A stretch of 64,000 bases of DNA from Chloroflexota bacterium. GTDB lineage: Bacteria; Chloroflexota; Dehalococcoidia; GIF9; UBA5629. The position numbers and the translations under genes are program-made. Within the stretch, counting starts at the first letter, position 1. Each line of letters opens with the position of its first letter. Where the stretch lies: positions 1-64,000 of the forward strand of contig VGOP01000009.1 of NCBI GenBank assembly GCA_016875875.1, written 5' to 3'. This document shows positions 1 to 64,000 of this stretch, one piece after another. The notes beneath the pieces are model-generated. The model was not told the DNA's origin. It did not search any database and was given only the letters and a program-made list of their open reading frames with translations.

Positions 1-264
1 GCCGGCAGGCAATCTGATTGGCGGGGCAACCTGAGTTCCCCAATGAATTGTGCACCTCACCGGAACCCGTCAGGCTCTATTCTATCCTATTTTGAGGGTA
101 CAGCCTGAAAGTAATATACACGATGAATTGTTCAAAACGCAGCGAACAAACTCCACGCTCAACAAATAAATCAACGTTGCAAATAGCCATTATTCATTGC
201 CGCATGTATAGCATGTTTGGGATACCTTACAGACGATTTGACCGAAATCCGCAACAGATCCATA
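1..264. other. Non-coding stretch upstream of the SLOG gene; possible SRP RNA fragment
   Basis: No convincing gene is visible before the first coding sequence. The only small open frame, at 123-305, has no ribosome binding site and an unremarkable composition. The first ~75 bases resemble the 5' half of a bacterial SRP RNA, ending in GGAACCCGTCAGG near position 75. The conserved GGAAG-containing loop that should follow is absent. This is a weak by-eye resemblance; a covariance-model search would decide it. Confidence 0.25.
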
Positions 265-293
265 TTGACTGGCAGTGCTTGCTAGCGCATAAT
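265..293 (+). promoter_or_regulatory. Candidate sigma-70 promoter of the SLOG/RyR/TIR cassette
   Basis: TTGACT at 265-270 is followed by a 17-base spacer and CATAAT at 288-293. This predicts a start near 300 and a leader of about 50 bases before the ATG at 352. A GGACGAGG-like ribosome binding site sits just before that ATG. It is the only good promoter match seen in the upstream region. Confidence 0.5.
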
Positions 294-351
294 ATTGCGA
301 GTTAGGGTGTAATCATCCACGGGACGTTAAAGATTGTTGTAAGGACGAGGT

Positions 352-1956
352 ATGTGGGGCAAGCGATTCCAACTTGATAGGTTTGAGCAGGTAATTTCCG
401 CCCGCATTGTCATTGGCGTCACCGGCCACCGAGAGTTAGAAAAACAACCTGCGCTCACTGAAGCAATCCGCTCAGTAGTACAAAGCATAAAACAGGTGGT
501 GCCGCCTATGCGAAGCACTCCGGTAGGCCTGTGTGTTCTGTCTCCTCTTGCCGAAGGCGCTGACCGCTTAGTGGTCAGAGAAATCCTCAAGATTCCCGAG
601 TCAACATTAGAGGTGGTTCTTCCCATGGAGAAAGATGACTACATGCAAGACTTCGAGACCAGCGAATCCAAGAAGGAATTTGAAAGGTTGCTTTCCCAAG
701 TAAGGAGTATCAGAACGCTTACAGCCAAAGCTGAGCGAACCGAAGCATATGAGCAGGTGGGGCGCTATGTGGTTGACCAATGCGACGTGCTCATTGCTCT
801 CTGGAACGGCAAACCGGCTACTGGACAAGGTGGTACTGCAGAAATGGTCAAGTATGCACGAGATACTAAGTGCCCTCTTATCTGGATACACACGGATAAA
901 CCAGGGCAGGTCACGCTCGAGCCGGGGCGGGGCCTAAACCCCGGGCCACTCCGATCCCTCGATGAATACAACTCAGAGCAGGTCAATGCTACCAACTTTG
1001 CTAATCAACTAGAAGAAATGCGCCAGTTTTTCGTGGGTATATCCGAAAGTGCCAAATTACCTTCTGATAGATTGCAGGCGACTCTGGAATATTGCCTGCG
1101 CCATTATGTCAGGGCTGATATCCTGGCATTGCGCTACCAGCACCTGTATTATCGGGCTGATAGTGTCGTCTACGTACTAGCCTTAGCCGCTGTGGTCATA
1201 GCCGCTTCCCAAATTCTTTTCCTGCCCCAGAGACCAATTATCCTGACATCCGAAGTACTCTTGATGTTAGCCGTGCTGGCCATTGTCAGCATAAGCCGAT
1301 GGCGGAGATGGCATGACAAGTGGTTAGATTACAGATTCTTGGCTGAGCGCTTTCGTTCAGCCCTGTTCATGGCACTGGCGAATATCGACGTGTCAACACT
1401 ACGACCACCTCGGCACTTGAGCCTGGCATATTCTCCCAAAGATTGGATGGTGCCTGCCTTTCTTTCATTTTGGGGGCGGCGACCACGTCTTGAGATGAAT
1501 TTATCCACATTCCAACGCCTGAAGTGTTTCATATGTGAAGCTTGGATTGAAGAACAGATTAGCTATCATGATGGCACCAGAAAACGCCACTACCGAAGAC
1601 ATCACCGCATGGCCATTGCCAGCTATGTCTTGTTTGGCCTCACTATCTGTGCTGTGCTGCTCCACATTTCCAATCTTGGCCCTGACTTGCTTGGGATTTT
1701 CTTTGCTTTCATGGCTATAGTTTTGCCAGCTATTGCTGCCACCATAACCGCCATTCGAATGCACAGGGACTACTTAAGAAATTCGATGCGTTCCGCTGAG
1801 ATGGTGCGCCATCTGACCGAACTCAAGGATAGAATGATGCTATCTCAGGATTATAATAGCTTCCTCGAGTCATTGAAAGAAGCTGAAGAAACCATGTTGC
1901 ACGAAAATGAGGACTGGCGCGTAGTCGTCCGATTTCACACGCCAGAGCCAGTCTGA
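352..1956 (+). CDS. SLOG-domain protein with SLATT-like membrane helices
   Basis: 534 residues. Residues ~17-180 look like a SLOG (LOG/YpsA-like Rossmann) nucleotide-binding domain: a strand ending in GVTGHR (22-27), SPLAEGADR (64-72), a Cys-Asp-Val-Leu-Ile-Ala-Leu-Trp strand near 144-151, and a final Cys-Pro-Leu-Ile-Trp-Ile strand. Two pairs of hydrophobic segments follow (~271-291 with ~299-315; ~420-440 with ~445-467). Each pair is followed by a basic amphipathic stretch of the SLATT/DUF4231 type, for example WLDYRFLAERFRS at 324-336. SLOG domains are proposed to sense or process nucleotide ligands, and SLATT domains are proposed pore-forming effectors. Here both are in one polypeptide. 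It is the first gene of the cassette, 12 bases before the AAA/RyR gene. The family call comes from motifs and layout; the effector role is inference. Confidence 0.7.
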   Translation: MWGKRFQLDRFEQVISARIVIGVTGHRELEKQPALTEAIRSVVQSIKQVVPPMRSTPVGLCVLSPLAEGADRLVVREILKIPESTLEVVLPMEKDDYMQDFETSESKKEFERLLSQVRSIRTLTAKAERTEAYEQVGRYVVDQCDVLIALWNGKPATGQGGTAEMVKYARDTKCPLIWIHTDKPGQVTLEPGRGLNPGPLRSLDEYNSEQVNATNFANQLEEMRQFFVGISESAKLPSDRLQATLEYCLRHYVRADILALRYQHLYYRADSVVYVLALAAVVIAASQILFLPQRPIILTSEVLLMLAVLAIVSISRWRRWHDKWLDYRFLAERFRSALFMALANIDVSTLRPPRHLSLAYSPKDWMVPAFLSFWGRRPRLEMNLSTFQRLKCFICEAWIEEQISYHDGTRKRHYRRHHRMAIASYVLFGLTICAVLLHISNLGPDLLGIFFAFMAIVLPAIAATITAIRMHRDYLRNSMRSAEMVRHLTELKDRMMLSQDYNSFLESLKEAEETMLHENEDWRVVVRFHTPEPV

Positions 1957-1968
1957 CAGAATGAGCTA

Positions 1969-4623
1969 ATGAATAAAGAAAAAGGTAGCAAAGTCGTGGT
2001 GGTGACCGGAGATGTCACTATTGATTGGAACATTGCCCGAATATGGCGAACGGAGGGCATGGCGCAGGCTTGGACTGCGGATGAAGTAACTGCCGCCTTC
2101 TGCCAGCGCGGTGGCGCGGCAATGCTGGTTGACCTTATTAGTGCTGTTGCCAAGAACCTGAGACAAGCCAGCCAGGTCAACTTTGAAGTCCAGCAAGTCA
2201 GTCTGCCCCGAGGTCGGGTAACTCCGGCTGATAGCCGTTTCCACCATTCTTATGCTATGTGGGCGCCCTTCAAGCTTGATGAACGCGCCTCAAGCTCAGA
2301 CAAGGTATGGCGGGTGCAGGAATTCCTGGGGCTGAGTCCAGCACATACTAACGTGGCTTCATCAGACAAGTGGAGAAAGATTGTCGATGACCCCAAATAC
2401 CCGGACCTCATCATCATTGACGATGCCAACCTGGGGTTTCGTGAGCACCAAGAGTTCTGGCCTCAGGCATTGGCCAGTAGTACCGCCAGCCCCTGGGTTG
2501 TGGCCAAGATGGCTAAGCCCGTTGCTCAAGGCAGACTGTGGAACCATTTGCACCGCAATCATGCTGAGCAGCTTATAGTGGTCATGACAGCGGGTGATCT
2601 ACGGAGCAGCCAGGTACAAATCAGTCATCAGATATCATGGGAACGCACTGCCCAGGACCTGGTGTGGGAACTTTTATACAATCCCCATGTGAACGCGCTG
2701 GCACAGTGCGCATATGTGGTCGTCTCTTTTGGCACTGCAGGCGTGATTCTTTTGTCACGAAATTCGAAATCCGTACCGGATGCAATGCTGTTTTTTGACC
2801 CAAGTGCGATGGAAGGCGAATGGGGATGCTACCACAAGGGATACATGATCGGGTACAACTCTTGCCTCACCGCAGGCATTGCCCGTGAACTGATGTTGAA
2901 TGCCACGCAGCCAGACATGTCCCGGGGCATCCAGTCTGGTGTTCGTGCCATGCGCTTTCTTCATGTGGAGGGCTACGGCCATGTCGGTAGTGACCTAGGT
3001 CAAATCCGTCTCGCTTTTCCAGTCTCAAAAATAGCTGAGGTATTGGCAGAGGATGGTAAGTGCCTGGCAACAGCTTTAATCAGGAATCCAACACAGGCGC
3101 TGCCGGCGCTAGCGACCGGCACTGCTGCCACAGAGACAGCCCGTTTCTGGACAATTCTCGAGGACAAAAATCCAGCTCCACTTGAGGCTATAGCAGAACA
3201 AATTGTGCACGAAGGTCTGGAATGCGCCCTACCTGAAGTGCCAATGGGACGGTTTGGAAATCTGAAGACGGTGGACCGCAGGGAGATCGAGAGCCTGCAC
3301 AGCATCAGTAGTCTGATTCACGACTACTGCCAACGTTACCGCCAAACACCCCTTTCCATTGCTGTCTTTGGTCAGCCGGGCTCTGGCAAGTCTTTTGCCG
3401 TAAAAGAAGTAGCCAACTCAGTGCTGCCGGGTGAAATTGAGACTCTGAACTTCAATCTATCGCAGCTTGCTGGATTTGAAGATTTGTTTGATGCCTTTCA
3501 TCAGGTGCGTGACAAGGCATTATCCGGCAAAATTCCACTCGTCTTCTGGGACGAATTTGATGCCCACCTACAGCATCAGCCGCTGGGCTGGCTGCGTTAT
3601 TTTCTGGCTCCGATGCAAGACGGTGAGTTTCAAGAAGGGCAGATAACTCATCCCATTGGTCGCAGCATCTTTGTTTTTGCCGGCGGCACAAGCCATAGCA
3701 TGGAAAACTTTGGCACCAATCTTGAAGAAAAAGAGAGCCGAGCAGCAAAGTTGCCCGATTTTGCCAGCCGGCTCAAAGGCTTTCTCAACATCCTCGGTCC
3801 TAACCGGCAGGAAAATACTCAGGGGCTGGCTAAAGACGCTTACTATATCATCCGGCGAGCAATTATCTTACGCTCAATCTTTGAACGCTTTGCGCCACAG
3901 CTTCTGCACCAGGAAGGAAACAAGAGAATGGTGAACATTGACCAGGGAGTGCTGCGCGCCTTTCTGCTGACTAAGGAATACAGACACGGAGCCCGGTCTA
4001 TGGAAGCAATCGTGGCTATGAGTCAACTTGCAGGCAAAACAAGCTTTGAGCGTTCCAGTTTGCCTTCTGAAACGCAATTGAATTTGCACGTAGATGGTCA
4101 GGACTTTTCCGCCTTAATTCAAAGTATGGAGCCTGATGAAGACCTCCTGGAGAAGCTTGCCGAGGCGTTTCATGAAATATTCTGTGAGGATTTAAGTGCA
4201 AAAGGATACAAGTATGGACCGGTTACACGGGAAGACAAGAAAGAACATAGTTCGCTCAAACCCTACGCCGAACTACCTGAGAATGAGAAGGAGCAGAATC
4301 GCAACAATGTCCGGGATATTCCGAGCAAACTAGCAAGCGTGGGATATGTCATGCTGCCAGCCCGCGGTGGTGAGGCACCGGCTGAATTTGAAAGTAGCGA
4401 GGTAGAGAAACTGGCAAAAATGGAGCATGAACGATGGATGCGTCAGAAGCTTGATGAAGGGTGGCGATATGGGAAGAAGACCATTAAAGCTAGGAAGCTG
4501 CATAAAGACCTGGTGCCGTGGGATAAACTTCTCGAAGAAGAGAAGGAAAAGGATCGCGTCCTGGTGAAAGGCATCCCCAGAATTATTGCGAAAGCTGGGT
4601 ATACTATGGTCAAATTGAGCTAA
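1969..4623 (+). CDS. Ribokinase-like / AAA+ ATPase / tandem RyR-domain protein
   Basis: 884 residues. The N-terminus (~8-400) resembles a PfkB/ribokinase fold: a start strand VVVTGDVTIDW, a central YPDLIIIDDANLGF strand near 144-157, and a VVVSFGTAG strand near 250. The catalytic GAGD motif is not recognisable, so kinase activity is doubtful. The middle is an AAA+ ATPase with Walker A GQPGSGKS at 468-475, Walker B LVFWDEFD at 524-531 and a sensor-1-like FVFAGGTS. The C-terminus holds two RyR repeats (~728-797 and ~815-882). The second is the better match, with EHERWMRQKLDEGWRYG, LVPWDKLLEEEKEKDR and IPRIIAKAGY. RyR repeats are best known from ryanodine receptors and also occur in prokaryotic signalling proteins. 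The gene lies between the SLOG and TIR genes in the same direction, 12 and 22 bases away. It probably acts as a ligand-gated or NTP-driven regulator of the cassette; that is inference. Confidence 0.75.
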   Translation: MNKEKGSKVVVVTGDVTIDWNIARIWRTEGMAQAWTADEVTAAFCQRGGAAMLVDLISAVAKNLRQASQVNFEVQQVSLPRGRVTPADSRFHHSYAMWAPFKLDERASSSDKVWRVQEFLGLSPAHTNVASSDKWRKIVDDPKYPDLIIIDDANLGFREHQEFWPQALASSTASPWVVAKMAKPVAQGRLWNHLHRNHAEQLIVVMTAGDLRSSQVQISHQISWERTAQDLVWELLYNPHVNALAQCAYVVVSFGTAGVILLSRNSKSVPDAMLFFDPSAMEGEWGCYHKGYMIGYNSCLTAGIARELMLNATQPDMSRGIQSGVRAMRFLHVEGYGHVGSDLGQIRLAFPVSKIAEVLAEDGKCLATALIRNPTQALPALATGTAATETARFWTILEDKNPAPLEAIAEQIVHEGLECALPEVPMGRFGNLKTVDRREIESLHSISSLIHDYCQRYRQTPLSIAVFGQPGSGKSFAVKEVANSVLPGEIETLNFNLSQLAGFEDLFDAFHQVRDKALSGKIPLVFWDEFDAHLQHQPLGWLRYFLAPMQDGEFQEGQITHPIGRSIFVFAGGTSHSMENFGTNLEEKESRAAKLPDFASRLKGFLNILGPNRQENTQGLAKDAYYIIRRAIILRSIFERFAPQLLHQEGNKRMVNIDQGVLRAFLLTKEYRHGARSMEAIVAMSQLAGKTSFERSSLPSETQLNLHVDGQDFSALIQSMEPDEDLLEKLAEAFHEIFCEDLSAKGYKYGPVTREDKKEHSSLKPYAELPENEKEQNRNNVRDIPSKLASVGYVMLPARGGEAPAEFESSEVEKLAKMEHERWMRQKLDEGWRYGKKTIKARKLHKDLVPWDKLLEEEKEKDRVLVKGIPRIIAKAGYTMVKLS

Positions 4624-4645
4624 CAGTCTAAGAGGTTTAAATCAA

Positions 4646-6403
4646 ATGGCTCACGACATTTTTATTAGCTATTCATCCCCTGACAGGGCCACTGCTGAGG
4701 CGATATGCGCCGCGCTCGAATCAAGAAACATATCTTGCTGGTTCGCTCCCCGGGATGTTGCAATCGGCAAAGTATGGGTTGAGGCAATCGTTGATGCGAT
4801 TGATGCGAGCCGTATTTTCATCCTAGTGTTATCATCCAGCTCGAATAGCTCACCACAAGTAAATAGAGAGGTGGAAAGAGCCGCCAGCAAAGGCATTCCC
4901 ATCATCCCAATTCGGATTGACAATACTCCTCTCTCCAAATCTATAGATTTTTTCACTAGTCGTCATCAGTGGCTAGATGCCCAAACGCCACCTCTGGAGA
5001 AACATTTACCCAAACTTGTCGCCACGGTACAGCAGCTTCTAGCTCAAGAAGCTTCTGCCGTGGCAGAGAAAGAGGCGGAGGAATCCCGGGCGAGAGCGAA
5101 GCGGGAGGCCGAGGCAGCGAAGAAGATTCAAGAAGCCGCTGCCAGGGCGAAGAAAGAAGCGGAGGGAGCCGTTAAAGAGAGGGCACGACAGGAAGCGGTT
5201 CGGGCGAGAGCGAAGCGGGAGGCCGAGGCAGCGAGGAAGATTCAAGGAGCTGCTGCCAGGGCGAAGAAAGAGGCGGAGGAATCCCGGGTGAGAGCGAAGC
5301 GGGAGGCCGAGGCAGCGAGGAAGATTCAAGAAGCCGCTGCCAGGGCGAAGAAAGAGGTAGAGGCGTTCCGGGAGAGAGCAAAACAGGAGGCTGAGGCAGC
5401 GAAGGGGATTCAAGCAACTGCTGCCAGAGGGAGGATGGAAGCCAAGCCAAAACCAATCCCTAAGCCACATGCCAGGATGCCGCTGAGGCCATTTCTAATA
5501 GGCCTAGGCGCTGCCTTGTTAGGGATTGCAAGTGTCGGTGGTATCTACTTCACCTTCGGTCATCTGTTCACCCCATCGCCAACACTTGCCATTCAGGATG
5601 TCTCGGTCTCAGACATAACTGCGACAAGTGCCGTCCTTACTTGGACAACAGATAAACCGGCTACCAGCCAGGTAGCATACGGCTACACCGCTGATTTAGG
5701 TTTGACTACTGCCTTGGGCGAAGAACTGGTCACCAACCACAGGGTCGAATTAACCGGGCTTCAGCCAGATACAACTTGTCACTTTAGGGTCATGTCAAAA
5801 AACGCTAGCGGAAAGGAAGCCACATCTGACATAGGCCAATTGACAACACTGCCAGCAGCTACAACACCAATGCCTACTCCTAGTCCACCACCACCCGTGG
5901 AAAAGCCGGTGGAGCCACCACCCGCAGCCAAGCTCTCCTTCAACGCCACTGAGTACACCAATGCCGAGTACGGCTTCTCCATCAAATATCCGAGCGATTG
6001 GATAAGGGTAGCAGATGAGGAAAAAAATGAGATTAAGCTCTACGCTAAAGGCACCGGGGAGGTTCCGGTAATATCTGCATCTGTTAGGGGACAAGCTACC
6101 TTTGCCGAGGCTGTCACAGCCGCATTTGGGCCAAGAAGTATATCACGTACAGCTATCAAGGTTGATGCTGAGCAGGAGACAACTCTGGAGGATGGCACCA
6201 AAGCTACCACTGCCAAAGTTGACTGGGAGAATTCATCGGGATATTTGATTGAGAGCTATGCTCTCGGGGTTAAGAAGGGCAACAAGTGGATTCTAGTTAC
6301 CATAAGTACTGTAAGCACGAAGTCTGTAATCACGCTTGCTCCTTACGATGAAGCCAAGTTTTCAGAGATAGCGCACACTCTGCGATTCACGGCGGAGGAA
6401 TGA
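4646..6403 (+). CDS. Membrane-anchored TIR-domain protein with coiled coil, FN3 and PsbP-like domains
   Basis: 585 residues. Residues 1-130 are a typical bacterial TIR_2 domain: DIFISYSSPDR, WFAPRDVAIGKVW, a QVNREVERA helix containing the candidate NADase glutamate Glu75, and PIIPIRID. Residues ~134-265 are an Ala/Glu/Lys/Arg coiled coil built from 28-residue repeats. A membrane helix follows at ~282-304, then an FN3-like domain (~313-403, SAVLTWTTDKPATSQVAYG), a Pro-rich linker, and a PsbP-like domain (~432-583, beginning YGFSIKYPSDW). The expected topology is TIR inside and FN3/PsbP outside. TIR domains of this type often cleave NAD+; activity here is inferred from the motif. The extracytoplasmic half suggests sensing at the envelope. 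RBS AGAGG lies ahead of the ATG. Confidence 0.85.
   Translation: MAHDIFISYSSPDRATAEAICAALESRNISCWFAPRDVAIGKVWVEAIVDAIDASRIFILVLSSSSNSSPQVNREVERAASKGIPIIPIRIDNTPLSKSIDFFTSRHQWLDAQTPPLEKHLPKLVATVQQLLAQEASAVAEKEAEESRARAKREAEAAKKIQEAAARAKKEAEGAVKERARQEAVRARAKREAEAARKIQGAAARAKKEAEESRVRAKREAEAARKIQEAAARAKKEVEAFRERAKQEAEAAKGIQATAARGRMEAKPKPIPKPHARMPLRPFLIGLGAALLGIASVGGIYFTFGHLFTPSPTLAIQDVSVSDITATSAVLTWTTDKPATSQVAYGYTADLGLTTALGEELVTNHRVELTGLQPDTTCHFRVMSKNASGKEATSDIGQLTTLPAATTPMPTPSPPPPVEKPVEPPPAAKLSFNATEYTNAEYGFSIKYPSDWIRVADEEKNEIKLYAKGTGEVPVISASVRGQATFAEAVTAAFGPRSISRTAIKVDAEQETTLEDGTKATTAKVDWENSSGYLIESYALGVKKGNKWILVTISTVSTKSVITLAPYDEAKFSEIAHTLRFTAEE
5087..5440 (+). repeat. 84-bp tandem repeats within the TIR gene
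   Basis: Four copies begin at about 5087, 5201, 5285 and 5369. The last two intervals are exactly 84 bases (28 codons); the first is 114 because 30 extra bases are inserted. The shared core reads agagcgaagcgggaggccga. Copies 1-3 are nearly identical at DNA level and copy 4 has diverged. The unit encodes four coiled-coil heptads and keeps the reading frame. Confidence 0.9.
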
Positions 6404-6421
6404 GCAGCCAGCGAGTCATAA

Positions 6422-6475
6422 GCTGGATATACCGTGGTCAAGTCTGGCTACGAATATCATATTAGGAGCACTTAA
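6422..6475 (+). pseudogene. Remnant of an RyR-gene 3' end
   Basis: Nineteen bases after the TIR stop codon, an in-frame stretch reads AGYTVVKSGYEYHIRST and then a TAA stop. Its first residues match the C-terminal AGYTMVKLS of the upstream RyR protein. At DNA level, agctggatataccgtggtca at 6421-6440 aligns with agctgggtatactatggtca at 4593-4612. A stop codon sits directly before the remnant in the same frame, so no intact gene is left. It is best read as a scar of a duplicated or deleted RyR-domain gene. Confidence 0.6.
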
Positions 6476-6679
6476 TGTCGACGCAGAGGATATACCAAGG
6501 GTAGCACCTTTCGCCCTAGAATGATAACTACAAGCCAGACACACACCCATTCCCGATGAAGTGTAGTCACTCACCCAAAATAAAACCAGCTCAAACGCAA
6601 TGCCTTTGTTAACATTGTGTTATAACCCTTACAAAGGTTACACAGTCTGACGAAACGTTTAATTAACTTTCCCAAATTA
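6476..6679. other. Non-coding gap after the TIR gene
   Basis: Between the RyR remnant and the palindrome at 6680 no open frame, RNA gene or clear repeat is visible on either strand. Only the shadow frame at 6571-6969 on the minus strand spans it, and that has no ribosome binding site. Confidence 0.5.
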
Positions 6680-6734
6680 GCGATTTCAGCTTTTTCCGGA
6701 AATCGCTTGACAATTGGCAAAGATGTGATACTAT
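6680..6734 (+). promoter_or_regulatory. Promoter with upstream palindrome for the 67-residue protein
   Basis: TTGACA at 6707-6712, a 16-base spacer and TACTAT at 6729-6734 form a strong sigma-70-like promoter. Directly upstream, GCGATTTC (6680-6687) and GAAATCGC (6699-6706) are a perfect 8-base inverted repeat ending next to the -35 box. That is a position used by operators or activator sites. The predicted transcript starts near 6741, almost at the ribosome binding site. Confidence 0.6.
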
Positions 6735-6757
6735 GAGGCAAAAAGGAGGATGGAGGA

Positions 6758-6961
6758 ATGCCACCAATTTTCAAAGCTCTAGCGACAATAACGGCTTGGT
6801 TTCTATTTATTTGGGGGCTAATTTTGTGTCTGATCGATGGTTTTGTGTTTCCCATTGTTGGGAAAGTCACGATGACAGAGGCATACTTCGCCACTGGATT
6901 AGGTATTGCCAGTCTCATTTTATCTGTAGTTGCCATGAAATTAAGGAAAACGCTACAATAG
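6758..6961 (+). CDS. Small two-helix membrane protein
   Basis: 67 residues with two hydrophobic segments (~5-30 and ~42-62) joined by a short polar loop containing TMTEAY, and a basic tail KLRKTLQ. I do not recognise a family. The ATG at 6758 follows AAGGAGG (6743-6749) at good spacing and a strong promoter ends about 20 bases upstream, so it is very likely expressed. Position-inside charge suggests both termini face the cytoplasm. It lies beside the SLOG/RyR/TIR cassette but has its own promoter. A role as an accessory membrane component is possible but unsupported. Confidence 0.65.
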   Translation: MPPIFKALATITAWFLFIWGLILCLIDGFVFPIVGKVTMTEAYFATGLGIASLILSVVAMKLRKTLQ

Positions 6962-7029
6962 GGCCACAACTGAACTTCAATTCCGCAGCCGACAATTAAA
7001 GAAAAAGTAGGATGACATTTCTCTCCCGG

Positions 7030-7182
7030 AATACTGAGGGATAGTTTTTACGCCTTTATCCATGCGGACAAGGCAGAGGTTGGTTTGGATTTCCCCTCCC
7101 TTCGGTTGCGTGACACGCTGAATTATCGCTGCCCATTTCTGACAAAAGTGCAATCTTGAGAGCTTGGACATTCCTCAGTATT
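7030..7182. repeat. Separated 10-base inverted repeat
   Basis: AATACTGAGG at 7030-7039 is exactly complementary to CCTCAGTATT at 7173-7182. The 133 bases between hold no gene. It could bound a small non-autonomous element or be chance; no target duplication is evident. Confidence 0.25.
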
Positions 7183-7256
7183 GTAAGGCTAACCCAAGAA
7201 GTGCTATAACTATTGGACAGGTTCAGTATGAGACCAATGCCCCGGAGGAAGATAAA

Positions 7257-7985
7257 ATGAGATCGAATATATTAAAAACACTTATCAAACAAATTATTCG
7301 GCACGCAATGTGGGAAGGCCAGACAAAAACCGTCACGAAAGTACTGGCATCGAGCTGCAGGCGAGATGGTATGCCTGAATATGGACGCTTCACTGCCAAG
7401 GAAATAAGGAGAATAACATCTCAGGCTATGCTGAATATCAAAGAGTTAATGCCTTATTTTGAAGATCTTGATAGTATCGGCAATTATCAACAAGAATATG
7501 CTGGATTATTAACTCTGGCCGTATACAGAGCTCTGCTAAAAGAGAACATAGCTCGCGATTACGCCACAAATCTAGTCGGGGACATGATTTGGCAAGCCTA
7601 CCTGAACAATAAAGGCGCAATTCCAATAATCGCTCCGCTGAGAACGATGTGGTGGAAAATAACAACAAAAGGTCCAACGGCTCGTTTGGGGAAGTACCTC
7701 AAAGCCGCAATGAAGTATCCCTTTACTGAACCGGGGTATAAAATAAAGCTATATATGGACAAAGACGTGTGGTGCATGGACATTTATTCATGCACGGTTT
7801 ATGACTTCTTCAAAAAGTTCGGACAAGAAGAGATGACTTTCTTCAGAAAAACCTGGTGCACCTTCGATTACTCCGGGGGCGAATACCTTGTTGAAGGCAG
7901 TAAGTATCGGAGAATACACACTCTGTCCGATGGTGATGAACTGTGTGATGCGAGATATTTTATTGAAAAGCAAATATCAACTTGA
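7257..7985 (+). CDS. L-2-amino-thiazoline-4-carboxylic acid hydrolase-like protein
   Basis: 242 residues when started at the ATG at 7257, which has GGAGG at 7243-7247 ahead of it; an upstream in-frame ATG at 7164 lacks this. The C-terminal part resembles the ATC hydrolase family, with a W-C-M-D-I-Y strand, an F-F-K-K-F-G-Q-E-E helix and LSDGDELCDARYF near the end. Members open thiazoline rings or act in other poorly defined reactions, and often occur alone in anaerobes. There is no signal peptide or membrane segment. No partner gene is next to it; the closest neighbours are the small membrane protein upstream and the epimerase operon downstream, which has its own promoter. The family call is by overall look and the C-terminal motif. 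Confidence 0.5.
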   Translation: MRSNILKTLIKQIIRHAMWEGQTKTVTKVLASSCRRDGMPEYGRFTAKEIRRITSQAMLNIKELMPYFEDLDSIGNYQQEYAGLLTLAVYRALLKENIARDYATNLVGDMIWQAYLNNKGAIPIIAPLRTMWWKITTKGPTARLGKYLKAAMKYPFTEPGYKIKLYMDKDVWCMDIYSCTVYDFFKKFGQEEMTFFRKTWCTFDYSGGEYLVEGSKYRRIHTLSDGDELCDARYFIEKQIST

Positions 7986-8073
7986 ACATCTAAACCATGG
8001 TTAGCATGAACTTATACAGTAACCTTGTAGAAGTGTAATCTACGCGTTTATGTCTAAACTGGTTTGTCATTCT

Positions 8074-8101
8074 TTGACAACATGCAGCGAATTTCCAATA
8101 T
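8074..8101 (+). promoter_or_regulatory. Candidate promoter of the acyl-CoA dehydrogenase operon
   Basis: TTGACA at 8074-8079 with CAATAT at 8096-8101 (16-base spacer); TATAGT at 8099-8104 is an alternative -10. The leader of ~110 bases contains small inverted repeats (GCACTGTGC near 8163; TACCGCC/GGTGGTA near 8181-8197). No known riboswitch was recognised. Confidence 0.45.
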
Positions 8102-8219
8102 AGTCTACGCACAGCTTCATCTCCCGTCCGTCTTTGAGCCTGAGAGGGTGTAGTTTATGAGCGCACTGTGCCATATAAGTTACCGCCATGGGTGGTAGAG
8201 CACTGGAAGGGCAAGTAAG

Positions 8220-9155
8220 ATGAAAGTGCTAATTACTGGAATATCCGGATATCTTGGGCAGGTTCTTCTGCCTTATTTGTTACAAGACGAAGAGATTAAC
8301 TCAATTATTGGGCTGGATATTAACGAGCCCCTTTTAGAACATCCAAAATTGTCATTTGAAAAAGTTGATATAAGAGTTCGGGGAATCTCAAGTCATTTTG
8401 AAGATGTTGATGTGGTTATTCATTTAGCATTTATTGTTGTTGACAAGAAGAAAATGGTTCGAAAGCTTATTTATGATATAAATGTTAATGGAACGAAAAA
8501 CTTACTTATGGCAGTCAGTGAGAGTGGTATAAAAAAACTGGTTGTGGCAAGCAGTATCGCTGCTTATGGTTCGCATGCTGATAATCCAGAGCTAATTACC
8601 GAAAATACACCTTTAAGAGGAAATAAAGATTCTTATTATTCCCATACAAAACTCCTGATAGAAAAAGCGCTTGACGAATTTGAGAAAGAAAATAAAAACA
8701 TCAAGGTTGTTCGCCTTAGATCATCAGTATTATGTGGTCGTAATGTCAACAATCCTTTAGCCGATTTCCCTAAATATAAGCGTTTACTGTATATTAAGGG
8801 AAATACTGTCGGGCTTCCAATAGTTCATGAAGATGATGTAGCCCGAGCTTTTTACTGGGTGACAAAGAAAGATGTCTCTGGTGCTTTTAATATTGCTAGT
8901 GGCAATTTAAGTATTCAGGAAATGTCCGAAATGCTTAATGTACCGGTAATGGCAGTCCCATATTTTATTGCTAAAACATTTGGGCATCTTTTATTCAAGA
9001 TTGGCAAATTCCCATTCTCAGCCGATTGGATTGTATTGGGAAGATATCCCTGGCGAGTGAGCAGTGAAAAGGCAAAAAATATCCTCGGCTGGTATCCTAA
9101 ATATACACCTGTGGATGCATTTAAAGAAGTATTAGATAAATGGAAGAACAAATAA
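8220..9155 (+). CDS. NAD-dependent epimerase/dehydratase (extended SDR)
   Basis: 311 residues. Rossmann motif GISGYLG at the N-terminus, the substrate-site serine stretch VVASSIAAYG, and the catalytic Tyr-x-x-x-Lys as YSHTK. These define the extended short-chain dehydrogenase family acting on nucleotide sugars, sterols or hydroxyacyl compounds. First gene of a four-gene operon; its last 16 bases overlap the next gene, implying translational coupling. With two acyl-CoA dehydrogenases and a decarboxylase-like partner, a role in modifying an unusual acyl or cyclic substrate is more likely than in sugar metabolism. Substrate unknown. Codon use is clearly AT-rich compared with the rest of the window. 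Confidence 0.8.
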   Translation: MKVLITGISGYLGQVLLPYLLQDEEINSIIGLDINEPLLEHPKLSFEKVDIRVRGISSHFEDVDVVIHLAFIVVDKKKMVRKLIYDINVNGTKNLLMAVSESGIKKLVVASSIAAYGSHADNPELITENTPLRGNKDSYYSHTKLLIEKALDEFEKENKNIKVVRLRSSVLCGRNVNNPLADFPKYKRLLYIKGNTVGLPIVHEDDVARAFYWVTKKDVSGAFNIASGNLSIQEMSEMLNVPVMAVPYFIAKTFGHLLFKIGKFPFSADWIVLGRYPWRVSSEKAKNILGWYPKYTPVDAFKEVLDKWKNK

Positions 9156-10219
9156 GAAATTTAGCCAGAGATTTTGCCGAGCAGGAATTAAGAAAAAGGT
9201 GGGAAGAGCTTGATTGCCGTAATTCTGCATTACTGACAGATATTTTGAAAAGAGCGGCAAACATCGGAGTATTTAGTTTTTTACTTAGTCAGGAAATTGG
9301 TGGCGCTGGATTTAGCCCGAAAGATTATTGCATTTTTCTTGAAGAAATAACGAAAGGTTGCCCAGGAATTGGATTAATATTTGCCGCGCATCTAATGGGT
9401 ATCACACCTATTTTGTTATCAAAAGATGCCGGAAAGAAGGCAAAGTTTCTATCGGCTATTGCAGAGTCTGAAAAGCAAAATAATCCTTTAATTTTTACCT
9501 CAGCCATAAATGAAGAAAAGTTTTCGGGATTAATTCCTGATAATATCCAGACTGCTGTTAAGAGTTACCGACTTTCTGGGAGCAAAATAAATGTATACGG
9601 TGGAGAAATTGCTAATTATTTTAGTTTACTGGCAAGGTTAGAAGGCAGTGATAAATTTGGTTGGTTTATCATTCTGTCTAATCTTAAGGGGACAGAGGTA
9701 AAAGAAGAAAAATACAGGATCGGACTCAGAATTTGTCCCATGAATAATATTTACTTTAAAGATGTAGAGATATTGCCAGAGAATATATTGGACGAAGCGA
9801 AATTGTCCGATTTGGTAGACTATTATAGATTTTTTGATTCTTCTCTGGGATCGGTCGGGGTAGGTATGGCTGAAGAAGCCTACGATATTGCTTTGAAGTA
9901 TACGACCGAGCGCTATCAGGGTGGGAAAATTATATGTGAGCACGAGGCGGTGAAGGTGATACTTTCTGAGATGAAACTCTCAATTGAAACAGCCAAAATT
10001 TTTGTTTATCACTCGTCTCATGTTATCGCTTCTGCTTATGCCAGCGAAATAGCGGAGAAAGTTTGTATTGATGCGATACAATTACTTGGTGGTTATGGCT
10101 ATATGAAAGATTTCCGAGTGGAAAGAATATTAAGAGATGCCAAAACCTATCAGGGGATAGTAAATCCGGTATCCCGGAAAATGGAATATATTGGGCGCGA
10201 AATTGAAAGGTTAAGGTAA
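9140..10219 (+). CDS. Acyl-CoA dehydrogenase family protein, altered active site
   Basis: 359 residues with the normal fold order: an N-terminal helical domain with IGGAGFSPKDY, a middle beta domain, and a C-terminal helical domain with QLLGGYGYMKDFRVERILRD. Where active enzymes have Tyr-Glu-Gly-Thr with the catalytic glutamate, this one reads TYQGIVNP. Glu is replaced by Gln and the following Thr by Ile. The alternative glutamate position used by isovaleryl-CoA dehydrogenases also appears to be a Tyr (in DYYRFFD). It may be a structural partner of the intact dehydrogenase at 11005 or carry out different flavin chemistry. The start ATG lies inside the upstream gene. Confidence 0.8.
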   Translation: MEEQIRNLARDFAEQELRKRWEELDCRNSALLTDILKRAANIGVFSFLLSQEIGGAGFSPKDYCIFLEEITKGCPGIGLIFAAHLMGITPILLSKDAGKKAKFLSAIAESEKQNNPLIFTSAINEEKFSGLIPDNIQTAVKSYRLSGSKINVYGGEIANYFSLLARLEGSDKFGWFIILSNLKGTEVKEEKYRIGLRICPMNNIYFKDVEILPENILDEAKLSDLVDYYRFFDSSLGSVGVGMAEEAYDIALKYTTERYQGGKIICEHEAVKVILSEMKLSIETAKIFVYHSSHVIASAYASEIAEKVCIDAIQLLGGYGYMKDFRVERILRDAKTYQGIVNPVSRKMEYIGREIERLR

Positions 10220-10233
10220 AGAGGAGAAAGAGA

Positions 10234-11004
10234 ATGGAAAGAAAACTTGAATTTTTCAAAGGGGTTGTTCAATTCGATACTGAACTTGAAAGGGAGAAAT
10301 CCAAATTTCCAATTTTTTATTATGATGCTTCTTCTATAACCGGTATATTTCCAGCGAGAGTTGGTAAATTAAGAAAAATCCTGCCAAAGAAAGAGTATCA
10401 TCCTCTAACTATATTCCCTGGAATAGGAGCCATTGCAATTACTGCTTTTGAATACCGAGATACCGATATTAGACCATATAATGAATTATCTATTTCTGTT
10501 CCAATATCATACAAGTCTCGTTGCTGTGTTCCAGCAGTGAAATTGTTATCCTATCTCCTCCGGCGAGAGTTTCATGTTTATATTCATCATCTTCCAGTCA
10601 CCACCAAAATAGCCTTAGACGGAGGCGTGATTGTATATAACTATCCAAAGTTTATTGCACAGATTGATTTTGAGCGGGATGATAGAAATGTGCGTGTCAA
10701 ATTAATAGATGAAGGGAATCTTATTCTTTGCCTGGAAGGCAAGAAGATTAAGGCAGACAAAATTCTGAAGATGAGATATGTTACCTATCCAGTAAAAGAC
10801 GGGAATGCACAGCATGCTGATGTTCTGATTAATGCGATAAATTTTGGTTCGTCTCGTAATTCATCAGACCTTTCTTTGGAACTGGGGGAGGAGCATCCGA
10901 TTTCAAAAGAACTTCAGGATTTATTGATATCTAAAAGACCACTGCAGTACCAGTATATTCCAAAGTTTCAATCTATTTTATATGGACCAAACAGGTTGGA
11001 GTAA
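10234..11004 (+). CDS. Acetoacetate decarboxylase family protein
   Basis: 256 residues. Resembles the ADC-like fold: RPYNELSISVP in the middle, then TTKIALDGGVIVYNYPKF, where family members have Gly-Tyr-Pro-Lys with the Schiff-base lysine. Acetoacetate decarboxylase has two adjacent lysines here, while this protein has only one (Pro-Lys-Phe), so the chemistry may differ; related enzymes act as aldolases or dehydratases. It lies 14 bases after one acyl-CoA dehydrogenase gene and directly abuts the next. RBS AGAGGAG precedes the ATG. A cytoplasmic beta-keto acid or beta-keto-acyl substrate is plausible from context. Confidence 0.65.
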   Translation: MERKLEFFKGVVQFDTELEREKSKFPIFYYDASSITGIFPARVGKLRKILPKKEYHPLTIFPGIGAIAITAFEYRDTDIRPYNELSISVPISYKSRCCVPAVKLLSYLLRREFHVYIHHLPVTTKIALDGGVIVYNYPKFIAQIDFERDDRNVRVKLIDEGNLILCLEGKKIKADKILKMRYVTYPVKDGNAQHADVLINAINFGSSRNSSDLSLELGEEHPISKELQDLLISKRPLQYQYIPKFQSILYGPNRLE

Positions 11005-12453
11005 ATGCAGAGACATATTTTTGGACCTGAAAAATTAATCTATAAGCTAAGAGATTTGAAGGAAGCATTTCCCAGACTCGGATTGATCGAGAAGTGTGCC
11101 CCAGATTATGTGTCTGAACTATATAAAGTTCAAAATACTGCCCGTGAGTTTGGCACAAAATATGTGGAGCCGATTGCTGAAGAATTAGATAAAAAGATAG
11201 AAAAGGACCACAATTATTTCCATTGGGATATAGTCTATAAAGCGCTGCCCTATAGATTTTTAAGTTATCTCATACCAAAGCAAAGTGGCGGTAAGGGGTT
11301 TTATACTACTCATTTTTCTATTCTTATGGAAGAGCTATGTAGTTTTTGCCCGGGTATCGCCAACATATTCGGGGCACATGCTTTAGGAATTTCACCGATT
11401 GTTCTTTTACCAGATACAAGACATTTTGCCACATATCTGAAAGAAGTAGCAGATAAAGAAAGAAAGGGAGAGCCAGTTTTATTTGCTTTAGCAATTACAG
11501 AACCAGAAGCAGGTTCTGATGTTGAGGATGCTGATTTTTTGAAAGCTGCCAAGCTGGTAACCCATGCCAGAAAAGTTAATGGTGGATACGTGTTGCAGGG
11601 AAGAAAGGTATTTATCTCCAATGGAAATGTAGCCAGATATATCTGGGTTGGCACTTTTCTTGATAGAAAAAGTCCACTTCAAACGGGAGTATCGTTTATA
11701 GTAAAAAATGATGCCAAAGGATTTTCCGTAGGGAGAATTGAAAGGAAAATGGGGCAGCGTGCCTGTCCAGCAGCGGAGTTAATGTTTGAGGATGTATTCA
11801 TTCCAGAGGAGGATATAGTTGGCGATATAGGTGAAGGAGAAAGATTGACAGCACTTGTTCTCGGTACCTCTCGGGCACCGGTCGCGGCGATTGCCACCGG
11901 TATTGCCAGAGGTGCCTTTGAAAGGTTGTTGAAATATTTAAATGACACCACAATAAAAGGAAGATATTTGTTTGAAGAACAGTGGTGTCAGATTATGCTG
12001 GTTGATATATTGGCAAAAATTCAAATGGCAAGACAATTATATCTTGACGCTGCAATATGTTGCGACTTATTAAGCACCCCTAAATTAATGGAGCATCCCT
12101 TAATGAAGGCCTTTAATCTCGTACCGGGATCTATTATGAACTCAGATTTAGCCCAAAGAATCTTTAACCCCCAAAAAACCTATGAATTTGTAAGAAAGTT
12201 AGCTAAAAGAAGTATCTCAGATGAAGATTTGTCTTTAGTTGCTGGTTATAGTTCCCTGGCAAAATTTTCAGCTTCTGATCTGGCGATAGAAGTGACATCA
12301 AAAGCAATGCAAATTATGCAGGAAGATGGGGCAATATCCTCATATGGAATCGAAAAATTGTACCGTGATGCTAAATTAACTCAAATATACGAAGGAACAA
12401 ATCAGATAAATAGACTATATGCTTTCAAGAATATTTTGGTTGAAAGAAAGTGA
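11005..12453 (+). CDS. Acyl-CoA dehydrogenase
   Basis: 482 residues, about 100 longer than typical family members because of an N-terminal extension of ~50 residues and an insertion before the last helices (~350-420). Standard motifs are intact: ALAITEPEAGSD (FAD and substrate binding), IERKMGQRACPAAELMFEDV, and YEGTNQINR with the catalytic glutamate. It oxidises an acyl-CoA thioester to the enoyl-CoA, passing electrons to an electron-transfer protein not found in this window. Last gene of the AT-rich operon; the start codon follows the stop of the decarboxylase-like gene without a gap. It may pair with the glutamate-lacking paralogue at 9140. Confidence 0.9.
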   Translation: MQRHIFGPEKLIYKLRDLKEAFPRLGLIEKCAPDYVSELYKVQNTAREFGTKYVEPIAEELDKKIEKDHNYFHWDIVYKALPYRFLSYLIPKQSGGKGFYTTHFSILMEELCSFCPGIANIFGAHALGISPIVLLPDTRHFATYLKEVADKERKGEPVLFALAITEPEAGSDVEDADFLKAAKLVTHARKVNGGYVLQGRKVFISNGNVARYIWVGTFLDRKSPLQTGVSFIVKNDAKGFSVGRIERKMGQRACPAAELMFEDVFIPEEDIVGDIGEGERLTALVLGTSRAPVAAIATGIARGAFERLLKYLNDTTIKGRYLFEEQWCQIMLVDILAKIQMARQLYLDAAICCDLLSTPKLMEHPLMKAFNLVPGSIMNSDLAQRIFNPQKTYEFVRKLAKRSISDEDLSLVAGYSSLAKFSASDLAIEVTSKAMQIMQEDGAISSYGIEKLYRDAKLTQIYEGTNQINRLYAFKNILVERK

Positions 12454-12728
12454 CGGGTTAATAAGCTATCCGGATGACCCTTACGTAGCACGCCATTTTA
12501 TCTCTCTCCCCATTAGGCTAACCTCAACCCTTACAATTCTCAAAGGTTTAGCTCTATCAGAGCTCTTAGCTGACTCTCCTAGTGCCCCAAGACCACACGC
12601 ATTCAACAGATTATGGACATTTTACCTACCGTGGAGAATAGGGCCAATGCGCTTGGTTGAACATAAGTCCAAAAAGTTCAGTGAAACGCCTTTTGTGTTT
12701 ACAAGGCTATCGGTTCCATCCTGAATTC
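12454..12728. other. Intergenic region, nothing recognised
   Basis: 275 bases between convergent genes. An open frame at 12419-12724 begins inside the dehydrogenase gene and has no ribosome binding site. No strong terminator hairpin is seen. Confidence 0.5.
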
Positions 12729-12929
12729 CTAGGTGTTAAGCTTGCCAAATCTATATGCAGCGATAGCCGCATCAACCAGATACCAAACTCCAACGCCTCC
12801 ACACGTTATTAGCTTTACGACACCCCAACCGATTTGTCCTCGGTAGAAACGGTCCAGGCCAAAATAGCCAGCGAGGAAAGATATTATGAGGATAGTTAAC
12901 TGCTGTTGCCACTCCTTCTTTGTCTCCAT
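12729..12929 (-). CDS. TM2-domain membrane protein
   Basis: 66 residues. A TM2 domain: two hydrophobic helices around the signature FLAGYFGLDRFYRGQIGWG and a second helix LITCGGVGVWYLVDAAIAAY. TM2 proteins are small inner-membrane proteins of unknown function. The start is well supported by AAGGAGG about eight bases ahead of the ATG on the minus strand. It stands alone, with ~250 non-coding bases on each side. Confidence 0.85.
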   Translation of the reverse strand: METKKEWQQQLTILIISFLAGYFGLDRFYRGQIGWGVVKLITCGGVGVWYLVDAAIAAYRFGKLNT

Positions 12930-13187
12930 CTCGAATACCTCCTTGTGTCTGATCTAACTAGAAGTCTACCAGAGTTGACCAAGATCACACAATCGCCTGA
13001 AAAGTATAACGAGAAATATGCCTCACCTTTTGAGGTTAAACGTTAAGCTGAAAGTTCTACCTATAGTAACCTCAGCTCCACCATCTCAGCCTCGTTTAAA
13101 CAGACATCACGTTTCACATTCATTTTACAGATTAAGGCAGCTTTTCATGTTGTGTGATGAGGAAGATGGCTGGTATTAGGCGGAAGC
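12930..13187. other. Intergenic region upstream of the TM2 gene
   Basis: 258 bases between trxB (end) and the TM2 gene (start), both on the minus strand. It should hold the TM2 promoter, but no convincing -35/-10 pair was found. No RNA gene or repeat seen. Confidence 0.4.
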
Positions 13188-14105
13188 TTAGCTTCCTTCG
13201 CGAAGATATTTGAAGGTGGATAGGGTGGCAGTAGCGCCGTCACCGACGGCACTGGCTACCTGGCGGGCTGAGTTTTTGCGGATATCGCCCACGGCGAAGA
13301 TACCTGGTGCTGAGGTAGCCATTGACTCATTGGTCTTGATATGCCCGGTTTCATCCAGCTCCGCTATGCTGGCGAAGCATTGACTGTTGGGTGTAATCCC
13401 TATGGCAACGAACACGCCAGCCACCTCGAGGTTAGTAGTTTTACCTGTTTTCACGTTGCGCAGTCTGAGTCCACTAACTTTATTATCTCCGGTAATCTCA
13501 TCGACCACGGTATCCCAGATGGGCTCTAGTTTGGGCTGAGCTAAAGCCTGTTGTTGAAGGATTTGACCGGCTCGGAGCTGGTCTCGTCGATGTATAATGT
13601 AGACCTTGCTGGCATGCTGGCTTAACTCCAGGGCATCAGTGATAGCCGTGTCACCGCCTCCGACTACGGCTACATCCATGTCACGAAAAAGAAAACCATC
13701 GCAAGTGGCACAGTAGGAAACACCACGGCCCAGGAGTTTATCCTCACCGGGAACTCCAAGCTTGCGATACTCTGAGCCAGCAGCGATAATCACTGCTTCA
13801 GCTTCAAAATTGCCCTCGGTGGTGATGGCATTGTAAGTACGCCCTGGCTTAATGGCTGTGACTTCAGCAGTGATGGTTTCCAGTCCGTATTTGGTGGCTT
13901 GTTGGTGCATGAGCGAAGCTAGTTCAAGGCCGGATATGCCTTCAGGAAAGCCAGGATAGTTATCTACCTGCCTGGCATTCACTATCTGGCCGCCGAACAT
14001 GCTGCGCTCTATGAGTAGGGTCTTGAGTCCGGCTCGAGATGTATATAGGCCGGCAGTGAGGCCAGCCGGGCCACCGCCGATGATGATGACTTCGTATTTA
14101 CTCAT
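13188..14105 (-). CDS. trxB: Thioredoxin-disulfide reductase
   Basis: 305 residues, the usual length. N-terminal FAD motif GGGPAGLTAGLY, the redox pair CATC (Cys132/Cys135) inside YCATCDGFLF, the NADPH motif VGGGDTAITDAL, and the C-terminal FAD contact GIFAVGDIR. It reduces thioredoxin with NADPH in the cytoplasm. Transcribed alone on the minus strand, with an extended -10 promoter 24 bases ahead of the ATG and a palindromic element farther up at 14234-14274. No thioredoxin gene is adjacent. Confidence 0.97.
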   Translation of the reverse strand: MSKYEVIIIGGGPAGLTAGLYTSRAGLKTLLIERSMFGGQIVNARQVDNYPGFPEGISGLELASLMHQQATKYGLETITAEVTAIKPGRTYNAITTEGNFEAEAVIIAAGSEYRKLGVPGEDKLLGRGVSYCATCDGFLFRDMDVAVVGGGDTAITDALELSQHASKVYIIHRRDQLRAGQILQQQALAQPKLEPIWDTVVDEITGDNKVSGLRLRNVKTGKTTNLEVAGVFVAIGITPNSQCFASIAELDETGHIKTNESMATSAPGIFAVGDIRKNSARQVASAVGDGATATLSTFKYLREGS

Positions 14106-14128
14106 GCTATATGCTTGCTTGAGCCTTA

Positions 14129-14137
14129 ATTATAGCA
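14129..14137 (-). promoter_or_regulatory. Extended -10 promoter of trxB
   Basis: On the minus strand the sequence reads TGCTATAAT, an exact TGnTATAAT extended -10. It predicts a start near 14122 and a leader of ~17 bases before trxB. No good -35 box is needed or seen. Confidence 0.6.
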
Positions 14138-14233
14138 GGTGATGGGATTATTTGCCGATGACTGAGTGCCTTCAGAAGACATTTCTAGTCGCGCCATTGC
14201 TGGTGACTAGAACGAATAGGGCAGGGGGGCTAT

Positions 14234-14274
14234 TTGACATAACGTAACGTCAATCGAGATAGATTGACATAATG
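14234..14274. promoter_or_regulatory. Operator-like half-sites between xerD and trxB
   Basis: TTGACATAACG begins at 14234, its inverted partner TTGACGTTACG reads back from 14253, and a third copy TTGACATAATG begins at 14264. The first two form a 20-base palindrome with 16 self-complementary positions. It lies ~100 bases upstream of the trxB promoter and just after the xerD stop. It could be a regulator site for trxB; there is no T-run to make it a terminator. Confidence 0.4.
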
Positions 14275-14280
14275 TTTAGG

Positions 14281-15213
14281 TTATTCTTTGTTCCTGCTGT
14301 GATAAGTTCGGTGAACCTCTTTTAGATGCCTATTGGTAACGTGAGTATAAACCTGAGTTGTTCGGATGCTCTCGTGGCCAAGCATTTCCTGGACGGAGCG
14401 AAGGTCGGCACCGGCGATTAGCAGGTCTGTGGCGAAGGAGTGCCTCAAGGTGTGAGGGGTGACTTCTATGGGCAAGCCGCATCTCTTGGCATATTTGTTG
14501 ACGATTTCTTGCACCGACCTTGCCGTCAGTCGCATTTTTTCGCCATCCTTTGTAGTATCAATTCTGCCGCTGTAGCGTCTAAACAGTGGCTTGAAGCTGT
14601 CTTTTCTTGTTTGCAGATAGCGCTCAAGCCAATGCGCCGCTGTATCTGACAGAAAAACCACCCTTAGTTTATCTCCTTTGCCTCTGACGCCGAATTCTTT
14701 GCGGTCCAGGTTTATCTGGTCGCGGTTCAGCCGCACTAGCTCTGAAACCCTGAGTCCGGTGCTGAACAAGGTTTCCAGGATAGCCTTATCCCTGAGTCCG
14801 GCCTCATCTGATATTTTGGGGCTGTTCAACAGTCTTTCTAGCTGCTCTGAGTTCAGAAAGGCGACTGAACGTTGGCTTTGCTTCGGCAGTTCGATTTTAT
14901 CTGGGGATAGGGTAGAAATATCCCGCTGAACCAGTAGATATCGAAGAAAAGCCCTTAAGGCGATAATATGGTAAGTCTGAGTGACACGTTTTAATAATGT
15001 TCTGTCAGGATTGCACAGATGAGCCAGGTACAACCGGTATCTTCTAATAAGCTCTGATGTTATGTCGTCAGGTCCTGTTGCCTTGGAGTTTGCCTTGAGC
15101 CAGTCGAGGAAACGGCCTAGATAATGCCTATATTCACGAATAGTGAGAGGCGACCGGCCTTTCTCGACCTCCATATATTCCAGGAAATCATCAATTAGCG
15201 GTTCTAAGCTCAT
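14281..15213 (-). CDS. xerD: Tyrosine recombinase XerC/XerD
   Basis: 310 residues, the length of chromosomal Xer proteins. N-terminal SAM-like DNA-binding domain (SPLTIREYRHYLGRFL), then the catalytic domain with Arg in STGLRVSEL, the Lys of the beta hairpin (GKGDKLR), HTLRHSFATDLL, and LGHESIRTTQVYTHV carrying the final His and the nucleophilic Tyr. Resolves chromosome dimers at dif. All catalytic residues are present. No attachment site or phage gene is nearby, so it is more likely the housekeeping recombinase than an integrase. Whether it is XerC or XerD cannot be told from the sequence. Confidence 0.85.
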   Translation of the reverse strand: MSLEPLIDDFLEYMEVEKGRSPLTIREYRHYLGRFLDWLKANSKATGPDDITSELIRRYRLYLAHLCNPDRTLLKRVTQTYHIIALRAFLRYLLVQRDISTLSPDKIELPKQSQRSVAFLNSEQLERLLNSPKISDEAGLRDKAILETLFSTGLRVSELVRLNRDQINLDRKEFGVRGKGDKLRVVFLSDTAAHWLERYLQTRKDSFKPLFRRYSGRIDTTKDGEKMRLTARSVQEIVNKYAKRCGLPIEVTPHTLRHSFATDLLIAGADLRSVQEMLGHESIRTTQVYTHVTNRHLKEVHRTYHSRNKE

Positions 15214-15307
15214 GGCTGGCCCATTTGGAGTATTTTAGGCGTATCTTATGTTCGCAAAAGTGTCATTTTCAGAACCTGATTCAGGTTAACATTTCTTCAT
15301 TCCCTTG

Positions 15308-15523
15308 TCAAGTGCTTCTGATCTGTATTGCTCCTGCTGGACAGGCTTGGGCGCATTTGGCGCAACCGCGACAAAAGCGAGATGGATGAGAAAAAGGATA
15401 TTCGTGAGCAGCTTCTTGTCGCAGGACTTTATTTGGACATTCGGTTGCGGCTGTGCATATGCCGTCGCCACACTTTTCCGGCTTACATCTTTCATAGTCG
15501 ACTACAGCTACCGGATGCGTCAC
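15308..15523 (-). CDS. Small two-cluster ferredoxin with ABCE1-like first motif
   Basis: 71 residues. The second half has a regular 4Fe-4S motif (CRGCAKCAQACPAG). The first has wider spacing, Cys-x4-Cys-x4-Cys-x5-Cys-Pro, starting VAVVDYERCKPEKC, which recalls the N-terminal iron-sulfur domain of the ribosome-recycling factor ABCE1. Start is GTG, one base after the hflX stop, so it is translated with hflX. Likely an electron carrier; a link to ribosome function through its hflX neighbour is speculative. Too divergent in cluster I to be a standard bacterial ferredoxin. Confidence 0.75.
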   Translation of the reverse strand: MTHPVAVVDYERCKPEKCGDGICTAATECPNKVLRQEAAHEYPFSHPSRFCRGCAKCAQACPAGAIQIRST

Positions 15524-15524
15524 T

Positions 15525-16679
15525 CTAGCTTATCCCGGGTTTGGAATTCGGACCTAATTGTGCAGCAATCCTATTCAAGAGCTTGTCCAGGCCCCAGCCT
15601 TTTAAGGCTGAAATGGCTATCGTATTGCCGTCCGGTGGTTTTACAACCGTGATCAGGGCTAAAGCGTTCATTTCCTCCTGATTTTCAACAACCAAGTCCA
15701 TCTTATTCAGTACCGTAATCTGAGGCTTATTGGCCAGGTCGAGGTCGGCAAGTATCTCCTCTACTGTCTGGAACTGCTCAGCGGCGTCGTGATGAGTTAT
15801 GTCAACTATATGCAATAGTAAGTCGGCTTCGGTTAATTCCTCGAGTGTAGCTCTAAAGGCGGCAATTATTGATGGGGGCAATTTGTGAATGAAACCAACG
15901 GTATCAGTTAACAGAAATTGTTGTCCGTCGGGTAAAATCAAGCGCCGGGTCACCGGGTCTAGCGTGGAGAAAAGCTTGTCTTCAACCAAGACATCGGCTT
16001 GGCTCAAGGCGTTGAGCAAGGTGCTTTTACCAGCGTTGGTGTAGCCGACCAGGGCGACTATAGGAATATGGCTCTTCCTGCGCTTTTGACGATATAGTGC
16101 CCGATGCCGTCTTACTGCCTCAATTTGACTCTGGAGACGATGGATTCGTTTGCGGATGAGACGGCGGTCTGTCTCCAACTGTGATTCTCCGGGGCCTCTA
16201 GTGCCAATGCCACCACCTAGACGTTCAAGATGGCTCCACTGGCCAGCGAGGCGGGGTAAGAGATATTGGTGTTGGGCCAATTCTACCTGGAGTTGACCTT
16301 CGCGGGTTTGGGCTCGCCTGGCAAAGATATCCAGTATCAGTGCTGTACGGTCGATCACTTTGACTTCCAGAGCTTCTTCTAGGTTTCTCTGTTGCCGTGG
16401 TGATAGCTCATCATTGAAGATGACCACGCTGTATGGAGAATGCTCTCTGAGTTTAATTAGCTCTTCTAACTTTCCCTTGCCCAGATAATAAGTGGGAGAA
16501 GGCCTTTCTAGTTTCTGGGCTAGTCTGCCAATTACCTCGGCGCCGGCTGTCTTTGACAGATAAGATAATTCCTCCAGAGAACTTTCAATCGACCACTTGT
16601 CAGCGGAGGATTTGCTATCAACCCCAACCAGCAAAGCCTTCTCTTTTTCAGTTCGAGTTTTAAGTAAGGTTTGTCGCAT
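15525..16679 (-). CDS. hflX: GTPase HflX
   Basis: 384 residues. N-terminal HflX domain with the glycine-rich linker GGIGTRGPGESQLETDR, then a G domain with P-loop GYTNAGKST, switch II DTVGFIHKLP and NKMD. Binds the 50S ribosomal subunit and can split or rescue stalled ribosomes under stress. Follows dapL by 20 bases on the minus strand and is followed immediately by the small ferredoxin. All G motifs are intact. The start ATG at 16679 is used because the region upstream of it is dapL's stop and a short gap. Confidence 0.95.
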   Translation of the reverse strand: MRQTLLKTRTEKEKALLVGVDSKSSADKWSIESSLEELSYLSKTAGAEVIGRLAQKLERPSPTYYLGKGKLEELIKLREHSPYSVVIFNDELSPRQQRNLEEALEVKVIDRTALILDIFARRAQTREGQLQVELAQHQYLLPRLAGQWSHLERLGGGIGTRGPGESQLETDRRLIRKRIHRLQSQIEAVRRHRALYRQKRRKSHIPIVALVGYTNAGKSTLLNALSQADVLVEDKLFSTLDPVTRRLILPDGQQFLLTDTVGFIHKLPPSIIAAFRATLEELTEADLLLHIVDITHHDAAEQFQTVEEILADLDLANKPQITVLNKMDLVVENQEEMNALALITVVKPPDGNTIAISALKGWGLDKLLNRIAAQLGPNSKPGIS

Positions 16680-16699
16680 GTTTAAAACACTGTGTTAAA

Positions 16700-17872
16700 T
16701 TATTTTCCCTTAGCCTTGCGCCACTTCAGCAATTGGTTTATACCTTTATCAAGGCGGTCATCTGGTAAGGTTAGTGATAGACGGATGTAGCCTTCACCGG
16801 CTTTGCCATAGCCGGTTCCTGGGGTGACTGCCACATTAGCCCCGTCCAGTAATTCAGTGGTGAATTTTACTGACGTATAACCATCGGGTATCCTGGCCCA
16901 GAGGTAGAAGCTGGCTTTAGGTGGCTTAACTCTCAGGCCTATATCATTGAGAGCTTTGACCAGTTTGTCTCGACGTCGCTGGTAGATTGCGTTATGTTCG
17001 GCAATTGAGTCCTGAGGGCCTGTCAAAGCTTTGATGGCTGCTTGCTGAATTGCCTGTGGAATACCCGAGTCCAGGTTGGACTTGAACCGAAACAGAGCGT
17101 CTATCATTGTGGTGTTGCCCACAGCCATGCCTATCCGCCAGCCAGTCATGTTGTAAGTCTTGGACAAAGAATGAAATTCTACGCCGACTTCTCTAGCTTC
17201 AGGCACCTGCAGGAGGCTGGGTGGTTGATAGTTATCGAAGGCAACCTCCGTATAAGGGGCATCGTGGCATATAGCCAGGTTATATTTCTTAGCGAAATTT
17301 ACTGCCTTCTTGAAAAAAGCGATGTCAGCTACTGCTCCAGTGGGATTGTTTGGATAATTCAGCCATAGAAGTTTAGCCTTCTTAGCTATTTTCTCAGGGA
17401 TGGCTTCCAGGTCGGGAAGAAAGTCATTCTCCTCGGTCAAAGGCAAGAAATAAGGCTCACCGCCGGCCAGCAATATACTCATGGAGTATACCGGGTATCC
17501 CGGGTCAGGCACTAAAGCTATATCGCCAGGGTCGATGAAACAGAAGGAGATATGACCGACGCCTTCTTTGGAGCCGATGAGAGGCAATACTTCCTTGTTC
17601 GGGTCGAGTGTTACTCCAAAGCGCCTATGATACCACTGGGCGATGGCTTGGCAAAGTTCAGGCAGTCCTGCGGTTTCTGGGTAACGGTGATTAGTTGGGT
17701 CATGTGCTGCCTGACATAGCTTTTCGATGATGTGTTTTGGTGTTGGCATATCAGGGTCGCCTATGGCAAAGCTGATTACATCTTCTCCCCTAGCTTGCTT
17801 CTCAGCGATTTTGCGATTGATCTCTACAAATAGATACGGTGGAAGTTTATCAAGACGATGCGAAAATTTCAT
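16700..17872 (-). CDS. dapL: LL-diaminopimelate aminotransferase
   Basis: 390 residues from the ATG at 17872, which overlaps the dapF stop as ATGA and has GGAGAG eight bases ahead; a GTG nine bases earlier is less well placed. Fold-type I aminotransferase: LPPYLFVEI at the start, WLNYPNNPTGA, the PLP lysine in SLSKTYNMTGWRIG, and the Arg of the C-terminal domain in GEGYIRLSLT. Converts tetrahydrodipicolinate to LL-diaminopimelate in one step. The DapL call rather than a general aspartate aminotransferase is supported by dapF next door, which uses its product. Confidence 0.88.
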   Translation of the reverse strand: MKFSHRLDKLPPYLFVEINRKIAEKQARGEDVISFAIGDPDMPTPKHIIEKLCQAAHDPTNHRYPETAGLPELCQAIAQWYHRRFGVTLDPNKEVLPLIGSKEGVGHISFCFIDPGDIALVPDPGYPVYSMSILLAGGEPYFLPLTEENDFLPDLEAIPEKIAKKAKLLWLNYPNNPTGAVADIAFFKKAVNFAKKYNLAICHDAPYTEVAFDNYQPPSLLQVPEAREVGVEFHSLSKTYNMTGWRIGMAVGNTTMIDALFRFKSNLDSGIPQAIQQAAIKALTGPQDSIAEHNAIYQRRRDKLVKALNDIGLRVKPPKASFYLWARIPDGYTSVKFTTELLDGANVAVTPGTGYGKAGEGYIRLSLTLPDDRLDKGINQLLKWRKAKGK

Positions 17873-18729
17873 TTTGGCCACTCTCCAGTAAAAACTTCTT
17901 CAACTGGTCCGCTTAGATATAACTCCCCTGCCCCATCCATGGTTATGGTTAAGTTACCGCCTGGTAACATTATGTCAACCTCATTGTCTGTGTAACCTTT
18001 CAGTTTGGCAATTGTGGCTATGGCACAGGCGCCACTGCCACAAGATAGAGTTTCGCCGGCTCCCCGTTCCCAGACTCTGGCTTCTATTTTGTTGCGATTT
18101 AAAACATTTGCTACCTCAAAGTTCGCCCGTTCCGGAAACATGGAATGGTTTTCTACCTGTGGTCCTATTTCAGAAAGAGGAAAACCAGCTACAGGTTGGG
18201 ATAAAAAGCTTACAGCATGAGGGTTTCCCATGGACACAAATGACATATTCAGCTTTTCTCCCGCTATCTGCAGAGGATAATCCAGTATCGGTATTATGTC
18301 AACTCCCCCCCTCCCTTTTTGTGACTTGTCTATTATTACTGGTATATCTTCAGCCCTGAAGCTGGGCTTGCCCATATTCACTTTGGCATGGCTAACTTTA
18401 CCCTGGGACATAGAAGCCTTGATGGTTCTAATGCCTGCCATGGTCTCCACGGTTAAGTTTGGTCCGGGAATTATTTTTCTATCAATGACGTATTTGGCGA
18501 AGCATCTTAAGCCATTGCCGCTTACCTCAGCCTCGGAGCCGTCGGAGTTGAAAAGCCGCATTTTTAAGCTGGCAGTATGTGAAGTTATTACCAGCATTAT
18601 GCCATCGGCACCTGCACCGAAATAGCGGTGGCACATATCTCGTGCTAACTTTTGCCAGTCCCGCTCCATATTTCGGGCATCTATCAAGATGAAGTCGTTC
18701 CCGGTAGCCTGCAATTTAGCGAATTTCAT
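17869..18729 (-). CDS. dapF: Diaminopimelate epimerase
   Basis: 286 residues. Two mirror halves, each with its catalytic cysteine: GNGLRCFAKYV and ETLSCGSGACAI; start MKFAKLQATGNDF is canonical. Interconverts LL- and meso-diaminopimelate for lysine (and, where present, peptidoglycan). Overlaps miaA by 14 bases upstream and dapL by 4 downstream, so translation is coupled. Together with dapL it makes the short aminotransferase route to lysine. Confidence 0.97.
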   Translation of the reverse strand: MKFAKLQATGNDFILIDARNMERDWQKLARDMCHRYFGAGADGIMLVITSHTASLKMRLFNSDGSEAEVSGNGLRCFAKYVIDRKIIPGPNLTVETMAGIRTIKASMSQGKVSHAKVNMGKPSFRAEDIPVIIDKSQKGRGGVDIIPILDYPLQIAGEKLNMSFVSMGNPHAVSFLSQPVAGFPLSEIGPQVENHSMFPERANFEVANVLNRNKIEARVWERGAGETLSCGSGACAIATIAKLKGYTDNEVDIMLPGGNLTITMDGAGELYLSGPVEEVFTGEWPK

Positions 18730-19666
18730 GATCGACCTGCTTGCCGTGAATACCAGCCAGAAAGGATGACACTAAGTCAGTTGTTTCTTTCTGTATGTCA
18801 TCATATTCATTTAGCCAGTGAATTCTGATATCATCCAAGTGGAGCCAGGCATATTGGCGGCGGACGTAGCGATGTGTTTCATATTTCATCTGCTGAACTG
18901 CTGTAGGCAAATCCAACTTGTCTTGAAGAAACATGCCTATCTGTTTATAGCCTATGCCAGACATGGAAGATAAATCCAGGCTATAGCCTTTTGCCATTAA
19001 GTCTGTCACTTCGTCCACTAGTCCTTGTTTTATCATCTCGTCCACCCGGGAGTCAATTCTACGATATAAATTTTCTCTCTGCATAGTTAAGCCGATGATT
19101 AGGATTGGATATTGTGGCGGTTGTTTTTGCCATAGCTGGGAGGCATGTTGTCCGGTTGCCCTGCATATCTCCAAAGCCCTGATGATCCGTCGCAGATTGG
19201 TAGGCATAATCTTGATGGCAGCCACCGGGTCTATTTTCTGCAGTTCTTGATACAAAGTGTAGCCACCTTCTTCTTTGGCTCTCATCTCAAGGCTATGCCT
19301 GAGTTCGACATCGGGAGCCACCGGTGGTATTTTCCAGCCTTCTATTATTGACCAAACATAGAGACCGCTGCCACCAACCAGGAGAGGAAGTTTTTGCCGC
19401 TGTTGGATATTTTCAATTGCCTCAAGAGCCAGTTTCTGGTAGATGGCTAAGCTGAAGGATTCATCAGGGTTAATTATATCGATAAGGTGATGTCGAACCA
19501 ATGATAGCTCGGTGTGGTTGGGCTTGGCTGTGCCGATGTTCATGTGGCGATAAACTTGCCGACTATCAGCATTTACTATCTCACCGTCGAAATCTCGGGC
19601 TAGGCTTAAAGCAAGCTGGCTTTTACCTACTGCTGTTGGACCGATAACAGCAACAAGGCATTTCAT
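18716..19666 (-). CDS. miaA: tRNA dimethylallyltransferase
   Basis: 316 residues. P-loop GPTAVGKSQLAL, NADSRQVYRHMNIGTAKP, the HHLIDI motif and GGSGLYVWSI, then the C-terminal SMSGIGYKQIG. Adds a dimethylallyl group to A37 of tRNAs reading UNN codons. The methylthio partner MiaB is encoded at 29731 in this window, so ms2i6A is probably made. Overlaps tpiA by 4 bases and dapF by 14. Confidence 0.97.
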   Translation of the reverse strand: MKCLVAVIGPTAVGKSQLALSLARDFDGEIVNADSRQVYRHMNIGTAKPNHTELSLVRHHLIDIINPDESFSLAIYQKLALEAIENIQQRQKLPLLVGGSGLYVWSIIEGWKIPPVAPDVELRHSLEMRAKEEGGYTLYQELQKIDPVAAIKIMPTNLRRIIRALEICRATGQHASQLWQKQPPQYPILIIGLTMQRENLYRRIDSRVDEMIKQGLVDEVTDLMAKGYSLDLSSMSGIGYKQIGMFLQDKLDLPTAVQQMKYETHRYVRRQYAWLHLDDIRIHWLNEYDDIQKETTDLVSSFLAGIHGKQVDHEIR

Positions 19667-20427
19667 TGGGTTGATTTGAGACTGGCTGTCTGCCTGACGA
19701 TGCTTACGAACTCGTCAGCTTTAAGGCTGGCGCCACCTACCAGAGCACCATCGATGTCAGATTTGGCAATGAATTCAGCGATGTTGCTGCCGGTGACGCT
19801 GCCACCGTACAGTATTCGCACTGTTTTGGCTGTTTCCTTGCCCCACATATTGCCTAGTATACCGCGAATAAGGCTGATTGTAGCATTGGCTTGTTTTCCT
19901 GTAGCTGCTTTCCCTGTGCCGATAGCCCAGATTGGCTCGTAGGCGATAACCAGTTGGCTTGTAGGATTTATGCCTGCTAAACCTGACTTTACCTGCCTGG
20001 TTATTTTCTGTTCTGTTCTGCCAGCCTCGTTATCTTCCAGGCTTTCGCCGACACATAAAATAGGCTTAAGTCCGGATTCTAAGGCTTTCTTTACTTTTTT
20101 ATTGACTAGCTCGTCTGTCTCGGCGAAATATTGCCTGCGCTCTGAATGGCCCAGGATGACAAAATCACACAGGTCAGTGAGCATAAGGGGCGATGTTTCG
20201 CCAGTATAAGCACCTTTATCTTCAAAATACATGTTCTGGGCGCCGAGCTTAATGGATGTGCCTTCGATTAGTCCTTTTATGGCAGCTAGCGAGATGAATG
20301 GTGGGCATAGTACCTTCTCCACACTGTCTATGCTAGCCAGTTCGGACAGCATAGCTCGAACAAGTTTTTCAGCCTCTTCAAGCCTGGTGTTCATTTTCCA
20401 GTTGCCGGAGATTAATGGTTTTTGCAT
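19663..20427 (-). CDS. tpiA: Triosephosphate isomerase
   Basis: 254 residues from the ATG at 20427 with GGAG six bases ahead; a TTG at 20439 is a poorer start. SGNWKMN with the catalytic Lys, GHSERRQYF with the catalytic His, AYEPIWAIGTG with the catalytic Glu, and the phosphate-binding LYGGSV. Interconverts dihydroxyacetone phosphate and glyceraldehyde 3-phosphate. One base after the apgM stop, in a run of three lower-glycolysis genes. Confidence 0.98.
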   Translation of the reverse strand: MQKPLISGNWKMNTRLEEAEKLVRAMLSELASIDSVEKVLCPPFISLAAIKGLIEGTSIKLGAQNMYFEDKGAYTGETSPLMLTDLCDFVILGHSERRQYFAETDELVNKKVKKALESGLKPILCVGESLEDNEAGRTEQKITRQVKSGLAGINPTSQLVIAYEPIWAIGTGKAATGKQANATISLIRGILGNMWGKETAKTVRILYGGSVTGSNIAEFIAKSDIDGALVGGASLKADEFVSIVRQTASLKSTQ

Positions 20428-20428
20428 A

Positions 20429-21634
20429 TCAGGCTCCAAATTTTGTTAATTTCAAAGCATTGGCCATAGCCAAAGGCATTATATCTGTGGCAGGGATTCT
20501 GCCCAGTCCACCTGAGAGACAGGCTGATTCAGAGAATTCCTTAGCATTGTCAGGCCGACACCATTGAGAGTAAAGCAAAAGAGGTACTGGATGCCAGCTG
20601 TGCCCTTTTAGCATGGCCGGCGTTGAATGGTCACCGGTAACAATGATAACCTCAGGTTTTAGATTCAGTAGTTGAGGGAGAGCCGAATCAACCTGCTCGA
20701 TGACCTTGACTTTTCTCTCGAAATCCCCGTCCTCACCGGCACTGTCTGCGTGTTTGACGTGAATATAGAAGAAATCGTGTTTGTTGTAGCAGTCGGTCAG
20801 GATCTTTAGTTCCTCTTGGATGCCACCATCGGTGCTGAATACTTCCATTCCTACCAGCTTGGCAAGCCCCTTATACATGGGGTAGACGGCTATGGCTGCT
20901 GGCGTCAGCTTATATATCTCACTCATAGATGGGATGTCAGGTAGTTTAGAGAAGCCTCGGAGTAGAATCATATTAGCCGGGTGATTTCCTGCCAAAATTC
21001 TTTTAGCCTGTTTGATAAACTCGTTTATGAGACCAGCTGTGTGCTTGGCTGTTGCTTTTGTGTTCTTTGACGGATAGGGAGCTACGCCTATCTTTTGTGG
21101 GTCAGTATCGTTAAGTTCAGCATGTAACTCTTTGCCGCGTAGAACAAATGAAAACCGATGTTCTTTAACCGGTAAGACAAGAAGCTCGACTCCTTCCAAC
21201 TTTATCTGGCCTAACAGCTTGCACAGTTCGATGCATTTATCCGTGTTAATACGTCCGGCTCTTCGGTCAGTGATAAGCCCTTTATCATCAACTGTGCAGA
21301 AATTGCCTCGAGCAGCAACATCGCTCTTTTTGAGCTCAAAACCAATTCCTAGTGTTTCCAGAACACCTCGCCCGATGGTAAACTTGAGTGGGTCATAGCC
21401 GAATAGTGCCAGGTGGCCAGAACCGCTTCCCGGAGTAATCCCCGGGCTTACCGGGTCAGTAAGTCCACATATTCCCTGCTTAGCTAAGAGGTCGAGGTAA
21501 GGGGTTTTAGCTGTCTCAAGCTCCGTTTTGCCGGTCTTGGCGTCAGGTAATCCACCTAGACCATCGATGACCAGCATCACTATCTTGGATAGTGAAACCA
21601 TGCTGATCTGCCTTATTTCTTCTAGTGGAATCAT
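20429..21634 (-). CDS. apgM: Cofactor-independent phosphoglycerate mutase, archaeal type
   Basis: 401 residues, shorter than the ~510-residue bacterial GpmI and matching the archaeal ApgM family. [15 protein letters not shown] carries the first metal Asp, then the Ser nucleophile region [16 protein letters not shown], and late metal ligands [14 protein letters not shown] and [20 protein letters not shown]. Interconverts 3- and 2-phosphoglycerate. The ATG at 21634 overlaps the pgk stop (ATGA); a second Met 11 codons later is an alternative start. An archaeal-type enzyme in a bacterial operon is typical of some anaerobic lineages. Confidence 0.93.
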
Positions 21635-22824
21635 TTCACCTTATCCAATAGCGCAGCCACACCGGGCAGCGTCTTTCCTTCCAGGAAATTCAGGCTGGCG
21701 CCGCCACCTGTTGAGACATGCGTCATTTTATTTGCCAGGTTCATCTCTTGAACGATCTCAGCCGTTGAACCACCACCGACAACGGTCGTTGCTTTCAGGC
21801 TAGCCAGTAATTCGGCTATCGCCTTAGTTCCCTGGGAAAACTGTGGTATCTCATAAACCCCCATAGGACCGTTCCAAAAAACCGTTCGGCATTGTTTTAG
21901 TTGTTGGGAAAAGAGTTCAATAGTTTGAGGGCCGATATCGGCAATACTTTTGTTTGCAGGTATATTGGTTATTGGGACTATCTCGCCTGTAGCTTCTACG
22001 CTTATGTTATTAGCAACAAGAACATCTATGGGCAGAAGTAAAGCTCCCGCGTTTTTTTTGGCAGTTTCCATCAATTCCCGAGCCAGACTTTGTTTGTCAG
22101 CTTCGACTAGAGACAACCCTACTTCGTAGCCTCGGGCTTTCAGGAAGGTGGCTGCCATGCCGCCACCGATGAGCAGCAGGTCGACTTTGTCCAGAATATT
22201 TTGAATCAAGCCGATTTTATCACTGACTTTGGCGCCTCCTAATAAAGCACCGAAGGGATGTTCAGGACTGGTTAGAAGGCTGCCGAGGGCCTCCAATTCT
22301 TTTTCCATCAGAAAGCCAGCGACTGCTGGCAGGTATTTAGTTACACCTACTGTTGAGGCATGGGCTCGGTGAGCAGTACCAAAGGCATCGTCTACATAGG
22401 TGTCAGCCAGCCTGGCTAAGGCTTGGGCAAAAGAGGAGTCATTGGTTTCCTCCTCAGCATGAAAGCGGATGTTTTCCAGAAGCAGAATATCGCCTTCCTT
22501 AAGATTATTTACTGCTTTTTCCACATCAGCACCTGTACAGCCAGAGGCAGTTGATACTGGCAAGTTTATGAGTTGGGAAAGCCGCTGTGCAATGGGAGCC
22601 ATTCGCAGTCCGTCGACTACCTTGCCATCCGGGCGTCCCAAGTGGGAACATATAATAATTTTTGCCTTATGCTCAACCAGGTATTTTATGGTGGGCAGAG
22701 CGGCTCGAATGCGGCTATCATCGGTAATATCGCCTGTCTTTATATCCAGCGGCACGTTGAAGTCAACTCTGACCAAAACTCTCTTTCCATTGACTTCCAG
22801 GTCGCGAATGGTTTTTTTAGCCAA
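21631..22824 (-). CDS. pgk: Phosphoglycerate kinase
   Basis: 397 residues, full length. [38 protein letters not shown] and [10 protein letters not shown] are all present, as is the hinge region [10 protein letters not shown]. Transfers phosphate between 1,3-bisphosphoglycerate and ADP. Start is TTG, preceded by AAGGAGAC, and overlaps the cooC stop by 8 bases. Operon order cooC-pgk-apgM-tpiA. Confidence 0.98.
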
Positions 22825-23608
22825 CCTGTCTCCTTGATATGATTTGTTCCAGCCTTTTCTTTATGTTCTTGGCTTCGGCAACTGCTGCTGGAGCCGTTTC
22901 GAATACGCTTTTTCCCAGCCGATCGGCGGTGGCGACTTCAGGGTGATAATTAATAAAACCCAGCACCTCAAAGTCGGACAAGTTGTCAGCAATGAACTGA
23001 CGCTCGTCGTCATCGTGTGTTTTCGAGCCAACTACATAGCATTTTTTGACGCCTAGGTCTTTGGCTAAACGTTGAACGGCTCGAGCGGTCTGAAAACTGC
23101 GTTGCCCCGGTTCAACTACTATAATGAAAGCATCCACGCCTTTAGCCGTTCCACGTCCCAGATTCTCTACGCCGGCATCCATGTCCATAATGACCACCTC
23201 TGATCTGCTTAACACGAGATGGCTGACAAGGCTCTTTAGCAAGGCCCCCTCTGGACACAGGCAGCCGCTGCCTCCTTTTTTAACCGTTCCCATGACTAGG
23301 AGCTTTATGCCGTCTTTTTGAATGGAAAACCGCTCAGGAATATCGTCGACTTTAGGATTCAGCTTGAAGAATGTACCGAAGCTGCTGGGTTTAGCTCCGG
23401 TGCGTTCCTGTATCAGTTCTTGGAGTTCAGCGATTGGAGTTATTCGACTAGACTCGTCAGCGCTAATGCCCAAAGCTGTAGCTAAGTTAGCATCCGGGTT
23501 TGCATCAATGGCTATAACCTTGTTGCCTTCAGTTGAATATATCCAGGTTAGAAGGCTTGCTAATGTGGTTTTGCCTACGCCACCCTTGCCAGTAATAGCC
23601 AGTTTCAT
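22817..23608 (-). CDS. cooC: CooC-type ATPase (nickel insertion into CO dehydrogenase)
   Basis: 263 residues. MinD/ParA-fold ATPase with deviant Walker A GKGGVGKTTLAS, a Cys-Leu-Cys pair in GCLCPEGALL (the CooC metal-binding motif), VIMDMDAGVENLGRG (Walker B) and VVGSKTHDD. CooC proteins deliver nickel to the C-cluster of carbon monoxide dehydrogenase. No CODH genes lie in this window, but the motif is diagnostic. It heads the glycolysis/lysine operon, an unusual position. Promoter not clearly identified. Confidence 0.88.
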   Translation of the reverse strand: MKLAITGKGGVGKTTLASLLTWIYSTEGNKVIAIDANPDANLATALGISADESSRITPIAELQELIQERTGAKPSSFGTFFKLNPKVDDIPERFSIQKDGIKLLVMGTVKKGGSGCLCPEGALLKSLVSHLVLSRSEVVIMDMDAGVENLGRGTAKGVDAFIIVVEPGQRSFQTARAVQRLAKDLGVKKCYVVGSKTHDDDERQFIADNLSDFEVLGFINYHPEVATADRLGKSVFETAPAAVAEAKNIKKRLEQIISRRQVG

Positions 23609-23767
23609 ATTTTATTGAATAGCGTTAAGAAAGTTTCGTATGCTTGTGGATTATTCCCGATCATCGGATTATCTTTTTTGTAACAAATCTACGTGGAGTA
23701 TATCTGATGGCAGAGACAAAATCAAGGTATTTTGCCTTCAAATAGGTTCTCAAGGTGATTGCAGCAA

Positions 23768-23776
23768 TGCTATAAT
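23768..23776 (+). promoter_or_regulatory. Extended -10 promoter of tyrA, likely leaderless
   Basis: TGCTATAAT matches the extended -10 consensus exactly. Its last base is 7 bases before the tyrA ATG at 23783, so the transcript should start at or next to the start codon. No -35 box of quality is present, as expected for an extended -10. Confidence 0.55.
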
Positions 23777-23782
23777 AGGACA

Positions 23783-24640
23783 ATGCGCATAGCTATTATC
23801 GGGCTGGGTCTTATCGGGGGTTCTATAGGATTAGCTTTGAAACAGGCCGATTGGCGAGAGGCAGAGATAATTGGTTATGCTCGCCGTCGGGAAACAGGCA
23901 CTTTGGCTCTGAAGTCAGGTGCTGTCGATAAGGTTGAATCAAACCTATGTGGCGCGGTCAAGGGGGCTGATATCATCATCATTGCTACACCGGCCCTGAC
24001 TTTAAAAGATGTTTTCACACAAATAACTCCTGGGTTGACAGCTGATTCTATTGTTACAGATACTGCCAGTACTAAGGTGCAGGTTATGCAATGGGCAGAA
24101 GAGCTGTTGCCGTCAGGGACAAACTTTGTTGGCGGTCATCCCATGGCGGGTAAGGAGATTCAAGGCATTAAAGCTGCTGAAGCCGGCCTGTTCCATAATT
24201 GCATTTATTGTTTGACACCATTGCCGCAGGCCAAGCCAGCAGCGATCCAGGCTGTAAAGGATATGGTAAAGACGCTGGGGGCTGTTCCCCTTGTCATTGG
24301 CGCCCAAGAACACGACAGATTGGTAGCTGGCATTAGTCACTTACCACTATTACTGTCGGTGGCTCTGGTCTCAACAACTACCAAAGATCCCTCTTGGCGG
24401 CAGATGTCGCGTCTAGCAGCCAGTGGTTATCGAGACCTTACTCGCTTGGCTTCAGGGAATCCAGAAGTTAGTGCACATATATGCCTTAGCAATCAGGCTG
24501 CGATTGTCTCTTGGATTGATACGTTTATTGATGAACTAGAAAGACTACGTAACATGATAGCCGATGGGACTGATGAAATAGAGAAAGCTCTAGCTCTAGC
24601 TCATGAGGCGAGGCAAAAATGGCTGGGAAAACGCTACTAA
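23783..24640 (+). CDS. tyrA: Prephenate dehydrogenase
   Basis: 285 residues from the ATG at 23783, where the protein begins MRIAIIGLGLIGGSIG with the NAD motif; an upstream ATG would add eight unlikely residues and precede the predicted transcription start. Catalytic His in GGHPMAG, and AQEHDRLVAGISHLPLL for substrate binding. Oxidatively decarboxylates prephenate to 4-hydroxyphenylpyruvate for tyrosine. Overlaps aroA by 22 bases. No ACT domain at the C-terminus, so feedback control by that route is absent. Confidence 0.95.
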   Translation: MRIAIIGLGLIGGSIGLALKQADWREAEIIGYARRRETGTLALKSGAVDKVESNLCGAVKGADIIIIATPALTLKDVFTQITPGLTADSIVTDTASTKVQVMQWAEELLPSGTNFVGGHPMAGKEIQGIKAAEAGLFHNCIYCLTPLPQAKPAAIQAVKDMVKTLGAVPLVIGAQEHDRLVAGISHLPLLLSVALVSTTTKDPSWRQMSRLAASGYRDLTRLASGNPEVSAHICLSNQAAIVSWIDTFIDELERLRNMIADGTDEIEKALALAHEARQKWLGKRY

Positions 24641-25950
24641 AAACAATCTCATCACCTAAGCAATTGGCTGGAGAAATTGCTGTACCCGGTGATAAATCTA
24701 TTTCACATCGTGCTCTAATCTTCAACAGTTTAGCGTTAGGTGACAGTAAGATTAGCAATCTATCGCCGGGGAGGGATTGTCTCTCAACAATTAACTGTTT
24801 GAAGTCCCTCGGGGTGAAGCTTGCGAAAGAAAAACAAGAAGGCAAGCCCCCAGTTGTTGTTATTTACGGCATTGGTAATAGAGGCTTAACCGAAGCTAGA
24901 GATGTTCTTAATGCCGGGAATAGTGCTACGACCATGCGTCTTCTCAGTGGCGTACTTGCTTCACAAGTATTCCTTTCCATTCTTACTGGTGACGTTTCTC
25001 TTCGCTCTCGGCCGATGAAACGTTTGATCGAGCCACTCCGTTTGATGGGCGCTGAAATCTACGGACGTGGTGATGATTCCTTTGCTCCTCTGGTTATCAG
25101 GGGTAAGAGACTACGCGGTGTGACCTATCCCTTGTCGGTACCCAGTGCTCAGATTAAGTCGGCGATTTTGTTAGCTGGCCTATTTGCTCAGGGAGGTACC
25201 ACTGTGAAGCAACTTCAACCATCTCGCGACCACACGGAGCGGCTGCTTAAACGGATGGGTGCTAAAATTGAAAATGACAATGGCCATATATCTTTGACAC
25301 CTTTAAAGGCTCCTTTAACCTCGGTTGACCTCTGTGTACCCGGTGACATAAGCTCGGCAGCTTACTGGCTGGTTGCCGGCGCTATACATCAAAACGCTAA
25401 GATTAAGATAGTAAATTGCGGCGTTAATCCGACACGAACTGGAATTATAGATGTCCTTTTAGCTATGGGCGCCAAACTTAAAATAGAGAACCAACGGTTG
25501 GAAGGTAATGAGCCTGTTGCTGACCTGTGCATAGAATCAAGCAATCTAAGGGCTATTGAAATCGGCGGAGATATAATCCCCCGCTTAATTGATGAAATTC
25601 CACTACTGGCTGTAGCAGCCTGTGTAGCCCAAGGCAAAACAGTGGTCAGAGACGCCGGTGAGTTACGGGTCAAAGAATCTGATAGAATTACGACAACAGT
25701 TCGAGAGCTCTCCCGTCTTGGTGTCAGGATTGAAGAGCAACCCGATGGCATGGTTATTTACGGAGGTGGAACACTGTTGGGCACAGAGGTCACCAGCCAT
25801 TTTGACCACCGACTGGCGATGAGCCTGGCAATCGCTGGCCTGGCTGCCAAAGGGAACACCTCAATCCAGAATGCTCAGGTGGCAGAAATATCCAATCCAT
25901 GTTTTTGGGAAGAGTTGGAGAGGCTTGCCAGGCATCAGGATAAGAGATGA
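24619..25950 (+). CDS. aroA: 3-phosphoshikimate 1-carboxyvinyltransferase (EPSP synthase)
   Basis: 443 residues. GDKSISHRALI, NAGNSATTMRLLSGVLA, RSRPMKRLIEPLRLMGA, and LRVKESDRI with the catalytic residues, then HFDHRLAMSLAIAGLAA. Joins shikimate 3-phosphate and PEP, one step of aromatic amino acid synthesis; its neighbour tyrA acts later on the same pathway and aroQ lies at 55020. Start has GAGGCGAGG ahead inside tyrA. Ala/Gly identity at the glyphosate site was not judged. Confidence 0.97.
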   Translation: MAGKTLLKTISSPKQLAGEIAVPGDKSISHRALIFNSLALGDSKISNLSPGRDCLSTINCLKSLGVKLAKEKQEGKPPVVVIYGIGNRGLTEARDVLNAGNSATTMRLLSGVLASQVFLSILTGDVSLRSRPMKRLIEPLRLMGAEIYGRGDDSFAPLVIRGKRLRGVTYPLSVPSAQIKSAILLAGLFAQGGTTVKQLQPSRDHTERLLKRMGAKIENDNGHISLTPLKAPLTSVDLCVPGDISSAAYWLVAGAIHQNAKIKIVNCGVNPTRTGIIDVLLAMGAKLKIENQRLEGNEPVADLCIESSNLRAIEIGGDIIPRLIDEIPLLAVAACVAQGKTVVRDAGELRVKESDRITTTVRELSRLGVRIEEQPDGMVIYGGGTLLGTEVTSHFDHRLAMSLAIAGLAAKGNTSIQNAQVAEISNPCFWEELERLARHQDKR

Positions 25951-25959
25951 GGAATAGAA

Positions 25960-26583
25960 GTGACGCGTGACAAGATAAACAAAACTCTATCTCCACCCCC
26001 TCTCTTCATCGTTATCTCCGGCCCCTCTGGCGTTGGAAAGGATGCTGCATTGGATAAGATGAAAAAGGCGGGCTTTCCCTTCCACTATGTTTTGACTGCG
26101 ACCACTCGCCCAAAGCGTCAGGGAGAGAGGGATGGTGTTGATTACCAGTTCTTATCCGAAGAAAAATTCCGTCAAATGATTAAAACGAATCAATTTTTGG
26201 AATGGGCAAAGGTTTATGGTAATTATTATGGCGTGCCTAAACGAGAGATAAAAGAAGCTTTAAAAGCGGGATTGGACACCATCGTGAAAGTAGATGTTCA
26301 GGGTGCAACTACTATCAAGCAAATTTTGCCTGATGCTGTATTTATATTTCTTATGCCCCCATCGATAGGAGAGTTAGCTAATCGGTTGAAGCAACGGCAT
26401 GGATTATCCTCGCCAGACTTAGACTTGCGATTAAATAAAGCCCAGGAAGAAATAGAAAGCTTACCCCTTTTCGATTATGTCGTGATAAGCCATACTGATG
26501 GCCTAGACCTCACTGTCACCCAGATAAATGCCATTGTAACTGCTGAGAAATGTCGGTTAAAACCAAGAGTGGTGACGTTATAG
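25960..26583 (+). CDS. gmk: Guanylate kinase, P-loop variant
   Basis: 207 residues, GTG start nine bases after aroA. Guanylate-kinase order: P-loop region, TATTRPKRQGERDGVDYQF for GMP binding, FLEWAKVYGNYYGVPK, VKVDVQGATTIK, and the lid LKQRHG. The Walker A sequence reads GPSGVGKD, where the usual Ser/Thr after Lys is Asp. In P-loop enzymes that hydroxyl coordinates Mg2+, so the variant is notable. The rest is well conserved, so it is most likely still an active kinase of GMP. Confidence 0.93.
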   Translation: MTRDKINKTLSPPPLFIVISGPSGVGKDAALDKMKKAGFPFHYVLTATTRPKRQGERDGVDYQFLSEEKFRQMIKTNQFLEWAKVYGNYYGVPKREIKEALKAGLDTIVKVDVQGATTIKQILPDAVFIFLMPPSIGELANRLKQRHGLSSPDLDLRLNKAQEEIESLPLFDYVVISHTDGLDLTVTQINAIVTAEKCRLKPRVVTL

Positions 26584-26649
26584 AAATGTTCAGCGCTGCC
26601 AATGATGTAAATATCCTGCCAGATACGGAGTGGTTGTACCATTTTGCTC

Positions 26650-27129
26650 TCAAGCAGAGCCCAACCTTTCTAGAATGGCGTTTTCTTTAGCTCTCATCTG
26701 CTGGTTCTCCTGAGGAAGTTCGTGGTCATATCCCAAAAGATGAAGGACACCGTGGACAATTAGCAGTGCTAACTCCTGTGTTACACTATGCCCCTGCTTT
26801 TGTGCTTGTTTGACCGCTTGGGGATATGAAATAACCACTTCACCCAAATGGAGTACGCCATCCGGAGGGCCAACAAAGGGTTGTTCTGGTCCTTGATTCG
26901 TGCTAGGAGGCATATGGAAAGCGAGCACGTCGGTAGGCTTATCCTCGCCTCGATAGATTCTATTTAACTTCTGAATTGTTTTGCTGTCGGTGATGACTAA
27001 CCCCATTTCCGCTGACGAGATAATACCTTCGGTTTCAAGAGCTTTTGTAGCTATTCCTTGAAGCCAGCTTTCCTTCAGGGAAACCTCTAGATTCTGGTCC
27101 ACAGAGATATTGATTTCCGGCTTAGCCAC
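26650..27129 (-). CDS. ybeY: Endoribonuclease YbeY
   Basis: 159 residues. Zinc motif HGVLHLLGYDHE gives the three histidines in His-x3-His-x5-His spacing; NRIYRGEDKPTDVLAF is the other conserved block. Single-strand endonuclease needed for 16S rRNA 3' maturation and ribosome quality control. Start is GTG with a poor ribosome binding site. It is convergent with gmk, with the tRNA-Ser promoter behind it. Confidence 0.96.
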   Translation of the reverse strand: MAKPEINISVDQNLEVSLKESWLQGIATKALETEGIISSAEMGLVITDSKTIQKLNRIYRGEDKPTDVLAFHMPPSTNQGPEQPFVGPPDGVLHLGEVVISYPQAVKQAQKQGHSVTQELALLIVHGVLHLLGYDHELPQENQQMRAKENAILERLGSA

Positions 27130-27198
27130 AATTTATTCTCACTGAAGCATCATATCAAAACAGCCTATTTCAATAAAGGCCTATCACCCTTCTTTTTG

Positions 27199-27228
27199 TT
27201 GAAAGCAACAAAAAAACTGTGATATATT
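27199..27228 (+). promoter_or_regulatory. Promoter of tRNA-Ser(GCT)
   Basis: TTGAAA at 27199-27204, 18-base spacer, TATATT at 27223-27228. The tRNA begins 27 bases downstream of the -10. Confidence 0.5.
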
Positions 27229-27254
27229 GAGCTTGGGTGTTTCTCTGTGTGACT

Positions 27255-27346
27255 GGAGGGATCGCATAGTGGTCTAGTGCGGCCGCCTGCTAAGCGGTTG
27301 CTCCGAGAAATCGGGGTCATGGGTTCGAATCCCATTCCCTCCGCCA
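27255..27346 (+). tRNA. tRNA-Ser (anticodon GCT)
   Basis: Acceptor GGAGGGA pairs with TCCCTCC at 27336-27342; discriminator G and encoded CCA to 27346. The anticodon loop CTGCTAA gives GCT at 27289-27291. A long variable arm (TCCGAGAAATCGGGG) and the T arm GGGTTCGAATCCC identify a class II serine tRNA. Confidence 0.97.
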
Positions 27347-27528
27347 TATCGGACCTAAAATCTCGAGGCTATATTGACTTTCGTTAGGCGGGCTAATTTA
27401 AGGCCCAGCCTATTGTGATTGAATTGGAGAGACTAATCTCAATATCTTGTGTCTGCGAAGCACGTAGCCCGAAAATCACCCTGCGCTACACAAAAAGATT
27501 GACCAAGTAACCTATGGGAGGTGAGTTA

Positions 27529-28740
27529 ATGAAGAAACCTTTAGAAGGGATTCGAGTTATAGAGCTTGGGATGTTCCATGCAGGACCAGGCGGTGCTGCT
27601 ATTTTAGGTGACCTGGGTGCAGAGGTAATAAAAGTAGAACAGCCGGGCTCAGGGGATCCTATTCGAAAGCTAGATTTTGTAGGGCGTGTCCGCCTGGAGC
27701 TTGAAGGTGGGCATAGTATATGGCATGAAGGTGCTAACCGCAGCAAGAAAAGTGTGACCATAGACCTGAACAAGGAAAAGGGAAGGGAAATAACTTATCG
27801 ACTGGTAAGTAAATCGGATGTTTTTCTTACCAGTATGCGCAGGCCGGCTGTGGAGAAGCTGAAGATGGATTATGCCACACTATCCAAGGTCAACCCGAAG
27901 ATTATTTATGCCTGGGTTTCAGGCTATGGTCCAAATGGCCCTGATCGCGATGTAGGTGCCTTTGACTATCAGGGGCAAGGCAGGTCAGGGATGATGTTCT
28001 GTGTAGGAGAGCCAGACATGACACCGCTTGTCTCCCAGTTTGGGATTATTGACCAAGCTACATCGATCATGGCTAGCCATGAGATTTTAACTGCCCTGTT
28101 GATGCGGGAACGGTTCGGGATTGGACAGGAAGTCCACGTTTCCATTTTGAGTACTGCTCTCTATATGCTTTATTGCAATGTTCTAATTGCTCTTGTTGGT
28201 GGCTTTGAAGCCCCCCGTCACCAGCGGTCAAAGGAGTACCCACTTAGAAACTATTACAAGTGTGCTGACGGTCGCTGGTTTATCCTGACAGCAACCATCT
28301 TTGATAAGTATTGGTCGTCACTTTGCCAAGCAATTGGGCACCCTGAATTGGAGAATGATGCAAGGTTTGACTCAATTGAAAAGCTGCTCGTTAATTCCGA
28401 GCAGCTCGTTGCCCTTTTTGATCAAATTTTTGCTGCCCAGCCCAGAGATGAATGGCTCAGAATCTTTGCCGAATACGATTTACCTGCGGCTCCTGTTAAT
28501 AGGTTATGTGAACTTGTCGATGATAAGCAGATAATGGAAAACGGCTATATTATGGATTTTGATCATCCTAGATTAGGAAAGATAAGGATACCAGGTTATC
28601 CTATCCATTTTAGTAAGACAAACGCCATAACTAAGATTGCTGCCCCAGAGCTAGGAGAGCACACGGGCTTTATTTTGAGAGAGGTCGGTGGCTATTCGGA
28701 CAAGGAAATAGCCCAACTCAAGAGTGAGGGTGTGATTTAA
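27529..28740 (+). CDS. CaiB/BaiF-family (type III) CoA transferase
   Basis: 403 residues from the ATG at 27529, which follows GGGAGGTG at good spacing; an ATG five codons earlier lies inside that site. Family III fold: GIRVIELGMFHAGPGG at the N-terminus, LGDLGAEVIKVEQPGSGDP, and ANRSKKSVTIDL. The catalytic Asp is probably in GAFDYQGQGRSGMM. Moves CoA between carboxylic acids; members act in formate/oxalate, carnitine and aromatic metabolism. Substrate unknown; an SDR follows 190 bases later. Confidence 0.9.
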   Translation: MKKPLEGIRVIELGMFHAGPGGAAILGDLGAEVIKVEQPGSGDPIRKLDFVGRVRLELEGGHSIWHEGANRSKKSVTIDLNKEKGREITYRLVSKSDVFLTSMRRPAVEKLKMDYATLSKVNPKIIYAWVSGYGPNGPDRDVGAFDYQGQGRSGMMFCVGEPDMTPLVSQFGIIDQATSIMASHEILTALLMRERFGIGQEVHVSILSTALYMLYCNVLIALVGGFEAPRHQRSKEYPLRNYYKCADGRWFILTATIFDKYWSSLCQAIGHPELENDARFDSIEKLLVNSEQLVALFDQIFAAQPRDEWLRIFAEYDLPAAPVNRLCELVDDKQIMENGYIMDFDHPRLGKIRIPGYPIHFSKTNAITKIAAPELGEHTGFILREVGGYSDKEIAQLKSEGVI

Positions 28741-28929
28741 GTCTAATCCTATCACTGCGAAGGAGACAATTGTTTGTTGATTGCTCCTCAGAGATATGCA
28801 GAGTGATGGTTAGCGAAGATTAAATTTTACTCTCTAGATAGTGACCTCTGAATTGACACAATTTCTTGCTTTGAGCTAGCATATTCGAAAGTGGGTATAG
28901 TTTCACATTGATGAGATCGGGGGGAAGAA

Positions 28930-29703
28930 ATGAGTTTAACACGATTTAGCTTGACAGGTAGAGTAACCATTGTAACTGGAGCTGGTCGAGGTATAGGTAA
29001 AGCTATAGCTCTGGGATTGGCAGATGCTGGTGCCACTCTTGTGGTGGCAGCCCGCACTGTTGCTGACATTGAAAACACTGCTTCGGAAATCCAGAAAAAA
29101 GGCGGGAAAGCGTTGGCTGTACCAACTGATGTGCGCATAAATGACCAGATAAATAATCTTGTAGATAAGGCGGTGAGTGAGTTCGGTAAAATCGATATCT
29201 TGGTCAATAATGCAGGTGGGTCATTTGTGGTGCCAACAATGGACATTAGTGAAGGTGGTTGGGATGCTATCGTCCGCGAGAATTTGAAAAGCGCATTCCT
29301 CTGTAGTCAGGCAGTTGCTAAAGTGATGATAGTCCACAGTGAGGGTGTTATTGTGAACATTGCTTCGGTTGCCGGACTCAACGCCTATATTTTTAATGCC
29401 GCTTATGGGGCAGCCAAGGCTGGAATTATAAATTTGACCAAGACCATGGCTACAGATTTAGCTAAGTATAACATCAGAGTCAATGCGATTGCTCCTGGCT
29501 ATATTGCTACTGAGGGGATGCTTCAGCTGTTTGGTGCTCGACCAGAAGCAACCAAACAAATCCCACTAGCTCGTCTGGGGCAACCTGAGGACATTGTTGG
29601 CGGAGTTATCTATTTGGTTTCTGATGCCTCGGCTTATGTCACTGGTGAAACGCTGGTCATTGATGGTGGACTGACAACAAAACCAAGTTTGGGCCTCATT
29701 TAA
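28930..29703 (+). CDS. Short-chain dehydrogenase/reductase (FabG-like)
   Basis: 257 residues. TGAGRGIGKAIALGLADAG cofactor motif, NNAGG, IASVAG with the catalytic Ser, YGAAKAG with Tyr-x3-Lys, and a C-terminal SDASAYVTGETLVIDGG. Family reduces 3-oxoacyl groups or oxidises hydroxy compounds with NAD(P)H. Strong GGGGGGA ribosome binding site. Same direction as the CoA transferase; could act on the same substrate, but it may equally be a general FabG. Confidence 0.9.
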   Translation: MSLTRFSLTGRVTIVTGAGRGIGKAIALGLADAGATLVVAARTVADIENTASEIQKKGGKALAVPTDVRINDQINNLVDKAVSEFGKIDILVNNAGGSFVVPTMDISEGGWDAIVRENLKSAFLCSQAVAKVMIVHSEGVIVNIASVAGLNAYIFNAAYGAAKAGIINLTKTMATDLAKYNIRVNAIAPGYIATEGMLQLFGARPEATKQIPLARLGQPEDIVGGVIYLVSDASAYVTGETLVIDGGLTTKPSLGLI

Positions 29704-29730
29704 TGAAACCTTGAAAAATCAGGAATAGGT

Positions 29731-30993
29731 ATGCCTGGGTATTACATTTGGACAATAGGTTGCCAAATGAACAAGGCTGAATCGCAGCGGGTGGCCTATT
29801 ATCTCGAACTATTCGGTTATCAGGCCGCACCTGTACTACAGAGGGCTGACCTAGTAGTACTCAATACCTGTGTAGTCCGGCAGAGTGCTGAAAGCAAGGT
29901 TATTGGCACACTTGGTTACCTTAAAGGCATTAAGAATAGCAAGCCTGATTTTTCTATTCTAGTTACCGGTTGCTTTGTTGATTCTGATGTTAAGTGGCTT
30001 GAGAGGAACTTCCCACATGTTGACCTGTTCTTCAAGCCCAGCGATTATGCCGGATTGCTCAGATGGGCTGAAAAACAAGGTATTGGTATACCTGGGGATA
30101 GAACAGGCTTGCCTTCAACTAAGAGCACATCAGTTAGTGCGTCCATCCCTATTATTCAGGGTTGCAATAATTTCTGTTCCTATTGCATCGTCCCTTACCG
30201 GCGGGGTAGAGAAAAGAGTCGGCCCATAGAGGAAATAGTCTGTGAAGTGACAGAGTTAGCAAAACGTGGGACAAGAGAGGTCACTTTACTGGGCCAGAAT
30301 GTGAATTCCTACGGGCATGATCTTCCAACACAGCCTAACCTAAGTAACTTGCTCACCGAACTAAATGATGTTGACGGCTTGGCTAGGATTCGCTTTCTAA
30401 CCAGTCACCCCAAGGACATGGGCCAAAAGCTTATCCAAACTATCGCTTCCCTAGATAAGGTTTGTGAGCATATAAGCCTTCCTCTCCAGGCAGGAGATAA
30501 TGATTTGCTCAAAGCTATGCGGCGTGGGTATACAGTGGAACACTACCGACAGCTTGTTGGTAACATCCGCAATTGTATTTCTGAGGTGGCTCTGAGCACC
30601 GATGTCATAGTTGGCTTTCCCAATGAAACTGAGGAGCAATTTGAGCGTACATTAGCTATGCTTGAGGAAATCAGATTCGATACCGTCCATGTTGCTGCCT
30701 ATTCCCCACGTCCTGGTACCTCCTCTAGGGAATATAAGGATGAAGTTCTGCCTGATATTAAGAAGGAACGCCTTAACAAAGTTGAAATGCTCCAAGCTGA
30801 TATAGCGGGTGACATCAACTCTCGGCTCACAGGTAAAATAGTGGAGGTGTTAGTAGAGGGTAGTAAAAGAGGTAAATGGTATGGGCGCACACGGAGCAAT
30901 AAGCTGGTCTTTTGTGAAGGTGATAATGATTGCTTAGGACGCTTGATAGATGTTACTATAACTAAGGCCAGCCCGTGGGCACTACAGGCATGA
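29731..30993 (+). CDS. miaB: tRNA-2-methylthio-N6-dimethylallyladenosine synthase
   Basis: 420 residues. N-terminal UPF0004 domain with TIGCQMNKAESQR and Cys residues for the auxiliary cluster, radical-SAM motif CNNFCSYC in IIQGCNNFCSYCIVP, then LPLQAGDNDLLKAMRRGYT and a C-terminal TRAM domain (~360-420). Methylthiolates i6A37 made by MiaA. It lacks the extra features of the MtaB or RimO families and starts with the MiaB-type NxxES region. Confidence 0.95.
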   Translation: MPGYYIWTIGCQMNKAESQRVAYYLELFGYQAAPVLQRADLVVLNTCVVRQSAESKVIGTLGYLKGIKNSKPDFSILVTGCFVDSDVKWLERNFPHVDLFFKPSDYAGLLRWAEKQGIGIPGDRTGLPSTKSTSVSASIPIIQGCNNFCSYCIVPYRRGREKSRPIEEIVCEVTELAKRGTREVTLLGQNVNSYGHDLPTQPNLSNLLTELNDVDGLARIRFLTSHPKDMGQKLIQTIASLDKVCEHISLPLQAGDNDLLKAMRRGYTVEHYRQLVGNIRNCISEVALSTDVIVGFPNETEEQFERTLAMLEEIRFDTVHVAAYSPRPGTSSREYKDEVLPDIKKERLNKVEMLQADIAGDINSRLTGKIVEVLVEGSKRGKWYGRTRSNKLVFCEGDNDCLGRLIDVTITKASPWALQA

Positions 30994-31030
30994 TTGCAGT
31001 GATTGGCAATAAACTAGAAGAGTTGAAATA

Positions 31031-32578
31031 ATGATTTATGATTATGTCGTAATTGGAAGTGGTATCGCTGGACTTTACACTGCCCTGCTGGCCAAAGAGG
31101 CAGGTAGCGTTTTGGTTCTGACTAAGGGTAGCATTGAAGATTGTAATACCAGGCATGCTCAGGGGGGAATTGCTGCTCCCATAGGGGAAAATGATTCTCC
31201 CGAGCTTCATTTCCAGGACACCATCAATGCCGGTGATGGCCTGTGTGACCTTGAGGCAGTGCGCATTCTGGTTAATGAGGCGCCAGACCGTATTGCCGAC
31301 CTTATAAAATTCGGTGTTCCCTTTGACACACTGGATGGAGAAATTGCCTTAACTAGAGAAGCTGCGCATAGTGTCCCTCGTATCCTGCATGCTGGTGGTG
31401 ATGCCACTGGTGAGCATATTGAGGTCACCCTAAGTCGGCGAGTGCGCATGTCTTCAATAAACGTACTTGAATACTGTTTAGTCACTCAAATTATACTAGA
31501 ATCTGGGAAAGTTAAAGGTGCGAGAGCTCTCGATTGCCGTACTGGCTTAATTGAAGAGTATGAATGTCGCTTTGTAATTTTAGCTACTGGAGGTGCTGGG
31601 CGGCTGTTTAAGTATACTACCAACTCTGATGTAGCCACTGGTGATGGTATTGCGCTGGCTTTTCAAGCCGGTGCTGAAATAACAGATATGGAGTTTTTCC
31701 AGTTTCATCCGACTGCTGTTCGCCTTCCCGGGGTTCCACCATTTCTCATCAGTGAAGCCGTACGCGGAGAGGGTGGCATCTTGCGCAATGTAGAAGGATA
31801 TCACTTTATGCCAGATTATACGCCTGAAGCTGAGCTGGCACCTAGAGATGTAGTAGCTAGGAGCATTCTCTATGAGATGAGAAAAACTGGTAGCGACCGA
31901 GTATTCTTGGATGTGACTCATATTCCTGCCCGCCGAGTTGCTACACGTTTTCCTCATATTTATCGCTTCTGCCTTGATCATGGACTGGACATCACTAAAG
32001 GCCTTATCCCGGTAGCTCCAGCTGCCCATTATTTGATGGGTGGGGTTAAAGTCAATACCTGGGGGGAGACCAATATTGATGGGTTATTTGCTGCCGGTGA
32101 AACTGCTTGCACTGGTGTCCACGGTGCCAATCGACTGGCCTCGAACTCTTTGCTTGAAGTTGTGGTCTTCAGTAAACGGATTCTTGAAAGAACTCGGGAG
32201 ATAGCTAAGGATATCCCAACATCGGTAACTACTAACACTGGCTGCTACCACCTGGAAGAGCGAAAAAAGTTGAAGACTACCTCACGGCTTAATTTATCAA
32301 ACCTCGAATCTCTTCTCTGGGATAAGGTTGGCATTATTCGTTCCGGTGATGGTCTGTCTAAAGCTGTGGACATTCTGGCTACCTGGCAGGCTTTGTTGTC
32401 TCATCCAACAGACCGCCCTTCTTACGAGTTGAACAATATGGTATTGAATGCTCGCCTGATGGCTGAGGCTGCTTTGCTTCGTCAAGAAAGCCGTGGTGCT
32501 CATTTCCGAACTGACTTTCCTAAAACTTCACCAGACTGGCAAAAGCATGTCGTTTTCAGGGCAAGCAACTACACTTAA
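31031..32578 (+). CDS. nadB: L-aspartate oxidase
   Basis: 515 residues. FAD motif VIGSGIAGLYTALLAKEAG, NTRHAQGGIAAPIG, FHPTAV, LISEAVRGEGGIL, HYLMGGVKV and HGANRLASNSLLEVVV. Oxidises L-aspartate to iminoaspartate for NAD synthesis; an anaerobe would use fumarate as acceptor. Close to the end of miaB (37 bases). The iminoaspartate-relevant deaminase RidA is the next gene. nadA and nadC are not in the window. Confidence 0.96.
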   Translation: MIYDYVVIGSGIAGLYTALLAKEAGSVLVLTKGSIEDCNTRHAQGGIAAPIGENDSPELHFQDTINAGDGLCDLEAVRILVNEAPDRIADLIKFGVPFDTLDGEIALTREAAHSVPRILHAGGDATGEHIEVTLSRRVRMSSINVLEYCLVTQIILESGKVKGARALDCRTGLIEEYECRFVILATGGAGRLFKYTTNSDVATGDGIALAFQAGAEITDMEFFQFHPTAVRLPGVPPFLISEAVRGEGGILRNVEGYHFMPDYTPEAELAPRDVVARSILYEMRKTGSDRVFLDVTHIPARRVATRFPHIYRFCLDHGLDITKGLIPVAPAAHYLMGGVKVNTWGETNIDGLFAAGETACTGVHGANRLASNSLLEVVVFSKRILERTREIAKDIPTSVTTNTGCYHLEERKKLKTTSRLNLSNLESLLWDKVGIIRSGDGLSKAVDILATWQALLSHPTDRPSYELNNMVLNARLMAEAALLRQESRGAHFRTDFPKTSPDWQKHVVFRASNYT

Positions 32579-32658
32579 AAGGTAAGCCGCACACTTCATA
32601 AATATATAACTATTCCGACTGAAGTGCACAGCTTGTTCGCATTAAGAAAGGACCACTG

Positions 32659-32667
32659 TGTTATAAT
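32659..32667 (+). promoter_or_regulatory. Extended -10 promoter of ridA
   Basis: TGTTATAAT matches the extended -10. It predicts a start near 32674 and a 65-base leader to the ridA ATG. Confidence 0.5.
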
Positions 32668-32738
32668 TCTCGATGGTGCTACGCTACAAAAAATAAAGAG
32701 GCTTTGTCGGCAGAGCGAATTAGTTCAAAGGGGGCTTT

Positions 32739-33116
32739 ATGAAAAAGAGGGTTCATGATGTAGATGCGCTAACAAAAGCCGGGCCTTATTCTCATGTTGT
32801 GGAAGCGGGTGGATTTCTTTTTGTCTCCGGCATAGTTCCTGTAGACCTCGAAAAGAATTTAATGATAACTGATGATATAAAGGCGGCTACTGAACTGGTA
32901 CTCACTAATGTGAAGAAAACGTTAGAGTCGGTAGGTAGTAGACTCGATAAAGTTGTTAAAGCAACTGTTTTTCTGCGGGATATGGCGGATTTCAGTAGCA
33001 TGAACGAGATTTTCAGGGCCTTTTTCCCTAAAGATCCTCCAGCGCGCTCGTGTGTTGCTGTAAAGGAAGTCCCCGGCAATTTCCCTGTGGAGATAGAAGT
33101 TATTGCCATAAAATGA
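32739..33116 (+). CDS. ridA: RidA-family imine/enamine deaminase
   Basis: 125 residues, full-length. KAGPYSHVVEAGGFLFVSG at the start, then the conserved Arg in PARSCVAVKEVP and Glu in VEIEVIA. Hydrolyses reactive imines such as 2-aminoacrylate. Behind AAGGGGG. Its place next to nadB is suggestive, since NadB makes an imine, but its own promoter separates them. Confidence 0.93.
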   Translation: MKKRVHDVDALTKAGPYSHVVEAGGFLFVSGIVPVDLEKNLMITDDIKAATELVLTNVKKTLESVGSRLDKVVKATVFLRDMADFSSMNEIFRAFFPKDPPARSCVAVKEVPGNFPVEIEVIAIK

Positions 33117-33237
33117 AACATTCAGTTTTAATCAAACGGTTTCTTGAGCTGCTTTGAAAGCCTGGGGGATTGTTATTTAATCTAACTCTAAATATTATTT
33201 TGGGGGTATAAGACATTTGAGGTATCACCTAGTAGTT

Positions 33238-33265
33238 TTGTCAAGAGTTTGAGAATGGTTGTAAT
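33238..33265 (+). promoter_or_regulatory. Candidate promoter of the FrhB-like/ior operon
   Basis: TTGTCA at 33238-33243, 16-base spacer, TGTAAT at 33260-33265. AAGGAGAG follows immediately, 7 bases before the ATG at 33283, so the leader is short. Confidence 0.4.
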
Positions 33266-33282
33266 CCCGAAAGGAGAGTATT

Positions 33283-34401
33283 ATGACTAGAGAATCTAAG
33301 GGTTGCAAGGAACTGTTCAATGAGGTTATAGATGCTGGGCTTTGTACCTTATGTGGTGCCTGTACTGGTAGTTGTCCTTATTTGGTTTATTATAAAGGTA
33401 GGATTGCACTGCTGGATAATTGTACTAGAATAGATGAAGCTCAGTGTTATCAATATTGCCCACGGACTTATATAGACATGAATGGAATTAGTCAAAAAGT
33501 CTTTGGAACACAATATGGCGATAATGAAATAGGCACTACAACAGAAGAGGTGTTAATAGTAAGGTCGACAGATGCCAGCGTCACAGAAAAAGCACAGTAT
33601 GGTGGTGTGGTAACCACACTCTTGTCATTGGCACTCGGGGAAAGACTTATTGAGGGCGCTCTTTTGACGAAGACATCAGATGACAAAACCCCGAGTCCTT
33701 TTCTGGCTCAAACTGCTGAAGATGCGCTTCAATGTGCCGGTTCTAGCTACATGGCTTGTCCTATATTAGTTAGATATAATCAAATCCCTAAGGGCAACAA
33801 TAGTAAGCTGGGAATAGTTGCCATGCCATGTCAAGTTTTAGCTGTGGCCAAGATGAAAAAAGACCCCCCCGAGAACAGGGTTAGCATAGGCAATGTTAAA
33901 TTGGTTATCGGGCTGTTTTGTACTTGGGCTTTGTCTCCCAACAAATTCTATCAATTCTTGAAAGAGAATCTTGCCTTATCGGAAGTTAAGAAGTTCGATA
34001 TTCCCCCACCACCAGCTAATAGATTCGAAGTTTTTACTGCATCGGGCAAGACCTCGTTTCCCCTAGAACAAATCAGAGAGTTTGTCATGCCAACGTGTGC
34101 TTATTGTTTGGATATGACGTCAGAGTTTGCTGACATTTCGGTCGGCTCGGTCGAGGGCACTGAAGGCTGGAATACTGTCATCATTCGTACTGATGCTGGT
34201 GCTGATCTTATGGAGAAGGCTAAAAAGAGAGGGAAACTTCAAGTTGACAAGTTACCTTCGGCAAACCTGGCTCATCTGAAGGAAGCAGCACAGCTTAAGA
34301 AGAAACGAGCATTAAAGGAGATTGTCAAGAGGAGTGGTGACGAAAAGAACCTGCTTTATATTAGCTTATCACAGAACCTTGCCAAGAAGTTACTGTCCTA
34401 A
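33283..34401 (+). CDS. Coenzyme F420 hydrogenase/dehydrogenase beta-subunit family protein
   Basis: 372 residues. N-terminal 4Fe-4S-type cysteines in CTLCGACTGSCPYL and Cys at QCYQYCP, then the FrhB/FdhB domain with AQYGGVVTTLLSLAL and VAMPCQVLAVAKM, and Cys in PTCAYCLDMTSEFADISVGS. This family passes electrons between FAD, iron-sulfur clusters and F420 or ferredoxin. It lies 30 bases before iorA and is surely co-expressed, so it probably accepts electrons from the indolepyruvate oxidoreductase. F420 use itself is not shown. Confidence 0.85.
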   Translation: MTRESKGCKELFNEVIDAGLCTLCGACTGSCPYLVYYKGRIALLDNCTRIDEAQCYQYCPRTYIDMNGISQKVFGTQYGDNEIGTTTEEVLIVRSTDASVTEKAQYGGVVTTLLSLALGERLIEGALLTKTSDDKTPSPFLAQTAEDALQCAGSSYMACPILVRYNQIPKGNNSKLGIVAMPCQVLAVAKMKKDPPENRVSIGNVKLVIGLFCTWALSPNKFYQFLKENLALSEVKKFDIPPPPANRFEVFTASGKTSFPLEQIREFVMPTCAYCLDMTSEFADISVGSVEGTEGWNTVIIRTDAGADLMEKAKKRGKLQVDKLPSANLAHLKEAAQLKKKRALKEIVKRSGDEKNLLYISLSQNLAKKLLS

Positions 34402-34431
34402 AGTCTGTAGAAAGTCGAGGAGGTAAGTAAT

Positions 34432-36369
34432 ATGGCGAATATTGAAATAGACGCACCTGGTACCAGACAGCTTTTTATTGGTAATGAAGCCATTGCCCGT
34501 GGGGCATTGGAGGCAGGCATAGGATTTGCTGCTGCTTATCCAGGGACACCATCGTCGGAGATTATTGGCAGCTTAGCCCAGGTAGCCAAGGAGACAGGTA
34601 TATATGCTGAATGGTCTGTAAACGAAAAGGTAGCCATGGAAGCCGCTGCTGGTGCTTCTTTTGCTGGTATTAGAGCTCTTGCTGCTATGAAACAGAATGG
34701 AATAAATGTGATTTCCGATTTTCTAGCAAATCTAGTTATGAGTGGTATAGGTAAAGGTGGATTGGTTTTGGTGAGCTGCGATGACCCGTCAGCTATTTCC
34801 AGCTCCAATGAACAAGATACACGCCCAATAGCTAAATGGCTGGATATTCCGCTAGTAGAGCCTGGTGATTTTCAGGAAGCAAAAGACATGACAAAATGGC
34901 TCTTCGACCTTTCTGAAGAGATAGGCACTCTTTGTATGTTACGAAGTGTGACTCGTATTGCCCATGCTAGGGGAAATGTGAAGCTAGGCGAACTACCCAA
35001 AAAGGAACAAAGAGCATATTTCGAGCAAATACACGATTTAAGAAATTTACTACCCACTAGCTTTATGCCGATTCCAAGTCCGCTGCGACATTTCTTCCTG
35101 CATATGAAGATGGACAAGGCACGGGAGAAATTCGAAGCAGCGCGATTCAATCAGTATGTGGGTCCGGATAAGGCAGACTTACTGATTGTAACTTGCGGAA
35201 GTTGCTGGCTCTATTCTCAGGACGCGGTAAAAGCATTGAAATTGGAGGATAAGGTAGGCATTTTAAAACTCGGTACCCTCTGGCCTCTACCTGAAAAATT
35301 TGTGGAGAGCCATCTGACTAAATCACAAGAAGTCCTGTTTGTAGAGGAGATCGACCCATTTCTGGAGCGGAGCATTATGGAATTTGTCGCCAGCTTGCCA
35401 TCCACCAGCCCTCGTCCTACCTTCTATGGCAAGCGATCAGGGCATATAAATGCCTATGGAGAGTTAAATCCAGATTTGGTTATTAAAGCTATATCCAATA
35501 TATTAGAGCTAATGTACCAACCTCGTGATACTGAGTACAATGGCAAAGCCGAAGCCGCTGCCAAAAGCCATGTCCCAGAGAGAAGCATGACTTTCTGTGC
35601 TGGTTGTCCACATCGAGCTACATTCTGGGCAATCAAGAACGCGCTTAAACTGGATGGACGTAGTGGCGTTGTTACAGGCGATATCGGCTGTTATTCCATG
35701 GCATTAGGGCCTGCTGGTTTTTTCCAGGTCAGGACAATGCATTGCATGGGAGGAGGAACCGGAGTGGCTAACGGACTGGGCAAATTAGGACGGTTTGGCT
35801 TTAATCAGCCGGTGCTTGCTGTAGTTGGCGATTCCACCTTCTATCACGCTACTATCCCTGCGCTGATAAATGGCATTTACAATCAGTCAGACTTTATCCT
35901 TGTCATTTTGGATAACAGTGCTACAGCTATGACTGGCTTTCAGCCTCACCCCGGAACCGGCATAACAGCCATGGGGGAACCGACAAAAGTGGTAAGTATG
36001 GAAGCCCTGTGCCGCTCTTTGGGCACACGCGTCGAGGTCTGTGACCCCTTTGATTTGAGAGGCACAACAGCGACGCTACTAGAACTGATGGCTGAAGGCG
36101 GTGGTGTCAAGGTAGCTATAATGAGACGCCAGTGCGAGCTAGTTAGAGCTAAAAAGGAGAAGCCACCATATAAAGTATATATAGACCCCGAGAAATGTAT
36201 TGGAGAATCTTGCGGCTGCGACAGATTGTGCACCAGAGTCTTTCTCTGCCCGGGACTGACATGGGATAAAAAGGCTGGCAAATCTAAGGCAGACGAGGTT
36301 ATTTGTACTGGATGTGGTGTATGCGCAGACGTGTGTCCACAAGGAGCTATCATAAGGGAGGCAGCATGA
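34432..36369 (+). CDS. iorA: Indolepyruvate ferredoxin oxidoreductase, alpha subunit
   Basis: 645 residues. N-terminal pyrimidine-binding domain (GNEAIARGALEAG, PGTPSSEIIG), TPP-binding domain GDIGCYSMALGPAGFF and VVGDSTFYHATIPALINGIY, and a C-terminal 2x4Fe-4S ferredoxin domain with CIGESCGCDRLC and CTGCGVCADVCPQGAI. Decarboxylates arylpyruvates from aromatic amino acids, reducing ferredoxin. Strong GAGGAGG ribosome binding site. Overlaps iorB by four bases. Confidence 0.95.
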   Translation: MANIEIDAPGTRQLFIGNEAIARGALEAGIGFAAAYPGTPSSEIIGSLAQVAKETGIYAEWSVNEKVAMEAAAGASFAGIRALAAMKQNGINVISDFLANLVMSGIGKGGLVLVSCDDPSAISSSNEQDTRPIAKWLDIPLVEPGDFQEAKDMTKWLFDLSEEIGTLCMLRSVTRIAHARGNVKLGELPKKEQRAYFEQIHDLRNLLPTSFMPIPSPLRHFFLHMKMDKAREKFEAARFNQYVGPDKADLLIVTCGSCWLYSQDAVKALKLEDKVGILKLGTLWPLPEKFVESHLTKSQEVLFVEEIDPFLERSIMEFVASLPSTSPRPTFYGKRSGHINAYGELNPDLVIKAISNILELMYQPRDTEYNGKAEAAAKSHVPERSMTFCAGCPHRATFWAIKNALKLDGRSGVVTGDIGCYSMALGPAGFFQVRTMHCMGGGTGVANGLGKLGRFGFNQPVLAVVGDSTFYHATIPALINGIYNQSDFILVILDNSATAMTGFQPHPGTGITAMGEPTKVVSMEALCRSLGTRVEVCDPFDLRGTTATLLELMAEGGGVKVAIMRRQCELVRAKKEKPPYKVYIDPEKCIGESCGCDRLCTRVFLCPGLTWDKKAGKSKADEVICTGCGVCADVCPQGAIIREAA

Positions 36370-36983
36370 CCAAAAAACAGTTGATGAAAGACCCGCTTAA
36401 CCTGGTTATTACCGGCGTTGGAGGGCAGGGCAATGTGATGATATCGCTAATCATTGGCAACACTTTTGTGAGGAATGGCTACTTTGTGACTGTTGGGGAG
36501 ACCTACGGAGCATCCCAGCGTGGCGGGCCGGTCATGAGCCACATGAGAATCTCCAAAGAGACTCAGTATAGCCCGTTCATTCCTGATGGTTGCGCTGATA
36601 TTATCCTCGGTATGGAGCCGGTGGAAACATTGCGAATGCTGGGCCGATATGGTAACACGCATGTCATCACCATAATAAATCCCAGACCCATATATTCTAT
36701 TGATGTTACCGGCGGTCATGCTGAGTATCCTGACTTAGACAAGCTGGTTGAGACCGTGAAAGAGCTGTCATATCAAACATGGATTATTAATGCCACCGAA
36801 GAAGCACAGAAAATGGGAAGTCCTATGTTTGCCAACGCAATTCTCATTGGTGCTCTAATAGGCTCTGGTGTCTTGCCACTGGACAAGAAGTCGGTGGAAC
36901 CTGTGTTGCGTGAAACTTTTCCCAAAGAACTCGAAGCCAATCTGGCAGCTTTCAACAAAGGCATTAAATTCGTAAGATCTTAG
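36366..36983 (+). CDS. iorB: Indolepyruvate ferredoxin oxidoreductase, beta subunit
   Basis: 205 residues from the ATG at 36366, overlapping the iorA stop (ATGA) and preceded by GGGAGG. 2-oxoacid oxidoreductase gamma-type fold: LVITGVGGQGNVM, YGASQRGGPVMSHMRIS, and a C-terminal helical part. Second subunit of the same enzyme. A longer frame begins at 36303 but lacks these signals. Confidence 0.94.
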   Translation: MTKKQLMKDPLNLVITGVGGQGNVMISLIIGNTFVRNGYFVTVGETYGASQRGGPVMSHMRISKETQYSPFIPDGCADIILGMEPVETLRMLGRYGNTHVITIINPRPIYSIDVTGGHAEYPDLDKLVETVKELSYQTWIINATEEAQKMGSPMFANAILIGALIGSGVLPLDKKSVEPVLRETFPKELEANLAAFNKGIKFVRS

Positions 36984-37112
36984 AAATCGTTTACCTGATT
37001 TAAGACTGCATTTCACTTTGCCGCCAGCTCTTTAGACATGTGAACCTACTTTAAACGCTCCCACCTACCCCCCTTTTCTCAAAATTTTGCGTCTAAATCT
37101 CCCCCGGGGGGC

Positions 37113-37141
37113 TTGACAAACGACTAAAAAATGTGTACACT
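37113..37141 (+). promoter_or_regulatory. Promoter of lexA
   Basis: TTGACA at 37113-37118, 17-base spacer, TACACT at 37136-37141. One of the best promoter matches in the window; start near 37148, inside the putative operator. Confidence 0.75.
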
Positions 37142-37142
37142 T

Positions 37143-37168
37143 GTTTGTAGAACGTTGGTTTGTAAAAC
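37143..37168. promoter_or_regulatory. Candidate LexA operator, two GTT-N5-AAC sites
   Basis: GTTTGTAGAAC (37143-37153) and GTTTGTAAAAC (37158-37168) are two near-identical 11-mers, each a GTT-N5-AAC inverted repeat, spaced 15 bases apart. They cover the transcription start of lexA, the usual place for autorepression. The sequence differs from the known Bacillus (CGAACN4GTTYG) and E. coli boxes, so it would be a lineage-specific form. Inferred from position and symmetry only. Confidence 0.5.
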
Positions 37169-37192
37169 ATGTGTTTAAAAAGGGGCTATTAG

Positions 37193-37819
37193 ATGAGAAA
37201 GCCGGGAGTAAGTGAGACAAGGCAGCGGATATTGAAGTTTATCCGTAGTTTTTTTGAAGGCAGGGGTTATGCACCTACGGTTAGAGATATTCTAAAAGGG
37301 TGCAATATAAGCTCGACGGCAGTTGTCCAGCATCATTTGAATATACTGGAGAGGGAAGGCCACATTCATCGGGATCCAGAAATCTTCAGAAGTATCCAAC
37401 TCCTTGACAGAAAGAGTGCTGTTAGGGTGTCGCTGTTAGGCAATATTGCTGCAGGTGAACCAATCCCAGTGCCAGATTCGGACACGTGGGAAAACGAGGC
37501 TGTAGAAACATTAGAATTGACTGAGGAGCTGACTCAGGGAAAGAAAGTCTATGCCTTGAAAGTAAAAGGCCTTTCAATGGTTGATGCCCTGATTGATGAC
37601 GGAGACATTGTCTTAATGGAACCGGCGAACACAGCCGATGATGGAGACATGGTTGCTGTCTGGCTAAAAGACAAGCATGAGGTGACTTTGAAGAGACTAT
37701 TTCAAGAGCAACAGATTATTCGCCTTCAGCCGTCTAATTCTCAGATGGAGCCGCTCTATGCAAATTCCCAAGATGTGGAAGTCCAGGGAAAGGTTGTGGG
37801 AGTTATCAGAAGACTATGA
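37193..37819 (+). CDS. lexA: LexA repressor
   Basis: 208 residues. N-terminal winged helix with TRQRILKFIRSFFEGRGYAP and SSTAVVQHHLNIL, self-cleavage site Ala87-Gly88 in NIAAGEPIP, catalytic Ser128 in KGLSMVDALIDDGD and Lys167 in EVTLKRL. Represses SOS genes; cleaves itself when RecA is activated. Followed by a DUF6504-like gene, whose domain elsewhere occurs at the end of SOS-type Y-family polymerases, so the pair may be SOS-linked. Confidence 0.97.
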   Translation: MRKPGVSETRQRILKFIRSFFEGRGYAPTVRDILKGCNISSTAVVQHHLNILEREGHIHRDPEIFRSIQLLDRKSAVRVSLLGNIAAGEPIPVPDSDTWENEAVETLELTEELTQGKKVYALKVKGLSMVDALIDDGDIVLMEPANTADDGDMVAVWLKDKHEVTLKRLFQEQQIIRLQPSNSQMEPLYANSQDVEVQGKVVGVIRRL

Positions 37820-37874
37820 CAGGAGAATAAGAGGCGATGATTGCCTTTATTCAAATAAATCGCGGAGGTTAGAA

Positions 37875-38129
37875 ATGGCTAAACTGCTTGGAAAACCAGA
37901 AGAGTTAAGGGTAACCGCCAATATTGAGGGCACACCGCTAACTATTACCAGAAATGGCAAAGCGGAGCGTGTGACCAGAATATACCAGCAGTGGCGGGTA
38001 GCGGAACAACTCTTCGAACAAGAGCTTCTAAAGAGTTACTTTAGGGTTAGGACAAGTAAAGGTGTTATTTGTGATATTTATCGCGATACTGCTTCCAATT
38101 CCTGGTATTTGGGCCGAGTTTACGATTAA
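37875..38129 (+). CDS. Stand-alone DUF6504-like protein
   Basis: 84 residues from the ATG at 37875 with GGAGG six bases ahead; the longer frame from 37758 runs inside lexA. The C-terminal half, with IYQQWRVAEQLFEQ, YFRVRTSKGVICDIYRD and SWYLGRVYD, matches the small beta-rich domain (DUF6504) found fused to ImuB-like mutagenesis polymerases in other bacteria. Here it stands alone, 55 bases after lexA, and is probably in the same transcript. Function not known; a DNA-damage role is inference. Confidence 0.6.
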   Translation: MAKLLGKPEELRVTANIEGTPLTITRNGKAERVTRIYQQWRVAEQLFEQELLKSYFRVRTSKGVICDIYRDTASNSWYLGRVYD

Positions 38130-38210
38130 AGCTTGAATTTGAGAATAAAAAATCGAACCGTCGCTAAACTATAAATTAATGCCATTGATTAAAGGGAGGA
38201 GGCTTGTTCA

Positions 38211-38486
38211 ATGATGCAGGCAGTAAGAGATACAGTCCAATGTTCGAGATGCGGTTGCATTGCGTTACCCGATGCCACGAAATGCCCCAAATGCGGTGCA
38301 TCATATAACGGCAATGGAGCAAAAGAGGCAGTTAATTCTATTAGCTATATTTCAAGCCCAACAATAGATGACGCTGGCACTAGAGTAGTGCGAGCCTACT
38401 ACCAGCTCACGTGCAGTCGTCATGGCAAGATCCATGTCAAAGCTACAGTAATTGATTCTCCTGTCAAGTGTCCCTTCTGCCAATAG
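38211..38486 (+). CDS. Zinc-ribbon protein
   Basis: 91 residues. Two cysteine pairs at the N-terminus (CSRCG, CPKCG) form a zinc ribbon. A second set, with Cys-x2-His in CSRHGK and a final CPFCQ, forms another. The linker is polar. RBS GGGAGGAGG precedes two adjacent ATG codons. No enzyme domain seen; zinc ribbons like this often bind nucleic acid or protein. Third gene after lexA, after an 80-base gap. Confidence 0.7.
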   Translation: MMQAVRDTVQCSRCGCIALPDATKCPKCGASYNGNGAKEAVNSISYISSPTIDDAGTRVVRAYYQLTCSRHGKIHVKATVIDSPVKCPFCQ

Positions 38487-38711
38487 GTTTGGGTGCAGTA
38501 TGGGAAAGACCCACAAAACATGCTTGACGGTTTAATGTTAGAATGGCTAACCTGCTTTTATCAAGTTCTGGCGTATGTTTTGCATTTTATAGGCGTGGAA
38601 CTATTCCCACAGGAGGTACTGAACATTACGCCCAAGTGTGTCCCATTTTCGCTGATGGTTTACGTACCAGTATCCGCCCTTTTGTGGCAGTGGTTGCGCA
38701 ACCGTCAGCTG

Positions 38712-39374
38712 TTAACATTTACCCAGCTTTGATAAGCATTCTGTAGTCTTGATCAAGTTTGCCCCTATATTTTTTAGCTCTTGCAAACCTCGTCTATTAG
38801 TTTGCGAAACAGCGTCTGTTACGAAAACAATTCTAAAATCCCGCTCGCTAGCCTCATAGATTGTTGTGCGTGGGCAATTAGGGAAATTACATCCGCACAG
38901 CACAATAGTATTAATGTCTAGATCGTGCAGATGCTTCTCCAAAGGAGTCTTGAAAAATGCTCCCCACCTTGGCTTATACATTATCCATTCCTTTGGTTCA
39001 ACCGGTTGAAGTTCTCCCTTTAGGAGATTCGCCGCGTCTAATCTGACTCCTCGTGTGGGTTTTAGTTCTTCAACCAGTTCTGCCCCATCGCTTTCTGGGG
39101 CGAACATGCGTTTTCCGAGTTCGATAGCTTTTCTACGGCAGGCATCTGCGTTAGAACCGTCAGGCAAATAAAGTCTGACAACATGTACTATTGGTTTCTG
39201 GGAGATTCTGAAAGCTCGTACGAGGCTTTTTATTTTAGGCAGGATATCGATTGTGCCAGGAATCTCAATCGGGGAGCCAGGAATTGTACAATCGCGCTGA
39301 ACATCAATAGTAAGTAGGGCGGCCCTCTTATAATCAGGTTCTGTGTAATCATTCATTAATTCTTCAATCTGCAT
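38712..39374 (-). CDS. Isochorismatase-family cysteine hydrolase
   Basis: 220 residues from the ATG at 39374, which has AGGTG nine bases ahead; a GTG at 39395 is a weaker start. Triad: Asp in LLTIDVQRD, Lys in MYKPRWGAFF, and nucleophilic Cys in CGCNFPNCPRTT. Family members hydrolyse isochorismate, nicotinamide, carbamoyl or peptide-like amides; the specific substrate is not evident. No pathway partner adjacent; tRNA-Pro follows on the same strand upstream. Confidence 0.85.
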   Translation of the reverse strand: MQIEELMNDYTEPDYKRAALLTIDVQRDCTIPGSPIEIPGTIDILPKIKSLVRAFRISQKPIVHVVRLYLPDGSNADACRRKAIELGKRMFAPESDGAELVEELKPTRGVRLDAANLLKGELQPVEPKEWIMYKPRWGAFFKTPLEKHLHDLDINTIVLCGCNFPNCPRTTIYEASERDFRIVFVTDAVSQTNRRGLQELKNIGANLIKTTECLSKLGKC

Positions 39375-39525
39375 GGGGATGCACCTGTACCTCACAAAAG
39401 GTGTCCTAGAATTCTACTTCAGTTTTAGCGATGTGGGAGCTGCTACCATCGTTTCTGCGCCTTTTTTGAAGCGGAAATCGCATTTATGGAAGGGCCATGG
39501 GGACTAGACATCCAAAATTATATTT

Positions 39526-39602
<77 letters not shown>

Positions 39603-39612
39603 AAGCAAAAAA

Positions 39613-39642
39613 AGTATAGTTCAACTAGTTCGATATAGTCAA
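39613..39642 (-). promoter_or_regulatory. Promoter of tRNA-Pro
   Basis: Minus strand: TTGACT (39642-39637), 18-base spacer, TATACT (39618-39613). The tRNA begins ~10 bases downstream. Confidence 0.7.
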
Positions 39643-39673
39643 GGAGTTACATGCCGGTTCTCGAATGGTGCGG

Positions 39674-40393
39674 CTATTTACATGTGGGGCAGACATCGAA
39701 GAAATCCCCAGGTAGATTCCACTTTTGTCTGATGTATTCTAGTTGCTTTTCCGGTGCCCAGTAGTTCCCGCAGACCTTACATTTCTTGAGCTTGAATTCC
39801 ACTTTCCAATTGTAGATTATTCTGGTGTCTTTCCTATCTTCCATCTTTATTGCGCCGGTTGGGCATATATAGTAGCAAGAACCACAACCTATACAAGCTT
39901 CAGCCGGCTCAAGAAAAGGAGAGGCAGGCTCTTTGGTTATACCTCGATTGACCAGGCTAATAGCACTTACACCAACGACTTGCTCACAGGCTCTAACACA
40001 CAAACCACACACAATGCAGTCATTATCTTCTAGATACTCAGATTTAAAAGATGGTTGCTCAATGCCTATCTGCGAAGCCAATTCCTGTATCACTTTATTT
40101 TTAGAACATCGTGCTAGAAGCAGTTCTGCTATCATTTTACGATTGCTCATTACCCTGGGTGAATCAGTTTTAACTTTCAATCCTTCTTCTACCGGGTAAA
40201 GGCAAGATGTGACTATCCTGGTACGCTTGCCTTTGGAAATTTCCACGATACACAGTCTACAGGCGCCGTATGGCTCTATAGCTTCATGGTGGCACAAGGT
40301 AGGTATATCAATACCGTTTTCTCTAGCTACCTGAAGTATTGTCTGCCCTTTTTCAGCCTTGAATTCACGGCCATCAATAATTAAGGTTACCAT
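39674..40393 (-). CDS. NuoG-like / HoxU-like iron-sulfur subunit with zinc-ribbon tail
   Basis: 239 residues. 2Fe-2S domain with CHHEAIEPYGACRLC and a second Cys at SCLYP, then DCIVCGLCVRACEQ and CIGCGSCYYICPTG for two 4Fe-4S clusters. It ends in a CxxC pair (CKVCG ... CPTC) like a zinc ribbon or rubredoxin knuckle, which NuoG/HoxU proteins usually lack. No hydrogenase H-cluster domain follows. Third diaphorase subunit behind the NuoE- and NuoF-like genes, one base after the latter. Confidence 0.85.
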   Translation of the reverse strand: MVTLIIDGREFKAEKGQTILQVARENGIDIPTLCHHEAIEPYGACRLCIVEISKGKRTRIVTSCLYPVEEGLKVKTDSPRVMSNRKMIAELLLARCSKNKVIQELASQIGIEQPSFKSEYLEDNDCIVCGLCVRACEQVVGVSAISLVNRGITKEPASPFLEPAEACIGCGSCYYICPTGAIKMEDRKDTRIIYNWKVEFKLKKCKVCGNYWAPEKQLEYIRQKWNLPGDFFDVCPTCK

Positions 40394-40394
40394 C

Positions 40395-42251
40395 TTACTT
40401 TCTACCTACAGCTCCTAATTTGCAGACGTCGTAACAAGCCCCACATTTGATACACTTCGACTCATCCAGAACGACAGGTTTCCTTTTGCCCATAAAGGCT
40501 ATAGCTTCCTGAGGACAAGCTTTAACACAAAGTCCACAGCCTGGGCATTTTTCTTCTATGTAGTAATGGATTAGAGCCTTGCAGACACCGGCCGGGCATC
40601 TCTTTTCCTTGATATGAGCTTCGTACTCATCTTTGAAATAGCGGATAGTGGTAATAACAGGATTTGGTGCTGTGCTACCTAGGGCACAGAGAGAGCTATC
40701 TACGAGGGTTGCGGAAAGCCGTTCCAGAAGGTCGATATCTGCGTCATTGCCTTTCCCCTCAGTGATGTCATCCAGAATTTGCCGCATGCGTTTTATTCCC
40801 TCACGGCATGGCACGCACTTACCGCAAGATTCCTCTTCGAGGAAGGTGAGGAAGTACTTAGCGATGTCTACCATACATGTGGTCTCATCCATGACAATCA
40901 TGCCACCCGAGCCCATCATCGAGCCGGCTTTAGTTAGCTCGTCAAAATCTACTGGTAAGTCAAGTAAGCTTTCAGGAAGGCAGCCACCTGAGGGGCCACC
41001 GGTCTGCACTGCCTTGAATTTCTTCCCTTCCCGGATACCACCACCAATATCATAGATGATTTCCCTTAGGGTTATCCCCATTGGCACTTCCACCAGGCCT
41101 GTGTTATTAATTTTACCCACCAGAGAAAAGATTTTTGTCCCCTTGCTGCCATCGGTACCTAAGGTGCGGTACCAATCAGTGCCTTTATTGATTATTACGG
41201 GCACATTAGACCAAGTTTCTACATTGTTTAGGTTACTGGGTCTGTTCCACAGTCCTTTTTCCACTGTATGAACATATTTAGCTCTTGGTTCTCCAACATT
41301 GCCTTCGAGGGATGCCATCAGTGCTGTAGACTCACCGCAAACGAAAGCACCTCCACCTCTAGTTATGCGGACATTAAAATGGAAACCTGAACCCAGGATA
41401 TTATCTCCGAGCAGCCCTAGCTGTTGTGCTTGGTTCAGAGCAATTGTTATGTTAGCCAATGCTAAAGGATATTCATTGCGAACATACACATATCCTTGGT
41501 GAGCTCCAATTGCATAAGCACCAATAATCAGGCCTTCAAGTACACTGTGTGGATTGCCCGAAAGTAGACCTTCATTAGCGTAAGCTCCGGGGTCACCCTC
41601 ATCAGCATTTACGATGACGTACTTTATATCTCCGGGAGCATTATGGCAGGATTCCCATTTTGCTCCTGTGGGAAAACCAGCACCTCCTCGTCCCCTTAAG
41701 CCGGAGCGTTTGATTTCCTCGATTATTTGCTCTGAAGCCATTTCGAAGAGGGCTTTGGCTAAAGCTGTGTAGCCACCAATAGCAATATAATCCTCTATCT
41801 TAATTGGGTTTATTTCGATGTTGTTGCCAAGAATATTCCGCTTTTGCTTTTGGTAGAAGGGAATTTCATGCCTGTGCACAAGTTTGCTGCCGGTAATCGG
41901 GTCATTATGAAGCAGTCTGTCAATAATATTGCCATTGATTAGTGTCTCATGCAGTATCTCAGGCACATCTTCCAACTTTACTTGTTGGTAGAAAATGTCG
42001 CCAGGTTGGATAACTACGATCGAGCCTTTCTCACAGAGGCCTTGACAACCTGTGATTCTCAGTTCCGCCTTATTCTCCAAGCCTTGTTTTGATAGTTCTT
42101 TCTTAAAGGCTTCTACGATTTGGGCGCAGCCGTAAGGATGGCAGGCTGTACCATTGCATACCGCAATTAGAGGCTTTCCTGATTTTCTTTCATTGATTAG
42201 CTCTTTTTGTAGAGCCTCTAAGTCTTGTTTTGAACGGAGCTTGTTTGGCAT
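40395..42251 (-). CDS. nuoF: NuoF-like NADH/ferredoxin diaphorase subunit
   Basis: 618 residues. N-terminal thioredoxin-like 2Fe-2S domain (NGTACHPYGC, GCQGLCEKG). FMN/NADH domain with GLRGRGGAGFPTGAKWE and NADEGDPGAYANEG. SLBB domain, and the N3-type cluster ESCGKCVPCREG. C-terminal 2x4Fe-4S domain CPGCGLCVKACPQ and CIKCGACYDVC. Like HydB/HndC-type subunits of electron-bifurcating or NADP-reducing complexes. Gene order places it with a 2-oxoacid oxidoreductase rather than a hydrogenase. Confidence 0.92.
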   Translation of the reverse strand: MPNKLRSKQDLEALQKELINERKSGKPLIAVCNGTACHPYGCAQIVEAFKKELSKQGLENKAELRITGCQGLCEKGSIVVIQPGDIFYQQVKLEDVPEILHETLINGNIIDRLLHNDPITGSKLVHRHEIPFYQKQKRNILGNNIEINPIKIEDYIAIGGYTALAKALFEMASEQIIEEIKRSGLRGRGGAGFPTGAKWESCHNAPGDIKYVIVNADEGDPGAYANEGLLSGNPHSVLEGLIIGAYAIGAHQGYVYVRNEYPLALANITIALNQAQQLGLLGDNILGSGFHFNVRITRGGGAFVCGESTALMASLEGNVGEPRAKYVHTVEKGLWNRPSNLNNVETWSNVPVIINKGTDWYRTLGTDGSKGTKIFSLVGKINNTGLVEVPMGITLREIIYDIGGGIREGKKFKAVQTGGPSGGCLPESLLDLPVDFDELTKAGSMMGSGGMIVMDETTCMVDIAKYFLTFLEEESCGKCVPCREGIKRMRQILDDITEGKGNDADIDLLERLSATLVDSSLCALGSTAPNPVITTIRYFKDEYEAHIKEKRCPAGVCKALIHYYIEEKCPGCGLCVKACPQEAIAFMGKRKPVVLDESKCIKCGACYDVCKLGAVGRK

Positions 42252-42266
42252 TTCGTTTGTTAGCGC

Positions 42267-42716
42267 TTACTCAAATTTGGTTAGCACACTATCTACCTTG
42301 TCTGTGCTCAGCTGTCCGAAATATTCACCGTCTATTTTCACGGCTGGCCCTACGGCACAACATCCCATGCAGTTAACTGTCTCTAATGTAAATTTGCGGT
42401 CTTTAGTCGTCTCACCTCTTTCGATAAGTAAATTTCGTTCAATCTTTTCCAGTACTCTGACGGCACCTCTGACGTGGCAGGCAGTGCCCAGGCAAACGTT
42501 AATCAAATGCTTGCCTCTGGGCTCGAGGCTGAAGGCTCTGAAAAAAGTGGCCACGTTATACACCTGGCTTGCAGGAATGCCCATGATTTCACTCACCTGA
42601 ATCAGTGCTTCTTTGGGAAGGTAATAGTATTCAGTCTGGATATCCTGGAGTATGGAAACCAGTTGGCCTCTGTCAGCGTTGTATTTGTTTATAGTAGCGC
42701 TAACTTTTTCATCCAT
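42267..42716 (-). CDS. nuoE: NuoE-like [2Fe-2S] subunit
   Basis: 149 residues. Thioredoxin-like fold with CLGTACHVRG and NCMGCCAVGPAV as the 2Fe-2S ligands, N-terminal YYYLPKEALIQVSEIMG. Usual partner of NuoF; two bases after porB's stop, 15 before nuoF. Carries electrons between NuoF and the other subunits. Confidence 0.94.
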   Translation of the reverse strand: MDEKVSATINKYNADRGQLVSILQDIQTEYYYLPKEALIQVSEIMGIPASQVYNVATFFRAFSLEPRGKHLINVCLGTACHVRGAVRVLEKIERNLLIERGETTKDRKFTLETVNCMGCCAVGPAVKIDGEYFGQLSTDKVDSVLTKFE

Positions 42717-42718
42717 AT

Positions 42719-43648
42719 CTAATAATTATTGCTGGTAGCTTTCTTCTTAAGTTTGGCATACTCAGCAGCTACCCTTTCTTGAATTTGAGATGTTATTTCT
42801 TTTGAAAGGTGCCGGAATCTTCCCTGTAGCTTAAAGTAGTCTTCTATCGGTCGTAGCTGGGGAAAATCTAAATTCAGGGTATATCTGTCTTTTTCCACCT
42901 CATAGAGAGGGAAGATGCCTGTTTCTATAGCAAGTCGCCCTGCCTTGATAGTTAAATCTGAAGGTAGTCGCCAACCGGTGGGACAAACCGACAATATATG
43001 AATGTAAGACGGGCCTTTGATTTCTATAGCCTTACTAATTTTGTTCATAAGGTCGAAAGGATAACTATGGCACGCTGTAGCCACGTAAGGTATATCGTGA
43101 GCGACAGCGATAGCCGGCATATTTTTTTTCCAAGTAGTTTGTCCAATGCTAACCTTACCTGCGGGTGAAGTTGTGGTGGAAGCACCGAGTGGAGTGGAGC
43201 TGGAACGCTGAATACCGGTATTCATGTAGGCTTCATTATCGAAACAGATATATATAAGGTCATGGCCTCTCTCAAGAACACCGGATAGAGCTTGGAAGCC
43301 GATGTCAGCAGTACCGCCATCACCAGCCATTGCTACAACCTTTGTTCTCTTAGTATATTTGCCTTTGCGACGTAGAACTTTTATTCCGGCTTCTATTCCG
43401 GAAGCCACAGCCGCTGTATTCTCAAACAGTGTATGAATCCAGGGAACCTCCCAGGAAGTAGAAGGAAGTGGTGAGGAAACGATTTCCATGCAGCCGGTGG
43501 CGTTAGCAATTATTATATTTCTGCCCAAAGCTTTACACACAAGCCTTACAGCCAAGGCTTCACCACAGCCCATACAGGCACGATGTCCAGGGGCAAAATA
43601 TTCCTTGGTCGTTACTAATCTTGGGACATATATAGCCAGACTTTCCAC
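42719..43648 (-). CDS. porB: 2-oxoacid:ferredoxin oxidoreductase, beta (TPP) subunit
   Basis: 309 residues, GTG start overlapping the porA stop by one base. ACMGCGEALAVRLVCKALG and GDGGTADIGFQALSGVLERG for TPP/Mg2+ binding, CFDNEAYMNTGIQRSSSTP typical of PorB, and a Cys pair region VCPTGWR. Oxidative decarboxylation of a 2-oxoacid to acyl-CoA with ferredoxin reduction. Pyruvate is the most likely substrate (PorB-like), but 2-oxoisovalerate cannot be excluded. Confidence 0.92.
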   Translation of the reverse strand: MESLAIYVPRLVTTKEYFAPGHRACMGCGEALAVRLVCKALGRNIIIANATGCMEIVSSPLPSTSWEVPWIHTLFENTAAVASGIEAGIKVLRRKGKYTKRTKVVAMAGDGGTADIGFQALSGVLERGHDLIYICFDNEAYMNTGIQRSSSTPLGASTTTSPAGKVSIGQTTWKKNMPAIAVAHDIPYVATACHSYPFDLMNKISKAIEIKGPSYIHILSVCPTGWRLPSDLTIKAGRLAIETGIFPLYEVEKDRYTLNLDFPQLRPIEDYFKLQGRFRHLSKEITSQIQERVAAEYAKLKKKATSNNY

Positions 43649-44823
43649 TATTCTCTGACTCCTATAATCTCGAATTCATCAAGTTCACCTTGCTTCGCTT
43701 TATCCACCCCATGACGAATCACCTCTTCAAAACCTTGAGCGGAAATCTCTCTACCGCCGAGGCTGCCTACAAAACTTACAATTTTTGGCCTGGTTTTTAG
43801 CGGGTAAAGTGCTGCTTGTATTTCGGAGCAGACCGGTGGTGTGCCTCCCAGAGAAAGGGCTCGGTCAAGGATGATAAGCACTTGGGCTTTGCTTACAGCC
43901 TGACGAAGCTCTTCGGTGGGAAATGGCCGCCACAAGCGCAATCTTATTAGTCCCACCTTTTGACCCTCAGCCTGCATTTTATCAATAGCCATCATAGCTG
44001 TTTCACTGAAGCTCCCCATGCATAGCAGCAAAACGTCAGCATCTTCTGCCTTGTAACTCTCTACTGGTGAATAATGGCGTCCTGAGAGCTTGCTGAACTC
44101 TTGCCACACTCGGAGAATCACCTTCTTAGAGCTTCTTAGTGCGGCCTCATGTGCCTTCTTGGCCTCAGTGTAAATGAATGGGGGACCAAAGGCGCCTATG
44201 GTCACTGGCTTATCTGGATCGAGAGGATAGGGATGCCGGTATTCAGGAAGGAATTTATCTACAACTTCTTGCTCTAAAAATTCAACAGATTCGATTGTGT
44301 GGGAAACGTAAAATCCGTCAATATGGAACATTGTCGGTAGCAAGACAATTGGGTCTTCAGCAATACGAAAGGCACATAACGTTAAATCAAAGGCTTGTTG
44401 AGCATTTTCGGCGAATATCTGAATCCAACCGCAGTCCCGAGTCGCCATCGCGTCAGAATGATCTGTCCAGATGCTCAATGGTGCTGAGAGCGCCCTGTTG
44501 GCTACTGTCATAACTATTGGTAGCCGTAGCCCTGAGGCCACATAGAGTACCTCATGCATAAGCTCCAGTCCCTGACTGGCGGTAGCAGTAAAAGTTCTGG
44601 CACCTACAGCCGAAGTTCCCAGGCAGGCGCTCATTGCTGAATGTTCTGATTCCACTGGTATATATTCGGCATCTAGCTCACCGTTAGCTACAAATTCAGC
44701 TAGCCGCTCCACAATATGAGTCTGAGGTGTAATGGGATAGGCAGCTACAGCTTCGACGCGGGCTAGTTTGATAGCCTCGGCTATGGCGAAGGAGCCCTCC
44801 ATGCCTGTTCGCTTTATTGCCAT
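43648..44823 (-). CDS. porA: 2-oxoacid:ferredoxin oxidoreductase, alpha subunit
   Basis: 391 residues. AYPITPQTHIVERLAEF, ESEHSAMSACLGTSAVG, RTFTATASQGLELMHE and WTDHSDAMATRDCGWIQIF, all hallmarks of the pyrimidine-binding alpha subunit, plus a transketolase-C like domain. Works with PorB and the gamma-delta subunit. Two bases after porG. Confidence 0.94.
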   Translation of the reverse strand: MAIKRTGMEGSFAIAEAIKLARVEAVAAYPITPQTHIVERLAEFVANGELDAEYIPVESEHSAMSACLGTSAVGARTFTATASQGLELMHEVLYVASGLRLPIVMTVANRALSAPLSIWTDHSDAMATRDCGWIQIFAENAQQAFDLTLCAFRIAEDPIVLLPTMFHIDGFYVSHTIESVEFLEQEVVDKFLPEYRHPYPLDPDKPVTIGAFGPPFIYTEAKKAHEAALRSSKKVILRVWQEFSKLSGRHYSPVESYKAEDADVLLLCMGSFSETAMMAIDKMQAEGQKVGLIRLRLWRPFPTEELRQAVSKAQVLIILDRALSLGGTPPVCSEIQAALYPLKTRPKIVSFVGSLGGREISAQGFEEVIRHGVDKAKQGELDEFEIIGVRE

Positions 44824-44825
44824 CT

Positions 44826-45713
44826 CTATTCTTCCTCTACCATCTTTATGGCTTCAGTCCAGCACTCGCGGGCACAAATACCACATCCTTTGCAGTAGTA
44901 CAGATTGGCTTCGAAGTAGCCGTCTTCGTTTTGCCCGATACATCCTTCTGGGCAAAATAAATAGCAGATTCCACATTTGATGCATTTTTGATGGTCCAAT
45001 ACTGGACGTTCTGATTTCCAATCCCCAGTACGATATTGCTTAGCGTTCCCTGCCTCAGTAACAACACAGCCGGGCAATAATTCCTGCCAAGATGGAAATG
45101 TTTCTGTTTCGAACGTTTTACGTGGCTTTTCAACAATGCCACTAAGTTCAGCTATTTCAGTTTCTTCATAGGCTTTGCGACAGGCATCGATATTACCCTT
45201 AGCTCTAGCACCGAAACGCTCCTTTAGAGGCTCTGTTAGCGATTCTAGCTCGATTATACCTGTGGCCTTAACCAGTGCTCCGAGCATTGTCGTATTGACG
45301 ATTGGAACGCCAAGCATCTCCCGAGCAATGGAAGTGGCATTAACCACAGCTAATTTCCATGGACCATTCAGTTCTGATGTTATGTCAACTAATGTCTTTG
45401 TGGTGTTTATTATCAGCACACCGCCTTCCTTGAGTCCTGATGTGACATCTGTGATATAAATTAGGCCCGGATCCAAGATTACCACAATATCAGGATTTGT
45501 TACTGACACTCTGGCTCGAATCGGGTTAACATCGCTTACGCGATTGAAAACAAGCACCGGCGCTCCCCTTCTTTCCGGGCCAAAGCTAGGAAATGCCTGG
45601 GCGAATTTGCCTTCCTCTATAGCTGCCAGTGCTAATAGTTCAGCCGATGTTACTGCCCCTTGACCACCTCTCCCATGCCAACGGATCTCGATTGTTTTGT
45701 CTTTTTCCGTCAA
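44826..45713 (-). CDS. porG: 2-oxoacid:ferredoxin oxidoreductase, fused gamma-delta subunit
   Basis: 295 residues. Residues ~9-190 are the gamma domain (IRWHGRGGQGAVTSAELLA, FGPERRGAPVLVFNR). Residues ~235-290 are a ferredoxin-like delta domain with CIKCGICYLFCPEGCIG and CKGCGICARECWTEAI. Fusion of gamma and delta is common in bacteria. Start is TTG with GAGGAAA ahead. First coding gene after tRNA-Arg, with only 20 bases between them, so it is probably transcribed together with the tRNA. Confidence 0.93.
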   Translation of the reverse strand: MTEKDKTIEIRWHGRGGQGAVTSAELLALAAIEEGKFAQAFPSFGPERRGAPVLVFNRVSDVNPIRARVSVTNPDIVVILDPGLIYITDVTSGLKEGGVLIINTTKTLVDITSELNGPWKLAVVNATSIAREMLGVPIVNTTMLGALVKATGIIELESLTEPLKERFGARAKGNIDACRKAYEETEIAELSGIVEKPRKTFETETFPSWQELLPGCVVTEAGNAKQYRTGDWKSERPVLDHQKCIKCGICYLFCPEGCIGQNEDGYFEANLYYCKGCGICARECWTEAIKMVEEE

Positions 45714-45733
45714 CTTGCTATATTTCCTCGAAG

Positions 45734-45805
<72 letters not shown>

Positions 45806-45812
45806 TTTGGTT

Positions 45813-45841
45813 ATTTTACCTAGTATTGTGTTATTTGACAA
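45813..45841 (-). promoter_or_regulatory. Promoter of tRNA-Arg and probably the por operon
   Basis: Minus strand: TTGTCA (45841-45836), 17-base spacer, TAAAAT (45818-45813). It is the last promoter before porG, with the tRNA between. Confidence 0.65.
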
Positions 45842-45865
45842 ACTTACCAAAGGCAAACTACATAC

Positions 45866-47161
45866 TCACTCATCTTGCTGTAATGGCTTGTCTGCGCCTG
45901 TGACTGGTTCTGACTGCTTCTTAAAAAATGGCTTGAGCATTGCTGGTGTTATAAGTGTTGTGACCACGCTGACCGCAACTGCGGCACCGAATAGGTCTCG
46001 GCTTATGGCTCCAGCCAGAAGCCCAGCACCCGCAATAATCAAACCTACCTCACCTCTTGGTACCATTCCTATACCAACTATCATGCTCTCAGTATGGGAC
46101 ATCTTGCCTGCAAATCGGGCTGGAATATAGCAACCAGCTATTTTCCCAAGTACAGCGGCTATTGTCAAAATGACTGCTATTATGGCTCCACCCCAGAGCA
46201 GTCGTGTGTCAACTTGCATGCCCAGGTAACAGAAGAAGAAAGGCGCCAGAAAGAGCATTATCGGTCTGGTTTTATCTAAAATGTCCTCTCTTTCATCAGT
46301 GGCGGCAAACATAAGCCCAGCCACATAGGCGCCTACCACGGGATGCAAGCCAACCAACGTAACCAGGTAAGCTATGATAAAGCCGATGATAAGTGCAAAA
46401 ATGGGTATTGTCCCCGATTTTCTGAAAGGATTAAGAAGGAAACGTGATATATATTTGTTGAGCTTTACGCCGATGATTAACAAGGCAAACCAAACGGCAA
46501 GGCCAATGGCAAGGATTTTAAGGGCATCTAAGCTGGCATGAATCATGTTTAGCTCACCGCCAGCTTTTACTGCGGAGCTTATGCCAACGACAATTGATAG
46601 AATAACTATGCCGATTATATCGTCGATCACAGCTCCAACCAGTATGGTTGCTCCCGCTTGTGTCTGGAGTTTGCCCATCCCCATTAGTATCCTTATTGTG
46701 ACTCCAATGCTAGTAGCTGTTAATGCTGCTCCCATGAACAGCCAGCCAGCTATTCCTGCTTCAGGGGCTAGCCACATGGTGATGAAATAGCCAAAGGTAA
46801 ATGGAAGAATAACGCCACCGACAGCTACTAGAGCGCCGGTTATTCCTTGCTTCAAGAAAGCACCGACATCAGTTTCGACACCAGCAACAAAAAGCAAAAC
46901 AACGATGGCTATCTGGGAGATTATCTCCATTACGTTAAATTCATGGAGGCCGAAAGCACCTTGGATAGTAGCAAAATGCAGGATGATCGGGTCATGGATA
47001 AGTCCACCCAAGGCAAATGGTGAAATAATAATTCCTGCAACCAATTCGCCTAAAACTGGTGGTTGCTTTAAATAGCGCTCAAATAGTTCGCCGCCTATCC
47101 TGGCTGCCAGCAGAATCAAGCCAAAGGTCAGTATAAATTTAAAATATATCTCGATTTCCAT
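45866..47161 (-). CDS. Cation:proton antiporter (CPA2 family)
   Basis: 431 residues with about 12 hydrophobic segments. CPA2 signatures: ELFERYLKQPPVLGELVAG near the start, VLLFVAGVETDVGAF, AALTATSIGVTIRIL, VIDDIIGIVILSIV with the transport Asp pair, and HPVVGAYVAGLMFA. Exchanges Na+ or K+ for H+ across the cytoplasmic membrane. No TrkA-N regulatory domain follows, so it is likely an NapA/KefB-like core. Same strand as the sodium-pump subunits, suggesting a sodium circuit. Confidence 0.92.
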   Translation of the reverse strand: MEIEIYFKFILTFGLILLAARIGGELFERYLKQPPVLGELVAGIIISPFALGGLIHDPIILHFATIQGAFGLHEFNVMEIISQIAIVVLLFVAGVETDVGAFLKQGITGALVAVGGVILPFTFGYFITMWLAPEAGIAGWLFMGAALTATSIGVTIRILMGMGKLQTQAGATILVGAVIDDIIGIVILSIVVGISSAVKAGGELNMIHASLDALKILAIGLAVWFALLIIGVKLNKYISRFLLNPFRKSGTIPIFALIIGFIIAYLVTLVGLHPVVGAYVAGLMFAATDEREDILDKTRPIMLFLAPFFFCYLGMQVDTRLLWGGAIIAVILTIAAVLGKIAGCYIPARFAGKMSHTESMIVGIGMVPRGEVGLIIAGAGLLAGAISRDLFGAAVAVSVVTTLITPAMLKPFFKKQSEPVTGADKPLQQDE

Positions 47162-47274
47162 CTACGAAAGACCCGTAGTTAAAGACATAAATCATGTAAA
47201 GTTTACCACATTTGGGTTTATGTCGAGAATGAAGCCTACTGGTTTTAAGGACTGTTATCGCAGAGGGTAAATGG

Positions 47275-50001
47275 TCAACCGGTGGGTTCTGGAACCAGTC
47301 CTTTGGATTTTAGCCGTGAACTGATAAGCTTGTAGATTTCGGCGGCAATGAAAATGGTTGAGGCTGAGAGTATGGCTATTACCCAATCTGTCAGAGTTAA
47401 GGCATAGGTATTGAATGGGCCTTGGAGAATGGGTAGGTAAATTACTAGGCCGAGCATTATACATTCCCAACCTATTGCTAACAATAACCACTTGTTAGCA
47501 AATGGACCAATCTTGAATAAAGAGTGTTCCAATGAGCGACAGTTAAAAGCGTTGAAAAACTGAACGAGGATCAGGGTAACGAAGCACATGCTTTGGGCCT
47601 CAAGGTGGTCGTTCCTTGCATTCCATGCCCAGAGGAAGACCGCTAAAGTTACCAAGGCAGTCCAGACTCCCGCACCGGTCAGGTATCTGAGCACAGGTGC
47701 TGTGAAGATAGTCTGATGGCGAGGACGGGGCTTATGCCTCATTATATCTGGGTCAGGAGGATCCATAGACAGAGCTATAGCTGGCAGGCCATCGGTTGCC
47801 AGATTAACATATAAGATTTGAATAGCAATAAGCGGTATAACCCCAGCCGGCAATCCAATAAGTGGGCCAAAGAGAATGGCTGTTGCCATGAGCAATATCT
47901 CACCAAAATTGCATGAGAGGAGATAGACTAGATACTTCTTGATGTTTCCGAAGATGCCCCTACCCTCCTCTACGGCAGATACGATGGAGGCAAAGTTATC
48001 ATCAGTAAGTATCATATCGGCTGCTTCTTTAGTAACGTCGGTGCCGGTAATACCCATAGCCACACCGATGTCAGCCTTTTTGAGTGCCGGGGCATCGTTT
48101 ACTCCATCCCCTGTCATTGCTACTACATGCCCCCTTTTGGTTAAAGCCTCCACCACGCGGAGTTTATGGGCAGGAGAAACGCGGGCATAGACTTCTATTT
48201 TCTCCACCAAGGCTTCAAATTCCTTGTCGCTCAGATTATCAATATCAGCGCCAGTGAGGGCAACACCTGCTTTGAGTATGCCTAGTTCCTTGGCAATGGC
48301 AACCGCAGTTAGCTTATGGTCACCGGTTATCATTACTGACCTGATACCTGCCTGGTCACAGAGCTTTACCGCTTCTTTAACTTCTTCACGAGGCGGGTCG
48401 ATCATACCAGCAAGGCCAACGAAAACCATGTCTCGCTCTATCGTCTCGGTTGTATTAGCGGTATCAGGAAGTCGTTTATATGCTACCCCCAAAATACGGA
48501 GAGCATCACCAGCCATTTCATGGGACACGGACAGAATATTGTTCCTATCATTATCGCTTAATTTTGGTTCCTGTTCATTCCGGTAAATATGGCTGCAAGA
48601 ACTTAAGATTACCTCTGGTGCCCCTTTGGAGTAGGCGATCTTACCTTGTGGTGCTTGATGCACAGTGGTCATCCTCTTCGTCTCGGAGGAGAAAGGAATT
48701 TCGTGGATGCGGGGGAATTGGCCCTGAAGTTTCTCTTGCCACAAATCGGCCTTAGCTGCTGTTACTACCAAAGCGCCTTCGGTAGGGTCGCCTTTGATTC
48801 CCCAGACGCCATCGGCAGAGGAAAGAGACGTATCATTGCACAGGCTACCTATCTGGAGCAGCATTTGTAGGGCAGTGTCTTTTTCAGCGTTTATGGTTTT
48901 GCCGTCAAAATGAAACTCACCTTTAGGTTCATAGCCAACTCCAGTGACATCAATCAGCTTGCCATCCACATAGATGCGGCGTATCGTCATCTGATCCTGG
49001 GTTAGCGTGCCTGTCTTGTCTGAACAAATAAATGTGGTACAACCGAGGGTCTCTACCGCCGGTAGCTTTCTAATGAGGGCATGTCGCCGTACCATCTTCT
49101 GAACGCCGAGAGCCAGTGAGATGGTGACTACAGCAGGTAAGGCTTCGGGAACAGCAGCTACTGCCAGGCTCACTCCCCAGATGAGCATTTCCAAAATCTC
49201 ATGTCCTCTCAAAACTCCAATTCCGGCGAGAATGAAACAAAGGGCTAGTGCGCCGATGGCAATTAACTTTCCCAACTTGTCAAGGTTAACCTGGAGGGGT
49301 GTCTGCTCCTTCTTGACCTCTTGGAGCATGGTAGCTATCTTGCCAAACTCCGTAGCCATGCCGGTAGCGGTGATAATCGCTGTACCCCTACCATAAACGG
49401 CGGCTGTTCCCATGAAGACCATGTTCTTTCTGTCACCAATGCTGATTTCTCCCGGCAATACCTTAGCTATCTTTTCCACGGGAACCGATTCCCCGGTTAG
49501 GGAGGCTTCATCTGCCTTTAGATTGATCGCTTCAATCAGGCGTGCGTCTGCTGGTATTCGGTCACCGGTTCTGAGGATGATTATGTCCCCGGGGACTAGC
49601 TCTCGAGAGGGTATTTCCACCTCTTTCCCATTTCTTAGCACTGATGCCATAGGCGCTGCCATTTTCTTCAGGGCTTCCATAGCTCGTTCAGCCCTGTATT
49701 CCTGGATAAAGCCAAGGCCAGCAGCGAAAACGACGATAACAAAAATGACAATGGCATCAGCCACCTCGCCCACGACAGCTGACAGGACTACTGCAACAAG
49801 GAGGATAATAATCAGGAAATTTTTGAATTGCTCTAGGAAAATTTTCCAGGGTGAGACCTTCTCCCCTGCAGTCAGCTCATTATGACCAAACTGAGCCAGG
49901 CGGTGTTGAGCTTCTTCTTCACTCAAGCCATCACGCTTAGAACTCAAAGAGTCTAAGACTTCTGGTACCTCTAAATTATGCCAGTTCTTATTGAGTTGCA
50001 T
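47275..50001 (-). CDS. P-type (P2A-like) calcium-transporting ATPase
   Basis: 908 residues. Phosphorylation site DKTGTLT, actuator TGES in DEASLTGESVPVEK, MTGDGVNDAPALKKADIGVAM, and membrane helix 4 with PEALP; helix 6 reads NLATDGLPAIALSMDPPD. N-terminal cation-ATPase domain (residues 1-75) and a long C-terminal cation-ATPase domain. The pattern is that of SERCA/PMR1-like Ca2+ pumps rather than Na/K pumps; ion choice is inferred. RBS AAGGAGG is excellent. Confidence 0.9.
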   Translation of the reverse strand: MQLNKNWHNLEVPEVLDSLSSKRDGLSEEEAQHRLAQFGHNELTAGEKVSPWKIFLEQFKNFLIIILLVAVVLSAVVGEVADAIVIFVIVVFAAGLGFIQEYRAERAMEALKKMAAPMASVLRNGKEVEIPSRELVPGDIIILRTGDRIPADARLIEAINLKADEASLTGESVPVEKIAKVLPGEISIGDRKNMVFMGTAAVYGRGTAIITATGMATEFGKIATMLQEVKKEQTPLQVNLDKLGKLIAIGALALCFILAGIGVLRGHEILEMLIWGVSLAVAAVPEALPAVVTISLALGVQKMVRRHALIRKLPAVETLGCTTFICSDKTGTLTQDQMTIRRIYVDGKLIDVTGVGYEPKGEFHFDGKTINAEKDTALQMLLQIGSLCNDTSLSSADGVWGIKGDPTEGALVVTAAKADLWQEKLQGQFPRIHEIPFSSETKRMTTVHQAPQGKIAYSKGAPEVILSSCSHIYRNEQEPKLSDNDRNNILSVSHEMAGDALRILGVAYKRLPDTANTTETIERDMVFVGLAGMIDPPREEVKEAVKLCDQAGIRSVMITGDHKLTAVAIAKELGILKAGVALTGADIDNLSDKEFEALVEKIEVYARVSPAHKLRVVEALTKRGHVVAMTGDGVNDAPALKKADIGVAMGITGTDVTKEAADMILTDDNFASIVSAVEEGRGIFGNIKKYLVYLLSCNFGEILLMATAILFGPLIGLPAGVIPLIAIQILYVNLATDGLPAIALSMDPPDPDIMRHKPRPRHQTIFTAPVLRYLTGAGVWTALVTLAVFLWAWNARNDHLEAQSMCFVTLILVQFFNAFNCRSLEHSLFKIGPFANKWLLLAIGWECIMLGLVIYLPILQGPFNTYALTLTDWVIAILSASTIFIAAEIYKLISSRLKSKGLVPEPTG

Positions 50002-50043
50002 GATAATTATCCTCCTTGTTGCAGTATTTATTCAAGATCGGAA

Positions 50044-51186
50044 TTAGCTGAACATGGGTATTAGCATTAGCATGGCGCCACCAGCTACTACCGAGGCGAT
50101 TTGACCAGCAGTATTAGCTCCAACAGCATGCATCAGCAGATGGTTGTGGGGATTCTCTTGAAGACCCATCTTTTGGACTACCCTGGCTGACATGGGGAAA
50201 GCTGATATTCCTGCAGCGCCGATCAAAGGGTTAACCTTCTTGCCGGACAGAAGATACATTGTCTTCCCCAAAATGACGCCAGCAGCAGTATCTAATGCAA
50301 AGGCAACTATTCCCATGACGAAGATAAGTATTGTCTCTGGCTTGAGGAACTCGGAAGCTATCATCATCCCACCCACTGTGAGGCCTAACAGGATGGTAAC
50401 AATGTTGGTCAATTCGTTCTGAGCTGTCGCAGAAAGCCTTTCAACCACTCCACACTCCCGAAGTACATTGCCGAACATAAGACAGCCAATAAGTGGTGTA
50501 GCTTTTGGTGCTATTAATCCCACTATCAATACAGTAGCTATAGGGAAGATGATTTTTGTCCTTCGCGACACTGCTCCTACTTTGATAGGCATTTCCACTA
50601 GGCGTTCCTCTTTGGTAGTCAGCCATCTCATTATCGGCGGCTGGATAATGGGCACCAATGCCATATAGGAATAAGCTGCCACCACAATAGCTGCGGCATA
50701 CTTAGATTCCAGTATGGAAGACACATAAATTGAAGTTGGACCATCGGCCGAGCCGATTATACCGATAGAGGCTGCGTCTTTCAGGCTGAAGTTCATGATG
50801 TGAAGCCAACCATCACCGAGGAGATAGGCCAGGAAAAAGGTGCCGAAGATGCCGAACTGGGCTGCAGCGCCGAGAAAGATAGTGTGTGGTCTTTCTAGGA
50901 AGGGGCCGAAATCAATCATAGCTCCTATGCCAATAAAAATAAGAAGGGGAAAGAGCTCAGTTTTGATCCCAGCTTGTCTCAAAACAGCAAAAAGCCCGCC
51001 TTCATCAACTAATCCAGCAAGAGGTATGTTAGCTAGCATAATTCCGGTGCCAATGGGTATCAGTATAACCGGCTCTACGTTCCTGGCGGTGCCCAGGTAG
51101 ATGAGAAACCCACCGACAGCCAGCATCACGACTATTTGCCAGTTGAGGTTGAGGAAGCCCACAAATTCACTTACAGGTATGTCCAT
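50044..51186 (-). CDS. oadB: Na+-translocating decarboxylase, beta subunit
   Basis: 380 residues, about ten hydrophobic segments. ELFPLLIFIGIGAMIDFGPFL, IIGSADGPTSIYVSSIL (the conserved Asp region), FGNVLRECGVVERLS and FLKPETILIFVMGI are typical of OadB/GcdB/MmdB. Couples decarboxylation of a biotin-linked acid to Na+ export. The alpha (carboxyltransferase) and biotin genes are not in the window. Three bases after the gamma subunit. Confidence 0.95.
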   Translation of the reverse strand: MDIPVSEFVGFLNLNWQIVVMLAVGGFLIYLGTARNVEPVILIPIGTGIMLANIPLAGLVDEGGLFAVLRQAGIKTELFPLLIFIGIGAMIDFGPFLERPHTIFLGAAAQFGIFGTFFLAYLLGDGWLHIMNFSLKDAASIGIIGSADGPTSIYVSSILESKYAAAIVVAAYSYMALVPIIQPPIMRWLTTKEERLVEMPIKVGAVSRRTKIIFPIATVLIVGLIAPKATPLIGCLMFGNVLRECGVVERLSATAQNELTNIVTILLGLTVGGMMIASEFLKPETILIFVMGIVAFALDTAAGVILGKTMYLLSGKKVNPLIGAAGISAFPMSARVVQKMGLQENPHNHLLMHAVGANTAGQIASVVAGGAMLMLIPMFS

Positions 51187-51189
51187 TCC

Positions 51190-51309
51190 TTACTCTTCCT
51201 TATTGGGCTTCAGGAATTTATTCAGCAAGGTCATCATGCCAAGCAGTATTCCCAGCACAGCAAAGATAATTGCCATTCCCAGAAGAACTATCCACAACGC
51301 ATCTAGCAT
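51190..51309 (-). CDS. oadG: Na+-translocating decarboxylase, minimal gamma subunit (OadG-like)
   Basis: 39 residues: one membrane helix GMAIIFAVLGILLGMMTLL flanked by a short N-terminus and a charged tail NKFLKPNKEE. GAGG lies ~9 bases before the ATG. OadG/MmdD proteins are one-helix assembly subunits of ~80 residues with a longer tail; this one is near the minimum. Its position directly before oadB on the same strand, with a 3-base gap, supports the call. Confidence 0.7.
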   Translation of the reverse strand: MLDALWIVLLGMAIIFAVLGILLGMMTLLNKFLKPNKEE

Positions 51310-51446
51310 TTCAAGGCCTCAAATTTTGGTGTCTTAATTCCCTTGCAAAAACGCTCAATTGGTATATGGTAAGGTGGAATCATATCATAGCTTGCTTTTC
51401 CTTGTAAACCTATCCTCGACAGTATGTTAAAGCTGCGTGCTAAACT

Positions 51447-51474
51447 TTGCCACCAAACGCAGGAATTGTATAAT
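51447..51474 (+). promoter_or_regulatory. Promoter of the tRNA-Ser pair
   Basis: TTGCCA at 51447-51452, 16-base spacer, TATAAT at 51469-51474. The first tRNA starts 13 bases later. Confidence 0.7.
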
Positions 51475-51486
51475 GTTAGCAGCTGC

Positions 51487-51573
51487 GGAGAGGTGTCCGA
51501 GTGGTTTATGGTGCCGCTCTCGAAAAGCGGTGGGCGATGAGCCTCGTGGGTTCGAATCCCACCCTCTCCGCCA
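51487..51573 (+). tRNA. tRNA-Ser (anticodon CGA)
   Basis: Acceptor GGAGAGG pairs with CCTCTCC; discriminator G; CCA encoded. Anticodon loop CTCGAAA gives CGA. Long variable arm typical of serine. Promoter just upstream. Confidence 0.97.
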
Positions 51574-51580
51574 GCCTCAT

Positions 51581-51670
<90 letters not shown>

Positions 51671-51745
51671 TTTACACTTCAATGTTTTCCCATTAACCTT
51701 GACAATAGCCTTGTCAACTGCCCGTTTGTTTGCCTATATTGCCTA

Positions 51746-51754
51746 TGCTACAAT
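51746..51754 (+). promoter_or_regulatory. Extended -10 promoter of dprA
   Basis: TGCTACAAT, with TTGTTT at 51726-51731 17 bases upstream as a weak -35. The ATG at 51767 is only 13 bases past the -10, giving a leader of about six bases. Confidence 0.5.
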
Positions 51755-51766
51755 GTTTCAACTCAG

Positions 51767-52888
51767 ATGACGACTGAAGATGGGCTGAAATATTGGGTAG
51801 GCTTTTCCAAGGTGCCAGGTATCGGGCGAGTGAAAATCTCCCAACTACTGGAGCATTTCACTACTCTTGAGCATGCCTGGAAAGCCTCGGCTGGTGAACT
51901 GAAAAGAGCCGGACTTGATTCAAAAACTGTAGATAATATCGTGAATTTGAGGCTCAGGATTTCGCCAGATGCTGAAATGGACAGCCTGAAGCAATATAAG
52001 GTGAAAGTACTTACCTGTGATTCTTCGGCCTATCCCCAAAGGCTCAAGGAAATTTACGATTTCCCACCGGTGCTTTATGTCAGGGGCGATCTGTTGTCTG
52101 AGGATGAATGTTGCCTAGCTGTAGTCGGCACCCGTCGAGCTACAGTCTACGGGCGTCAGGTGACCGAGGAGATCGTCAGTGACCTGGCTCGGAGTGGAAT
52201 CACTATCGTTAGTGGTCTAGCTAAAGGAATTGATTCTGTAGCCCACCGTGCTGCGCTGCAAGTAAGTGCCAGAACTATTGCTGTTTTCGCTTGTGGGCTG
52301 GACATCGTTTACCCGGCAGAAAATGCCAAGCTAGCCCGCGAGATTATGGAGCACGGCGCCTTGATGAGCGAATATCCACTGGGCACCAAGCCTAAAGCTG
52401 ATAATTTCCCCAGACGCAACCGGATTATGAGCGGATTGAGCTTTGGTGTACTGGTGGTGGAGGCTGGCGAGAGCAGTGGGGCTTTAATTACGGCTAATCA
52501 GGCGCTGGAGCAAAACCGGGAGGTCTTTGCCGTCCCGGGCAGTATTCTATCTCCCGCCAGCAGAGGGACGAATCATTTAATTCAAGAGGGGGCAAAACTG
52601 GTTCGGAATTATGTTGATATTTTAGAGGAGCTTAATCTGGCCATTATGGCACAGCAACTGGAGATGAAGGAGCTTCTACCTGTTGATGAGACTGAAGCAT
52701 TATTGCTAAAGCAACTGAGCCGTGAGCCGACCCATATCGATGAGATTTGTCGTAATAGTAGTCTGGCAGCAGCTCTAGTTAGCAGCGCTCTAACCATGAT
52801 GGAACTTAAAGGAATGGTGAAGCAGATTGGTGGTATGAACTATGTGCTGGCTAGAGAGATGAGAGAAGAATACCAAACGGCAAGGTAA
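51767..52888 (+). CDS. dprA: DNA processing protein DprA
   Basis: 373 residues from the ATG at 51767; a longer frame runs back through both tRNA genes and cannot be real. N-terminal SAM-like domain (KVPGIGRVKISQLL), then the Rossmann DprA core: VGTRRATVYGRQV, SGLAKGIDSVAHRAAL, FACGLDIVYPAEN, SEYPLGTKP and RNRIMSGLS. C-terminal winged-helix part. Loads RecA onto incoming single-stranded DNA in transformation. Two bases before topA, a pairing common in bacteria. Confidence 0.96.
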   Translation: MTTEDGLKYWVGFSKVPGIGRVKISQLLEHFTTLEHAWKASAGELKRAGLDSKTVDNIVNLRLRISPDAEMDSLKQYKVKVLTCDSSAYPQRLKEIYDFPPVLYVRGDLLSEDECCLAVVGTRRATVYGRQVTEEIVSDLARSGITIVSGLAKGIDSVAHRAALQVSARTIAVFACGLDIVYPAENAKLAREIMEHGALMSEYPLGTKPKADNFPRRNRIMSGLSFGVLVVEAGESSGALITANQALEQNREVFAVPGSILSPASRGTNHLIQEGAKLVRNYVDILEELNLAIMAQQLEMKELLPVDETEALLLKQLSREPTHIDEICRNSSLAAALVSSALTMMELKGMVKQIGGMNYVLAREMREEYQTAR

Positions 52889-52890
52889 TT

Positions 52891-55023
52891 ATGACAATGA
52901 AACTTGTTGTTGTCGAATCACCAGCTAAATCAAGGACAATAAGCAGGATACTGGGTAAGGGTTATGATATCAAGGCGACCCTGGGGCATGTGCGTGACTT
53001 GCCCAAAAGTGAATTGGGCATAGATACGGCCAATGACTTTGCTCCCAGATATGTCGTTATCAAACAGAGGAGACCTGTCATAACTGAGCTAAAGAAGTCG
53101 GCTAATAGTGCCTCAGCAGTTTATCTGGCCACAGACCCTGACCGGGAGGGAGAGGCGATTTCTTGGCATCTGATCGAGTCCATTAAGCTGGGTAAAAACA
53201 AGGTGCCCATTCACCGGGTTGTCTTTCATGAGATAACCAAAGATGCTGTGGAAAAGGCTTTTCACCATCCCCGCTCTATCGACATGAACTTGGTTGATGC
53301 TCAGCAGGCACGGCGTGTTTTGGACAGATTGGTTGGCTATAAGCTGAGCCCGTTGTTATGGCGGAAGGTGCAAAGAGGACTTTCTGCGGGTAGAGTTCAG
53401 TCAGCAGCCTTGAGAATTATTGTTGACCGGGAGCGAGAGATACAAAATTTTGTCCGTATGGAGTACTGGACTATTGAGGCTGAATTGGCTAAAAGTTTGA
53501 CGGAAGCTACGAAAACCAGTTTCAGAGCTTTGCTTATAGGCCTGACTGATGGCAAGAAGCTGGAGATGCCTAACCAAGAGGAAGCCAAGAAGATTGAAGA
53601 CGAGTTGAGGAAGGCCGACTATGCGGTTAAGAAAGTGATGGTAAAAGAGATAGCCCGCCAACCGGCGCCACCGTTTACAACCAGCACCATGCAGCAGGAG
53701 GCATGGCGCAAGCTAAGGTTCACTGCTCAAAGGACCATGATTATCGCTCAGCAGCTTTATGAAGGCATACAGTTGGGCGAAGAGGGCTCGGTTGGGTTGA
53801 TTACCTATATGCGTACCGATTCCACTAATGTGGCTGCCAGCGCCATAGCTGAGACCAGAGATTTCATTACCAGCAAATACGGTGCTCGTTTTTTGCCCCC
53901 ACATCCGCGTTCGTTTGGCAAGAGAGGTAAATGGGCGCAGGAAGCACATGAAGCTATTCGACCTACAAAGATTTATCGGGAACCTGACCAACTTCGCCCC
54001 TATCTCAAACCAGAGCAACTTAGACTTTATGAGCTTATATGGAAGCGGATGGTAGCAAGTCAGATGGCGGCAGCCTCGATGGATACTACCACTGTTGAAG
54101 TAGAAGCCAAATGTTCCGAATCCCAGAAGGGATATTTGCTGAGAGCAGCCAGCTCCGTAGTAAAGTTCCCAGGCTTTATAACTTTGTACAGTGAAGGGAA
54201 AGATGAGGACGGAGAAGAAGACAAGGCAGTCATCCTCCCGGAATTGAAAGCAGGTGACAAATTAGTTTTACTGGACCTTTTCCCTGAGCAGCGTTTTACT
54301 CAGCCACCGTTTCGCTATACTGAGGCTACATTAATAAAAGCGCTGGAACAAAAAGGAATCGGTCGTCCCAGCACCTACGCTCCAATCATATCTACCATCC
54401 AAGAAAGAGGTTATGTATATAAGGAAAGTGGTAGGCTTTGCCCTGACGAGATAGGCTTCATTGTGAATGATCTCTTAACTCAGCACTTTCCTGAAATCGT
54501 TGACCTGGATTTCACGGCTCAGCTTGAGGAAGAACTAGACGAGATTGCCCGGGGTGAGAGGGGTTGGGTATCAGTTTTGAGAGATTTCTACATTCCTTTT
54601 GAGGAGACGCTGAACCAAGCCTCTGAGAAGATAGAAAGAATTAACGTTGCTAAGCCAACAGAGGAAGTCTGTCCTGAGTGTGGTCGCCCGATGGTATTAA
54701 AGACAGGACGGTTCGGCAAGTTCCTAGCCTGCAGTGGCTATCCCGACTGCAAGAAGACTATGCCTTTCAAGGTCAAAACCGGTGTCTCCTGCCCACAATG
54801 TGGAAAGGAGTTGATAGAGAGAAAAACAAAGAAAAAGCGCATTTTCTATGGTTGCAGTGGTTTCCCACAATGTCAATTTGCAGTTAATCGCAGGCCGGTT
54901 CCACAACCCTGCCCTCAGTGTGGCAAGCTCCTCATTATTTATCGAGACGGTTGGGTGAAATGCACTGCCTGCGAATATAAAGATAAATTAGATGAATTAG
55001 AAAAAATAGGAGCGGCAGCATGA
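52891..55023 (+). CDS. topA: DNA topoisomerase I
   Basis: 710 residues. TOPRIM domain with VVESPAKSRTISRIL and DPDREGEAISWH, active-site Tyr306 in LITYMRTDSTN, and three C-terminal zinc-ribbon repeats (CPECGRPM, CPQCGKEL, CPQCGKLL, each with a partner Cys pair). Type IA enzyme relaxing negative supercoils. An ATG two codons in (52897) may be the true start. Ends in an ATGA overlap with aroQ. Confidence 0.98.
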   Translation: MTMKLVVVESPAKSRTISRILGKGYDIKATLGHVRDLPKSELGIDTANDFAPRYVVIKQRRPVITELKKSANSASAVYLATDPDREGEAISWHLIESIKLGKNKVPIHRVVFHEITKDAVEKAFHHPRSIDMNLVDAQQARRVLDRLVGYKLSPLLWRKVQRGLSAGRVQSAALRIIVDREREIQNFVRMEYWTIEAELAKSLTEATKTSFRALLIGLTDGKKLEMPNQEEAKKIEDELRKADYAVKKVMVKEIARQPAPPFTTSTMQQEAWRKLRFTAQRTMIIAQQLYEGIQLGEEGSVGLITYMRTDSTNVAASAIAETRDFITSKYGARFLPPHPRSFGKRGKWAQEAHEAIRPTKIYREPDQLRPYLKPEQLRLYELIWKRMVASQMAAASMDTTTVEVEAKCSESQKGYLLRAASSVVKFPGFITLYSEGKDEDGEEDKAVILPELKAGDKLVLLDLFPEQRFTQPPFRYTEATLIKALEQKGIGRPSTYAPIISTIQERGYVYKESGRLCPDEIGFIVNDLLTQHFPEIVDLDFTAQLEEELDEIARGERGWVSVLRDFYIPFEETLNQASEKIERINVAKPTEEVCPECGRPMVLKTGRFGKFLACSGYPDCKKTMPFKVKTGVSCPQCGKELIERKTKKKRIFYGCSGFPQCQFAVNRRPVPQPCPQCGKLLIIYRDGWVKCTACEYKDKLDELEKIGAAA

Positions 55024-55460
55024 AAATCATGGTTATCAACGGACCGAACCTTAACATATTAGGCAAGCGGAATAAAGCCCTTTATGGCGATAAAACATTG
55101 TCACAGATTGACACCCTTTTGAAAAAGGAAGGGGAGGATCTGGGGGTGGATATAGTTAGCTTTCAGTCAAATAATGAAGGTGCACTTATTGACTTCATCC
55201 AGAAGAGTTCCTCTGAAGTTAGCGGCATAATCATAAACCCGGGAGCACTCACTCACTATGGTTTTTCTTTACGGGATGCCTTGGCTGATAGTGGATTGCC
55301 GGTTATTGAGATTCATCTGTCCAACATTTATGCCCGTGAAGAATGGCGAGCCAAATCGGTAATTGCACCTATCGCCAAAGGGCAAATTAGTGGTTTGGGT
55401 TGGCGTGGATATGTTGCTGCGCTGCGAATTCTAGCTGATGAACTGAAGGCAGAAAAGTAA
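55020..55460 (+). CDS. aroQ: 3-dehydroquinate dehydratase, type II
   Basis: 146 residues. NGPNLNILGKRNKALYGDKTL with the catalytic Tyr, FQSNNEGALIDFI, INPGALTHYGFSLRDAL, and the catalytic His in EIHLSNIYAREEWR. Third step-family enzyme of the shikimate pathway; aroA is at 24619. Start overlaps the topA stop. Confidence 0.97.
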   Translation: MKIMVINGPNLNILGKRNKALYGDKTLSQIDTLLKKEGEDLGVDIVSFQSNNEGALIDFIQKSSSEVSGIIINPGALTHYGFSLRDALADSGLPVIEIHLSNIYAREEWRAKSVIAPIAKGQISGLGWRGYVAALRILADELKAEK

Positions 55461-55462
55461 GA

Positions 55463-56539
55463 GTGAGCCGGCTGCAGAAACTACGGCAGAGTCTAACACA
55501 AAGGGAGTTGGATATCCTTGTAGTTTCTCAGTCGGAAAACCGGCGTTATCTTTCTGGTTTTACTGGCTCATTGGGTTGGCTGCTTATTTCTGAGAATAGT
55601 ACTTATTTAGCCGTGGACTTCCGTTATGTAGAGCAAGCTAGGAAGGAAGCACCGGATTTTGATGTGATTCATATAAAAGGTGACGTGGTAAGTTGGTTGC
55701 CGAAATTGGTCTCGGATTTAGGATATAAAAAGATGGGCTTTGAAGCCAACCAGGTTCCTTTTATCACCTGCCAGCAGCTGTGTAAAACGGTAGGCGATGA
55801 CAATAATAAGATTAAACTTGTTCCAACTACTGGATTGGTGGAGTCCATTCGCGCTATCAAGGAGCCTGAGGAGCTAAAGTTCATAATTGAAGCAGTTGAA
55901 TTAGCTGATGCCGCTTTTAACCATGCTAAATCAATTATCCGTCCCGGAATTAGCGAAAAAGAGTTGGCTTGGGCATTGGAGAAATTCCTCCGAGAAAAGG
56001 GTAGCGAAGCCGTGCCTTTTGAGATCATCGTGGCCTCTGGCCCCAATGCGGCTTCGCCTCATGCTAAGCCCTCAGAACAGCGCCTTAAAAAAAATGTACC
56101 TGTGGTGGTTGATTTGGGGGCACGGGTGAATGGCTATTGCAGTGACCTCAGCCGTACCTTTTTTCTAGGTGATGAGGACAAGACTTTTTTTAAAATTTAT
56201 GATATTGTTTTGGGTGCACAATTAACTGCTCTGGCAACAATAGGTGCTGGCATGAATGGCGACCAAGCTGATCGACTAGCCCGGGCGGTTATTGAAAAGG
56301 CAGGCTATGGTGATGCTTTTGGTCATGGGTTAGGACATGGCGTTGGCTTAGAGGCTCATGAATCGCCAAGGCTTGGGCCTAATTCTTCAGATTCGTTAGT
56401 TGATGACATGGTTTTCACTGTAGAACCCGGGATTTATATAGCTGGCTGGGGTGGAGTTAGGATTGAAGATACAGTTGTAATGGAGAACGGCAGAGTTAAA
56501 GCCCTTACCAAGGCGGAGAAGATAGCAAACATCTGTTAG
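55463..56539 (+). CDS. pepQ: Xaa-Pro peptidase (M24 family)
   Basis: 358 residues, GTG start two bases after aroQ. N-terminal creatinase-like domain (LDILVVSQSENRRYLSGFTG), then the pita-bread fold: metal ligands Asp in VVDLGARVNGYCSDLSRTF, His in FGHGLGHGVGLEAHE, Glu in TVEPGIYI and Glu in VRIEDTVV. Cleaves the bond next to proline; both Xaa-Pro dipeptidase and aminopeptidase P fit. Before efp, as in many Gram-positive-type genomes. Confidence 0.94.
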   Translation: MSRLQKLRQSLTQRELDILVVSQSENRRYLSGFTGSLGWLLISENSTYLAVDFRYVEQARKEAPDFDVIHIKGDVVSWLPKLVSDLGYKKMGFEANQVPFITCQQLCKTVGDDNNKIKLVPTTGLVESIRAIKEPEELKFIIEAVELADAAFNHAKSIIRPGISEKELAWALEKFLREKGSEAVPFEIIVASGPNAASPHAKPSEQRLKKNVPVVVDLGARVNGYCSDLSRTFFLGDEDKTFFKIYDIVLGAQLTALATIGAGMNGDQADRLARAVIEKAGYGDAFGHGLGHGVGLEAHESPRLGPNSSDSLVDDMVFTVEPGIYIAGWGGVRIEDTVVMENGRVKALTKAEKIANIC

Positions 56540-56554
56540 GAGGGTAGTCACCTT

Positions 56555-57115
56555 ATGATAGACGCTGGAGAGTTAAAAAGAGGAATAACTATTGAACTGG
56601 ATGGGCAGTTGTATCAGGTTCTTGATTACCAGCATATTAAGATGGGACGGGGCTCAGCACAGGTTCGGCTGAAACTTCGTGATGTTCGTGCTGGGCATAA
56701 TACTGAACGCTCCTTCCAGGCCAGTGAGACATTTACTAGAGCTTTCCTTGAACGTCGCCCTGTACAGTACCTTTATAATGATGGCAGCCTTTACCATTTT
56801 ATGGATACCAAGACCTTCGAGCAGATACCTTTTGATAAATCAATGCTTGGTGATACGCTGAACTACTTGAAAGACGGGTCGAACTTGGAAATACTGACAC
56901 ACAAAGGCAAATCTGTGGGAATACAATTACCTGTTTCAGTAGAGCTTAAGGTAACGGAAACAGGCCCTGGCTTCAAAGGGGATACCGCCTCAGCCGGCAC
57001 CAAACCAGCTAAGATGGAGACGGGAATTACTATTAAAGTTCCCTTTTTCATAAATACTGGCGATACTATTAAGGTTGATACTCGCACTGGGGACTACCTA
57101 GAGAGGGTAAGCTGA
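56555..57115 (+). CDS. efp: Elongation factor P with Arg at the tip
   Basis: 186 residues, full length. Three beta-barrel domains. KOW-like domain I with DYQHIKMGRGSAQVR, EF-P signature VELKVTETGPGFKGDTAS, and a KVDTRTGDYLERV end. Relieves ribosome stalling at polyproline. The loop that normally reads Pro-Gly-Lys-Gly reads MGRG, so residue 32 at the tip is Arg instead of the lysine that is lysylated in E. coli. RBS AGGAGGG. Confidence 0.97.
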   Translation: MIDAGELKRGITIELDGQLYQVLDYQHIKMGRGSAQVRLKLRDVRAGHNTERSFQASETFTRAFLERRPVQYLYNDGSLYHFMDTKTFEQIPFDKSMLGDTLNYLKDGSNLEILTHKGKSVGIQLPVSVELKVTETGPGFKGDTASAGTKPAKMETGITIKVPFFINTGDTIKVDTRTGDYLERVS

Positions 57116-57119
57116 ATCT

Positions 57120-57770
57120 TTGATAAAAGCTGACCTTCATATTCACACCACATACTCCATGGATTGCACCATGTCCCTGGAGCAGATAATTGACCGCTGT
57201 CTTGAAGTTGGCATCAACTGCCTCGGCGTAGCTGACCATAACACTATTGCCGGAGCTCTAAAGCTGAAAGAAATGGCACCTTTCCTAATTATCGTCGGTG
57301 AAGAGATCCTGACTTTGGGTGGTGAGATCATAGGGTTCTTTCTCACCCAGGAGATTCCTAGCAAATTGTCCATAGAAGAAACTATAGCCCAGATCAAAGC
57401 TCAGGGAGGGCTGGTATGTATTCCACATCCCTATGACAGCTTGCGTTTATCAATATTTAGAAACAAAGTATTGAAAGGCGTAATGCCAGAGATTGATATT
57501 ATCGAGGCTTTCAACGCCCGTAGTCTTTTTTCACCTGGCAGCTCATCCAGAGCCTGGAAGCTAGCACAAAAATATGGCAAGCCTGCCAGTGCCGGCAGTG
57601 ATGCCCATACACTACCTGAAATAGGCAATGCCTATGTTGAAATGCCGGAATTCAATGGAAAAGATGACTTTCTGGCCTCCCTGGCTAAGGGAAAAATTTC
57701 TGGTAGTATGTCGAACCCAGCTGCTCATTTCGTCAGCACCTGGAATAGACTGAAAAAACAATTGTCATAG
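57120..57770 (+). CDS. PHP-domain phosphoesterase
   Basis: 216 residues, TTG start five bases after efp. Metal ligands in ADLHIHTTYSMDC, VADHNTIAGAL, CIPHPYDS and AGSDAHTLPEIG match the PHP superfamily. Members include histidinol phosphatase, polymerase-linked exonucleases and 3',5'-nucleoside bisphosphate phosphatases. The short single-domain form fits a small-molecule or nucleotide phosphoesterase. Exact substrate not clear. Confidence 0.85.
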   Translation: MIKADLHIHTTYSMDCTMSLEQIIDRCLEVGINCLGVADHNTIAGALKLKEMAPFLIIVGEEILTLGGEIIGFFLTQEIPSKLSIEETIAQIKAQGGLVCIPHPYDSLRLSIFRNKVLKGVMPEIDIIEAFNARSLFSPGSSSRAWKLAQKYGKPASAGSDAHTLPEIGNAYVEMPEFNGKDDFLASLAKGKISGSMSNPAAHFVSTWNRLKKQLS

Positions 57771-57781
57771 GAGTGGTTCAC

Positions 57782-58597
57782 TTGTTGACCATCGGTTGGT
57801 TTTCAACCGGCAGAGATAAGGCAGCAAGGCGACTTCTGCAAGTTGTATGCCCAAAAATTCGAAGTGGTGAAATCGAGGGCAAGATTAGTTTTGTCTTTAG
57901 TAATCGCGAACCCGGCGAAACTAAAGAGAGTGATTTATTCCTTGAGCTAGTTCGAAGCTATGGTGTTCCACTGATTGGCTTTTCCTCAGAGAAATTCAAA
58001 ACCGCGCAAGGAATAACAGGCAAGGCGGAAAGCGAAAAATTATCAGAGTGGCGCCTCGATTTTGATAGGGAGGTTATGAAAAGACTAACTGGTTTCCGTC
58101 CAGACCTGTGCGTGCTTGCTGGCTATATGCTTATTGTCGGGGAAGAGATGTGCCATAAATATGACATGATTAACCTGCATCCAGCGGCTCCCGGAGGGCC
58201 TAAAGGTAGCTGGCAGGAGGTAATCTGGGCATTGATTGAGAATAATGCTGCAGAATCCGGGGTAATGATGCACCTGGTAACGCCTGAGTTGGACAGGGGG
58301 CCGGTAATAGCTTATTGCACTTATCCTATTAGAGGTGAACATTTTGATAAATATTGGCGGGAAATAGATGGTCGCTCTGTAGCTGAGATAAAAAAGGCAC
58401 AAGGTGAAAACAATGCACTTTTTAAACTTATCCGCCAGCATGGGCTAGCCAGAGAATTCCCTCTTATCGTGTCGACTTTGAGAGCCTTCGGCCGTGGTGA
58501 GGTTAAAATAGAAGCTGGCAAAATTTTTGATCGTTATGAGAAATCGATACCGGGGTACAACCTTAGTGATGAAGTAAATAAAGCAGTGGAATCGTGA
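57782..58597 (+). CDS. Formyltransferase-family protein (PurN-like)
   Basis: 271 residues from the TTG at 57782, which has AGGAG nine bases ahead; the GTG at 57773 sits on that site. PurN fold with catalytic Asn-His in MINLHPAAPGGPKG and Asp in VTPELDRGPVIAYC. Longer than PurN (~200 residues), with a C-terminal extension. May transfer formyl to a phosphoribosyl or other amine. No other purine genes nearby. Confidence 0.75.
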   Translation: MLTIGWFSTGRDKAARRLLQVVCPKIRSGEIEGKISFVFSNREPGETKESDLFLELVRSYGVPLIGFSSEKFKTAQGITGKAESEKLSEWRLDFDREVMKRLTGFRPDLCVLAGYMLIVGEEMCHKYDMINLHPAAPGGPKGSWQEVIWALIENNAAESGVMMHLVTPELDRGPVIAYCTYPIRGEHFDKYWREIDGRSVAEIKKAQGENNALFKLIRQHGLAREFPLIVSTLRAFGRGEVKIEAGKIFDRYEKSIPGYNLSDEVNKAVES

Positions 58598-59583
58598 TGA
58601 GCCTAATTTGTTTTGATCTCGAGGGGCCATTAGCTACTCAGGATAATGCCTATGAGCTTATGAAGCTGTTCCCTGATGGAGGCAGGATTTTTGAGGTCAT
58701 CAGCCGCTATGATGATTTGCTCACTTTAGGAGCCAGGCTGGACTACGAGCCCGGTGACACTTTAGCCCTTATTGCACCCTTCCTGGTTTACCACGGGATA
58801 AAAGAGGATGACATTTCTGCCTTAGCCAGAAAAGCAACCTTAACCAATGGAGCTATTAGCCTTATCTCCCGACTGAGTGCTCAGGGCTGGAAAATATTCT
58901 GCATCAGCACCAGCTATGAGCAGTATGCCAGGCATATAGCTTTTAGACTTGGCATTTTTTCGCAAAATGTTGCCTGTACTTCTTGCCCACTGGATAAATT
59001 CTCTAAACAGTTAAATAAAGAAGATTTCTGCTATGTAGAGACGGTGGAGAAAAATATTTTGGATAAACATCCAATCGACGACATCTGGATAAAGAAAAGG
59101 CTTGACCGTTTTTACTGGAAGGAACTGCCCAAGACCAATCTGGGTCTACTCATAGAACAGGTGCAACCTGTTGGCGGACAGCGTAAGGTGGAAGCCTTGC
59201 GCCATTTCGCCACAGCTCAAGGGCAATCTTTCTCCAACTGTGTAGTGGTTGGTGATAGCATTACCGACTTCAAGATGCTTCAGGCTGTTGAGCAGGCTGG
59301 TGGACTGGCGATTGCCTTCAATGCTAACGAGTATGCCCTACCCTATGCTACCATAGGTTTAGCCTCTACACACCTTGACGACCTGCGGCCGGTGTTAGAA
59401 GCCTGGAATAAGGGCAAACGGTCGGCCGTGGAAAAGCTGGTCAAAGAAAAAGAAAAAGCCGGTGGGAACGCTAACAGGGAGCACTTTCACTGGCTTGCCG
59501 GAATTAAAAAAATAGGGACTCCTCTTGAAATCCACAAGCGAATCCGCCGTGTTGTTCGAGAAGAGGCAGCTAAGCTAGGCTGA
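58597..59583 (+). CDS. HAD-superfamily protein, EhaR-like
   Basis: 328 residues from the ATG at 58597, overlapping the previous stop (TGATG). The start, FDLEGPLATQDNAYELMK, then ISRYDDLL and PGDTLALIAPFL, matches archaeal EhaR proteins, which occur with energy-converting hydrogenase A genes. HAD motif I is usually Asp-x-Asp; here it is Asp-Leu-Glu. The late motif VVGDSITDFKMLQAV is a regular HAD motif IV. No hydrogenase gene is present. Confidence 0.75.
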   Translation: MSLICFDLEGPLATQDNAYELMKLFPDGGRIFEVISRYDDLLTLGARLDYEPGDTLALIAPFLVYHGIKEDDISALARKATLTNGAISLISRLSAQGWKIFCISTSYEQYARHIAFRLGIFSQNVACTSCPLDKFSKQLNKEDFCYVETVEKNILDKHPIDDIWIKKRLDRFYWKELPKTNLGLLIEQVQPVGGQRKVEALRHFATAQGQSFSNCVVVGDSITDFKMLQAVEQAGGLAIAFNANEYALPYATIGLASTHLDDLRPVLEAWNKGKRSAVEKLVKEKEKAGGNANREHFHWLAGIKKIGTPLEIHKRIRRVVREEAAKLG

Positions 59584-59589
59584 GTTCAA

Positions 59590-60555
59590 ATGGCTCAAAT
59601 TGAGGTAGTCGGTTTTGGAGCGATGAATATCGACCGTCTGTACCGGGTCGAGAAGCTTGTCGTTGACGGCGAGCAAATGGTGACAGATTTCATGTCTCTT
59701 CCCGGTGGGTCTGCGGCTAACACTATTTACGGCTTGGCTAAGCTCGGTGTTAAGACAGGATTCGTCGGTGCTGTAGGCATGGACGATGATGGGAAAGAAT
59801 TGCTCAATGATTTCAAGGCTGCCGCAGTCGATATCAGTCAAATCAGGGCTAAGAAAGCGGCGACAGGCTCCACAACCTGCATCAGCGATAAGTTGGGAAG
59901 ACGAGTCATATATGTCTCCCCCGGAGCTAATAGTCTATTAAACCCCAAGAATATAGGCCTCGCTTATTTGAACCCGGTTCAGATAGTTCACCTGTCTTCC
60001 TTTGCTGATGACAAGCAGCTTAAACTTCAAGTCGACTTAGTAAAAAAACTTGTGAAGTCAGTCAGGGTCAGCCTGTCTCCCGGTATGCTTTACGCTGCTA
60101 AAGGGCTGAAAGCCTTAATGCCTTTACTTGAGAAGACGCACATTGTCTTCATGAACCGTGAGGAAATCGAGCGATTGACAGGCAAGGATTTCAAGGCCGG
60201 AGCCCGGGAACTTGTGAAATCAGGCTGCCGGATTGTCGTCGTAACTTTGGGCAAAGGTCTGGTTAAGGGCAAAGCTGGGACGGTTACTGCCTATACCTGT
60301 GCTGGGGAAAAGGAATATGAAGTTGAGTCCCAAACAGGAAGCCCAAAATCTCCGTTGGAGACCACCGGTGCTGGAGATGCTTTTTCTGCCGGCTTTCTCT
60401 TCGGTTTCCTCAAAGGCAAAGGGATTGAAGAATGTGGGTTGCTCGGCGATATAATGGCAAGCTTTGCTATCAGGGAAGTCGGTGCTCGAAAAGGGCTTCC
60501 GACCTTAGCTCAGTTATCCCAGAGATACCTCAAACGCTCAGGATGTCGCCTGTAA
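59590..60555 (+). CDS. PfkB-family carbohydrate/nucleoside kinase
   Basis: 321 residues. GFGAMNIDRLYRVEK at the start, LPGGSAANTIYGLAKLG for sugar binding, and TTGAGDAFSAGFLFG with the catalytic Asp. Phosphorylates a sugar or nucleoside; no specific family is certain. Six bases after the EhaR-like gene, and convergent with clpP four bases away. Confidence 0.9.
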   Translation: MAQIEVVGFGAMNIDRLYRVEKLVVDGEQMVTDFMSLPGGSAANTIYGLAKLGVKTGFVGAVGMDDDGKELLNDFKAAAVDISQIRAKKAATGSTTCISDKLGRRVIYVSPGANSLLNPKNIGLAYLNPVQIVHLSSFADDKQLKLQVDLVKKLVKSVRVSLSPGMLYAAKGLKALMPLLEKTHIVFMNREEIERLTGKDFKAGARELVKSGCRIVVVTLGKGLVKGKAGTVTAYTCAGEKEYEVESQTGSPKSPLETTGAGDAFSAGFLFGFLKGKGIEECGLLGDIMASFAIREVGARKGLPTLAQLSQRYLKRSGCRL

Positions 60556-60559
60556 ATGC

Positions 60560-61180
60560 CTAGCCTTTTTTCTGCCCCTTGACTGGTGCGCCGCTTAAAA
60601 TCTGGTCAACGATGCCATATTCCACAGCCTGCTCAGCATTAAGGTAGAAATCACGGTCGGTATCATGGGCAATTTTATCCATCGGCTGCCCGGTATGCTT
60701 AGCCAATATATTGCGAATCAGTTCCTGCAGCCTCATAATCTCTCGAGCAGCGATCTCAATATCGGCTGCTTGGCCCTGGGCACCGCCAACTGCCTGATGC
60801 ATGTGAATCGTGGAGTGTGGCAGGGCATAACGTTTACCTTTAGCTCCGGCAGCAAGAATAACCGTGGCCATACTGGCAGTCAACCCAACACAGATTGTTG
60901 ACACATCTGGCCGAACGAGTTGTATAGTGTCATAAATCGCTAGGCCAGCAGCGATAATTCCGCCCGGTGAATGGATGTAAAGGTTTATGTCCTTCTCCGG
61001 GTCCTCGTGCTCCAGGTAAAGAAGCTGTGCGATTATCAAACTGGCTATCTGGTCATTGATAGGTGTACCCAGAAAGACAATGCGCTCTTTTAAGAGCAGC
61101 GAGTAAATGTCAAAGGCTCGCTCGCCCCGGGCACCGCTTTCGATAACCATTGGAATAATGTTTTGTGGTAAATTTTTCAT
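60560..61180 (-). CDS. clpP: ATP-dependent Clp protease proteolytic subunit
   Basis: 206 residues. Catalytic Ser103 in [11 protein letters not shown], His128 in [13 protein letters not shown] and Asp in the C-terminal half ([13 protein letters not shown] region). Forms the 14-mer protease with ClpX or ClpA. Start overlaps the tig stop by four bases, the usual tig-clpP operon. Confidence 0.98.
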
Positions 61181-62487
61181 TTTGCCTTCCCCTTTCTAGA
61201 ATGAGTAACTCGTTTTTGCTCTGTAGCTATCTGAACCAACCGCTCAACCGTTTTTCGACCTACCAGAAGCTGCTTGATAGGCTCACGAGTTTCCGGGAGG
61301 CTGAAAAACCTCCTTATCTCATCAGCCTGCTTATCCGCATCTTTTGCTGCCTTCTCAATCTCAGCATCTATTTCTGAATCATCGACTTCGATTTTTTCGG
61401 CTTCAGCTATTTTACCCAGAACCAGAGACCGGACAACACGTCGACTTGCCGTAGGGCGTAATTCTTCCACATGCCCCTCAAGTGTCTTGTTGATGGTCTT
61501 CAGGTAGTTCTCCAGGCCGGTGATTCCTTCAGCAAAGTGCCTTGCCTCGTCCCTGAGCAATCGGTCGATTTCTCCATCCACTAATACCGGTGGATATTCT
61601 ACTTCACTTAGTTCGACCGCAGCATCGACCGCCTTCTGCTCCAGCTCCGCGCGAGCCCTTTCCTCAGCCCTGGTTTTCAGATTGGACGCTATTTGCTCTC
61701 GCAGTGAAGCCAGGTCCTCTTTACCCAGACTTTTGGCGAATTCGTCATCGACCTCGGGCAGTGTTTTTTCCTTTATCTCCGTAGCTGTAACCTTGAAGGC
61801 ATGTTCTTTTCCAGCCAGCTCCTCCATTTCGTAGTCTGCAGGATAGGACAAGACAAAGCTTTTTTCTTCGCCTTTACTCATACCTTCCAGCTTCTCAGCG
61901 AAGCCAGGAAGAGGTAACCGGGCTTCTTTAAGGACCTCATATACAACGTCCTTACGGATAGGGAAAGATTCTCCGTCTCTCTTGCCCTCGACGTCGATGG
62001 TTACGATGTCGTCGAATTGGACTGGGCGGTCTACCGGTGACTGGATAGCTTGTTGATGCCGTAGTTGCTCGATGGTTGTCTCGACGTCTTCTTGGCTTAT
62101 TTCTACCGGCTTGGATTCAACCATTATCTTTGTATAATCTCCAAGCTTGATTGTAGGCTTGAGCGGCACAATGGCTTTAAAAATCAATGGCTCTGTCTGG
62201 ATAAGTTCGAACTGTGGTTGAGCAATGGGCTCTATCTTTTGCTCTTCCAGAGTCTCTTTATAGGCTGTTGGTATCAGGTCTTCCAGGGCTTCCTTGAATA
62301 AGGCATCTTTGCCAATGTGACGTTCCAGTATATCTCTGGGTGCCTTCCCTTTACGAAAGCCGGGTACGGAGACCCTTCTAACCAGGCGATTGTAAGCCTT
62401 GTCCAGGTATTTATCTACCTCGACGGGCTCCATCTCGATGTTTACTGCTACCTGGCTGTTCTCAACTGGCTCTGTAGATACCTTCAT
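61177..62487 (-). CDS. tig: Trigger factor
   Basis: 436 residues. N-terminal ribosome-binding loop [15 protein letters not shown], central FKBP-type PPIase domain (~150-245), and a C-terminal chaperone domain of long helices. Ribosome-associated chaperone and prolyl isomerase. A TATAAT-like -10 (62507-62502, minus strand) with no clear -35 lies 15 bases before the ATG. Confidence 0.97.
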
Positions 62488-62529
62488 TTTTACCCTTCTA
62501 TATTATACCTTACGGTATTATCTTCTGCG

Positions 62530-62562
62530 AAAAAAATTCCTCCATCCCCTGGCGGGAGGGAG
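62530..62562 (-). terminator. Rho-independent terminator after aspS
   Basis: Minus strand: a stem CTCCCTCCC/GGGATGGAG (one mismatch, five-base loop) is followed by GAATTTTTTT. It ends ~70 bases after the aspS stop and before tig. Confidence 0.75.
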
Positions 62563-62599
62563 ATAGAGGGAGGGGGGAAACTCAAATAGACCTGCCGCC

Positions 62600-64000
62600 T
62601 CAAGCCTTCGTGGTCCCCTCGCCTGTCAGCTTCAAATGCAATTCATCGAGCTGGGCTTGAGACACCGGAGACGGTGAATCGCTCATCACATCTATGGCGC
62701 TCTGGTTCTTGGGAAAGGCGATCACCTCTCTGATGTTATCCGCCCCTGCCAGCAGCATCACCACGCGGTCGATACCCGGCGCAATACCGCCATGAGGCGG
62801 TGCTCCGTAGTCGAATGCTTCCAGCATATGCCCGAACCGGGCTTCTATCTCCTCATCGCTGTAGCCGAGCAGGCGGAATACCTTCTGCTGCAACTCGCGA
62901 GTATGAATCCTGATGCTGCCGCTGGATAGCTCATAGCCGTTGCACACGATGTCGTAATGGCGCGCCCGCACCTTGGCTGGGTCGGTATCAAGAAGAGGTA
63001 TATCCTCTTCGCGCGGTGATGTAAACGGGTGGTGCATCGGCTCCCACAGCTTCGTTTCCTCATTCCAGTCCAGCAGCGGAAAGTCAACGACAAAGAAGAA
63101 AACCAGATGGTTCGGGTCGATCAGTCCCAGTCGGTGTCCCATCTCCCGCCGCAGCTCATCCAGCACCTTATCCACCATCTTGGTCTCGCCGGCCACGATT
63201 AGTATCAGGTCGCCAGCCTTAGCTTCAAATTTACGGACTATCTCTTTTAGCTGTTCCGTGGCCAGGTATTTGGCAGCTACCGATTTTACTTTTTCGGGAG
63301 TCAGTTGCTCCAGTTTGTCAAAACTGCCGGCAGGTAATGCTAATGTTATCAGCCCCTTGGCTCCGCAGGACTTTGCCAGCTCCGTCAGCTCTTCCAGCTG
63401 CTTATGGGAATAATCGGCGCAGCCAGGCAGGCATATACCTTTCACTTTGCCACCGCCCTGTATAGCGGACCGGAAAACGGCGAACTCGGATTCGGCGGCA
63501 ATTTTGGACAGGTCTCTTAATTCCAGCCCGAAGCGTATATCCGGCTTATCCGTGCCGTATCTCTCCATCGTTTCCGTAAAGGAAAGCCGTGGGAACGGCT
63601 TCAGCATCTTCATTTCCGGCTTAACCGTCTCCACCAGCGAGGTGAACATCTCTTCCAGCAGGCTGAGTATGTCTTCCTCATCGATAAAGCTCATCTCCAT
63701 ATCGAGCTGCGCAAACTCGGGCTGGCGGTCGGCTCGCAAGTCCTCATCGCGGAAGCAGCGGGCTATCTGGTAGTATTTCTCGAAGCCTGCCACCATCAAT
63801 AGCTGCTTGAGCTGCTGCGGTGACTGAGGCAGCGCGTAGAACTTGCCCGGATGTATGCGGCTGGGCACCAGGTAGTCACGGGCGCCTTCCGGTGTGCTCT
63901 TGAATAATATGGGCGTCTCAATCTCCACAAAGCCTTTGGCATCGAGGAAATCGCGCATAAATTTCTCCACCTTATGGCGAAGTATGATATTTTCTTTCAC
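62600..64000 (-). CDS. aspS: Aspartyl-tRNA synthetase (C-terminal 466 residues, runs off the window)
   Basis: The frame continues past 64000, so the N-terminal anticodon-binding OB fold and the true start are missing. Visible: class II motif 1 region KGFVEIETPIL, motif 2 FRDEDLRADRQPEFAQLDME, the bacterial GAD insert, and motif 3 GGIAPGIDRVVMLLAGADN. Charges tRNA-Asp (and tRNA-Asn if GatCAB is present). Terminator follows. Confidence 0.96.
   Translation of the reverse strand: MKENIILRHKVEKFMRDFLDAKGFVEIETPILFKSTPEGARDYLVPSRIHPGKFYALPQSPQQLKQLLMVAGFEKYYQIARCFRDEDLRADRQPEFAQLDMEMSFIDEEDILSLLEEMFTSLVETVKPEMKMLKPFPRLSFTETMERYGTDKPDIRFGLELRDLSKIAAESEFAVFRSAIQGGGKVKGICLPGCADYSHKQLEELTELAKSCGAKGLITLALPAGSFDKLEQLTPEKVKSVAAKYLATEQLKEIVRKFEAKAGDLILIVAGETKMVDKVLDELRREMGHRLGLIDPNHLVFFFVVDFPLLDWNEETKLWEPMHHPFTSPREEDIPLLDTDPAKVRARHYDIVCNGYELSSGSIRIHTRELQQKVFRLLGYSDEEIEARFGHMLEAFDYGAPPHGGIAPGIDRVVMLLAGADNIREVIAFPKNQSAIDVMSDSPSPVSQAQLDELHLKLTGEGTTKA

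Follow-up and report, generated by a model that had tools for sequence, protein, structure and literature searches.

The association of TIR, SLATT, SLOG, and RyR domains in conflict systems was reportedly predicted by Burroughs et al. in 2015 (NAR); all four are known domains, and the logic linking the partners described here has probably been predicted already. Among described comparators, Thoeris, which consists of the ThsB TIR protein and the ThsA SIR2-SLOG protein, is triggered in the cytosol by a phage capsid protein (PMC11312562), and TIR-STING is triggered by cyclic-di-GMP, likewise in the cytosol (PMC13142454). A survey of TIR domains numbers the conserved catalytic glutamate E75 and describes it as critical for NADase activity (PMC7075850). 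SLATT domains are predicted to be membrane effectors regulated by ADPr derivatives (PMC9503650; PMC7159879).

The locus examined here lies in a window of 64,000 nucleotides from a Chloroflexota bacterium of the class Dehalococcoidia, and encodes a 585-residue protein that combines a TIR domain, a long helix, a transmembrane (TM) helix, an FN3 domain, and a PsbP-like domain. It resembles Thoeris in that the TIR would be expected to make an ADPR-type messenger for a SLOG-type reader, but differs in that the TIR is membrane-anchored with an ectodomain and the likely effector is SLATT. Membership in Thoeris is ruled out, as SIR2_2 (PF13289) was not found in this genome and the neighbors are SLOG-SLATT and AAA-RyR genes. 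Closer are the SLATT/SLOG/TIR nucleotide-signal conflict systems of Burroughs, Aravind and colleagues, in which SLATT and SLOG occur beside TIR (PMC9503650); here, a SLATT 2TM module and a likely SLOG are encoded in the same operon as the TIR, though the portions of the literature searched describe no operon of this kind with a TIR-TM-ectodomain receptor. TIR-STING and SPARTA TIR-APAZ are similar in linking or fusing a TIR effector of matching fold to a separate sensor, but the sensor is a different one, and here there are a TM helix and outside domains.

The animal Toll-like and IL-1 receptors are likewise single-pass proteins with a cytosolic TIR and an outer ligand-type ectodomain. However, Toll-like receptors run from an N-terminal LRR through the TM to a C-terminal TIR, whereas the order here is TIR-TM-ectodomain (FN3 and PsbP) in a type II orientation, with a long rod, a conserved catalytic glutamate, and a SLOG/RyR/SLATT operon that set it further apart from the animal receptors. 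The comparison gave no sign of common descent of the whole receptor, and the gene may be regarded as a bacterial cousin of Toll-like receptors that is built backwards and may start a suicide or alarm signal.

Domain layout and predicted topology

The gene occupies positions 4646 to 6403 of the forward strand as a single uninterrupted ORF with an ATG start, exactly where the initial annotation had placed it. The TIR domain (residues 1–132, positions 4646–5041) is matched by Pfam TIR_2 at residues 5–114 (E=7.6e-24), and in an AlphaFold2 (AF2) model of the whole protein, built with 17 TIR relatives aligned, it is confidently predicted (pLDDT ~90). Foldseek against the PDB matches it to the TIRs of SARM1, AbTir, Hydra TRR-2, and SPARTA (prob 1.00), with the Toll-related receptor TRR-2 among the best PDB matches both by profile and by fold. 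Residue Glu75 (positions 4868–4870), in the helix spanning residues 70–81, is the counterpart of the catalytic NADase glutamate: it is kept in 21/21 close relatives and aligns with the glutamates of Cat1 and of TIR-STING. The sequence hallmark of a TIR NADase, a catalytic glutamate in the helix that follows strand C, is thus present and predicts activity, and the residue whose absence the initial annotation had regarded as telling against a TIR effector is in place.

Following the TIR is a segment rich in Ala, Glu, Lys, and Arg (residues 117–251, positions 4994–5398), which AF2 models as a single unbroken helix of ~135 residues. Hydrophobic residues and alanine recur along it with a peak at 3.49 residues (p=0.002 versus shuffles), and it is built on a 28-residue repeat, equal to four heptads, which is seen in the DNA as an 84-bp tandem repeat at 5201–5427. 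The long rigid coiled coil proposed earlier is therefore borne out as a continuous helix with heptad periodicity, but the coiled-coil state itself is only likely, because the core of the rod is alanine and it could instead be a single stable helix.

A single TM helix is predicted at residues ~283–303 (positions 5492–5554), with the hydropathy peak at residues 283–301 (mean KD 1.95). The 15 residues before it contain four K/R and no D/E, and no K/R follows it, so that by hydropathy and charge alone an N-in/C-out orientation is supported, and a TM also follows the TIR in most close relatives. The AF2 model gives neither a TM helix there (pLDDT 24–42) nor the start of the FN3 domain, two stretches over which no homologs were aligned. 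Beyond the membrane, the FN3 domain (residues 315–401, positions 5588–5848) is matched by Pfam fn3 at residues 315–395 (E=3.2e-8), and a zinc-ribbon-like protein of the same genome (L008) also carries FN3 after a TM.

The C-terminal domain (residues 431–583, positions 5936–6394) is beta-rich and fairly confident in the AF2 model, and its assignment to PsbP is based on fold. The first PDB match by Foldseek, 9grx_0 (E 9.5e-7, prob 1.00), is annotated only as NDH-PSI-LHCI supercomplex; we infer that it represents a PsbP-like NDH subunit, given that the PsbP structures 4rth and 2xb3, likewise at prob 1.00, stand near the top of the same list and that a profile built from the tail and its paralogs matches the PsbP-like NDH subunit PnsL1 (7eu3, E=0.0012). 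Pfam PsbP_2 matches residues 431–491 with E=1.5e-5 and 25.5 bits (26.8 bits in another scan) against a curated cut-off of 27, and is matched by 16/18 homologs of the tail. The predicted structures thus support the TIR fold and the PsbP fold individually, and the two domains that had been proposed for residues 310–585, FN3 and PsbP-like, are both recovered.

That the FN3 and PsbP-fold tail lies outside the cell is well supported by its paralogs in this genome and in relatives, because these carry either a lipoprotein signal peptide or an N-terminal anchor. In L070–L075 and others, a lipobox signal peptide or a TM anchor at the N-terminus precedes the PsbP-like domain, which in L074 stands at the end of a Peripla_BP_6 substrate-binding protein. 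Together with the positive-inside topology and the ligand-binding ectodomains of relatives, this agrees with the receptor-like layout and the membrane helix that the initial annotation had proposed. The nearest relative found for the tail is encoded in the same genome (66% identity), and the nearest relative of the TIR comes from a different family within the class (G398, 63% identity), which suggests that a TIR-helix-TM front was fused with surface modules that were locally available.

Relatives with exchanged ectodomains

The initial annotation had presented the layout as unusual, but it is not isolated. In a sample assembled by a genome-collection scan with the 585-residue protein as query and from class-wide TIR matches, and thus seeded by this protein, a TM was found in 32/37 close TIR-clade proteins, which are spread over many phyla, versus 8/34 more distant TIRs (Fisher 7e-8, which overstates independence because the architecture is shared partly by descent among close relatives). 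The TM calls are by hydropathy, and the genomes are drafts with short contigs and are not independent of one another. Among the single-TM proteins, 24 have 80 or more residues after the TM; the flanking charge is unequal in 22 of these, and 19 of the 22 are predicted to be N-in.

The domains that follow the TM are varied. By Pfam they include Peripla_BP_6 (L137, E 3e-36), Bmp (L012, E 2e-19), TPR (L100), LRR (L076), a 3-keto-disaccharide-hydrolase/LamG-like domain (L068), and RDD (L105), and by sequence alone, without a domain scan, TPR (L009, L013), a PDZ-like domain (L011), beta-propeller-like repeats (L017, L019, L020), and LRR (L016, L022, L029, L103). The G398 protein joins its TIR through an Ala/Glu/Lys/Arg linker to a TM and TPR, and has a partner of the same class. 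G194 encodes another TIR-TM protein that ends in a PsbP-like domain, L137, in which this domain, recognized by profile, follows Peripla_BP_6; it is the outcome of the search for further TIR-TM-PsbP architectures that had been called for. A unique architecture is ruled out by these many relatives, and on sequence comparison the protein belongs to a widespread TIR-TM-X clade in which ectodomains are interchangeable; neither this clade nor the place of the gene as third in a tight operon was part of the initial annotation. A partial search of the literature found no description of TIR-TM-ectodomain proteins as a clade of prokaryotic receptors.

The L137 gene (G194:C180, 671–2860) has a transposase just upstream, and another contig of the same genome (C116) also carries a transposase, as well as a 57-residue TIR start after a SLOG-RyR gene. 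In L076 and L103, the TIR-TM-LRR proteins, an inverted Toll-like layout, are encoded beside RyR genes (SLOG-RyR in L076). Among plasmids, TIR matches were confined to five records and were distant.

Operon partners and the tie to RyR genes

Two genes precede the TIR gene on the same strand, in the order SLOG-SLATT, AAA-RyR-RyR, and TIR, with gaps of 12 bp and then 22 bp. The contig starts 351 bp upstream of the first, so more genes of the operon may be missing. The G+C content of the operon is 0.51, falls to 0.37–0.43 at 7001–12500 of the window, and is ~0.50 again by 13–14 kb. The SLOG-SLATT protein (positions 352–1956) contains SLATT-type 2TM modules at 1105–1359 and 1540–1920, with NF033634 SLATT_1 at E 6.8e-16, and SLATT_1 and DUF4231 both match above cut-off in its C-terminal part. 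Its N-terminal region (352–1020) is likely a SLOG domain by motif alignment; relatives give only weak, sub-threshold YpsA matches, and profile searches of the PDB found no solved homolog of it.

The AAA-RyR-RyR protein (positions 1969–4623) carries an AAA ATPase domain (3343–3579, E 3.7e-5) and two copies of RyR (4138–4350 and 4402–4608; Pfam RyR E 8.9e-27, 93.6 bits, over cut-off). These follow an N-terminal domain of ~440 residues (1969–3300) that has 49–65% identity in relatives and recurring GDVTxDW and WERTAxD motifs, and for which no match was found in Pfam or the PDB. A degenerate PfkB-like kinase, suspected by eye for this domain, was unsupported by those searches, and an AF2 model of the protein from its single sequence reached a mean pLDDT of 37. 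The PADLOC models leave the partner proteins uncovered and found no system, for which reason no system match backs a role in defense; we infer a defense outcome for the operon.

The tie between TIR and RyR is not confined to this operon. Among 393 genomes of the class, some with short or broken contigs, RyR occurs in 12 and TIR in 42, and TIR is found in 9/12 of the RyR-bearing genomes versus 33/381 others (Fisher p=1.4e-7, a test that ignores shared ancestry). In the nine genomes with both, the TIR is always on the same contig and in the RyR neighborhood: it adjoins RyR in the window and in L068, L069, L076, L100, L103, and L106 (as a 57-residue TIR start), and it lies within ~1.5 kb in L105 and at ~6 kb in G292. 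A TM is present in 8/9 RyR-linked TIRs versus 2/23 unlinked ones, in a tally made by hand and then tested. The RyR partner takes three forms, AAA-RyR, 2TM-TrkA_N-RyR, and LSDAT/SLOG-RyR. Across the phylum, membrane TIRs adjoin RyR genes in L153 and L150 and have RyR within a few kb in L156, L157, and L158, while L151 has RyR without TIR. In other phyla, an HMM scan places RyR ~1.6 kb from a TIR of this clade in L015 and adjacent to one in L022 and L027, and 12/22 genomes that carry the clade contain RyR, 10 of them over cut-off.

The richest version of the system is L100 (G398:C1, 1–6813), in which all genes are on one strand and encode an RyR fragment, the TIR-helix-TM-TPR protein, a soluble TIR-helix-zinc-ribbon protein, a Peptidase_C14 caspase-like protein with a TM, a SLATT protein, a collagen-like lipoprotein, and an AAA-RyR start that apparently continues on contig C3.

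Signaling model and alternatives

We lean, with some reservation, toward a type II TIR receptor that senses the outside and makes an NAD+-derived product, with RyR/SLOG modules as the readers and SLATT channels as the executors. In such a model, a three-gene operon for membrane signaling or abortive defense would have the single-pass N-in, C-out receptor as its input. The FN3 and PsbP-fold ectodomain, composed of modules that also occur on surface lipoproteins of this lineage, would bind, or be perturbed by, something located at the membrane or beyond it, and clustering or a twist, transmitted through the TM and the ~20-nm rod, might then bring the TIRs together, as TIR biology would suggest. 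The TIRs would cleave NAD+ with Glu75 to give an ADP-ribose-type signal, and this signal, as the gene linkage suggests, may be perceived by the two co-encoded proteins through their RyR and SLOG modules. Finally, the SLATT 2TM modules would alter membrane permeability so that the cell stops or dies, with the AAA-RyR protein perhaps gating or resetting the response. The initial annotation had opposed a surface trigger to a cytosolic second messenger, but with SLATT, a likely SLOG, and RyR in the operon this is a false choice, and the likeliest reading is a trigger at the surface together with an NAD+-derived messenger in the cytosol.

An unlikely but serious competitor is that infection is sensed in the cytosol by the AAA-RyR or SLOG protein and that the TIR is a membrane-anchored effector that kills by bulk NAD+ depletion, with the ectodomain as an anchor or spacer. 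RyR, SLOG, and AAA are plausible sensors, a TIR can act as a terminal effector, as in TIR-STING (PMC13142454), and a mere anchor would predict the non-conserved ectodomains that are found. However, an anchor needs no recurring ligand-binding folds such as Peripla_BP_6, Bmp, LRR, and TPR, the operon has its own membrane effector in SLATT, and keeping TIR and TM while ectodomains are swapped is the usual pattern of sensor diversification. The lipoprotein paralogs of the tail, which include ABC-type substrate-binding proteins (L074 by Pfam, L070 by sequence), would also suit signaling outside immunity, in which the TIR, as a scaffold or NAD+-linked regulator, reports the state of the envelope, stress, or nutrients through RyR/SLOG/SLATT; phage-defense models match none of the partners, and no close relatives of the TIR or AAA-RyR proteins were found in the viral contigs searched. 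We consider this improbable, as the patchy distribution (RyR in 12/393 genomes), the SLATT/caspase/NTPase gene linkage, and the intact catalytic glutamate fit conflict systems better. A chance fusion or annotation artifact, in which misassembly or an accident of frame brought unrelated domains together, might be entertained for a MAG-like draft assembly in a window that begins at a contig end, but we would give it hardly any weight against a single uninterrupted ORF, the TIR-helix-TM relative in G398 with its same class of partner, and the further TIR-TM protein that ends in a PsbP-like domain (G194, L137).

Extending the outside-sensing receptor to the whole clade gives a broader and more tentative proposal, possible though on balance doubtful: that inverted Toll-like receptors are widespread in prokaryotes, as type II TIRs whose exchanged ectodomains (LRR, TPR, periplasmic-binding, PsbP-like, LamG-like, and others) sense extracellular ligands and whose NAD+-derived messenger acts on RyR-type and SLOG sensors and SLATT channels. 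If true, bacteria would also take decisions from outside the membrane, through a receptor-type TIR whose outer domains can be swapped. The literature searched named no ligand for prokaryotic RyR. The genetic tie between TIR and RyR would open to test the idea that TIR products are read by prokaryotic RyR domains, a question relevant to the long-debated link between cADPR and RyR in animals. In L157 and L158, RyR-SLOG-like proteins with an apparent C-terminal nucleotide-cyclase domain, recognized by eye, are encoded near multi-TM TIR proteins.
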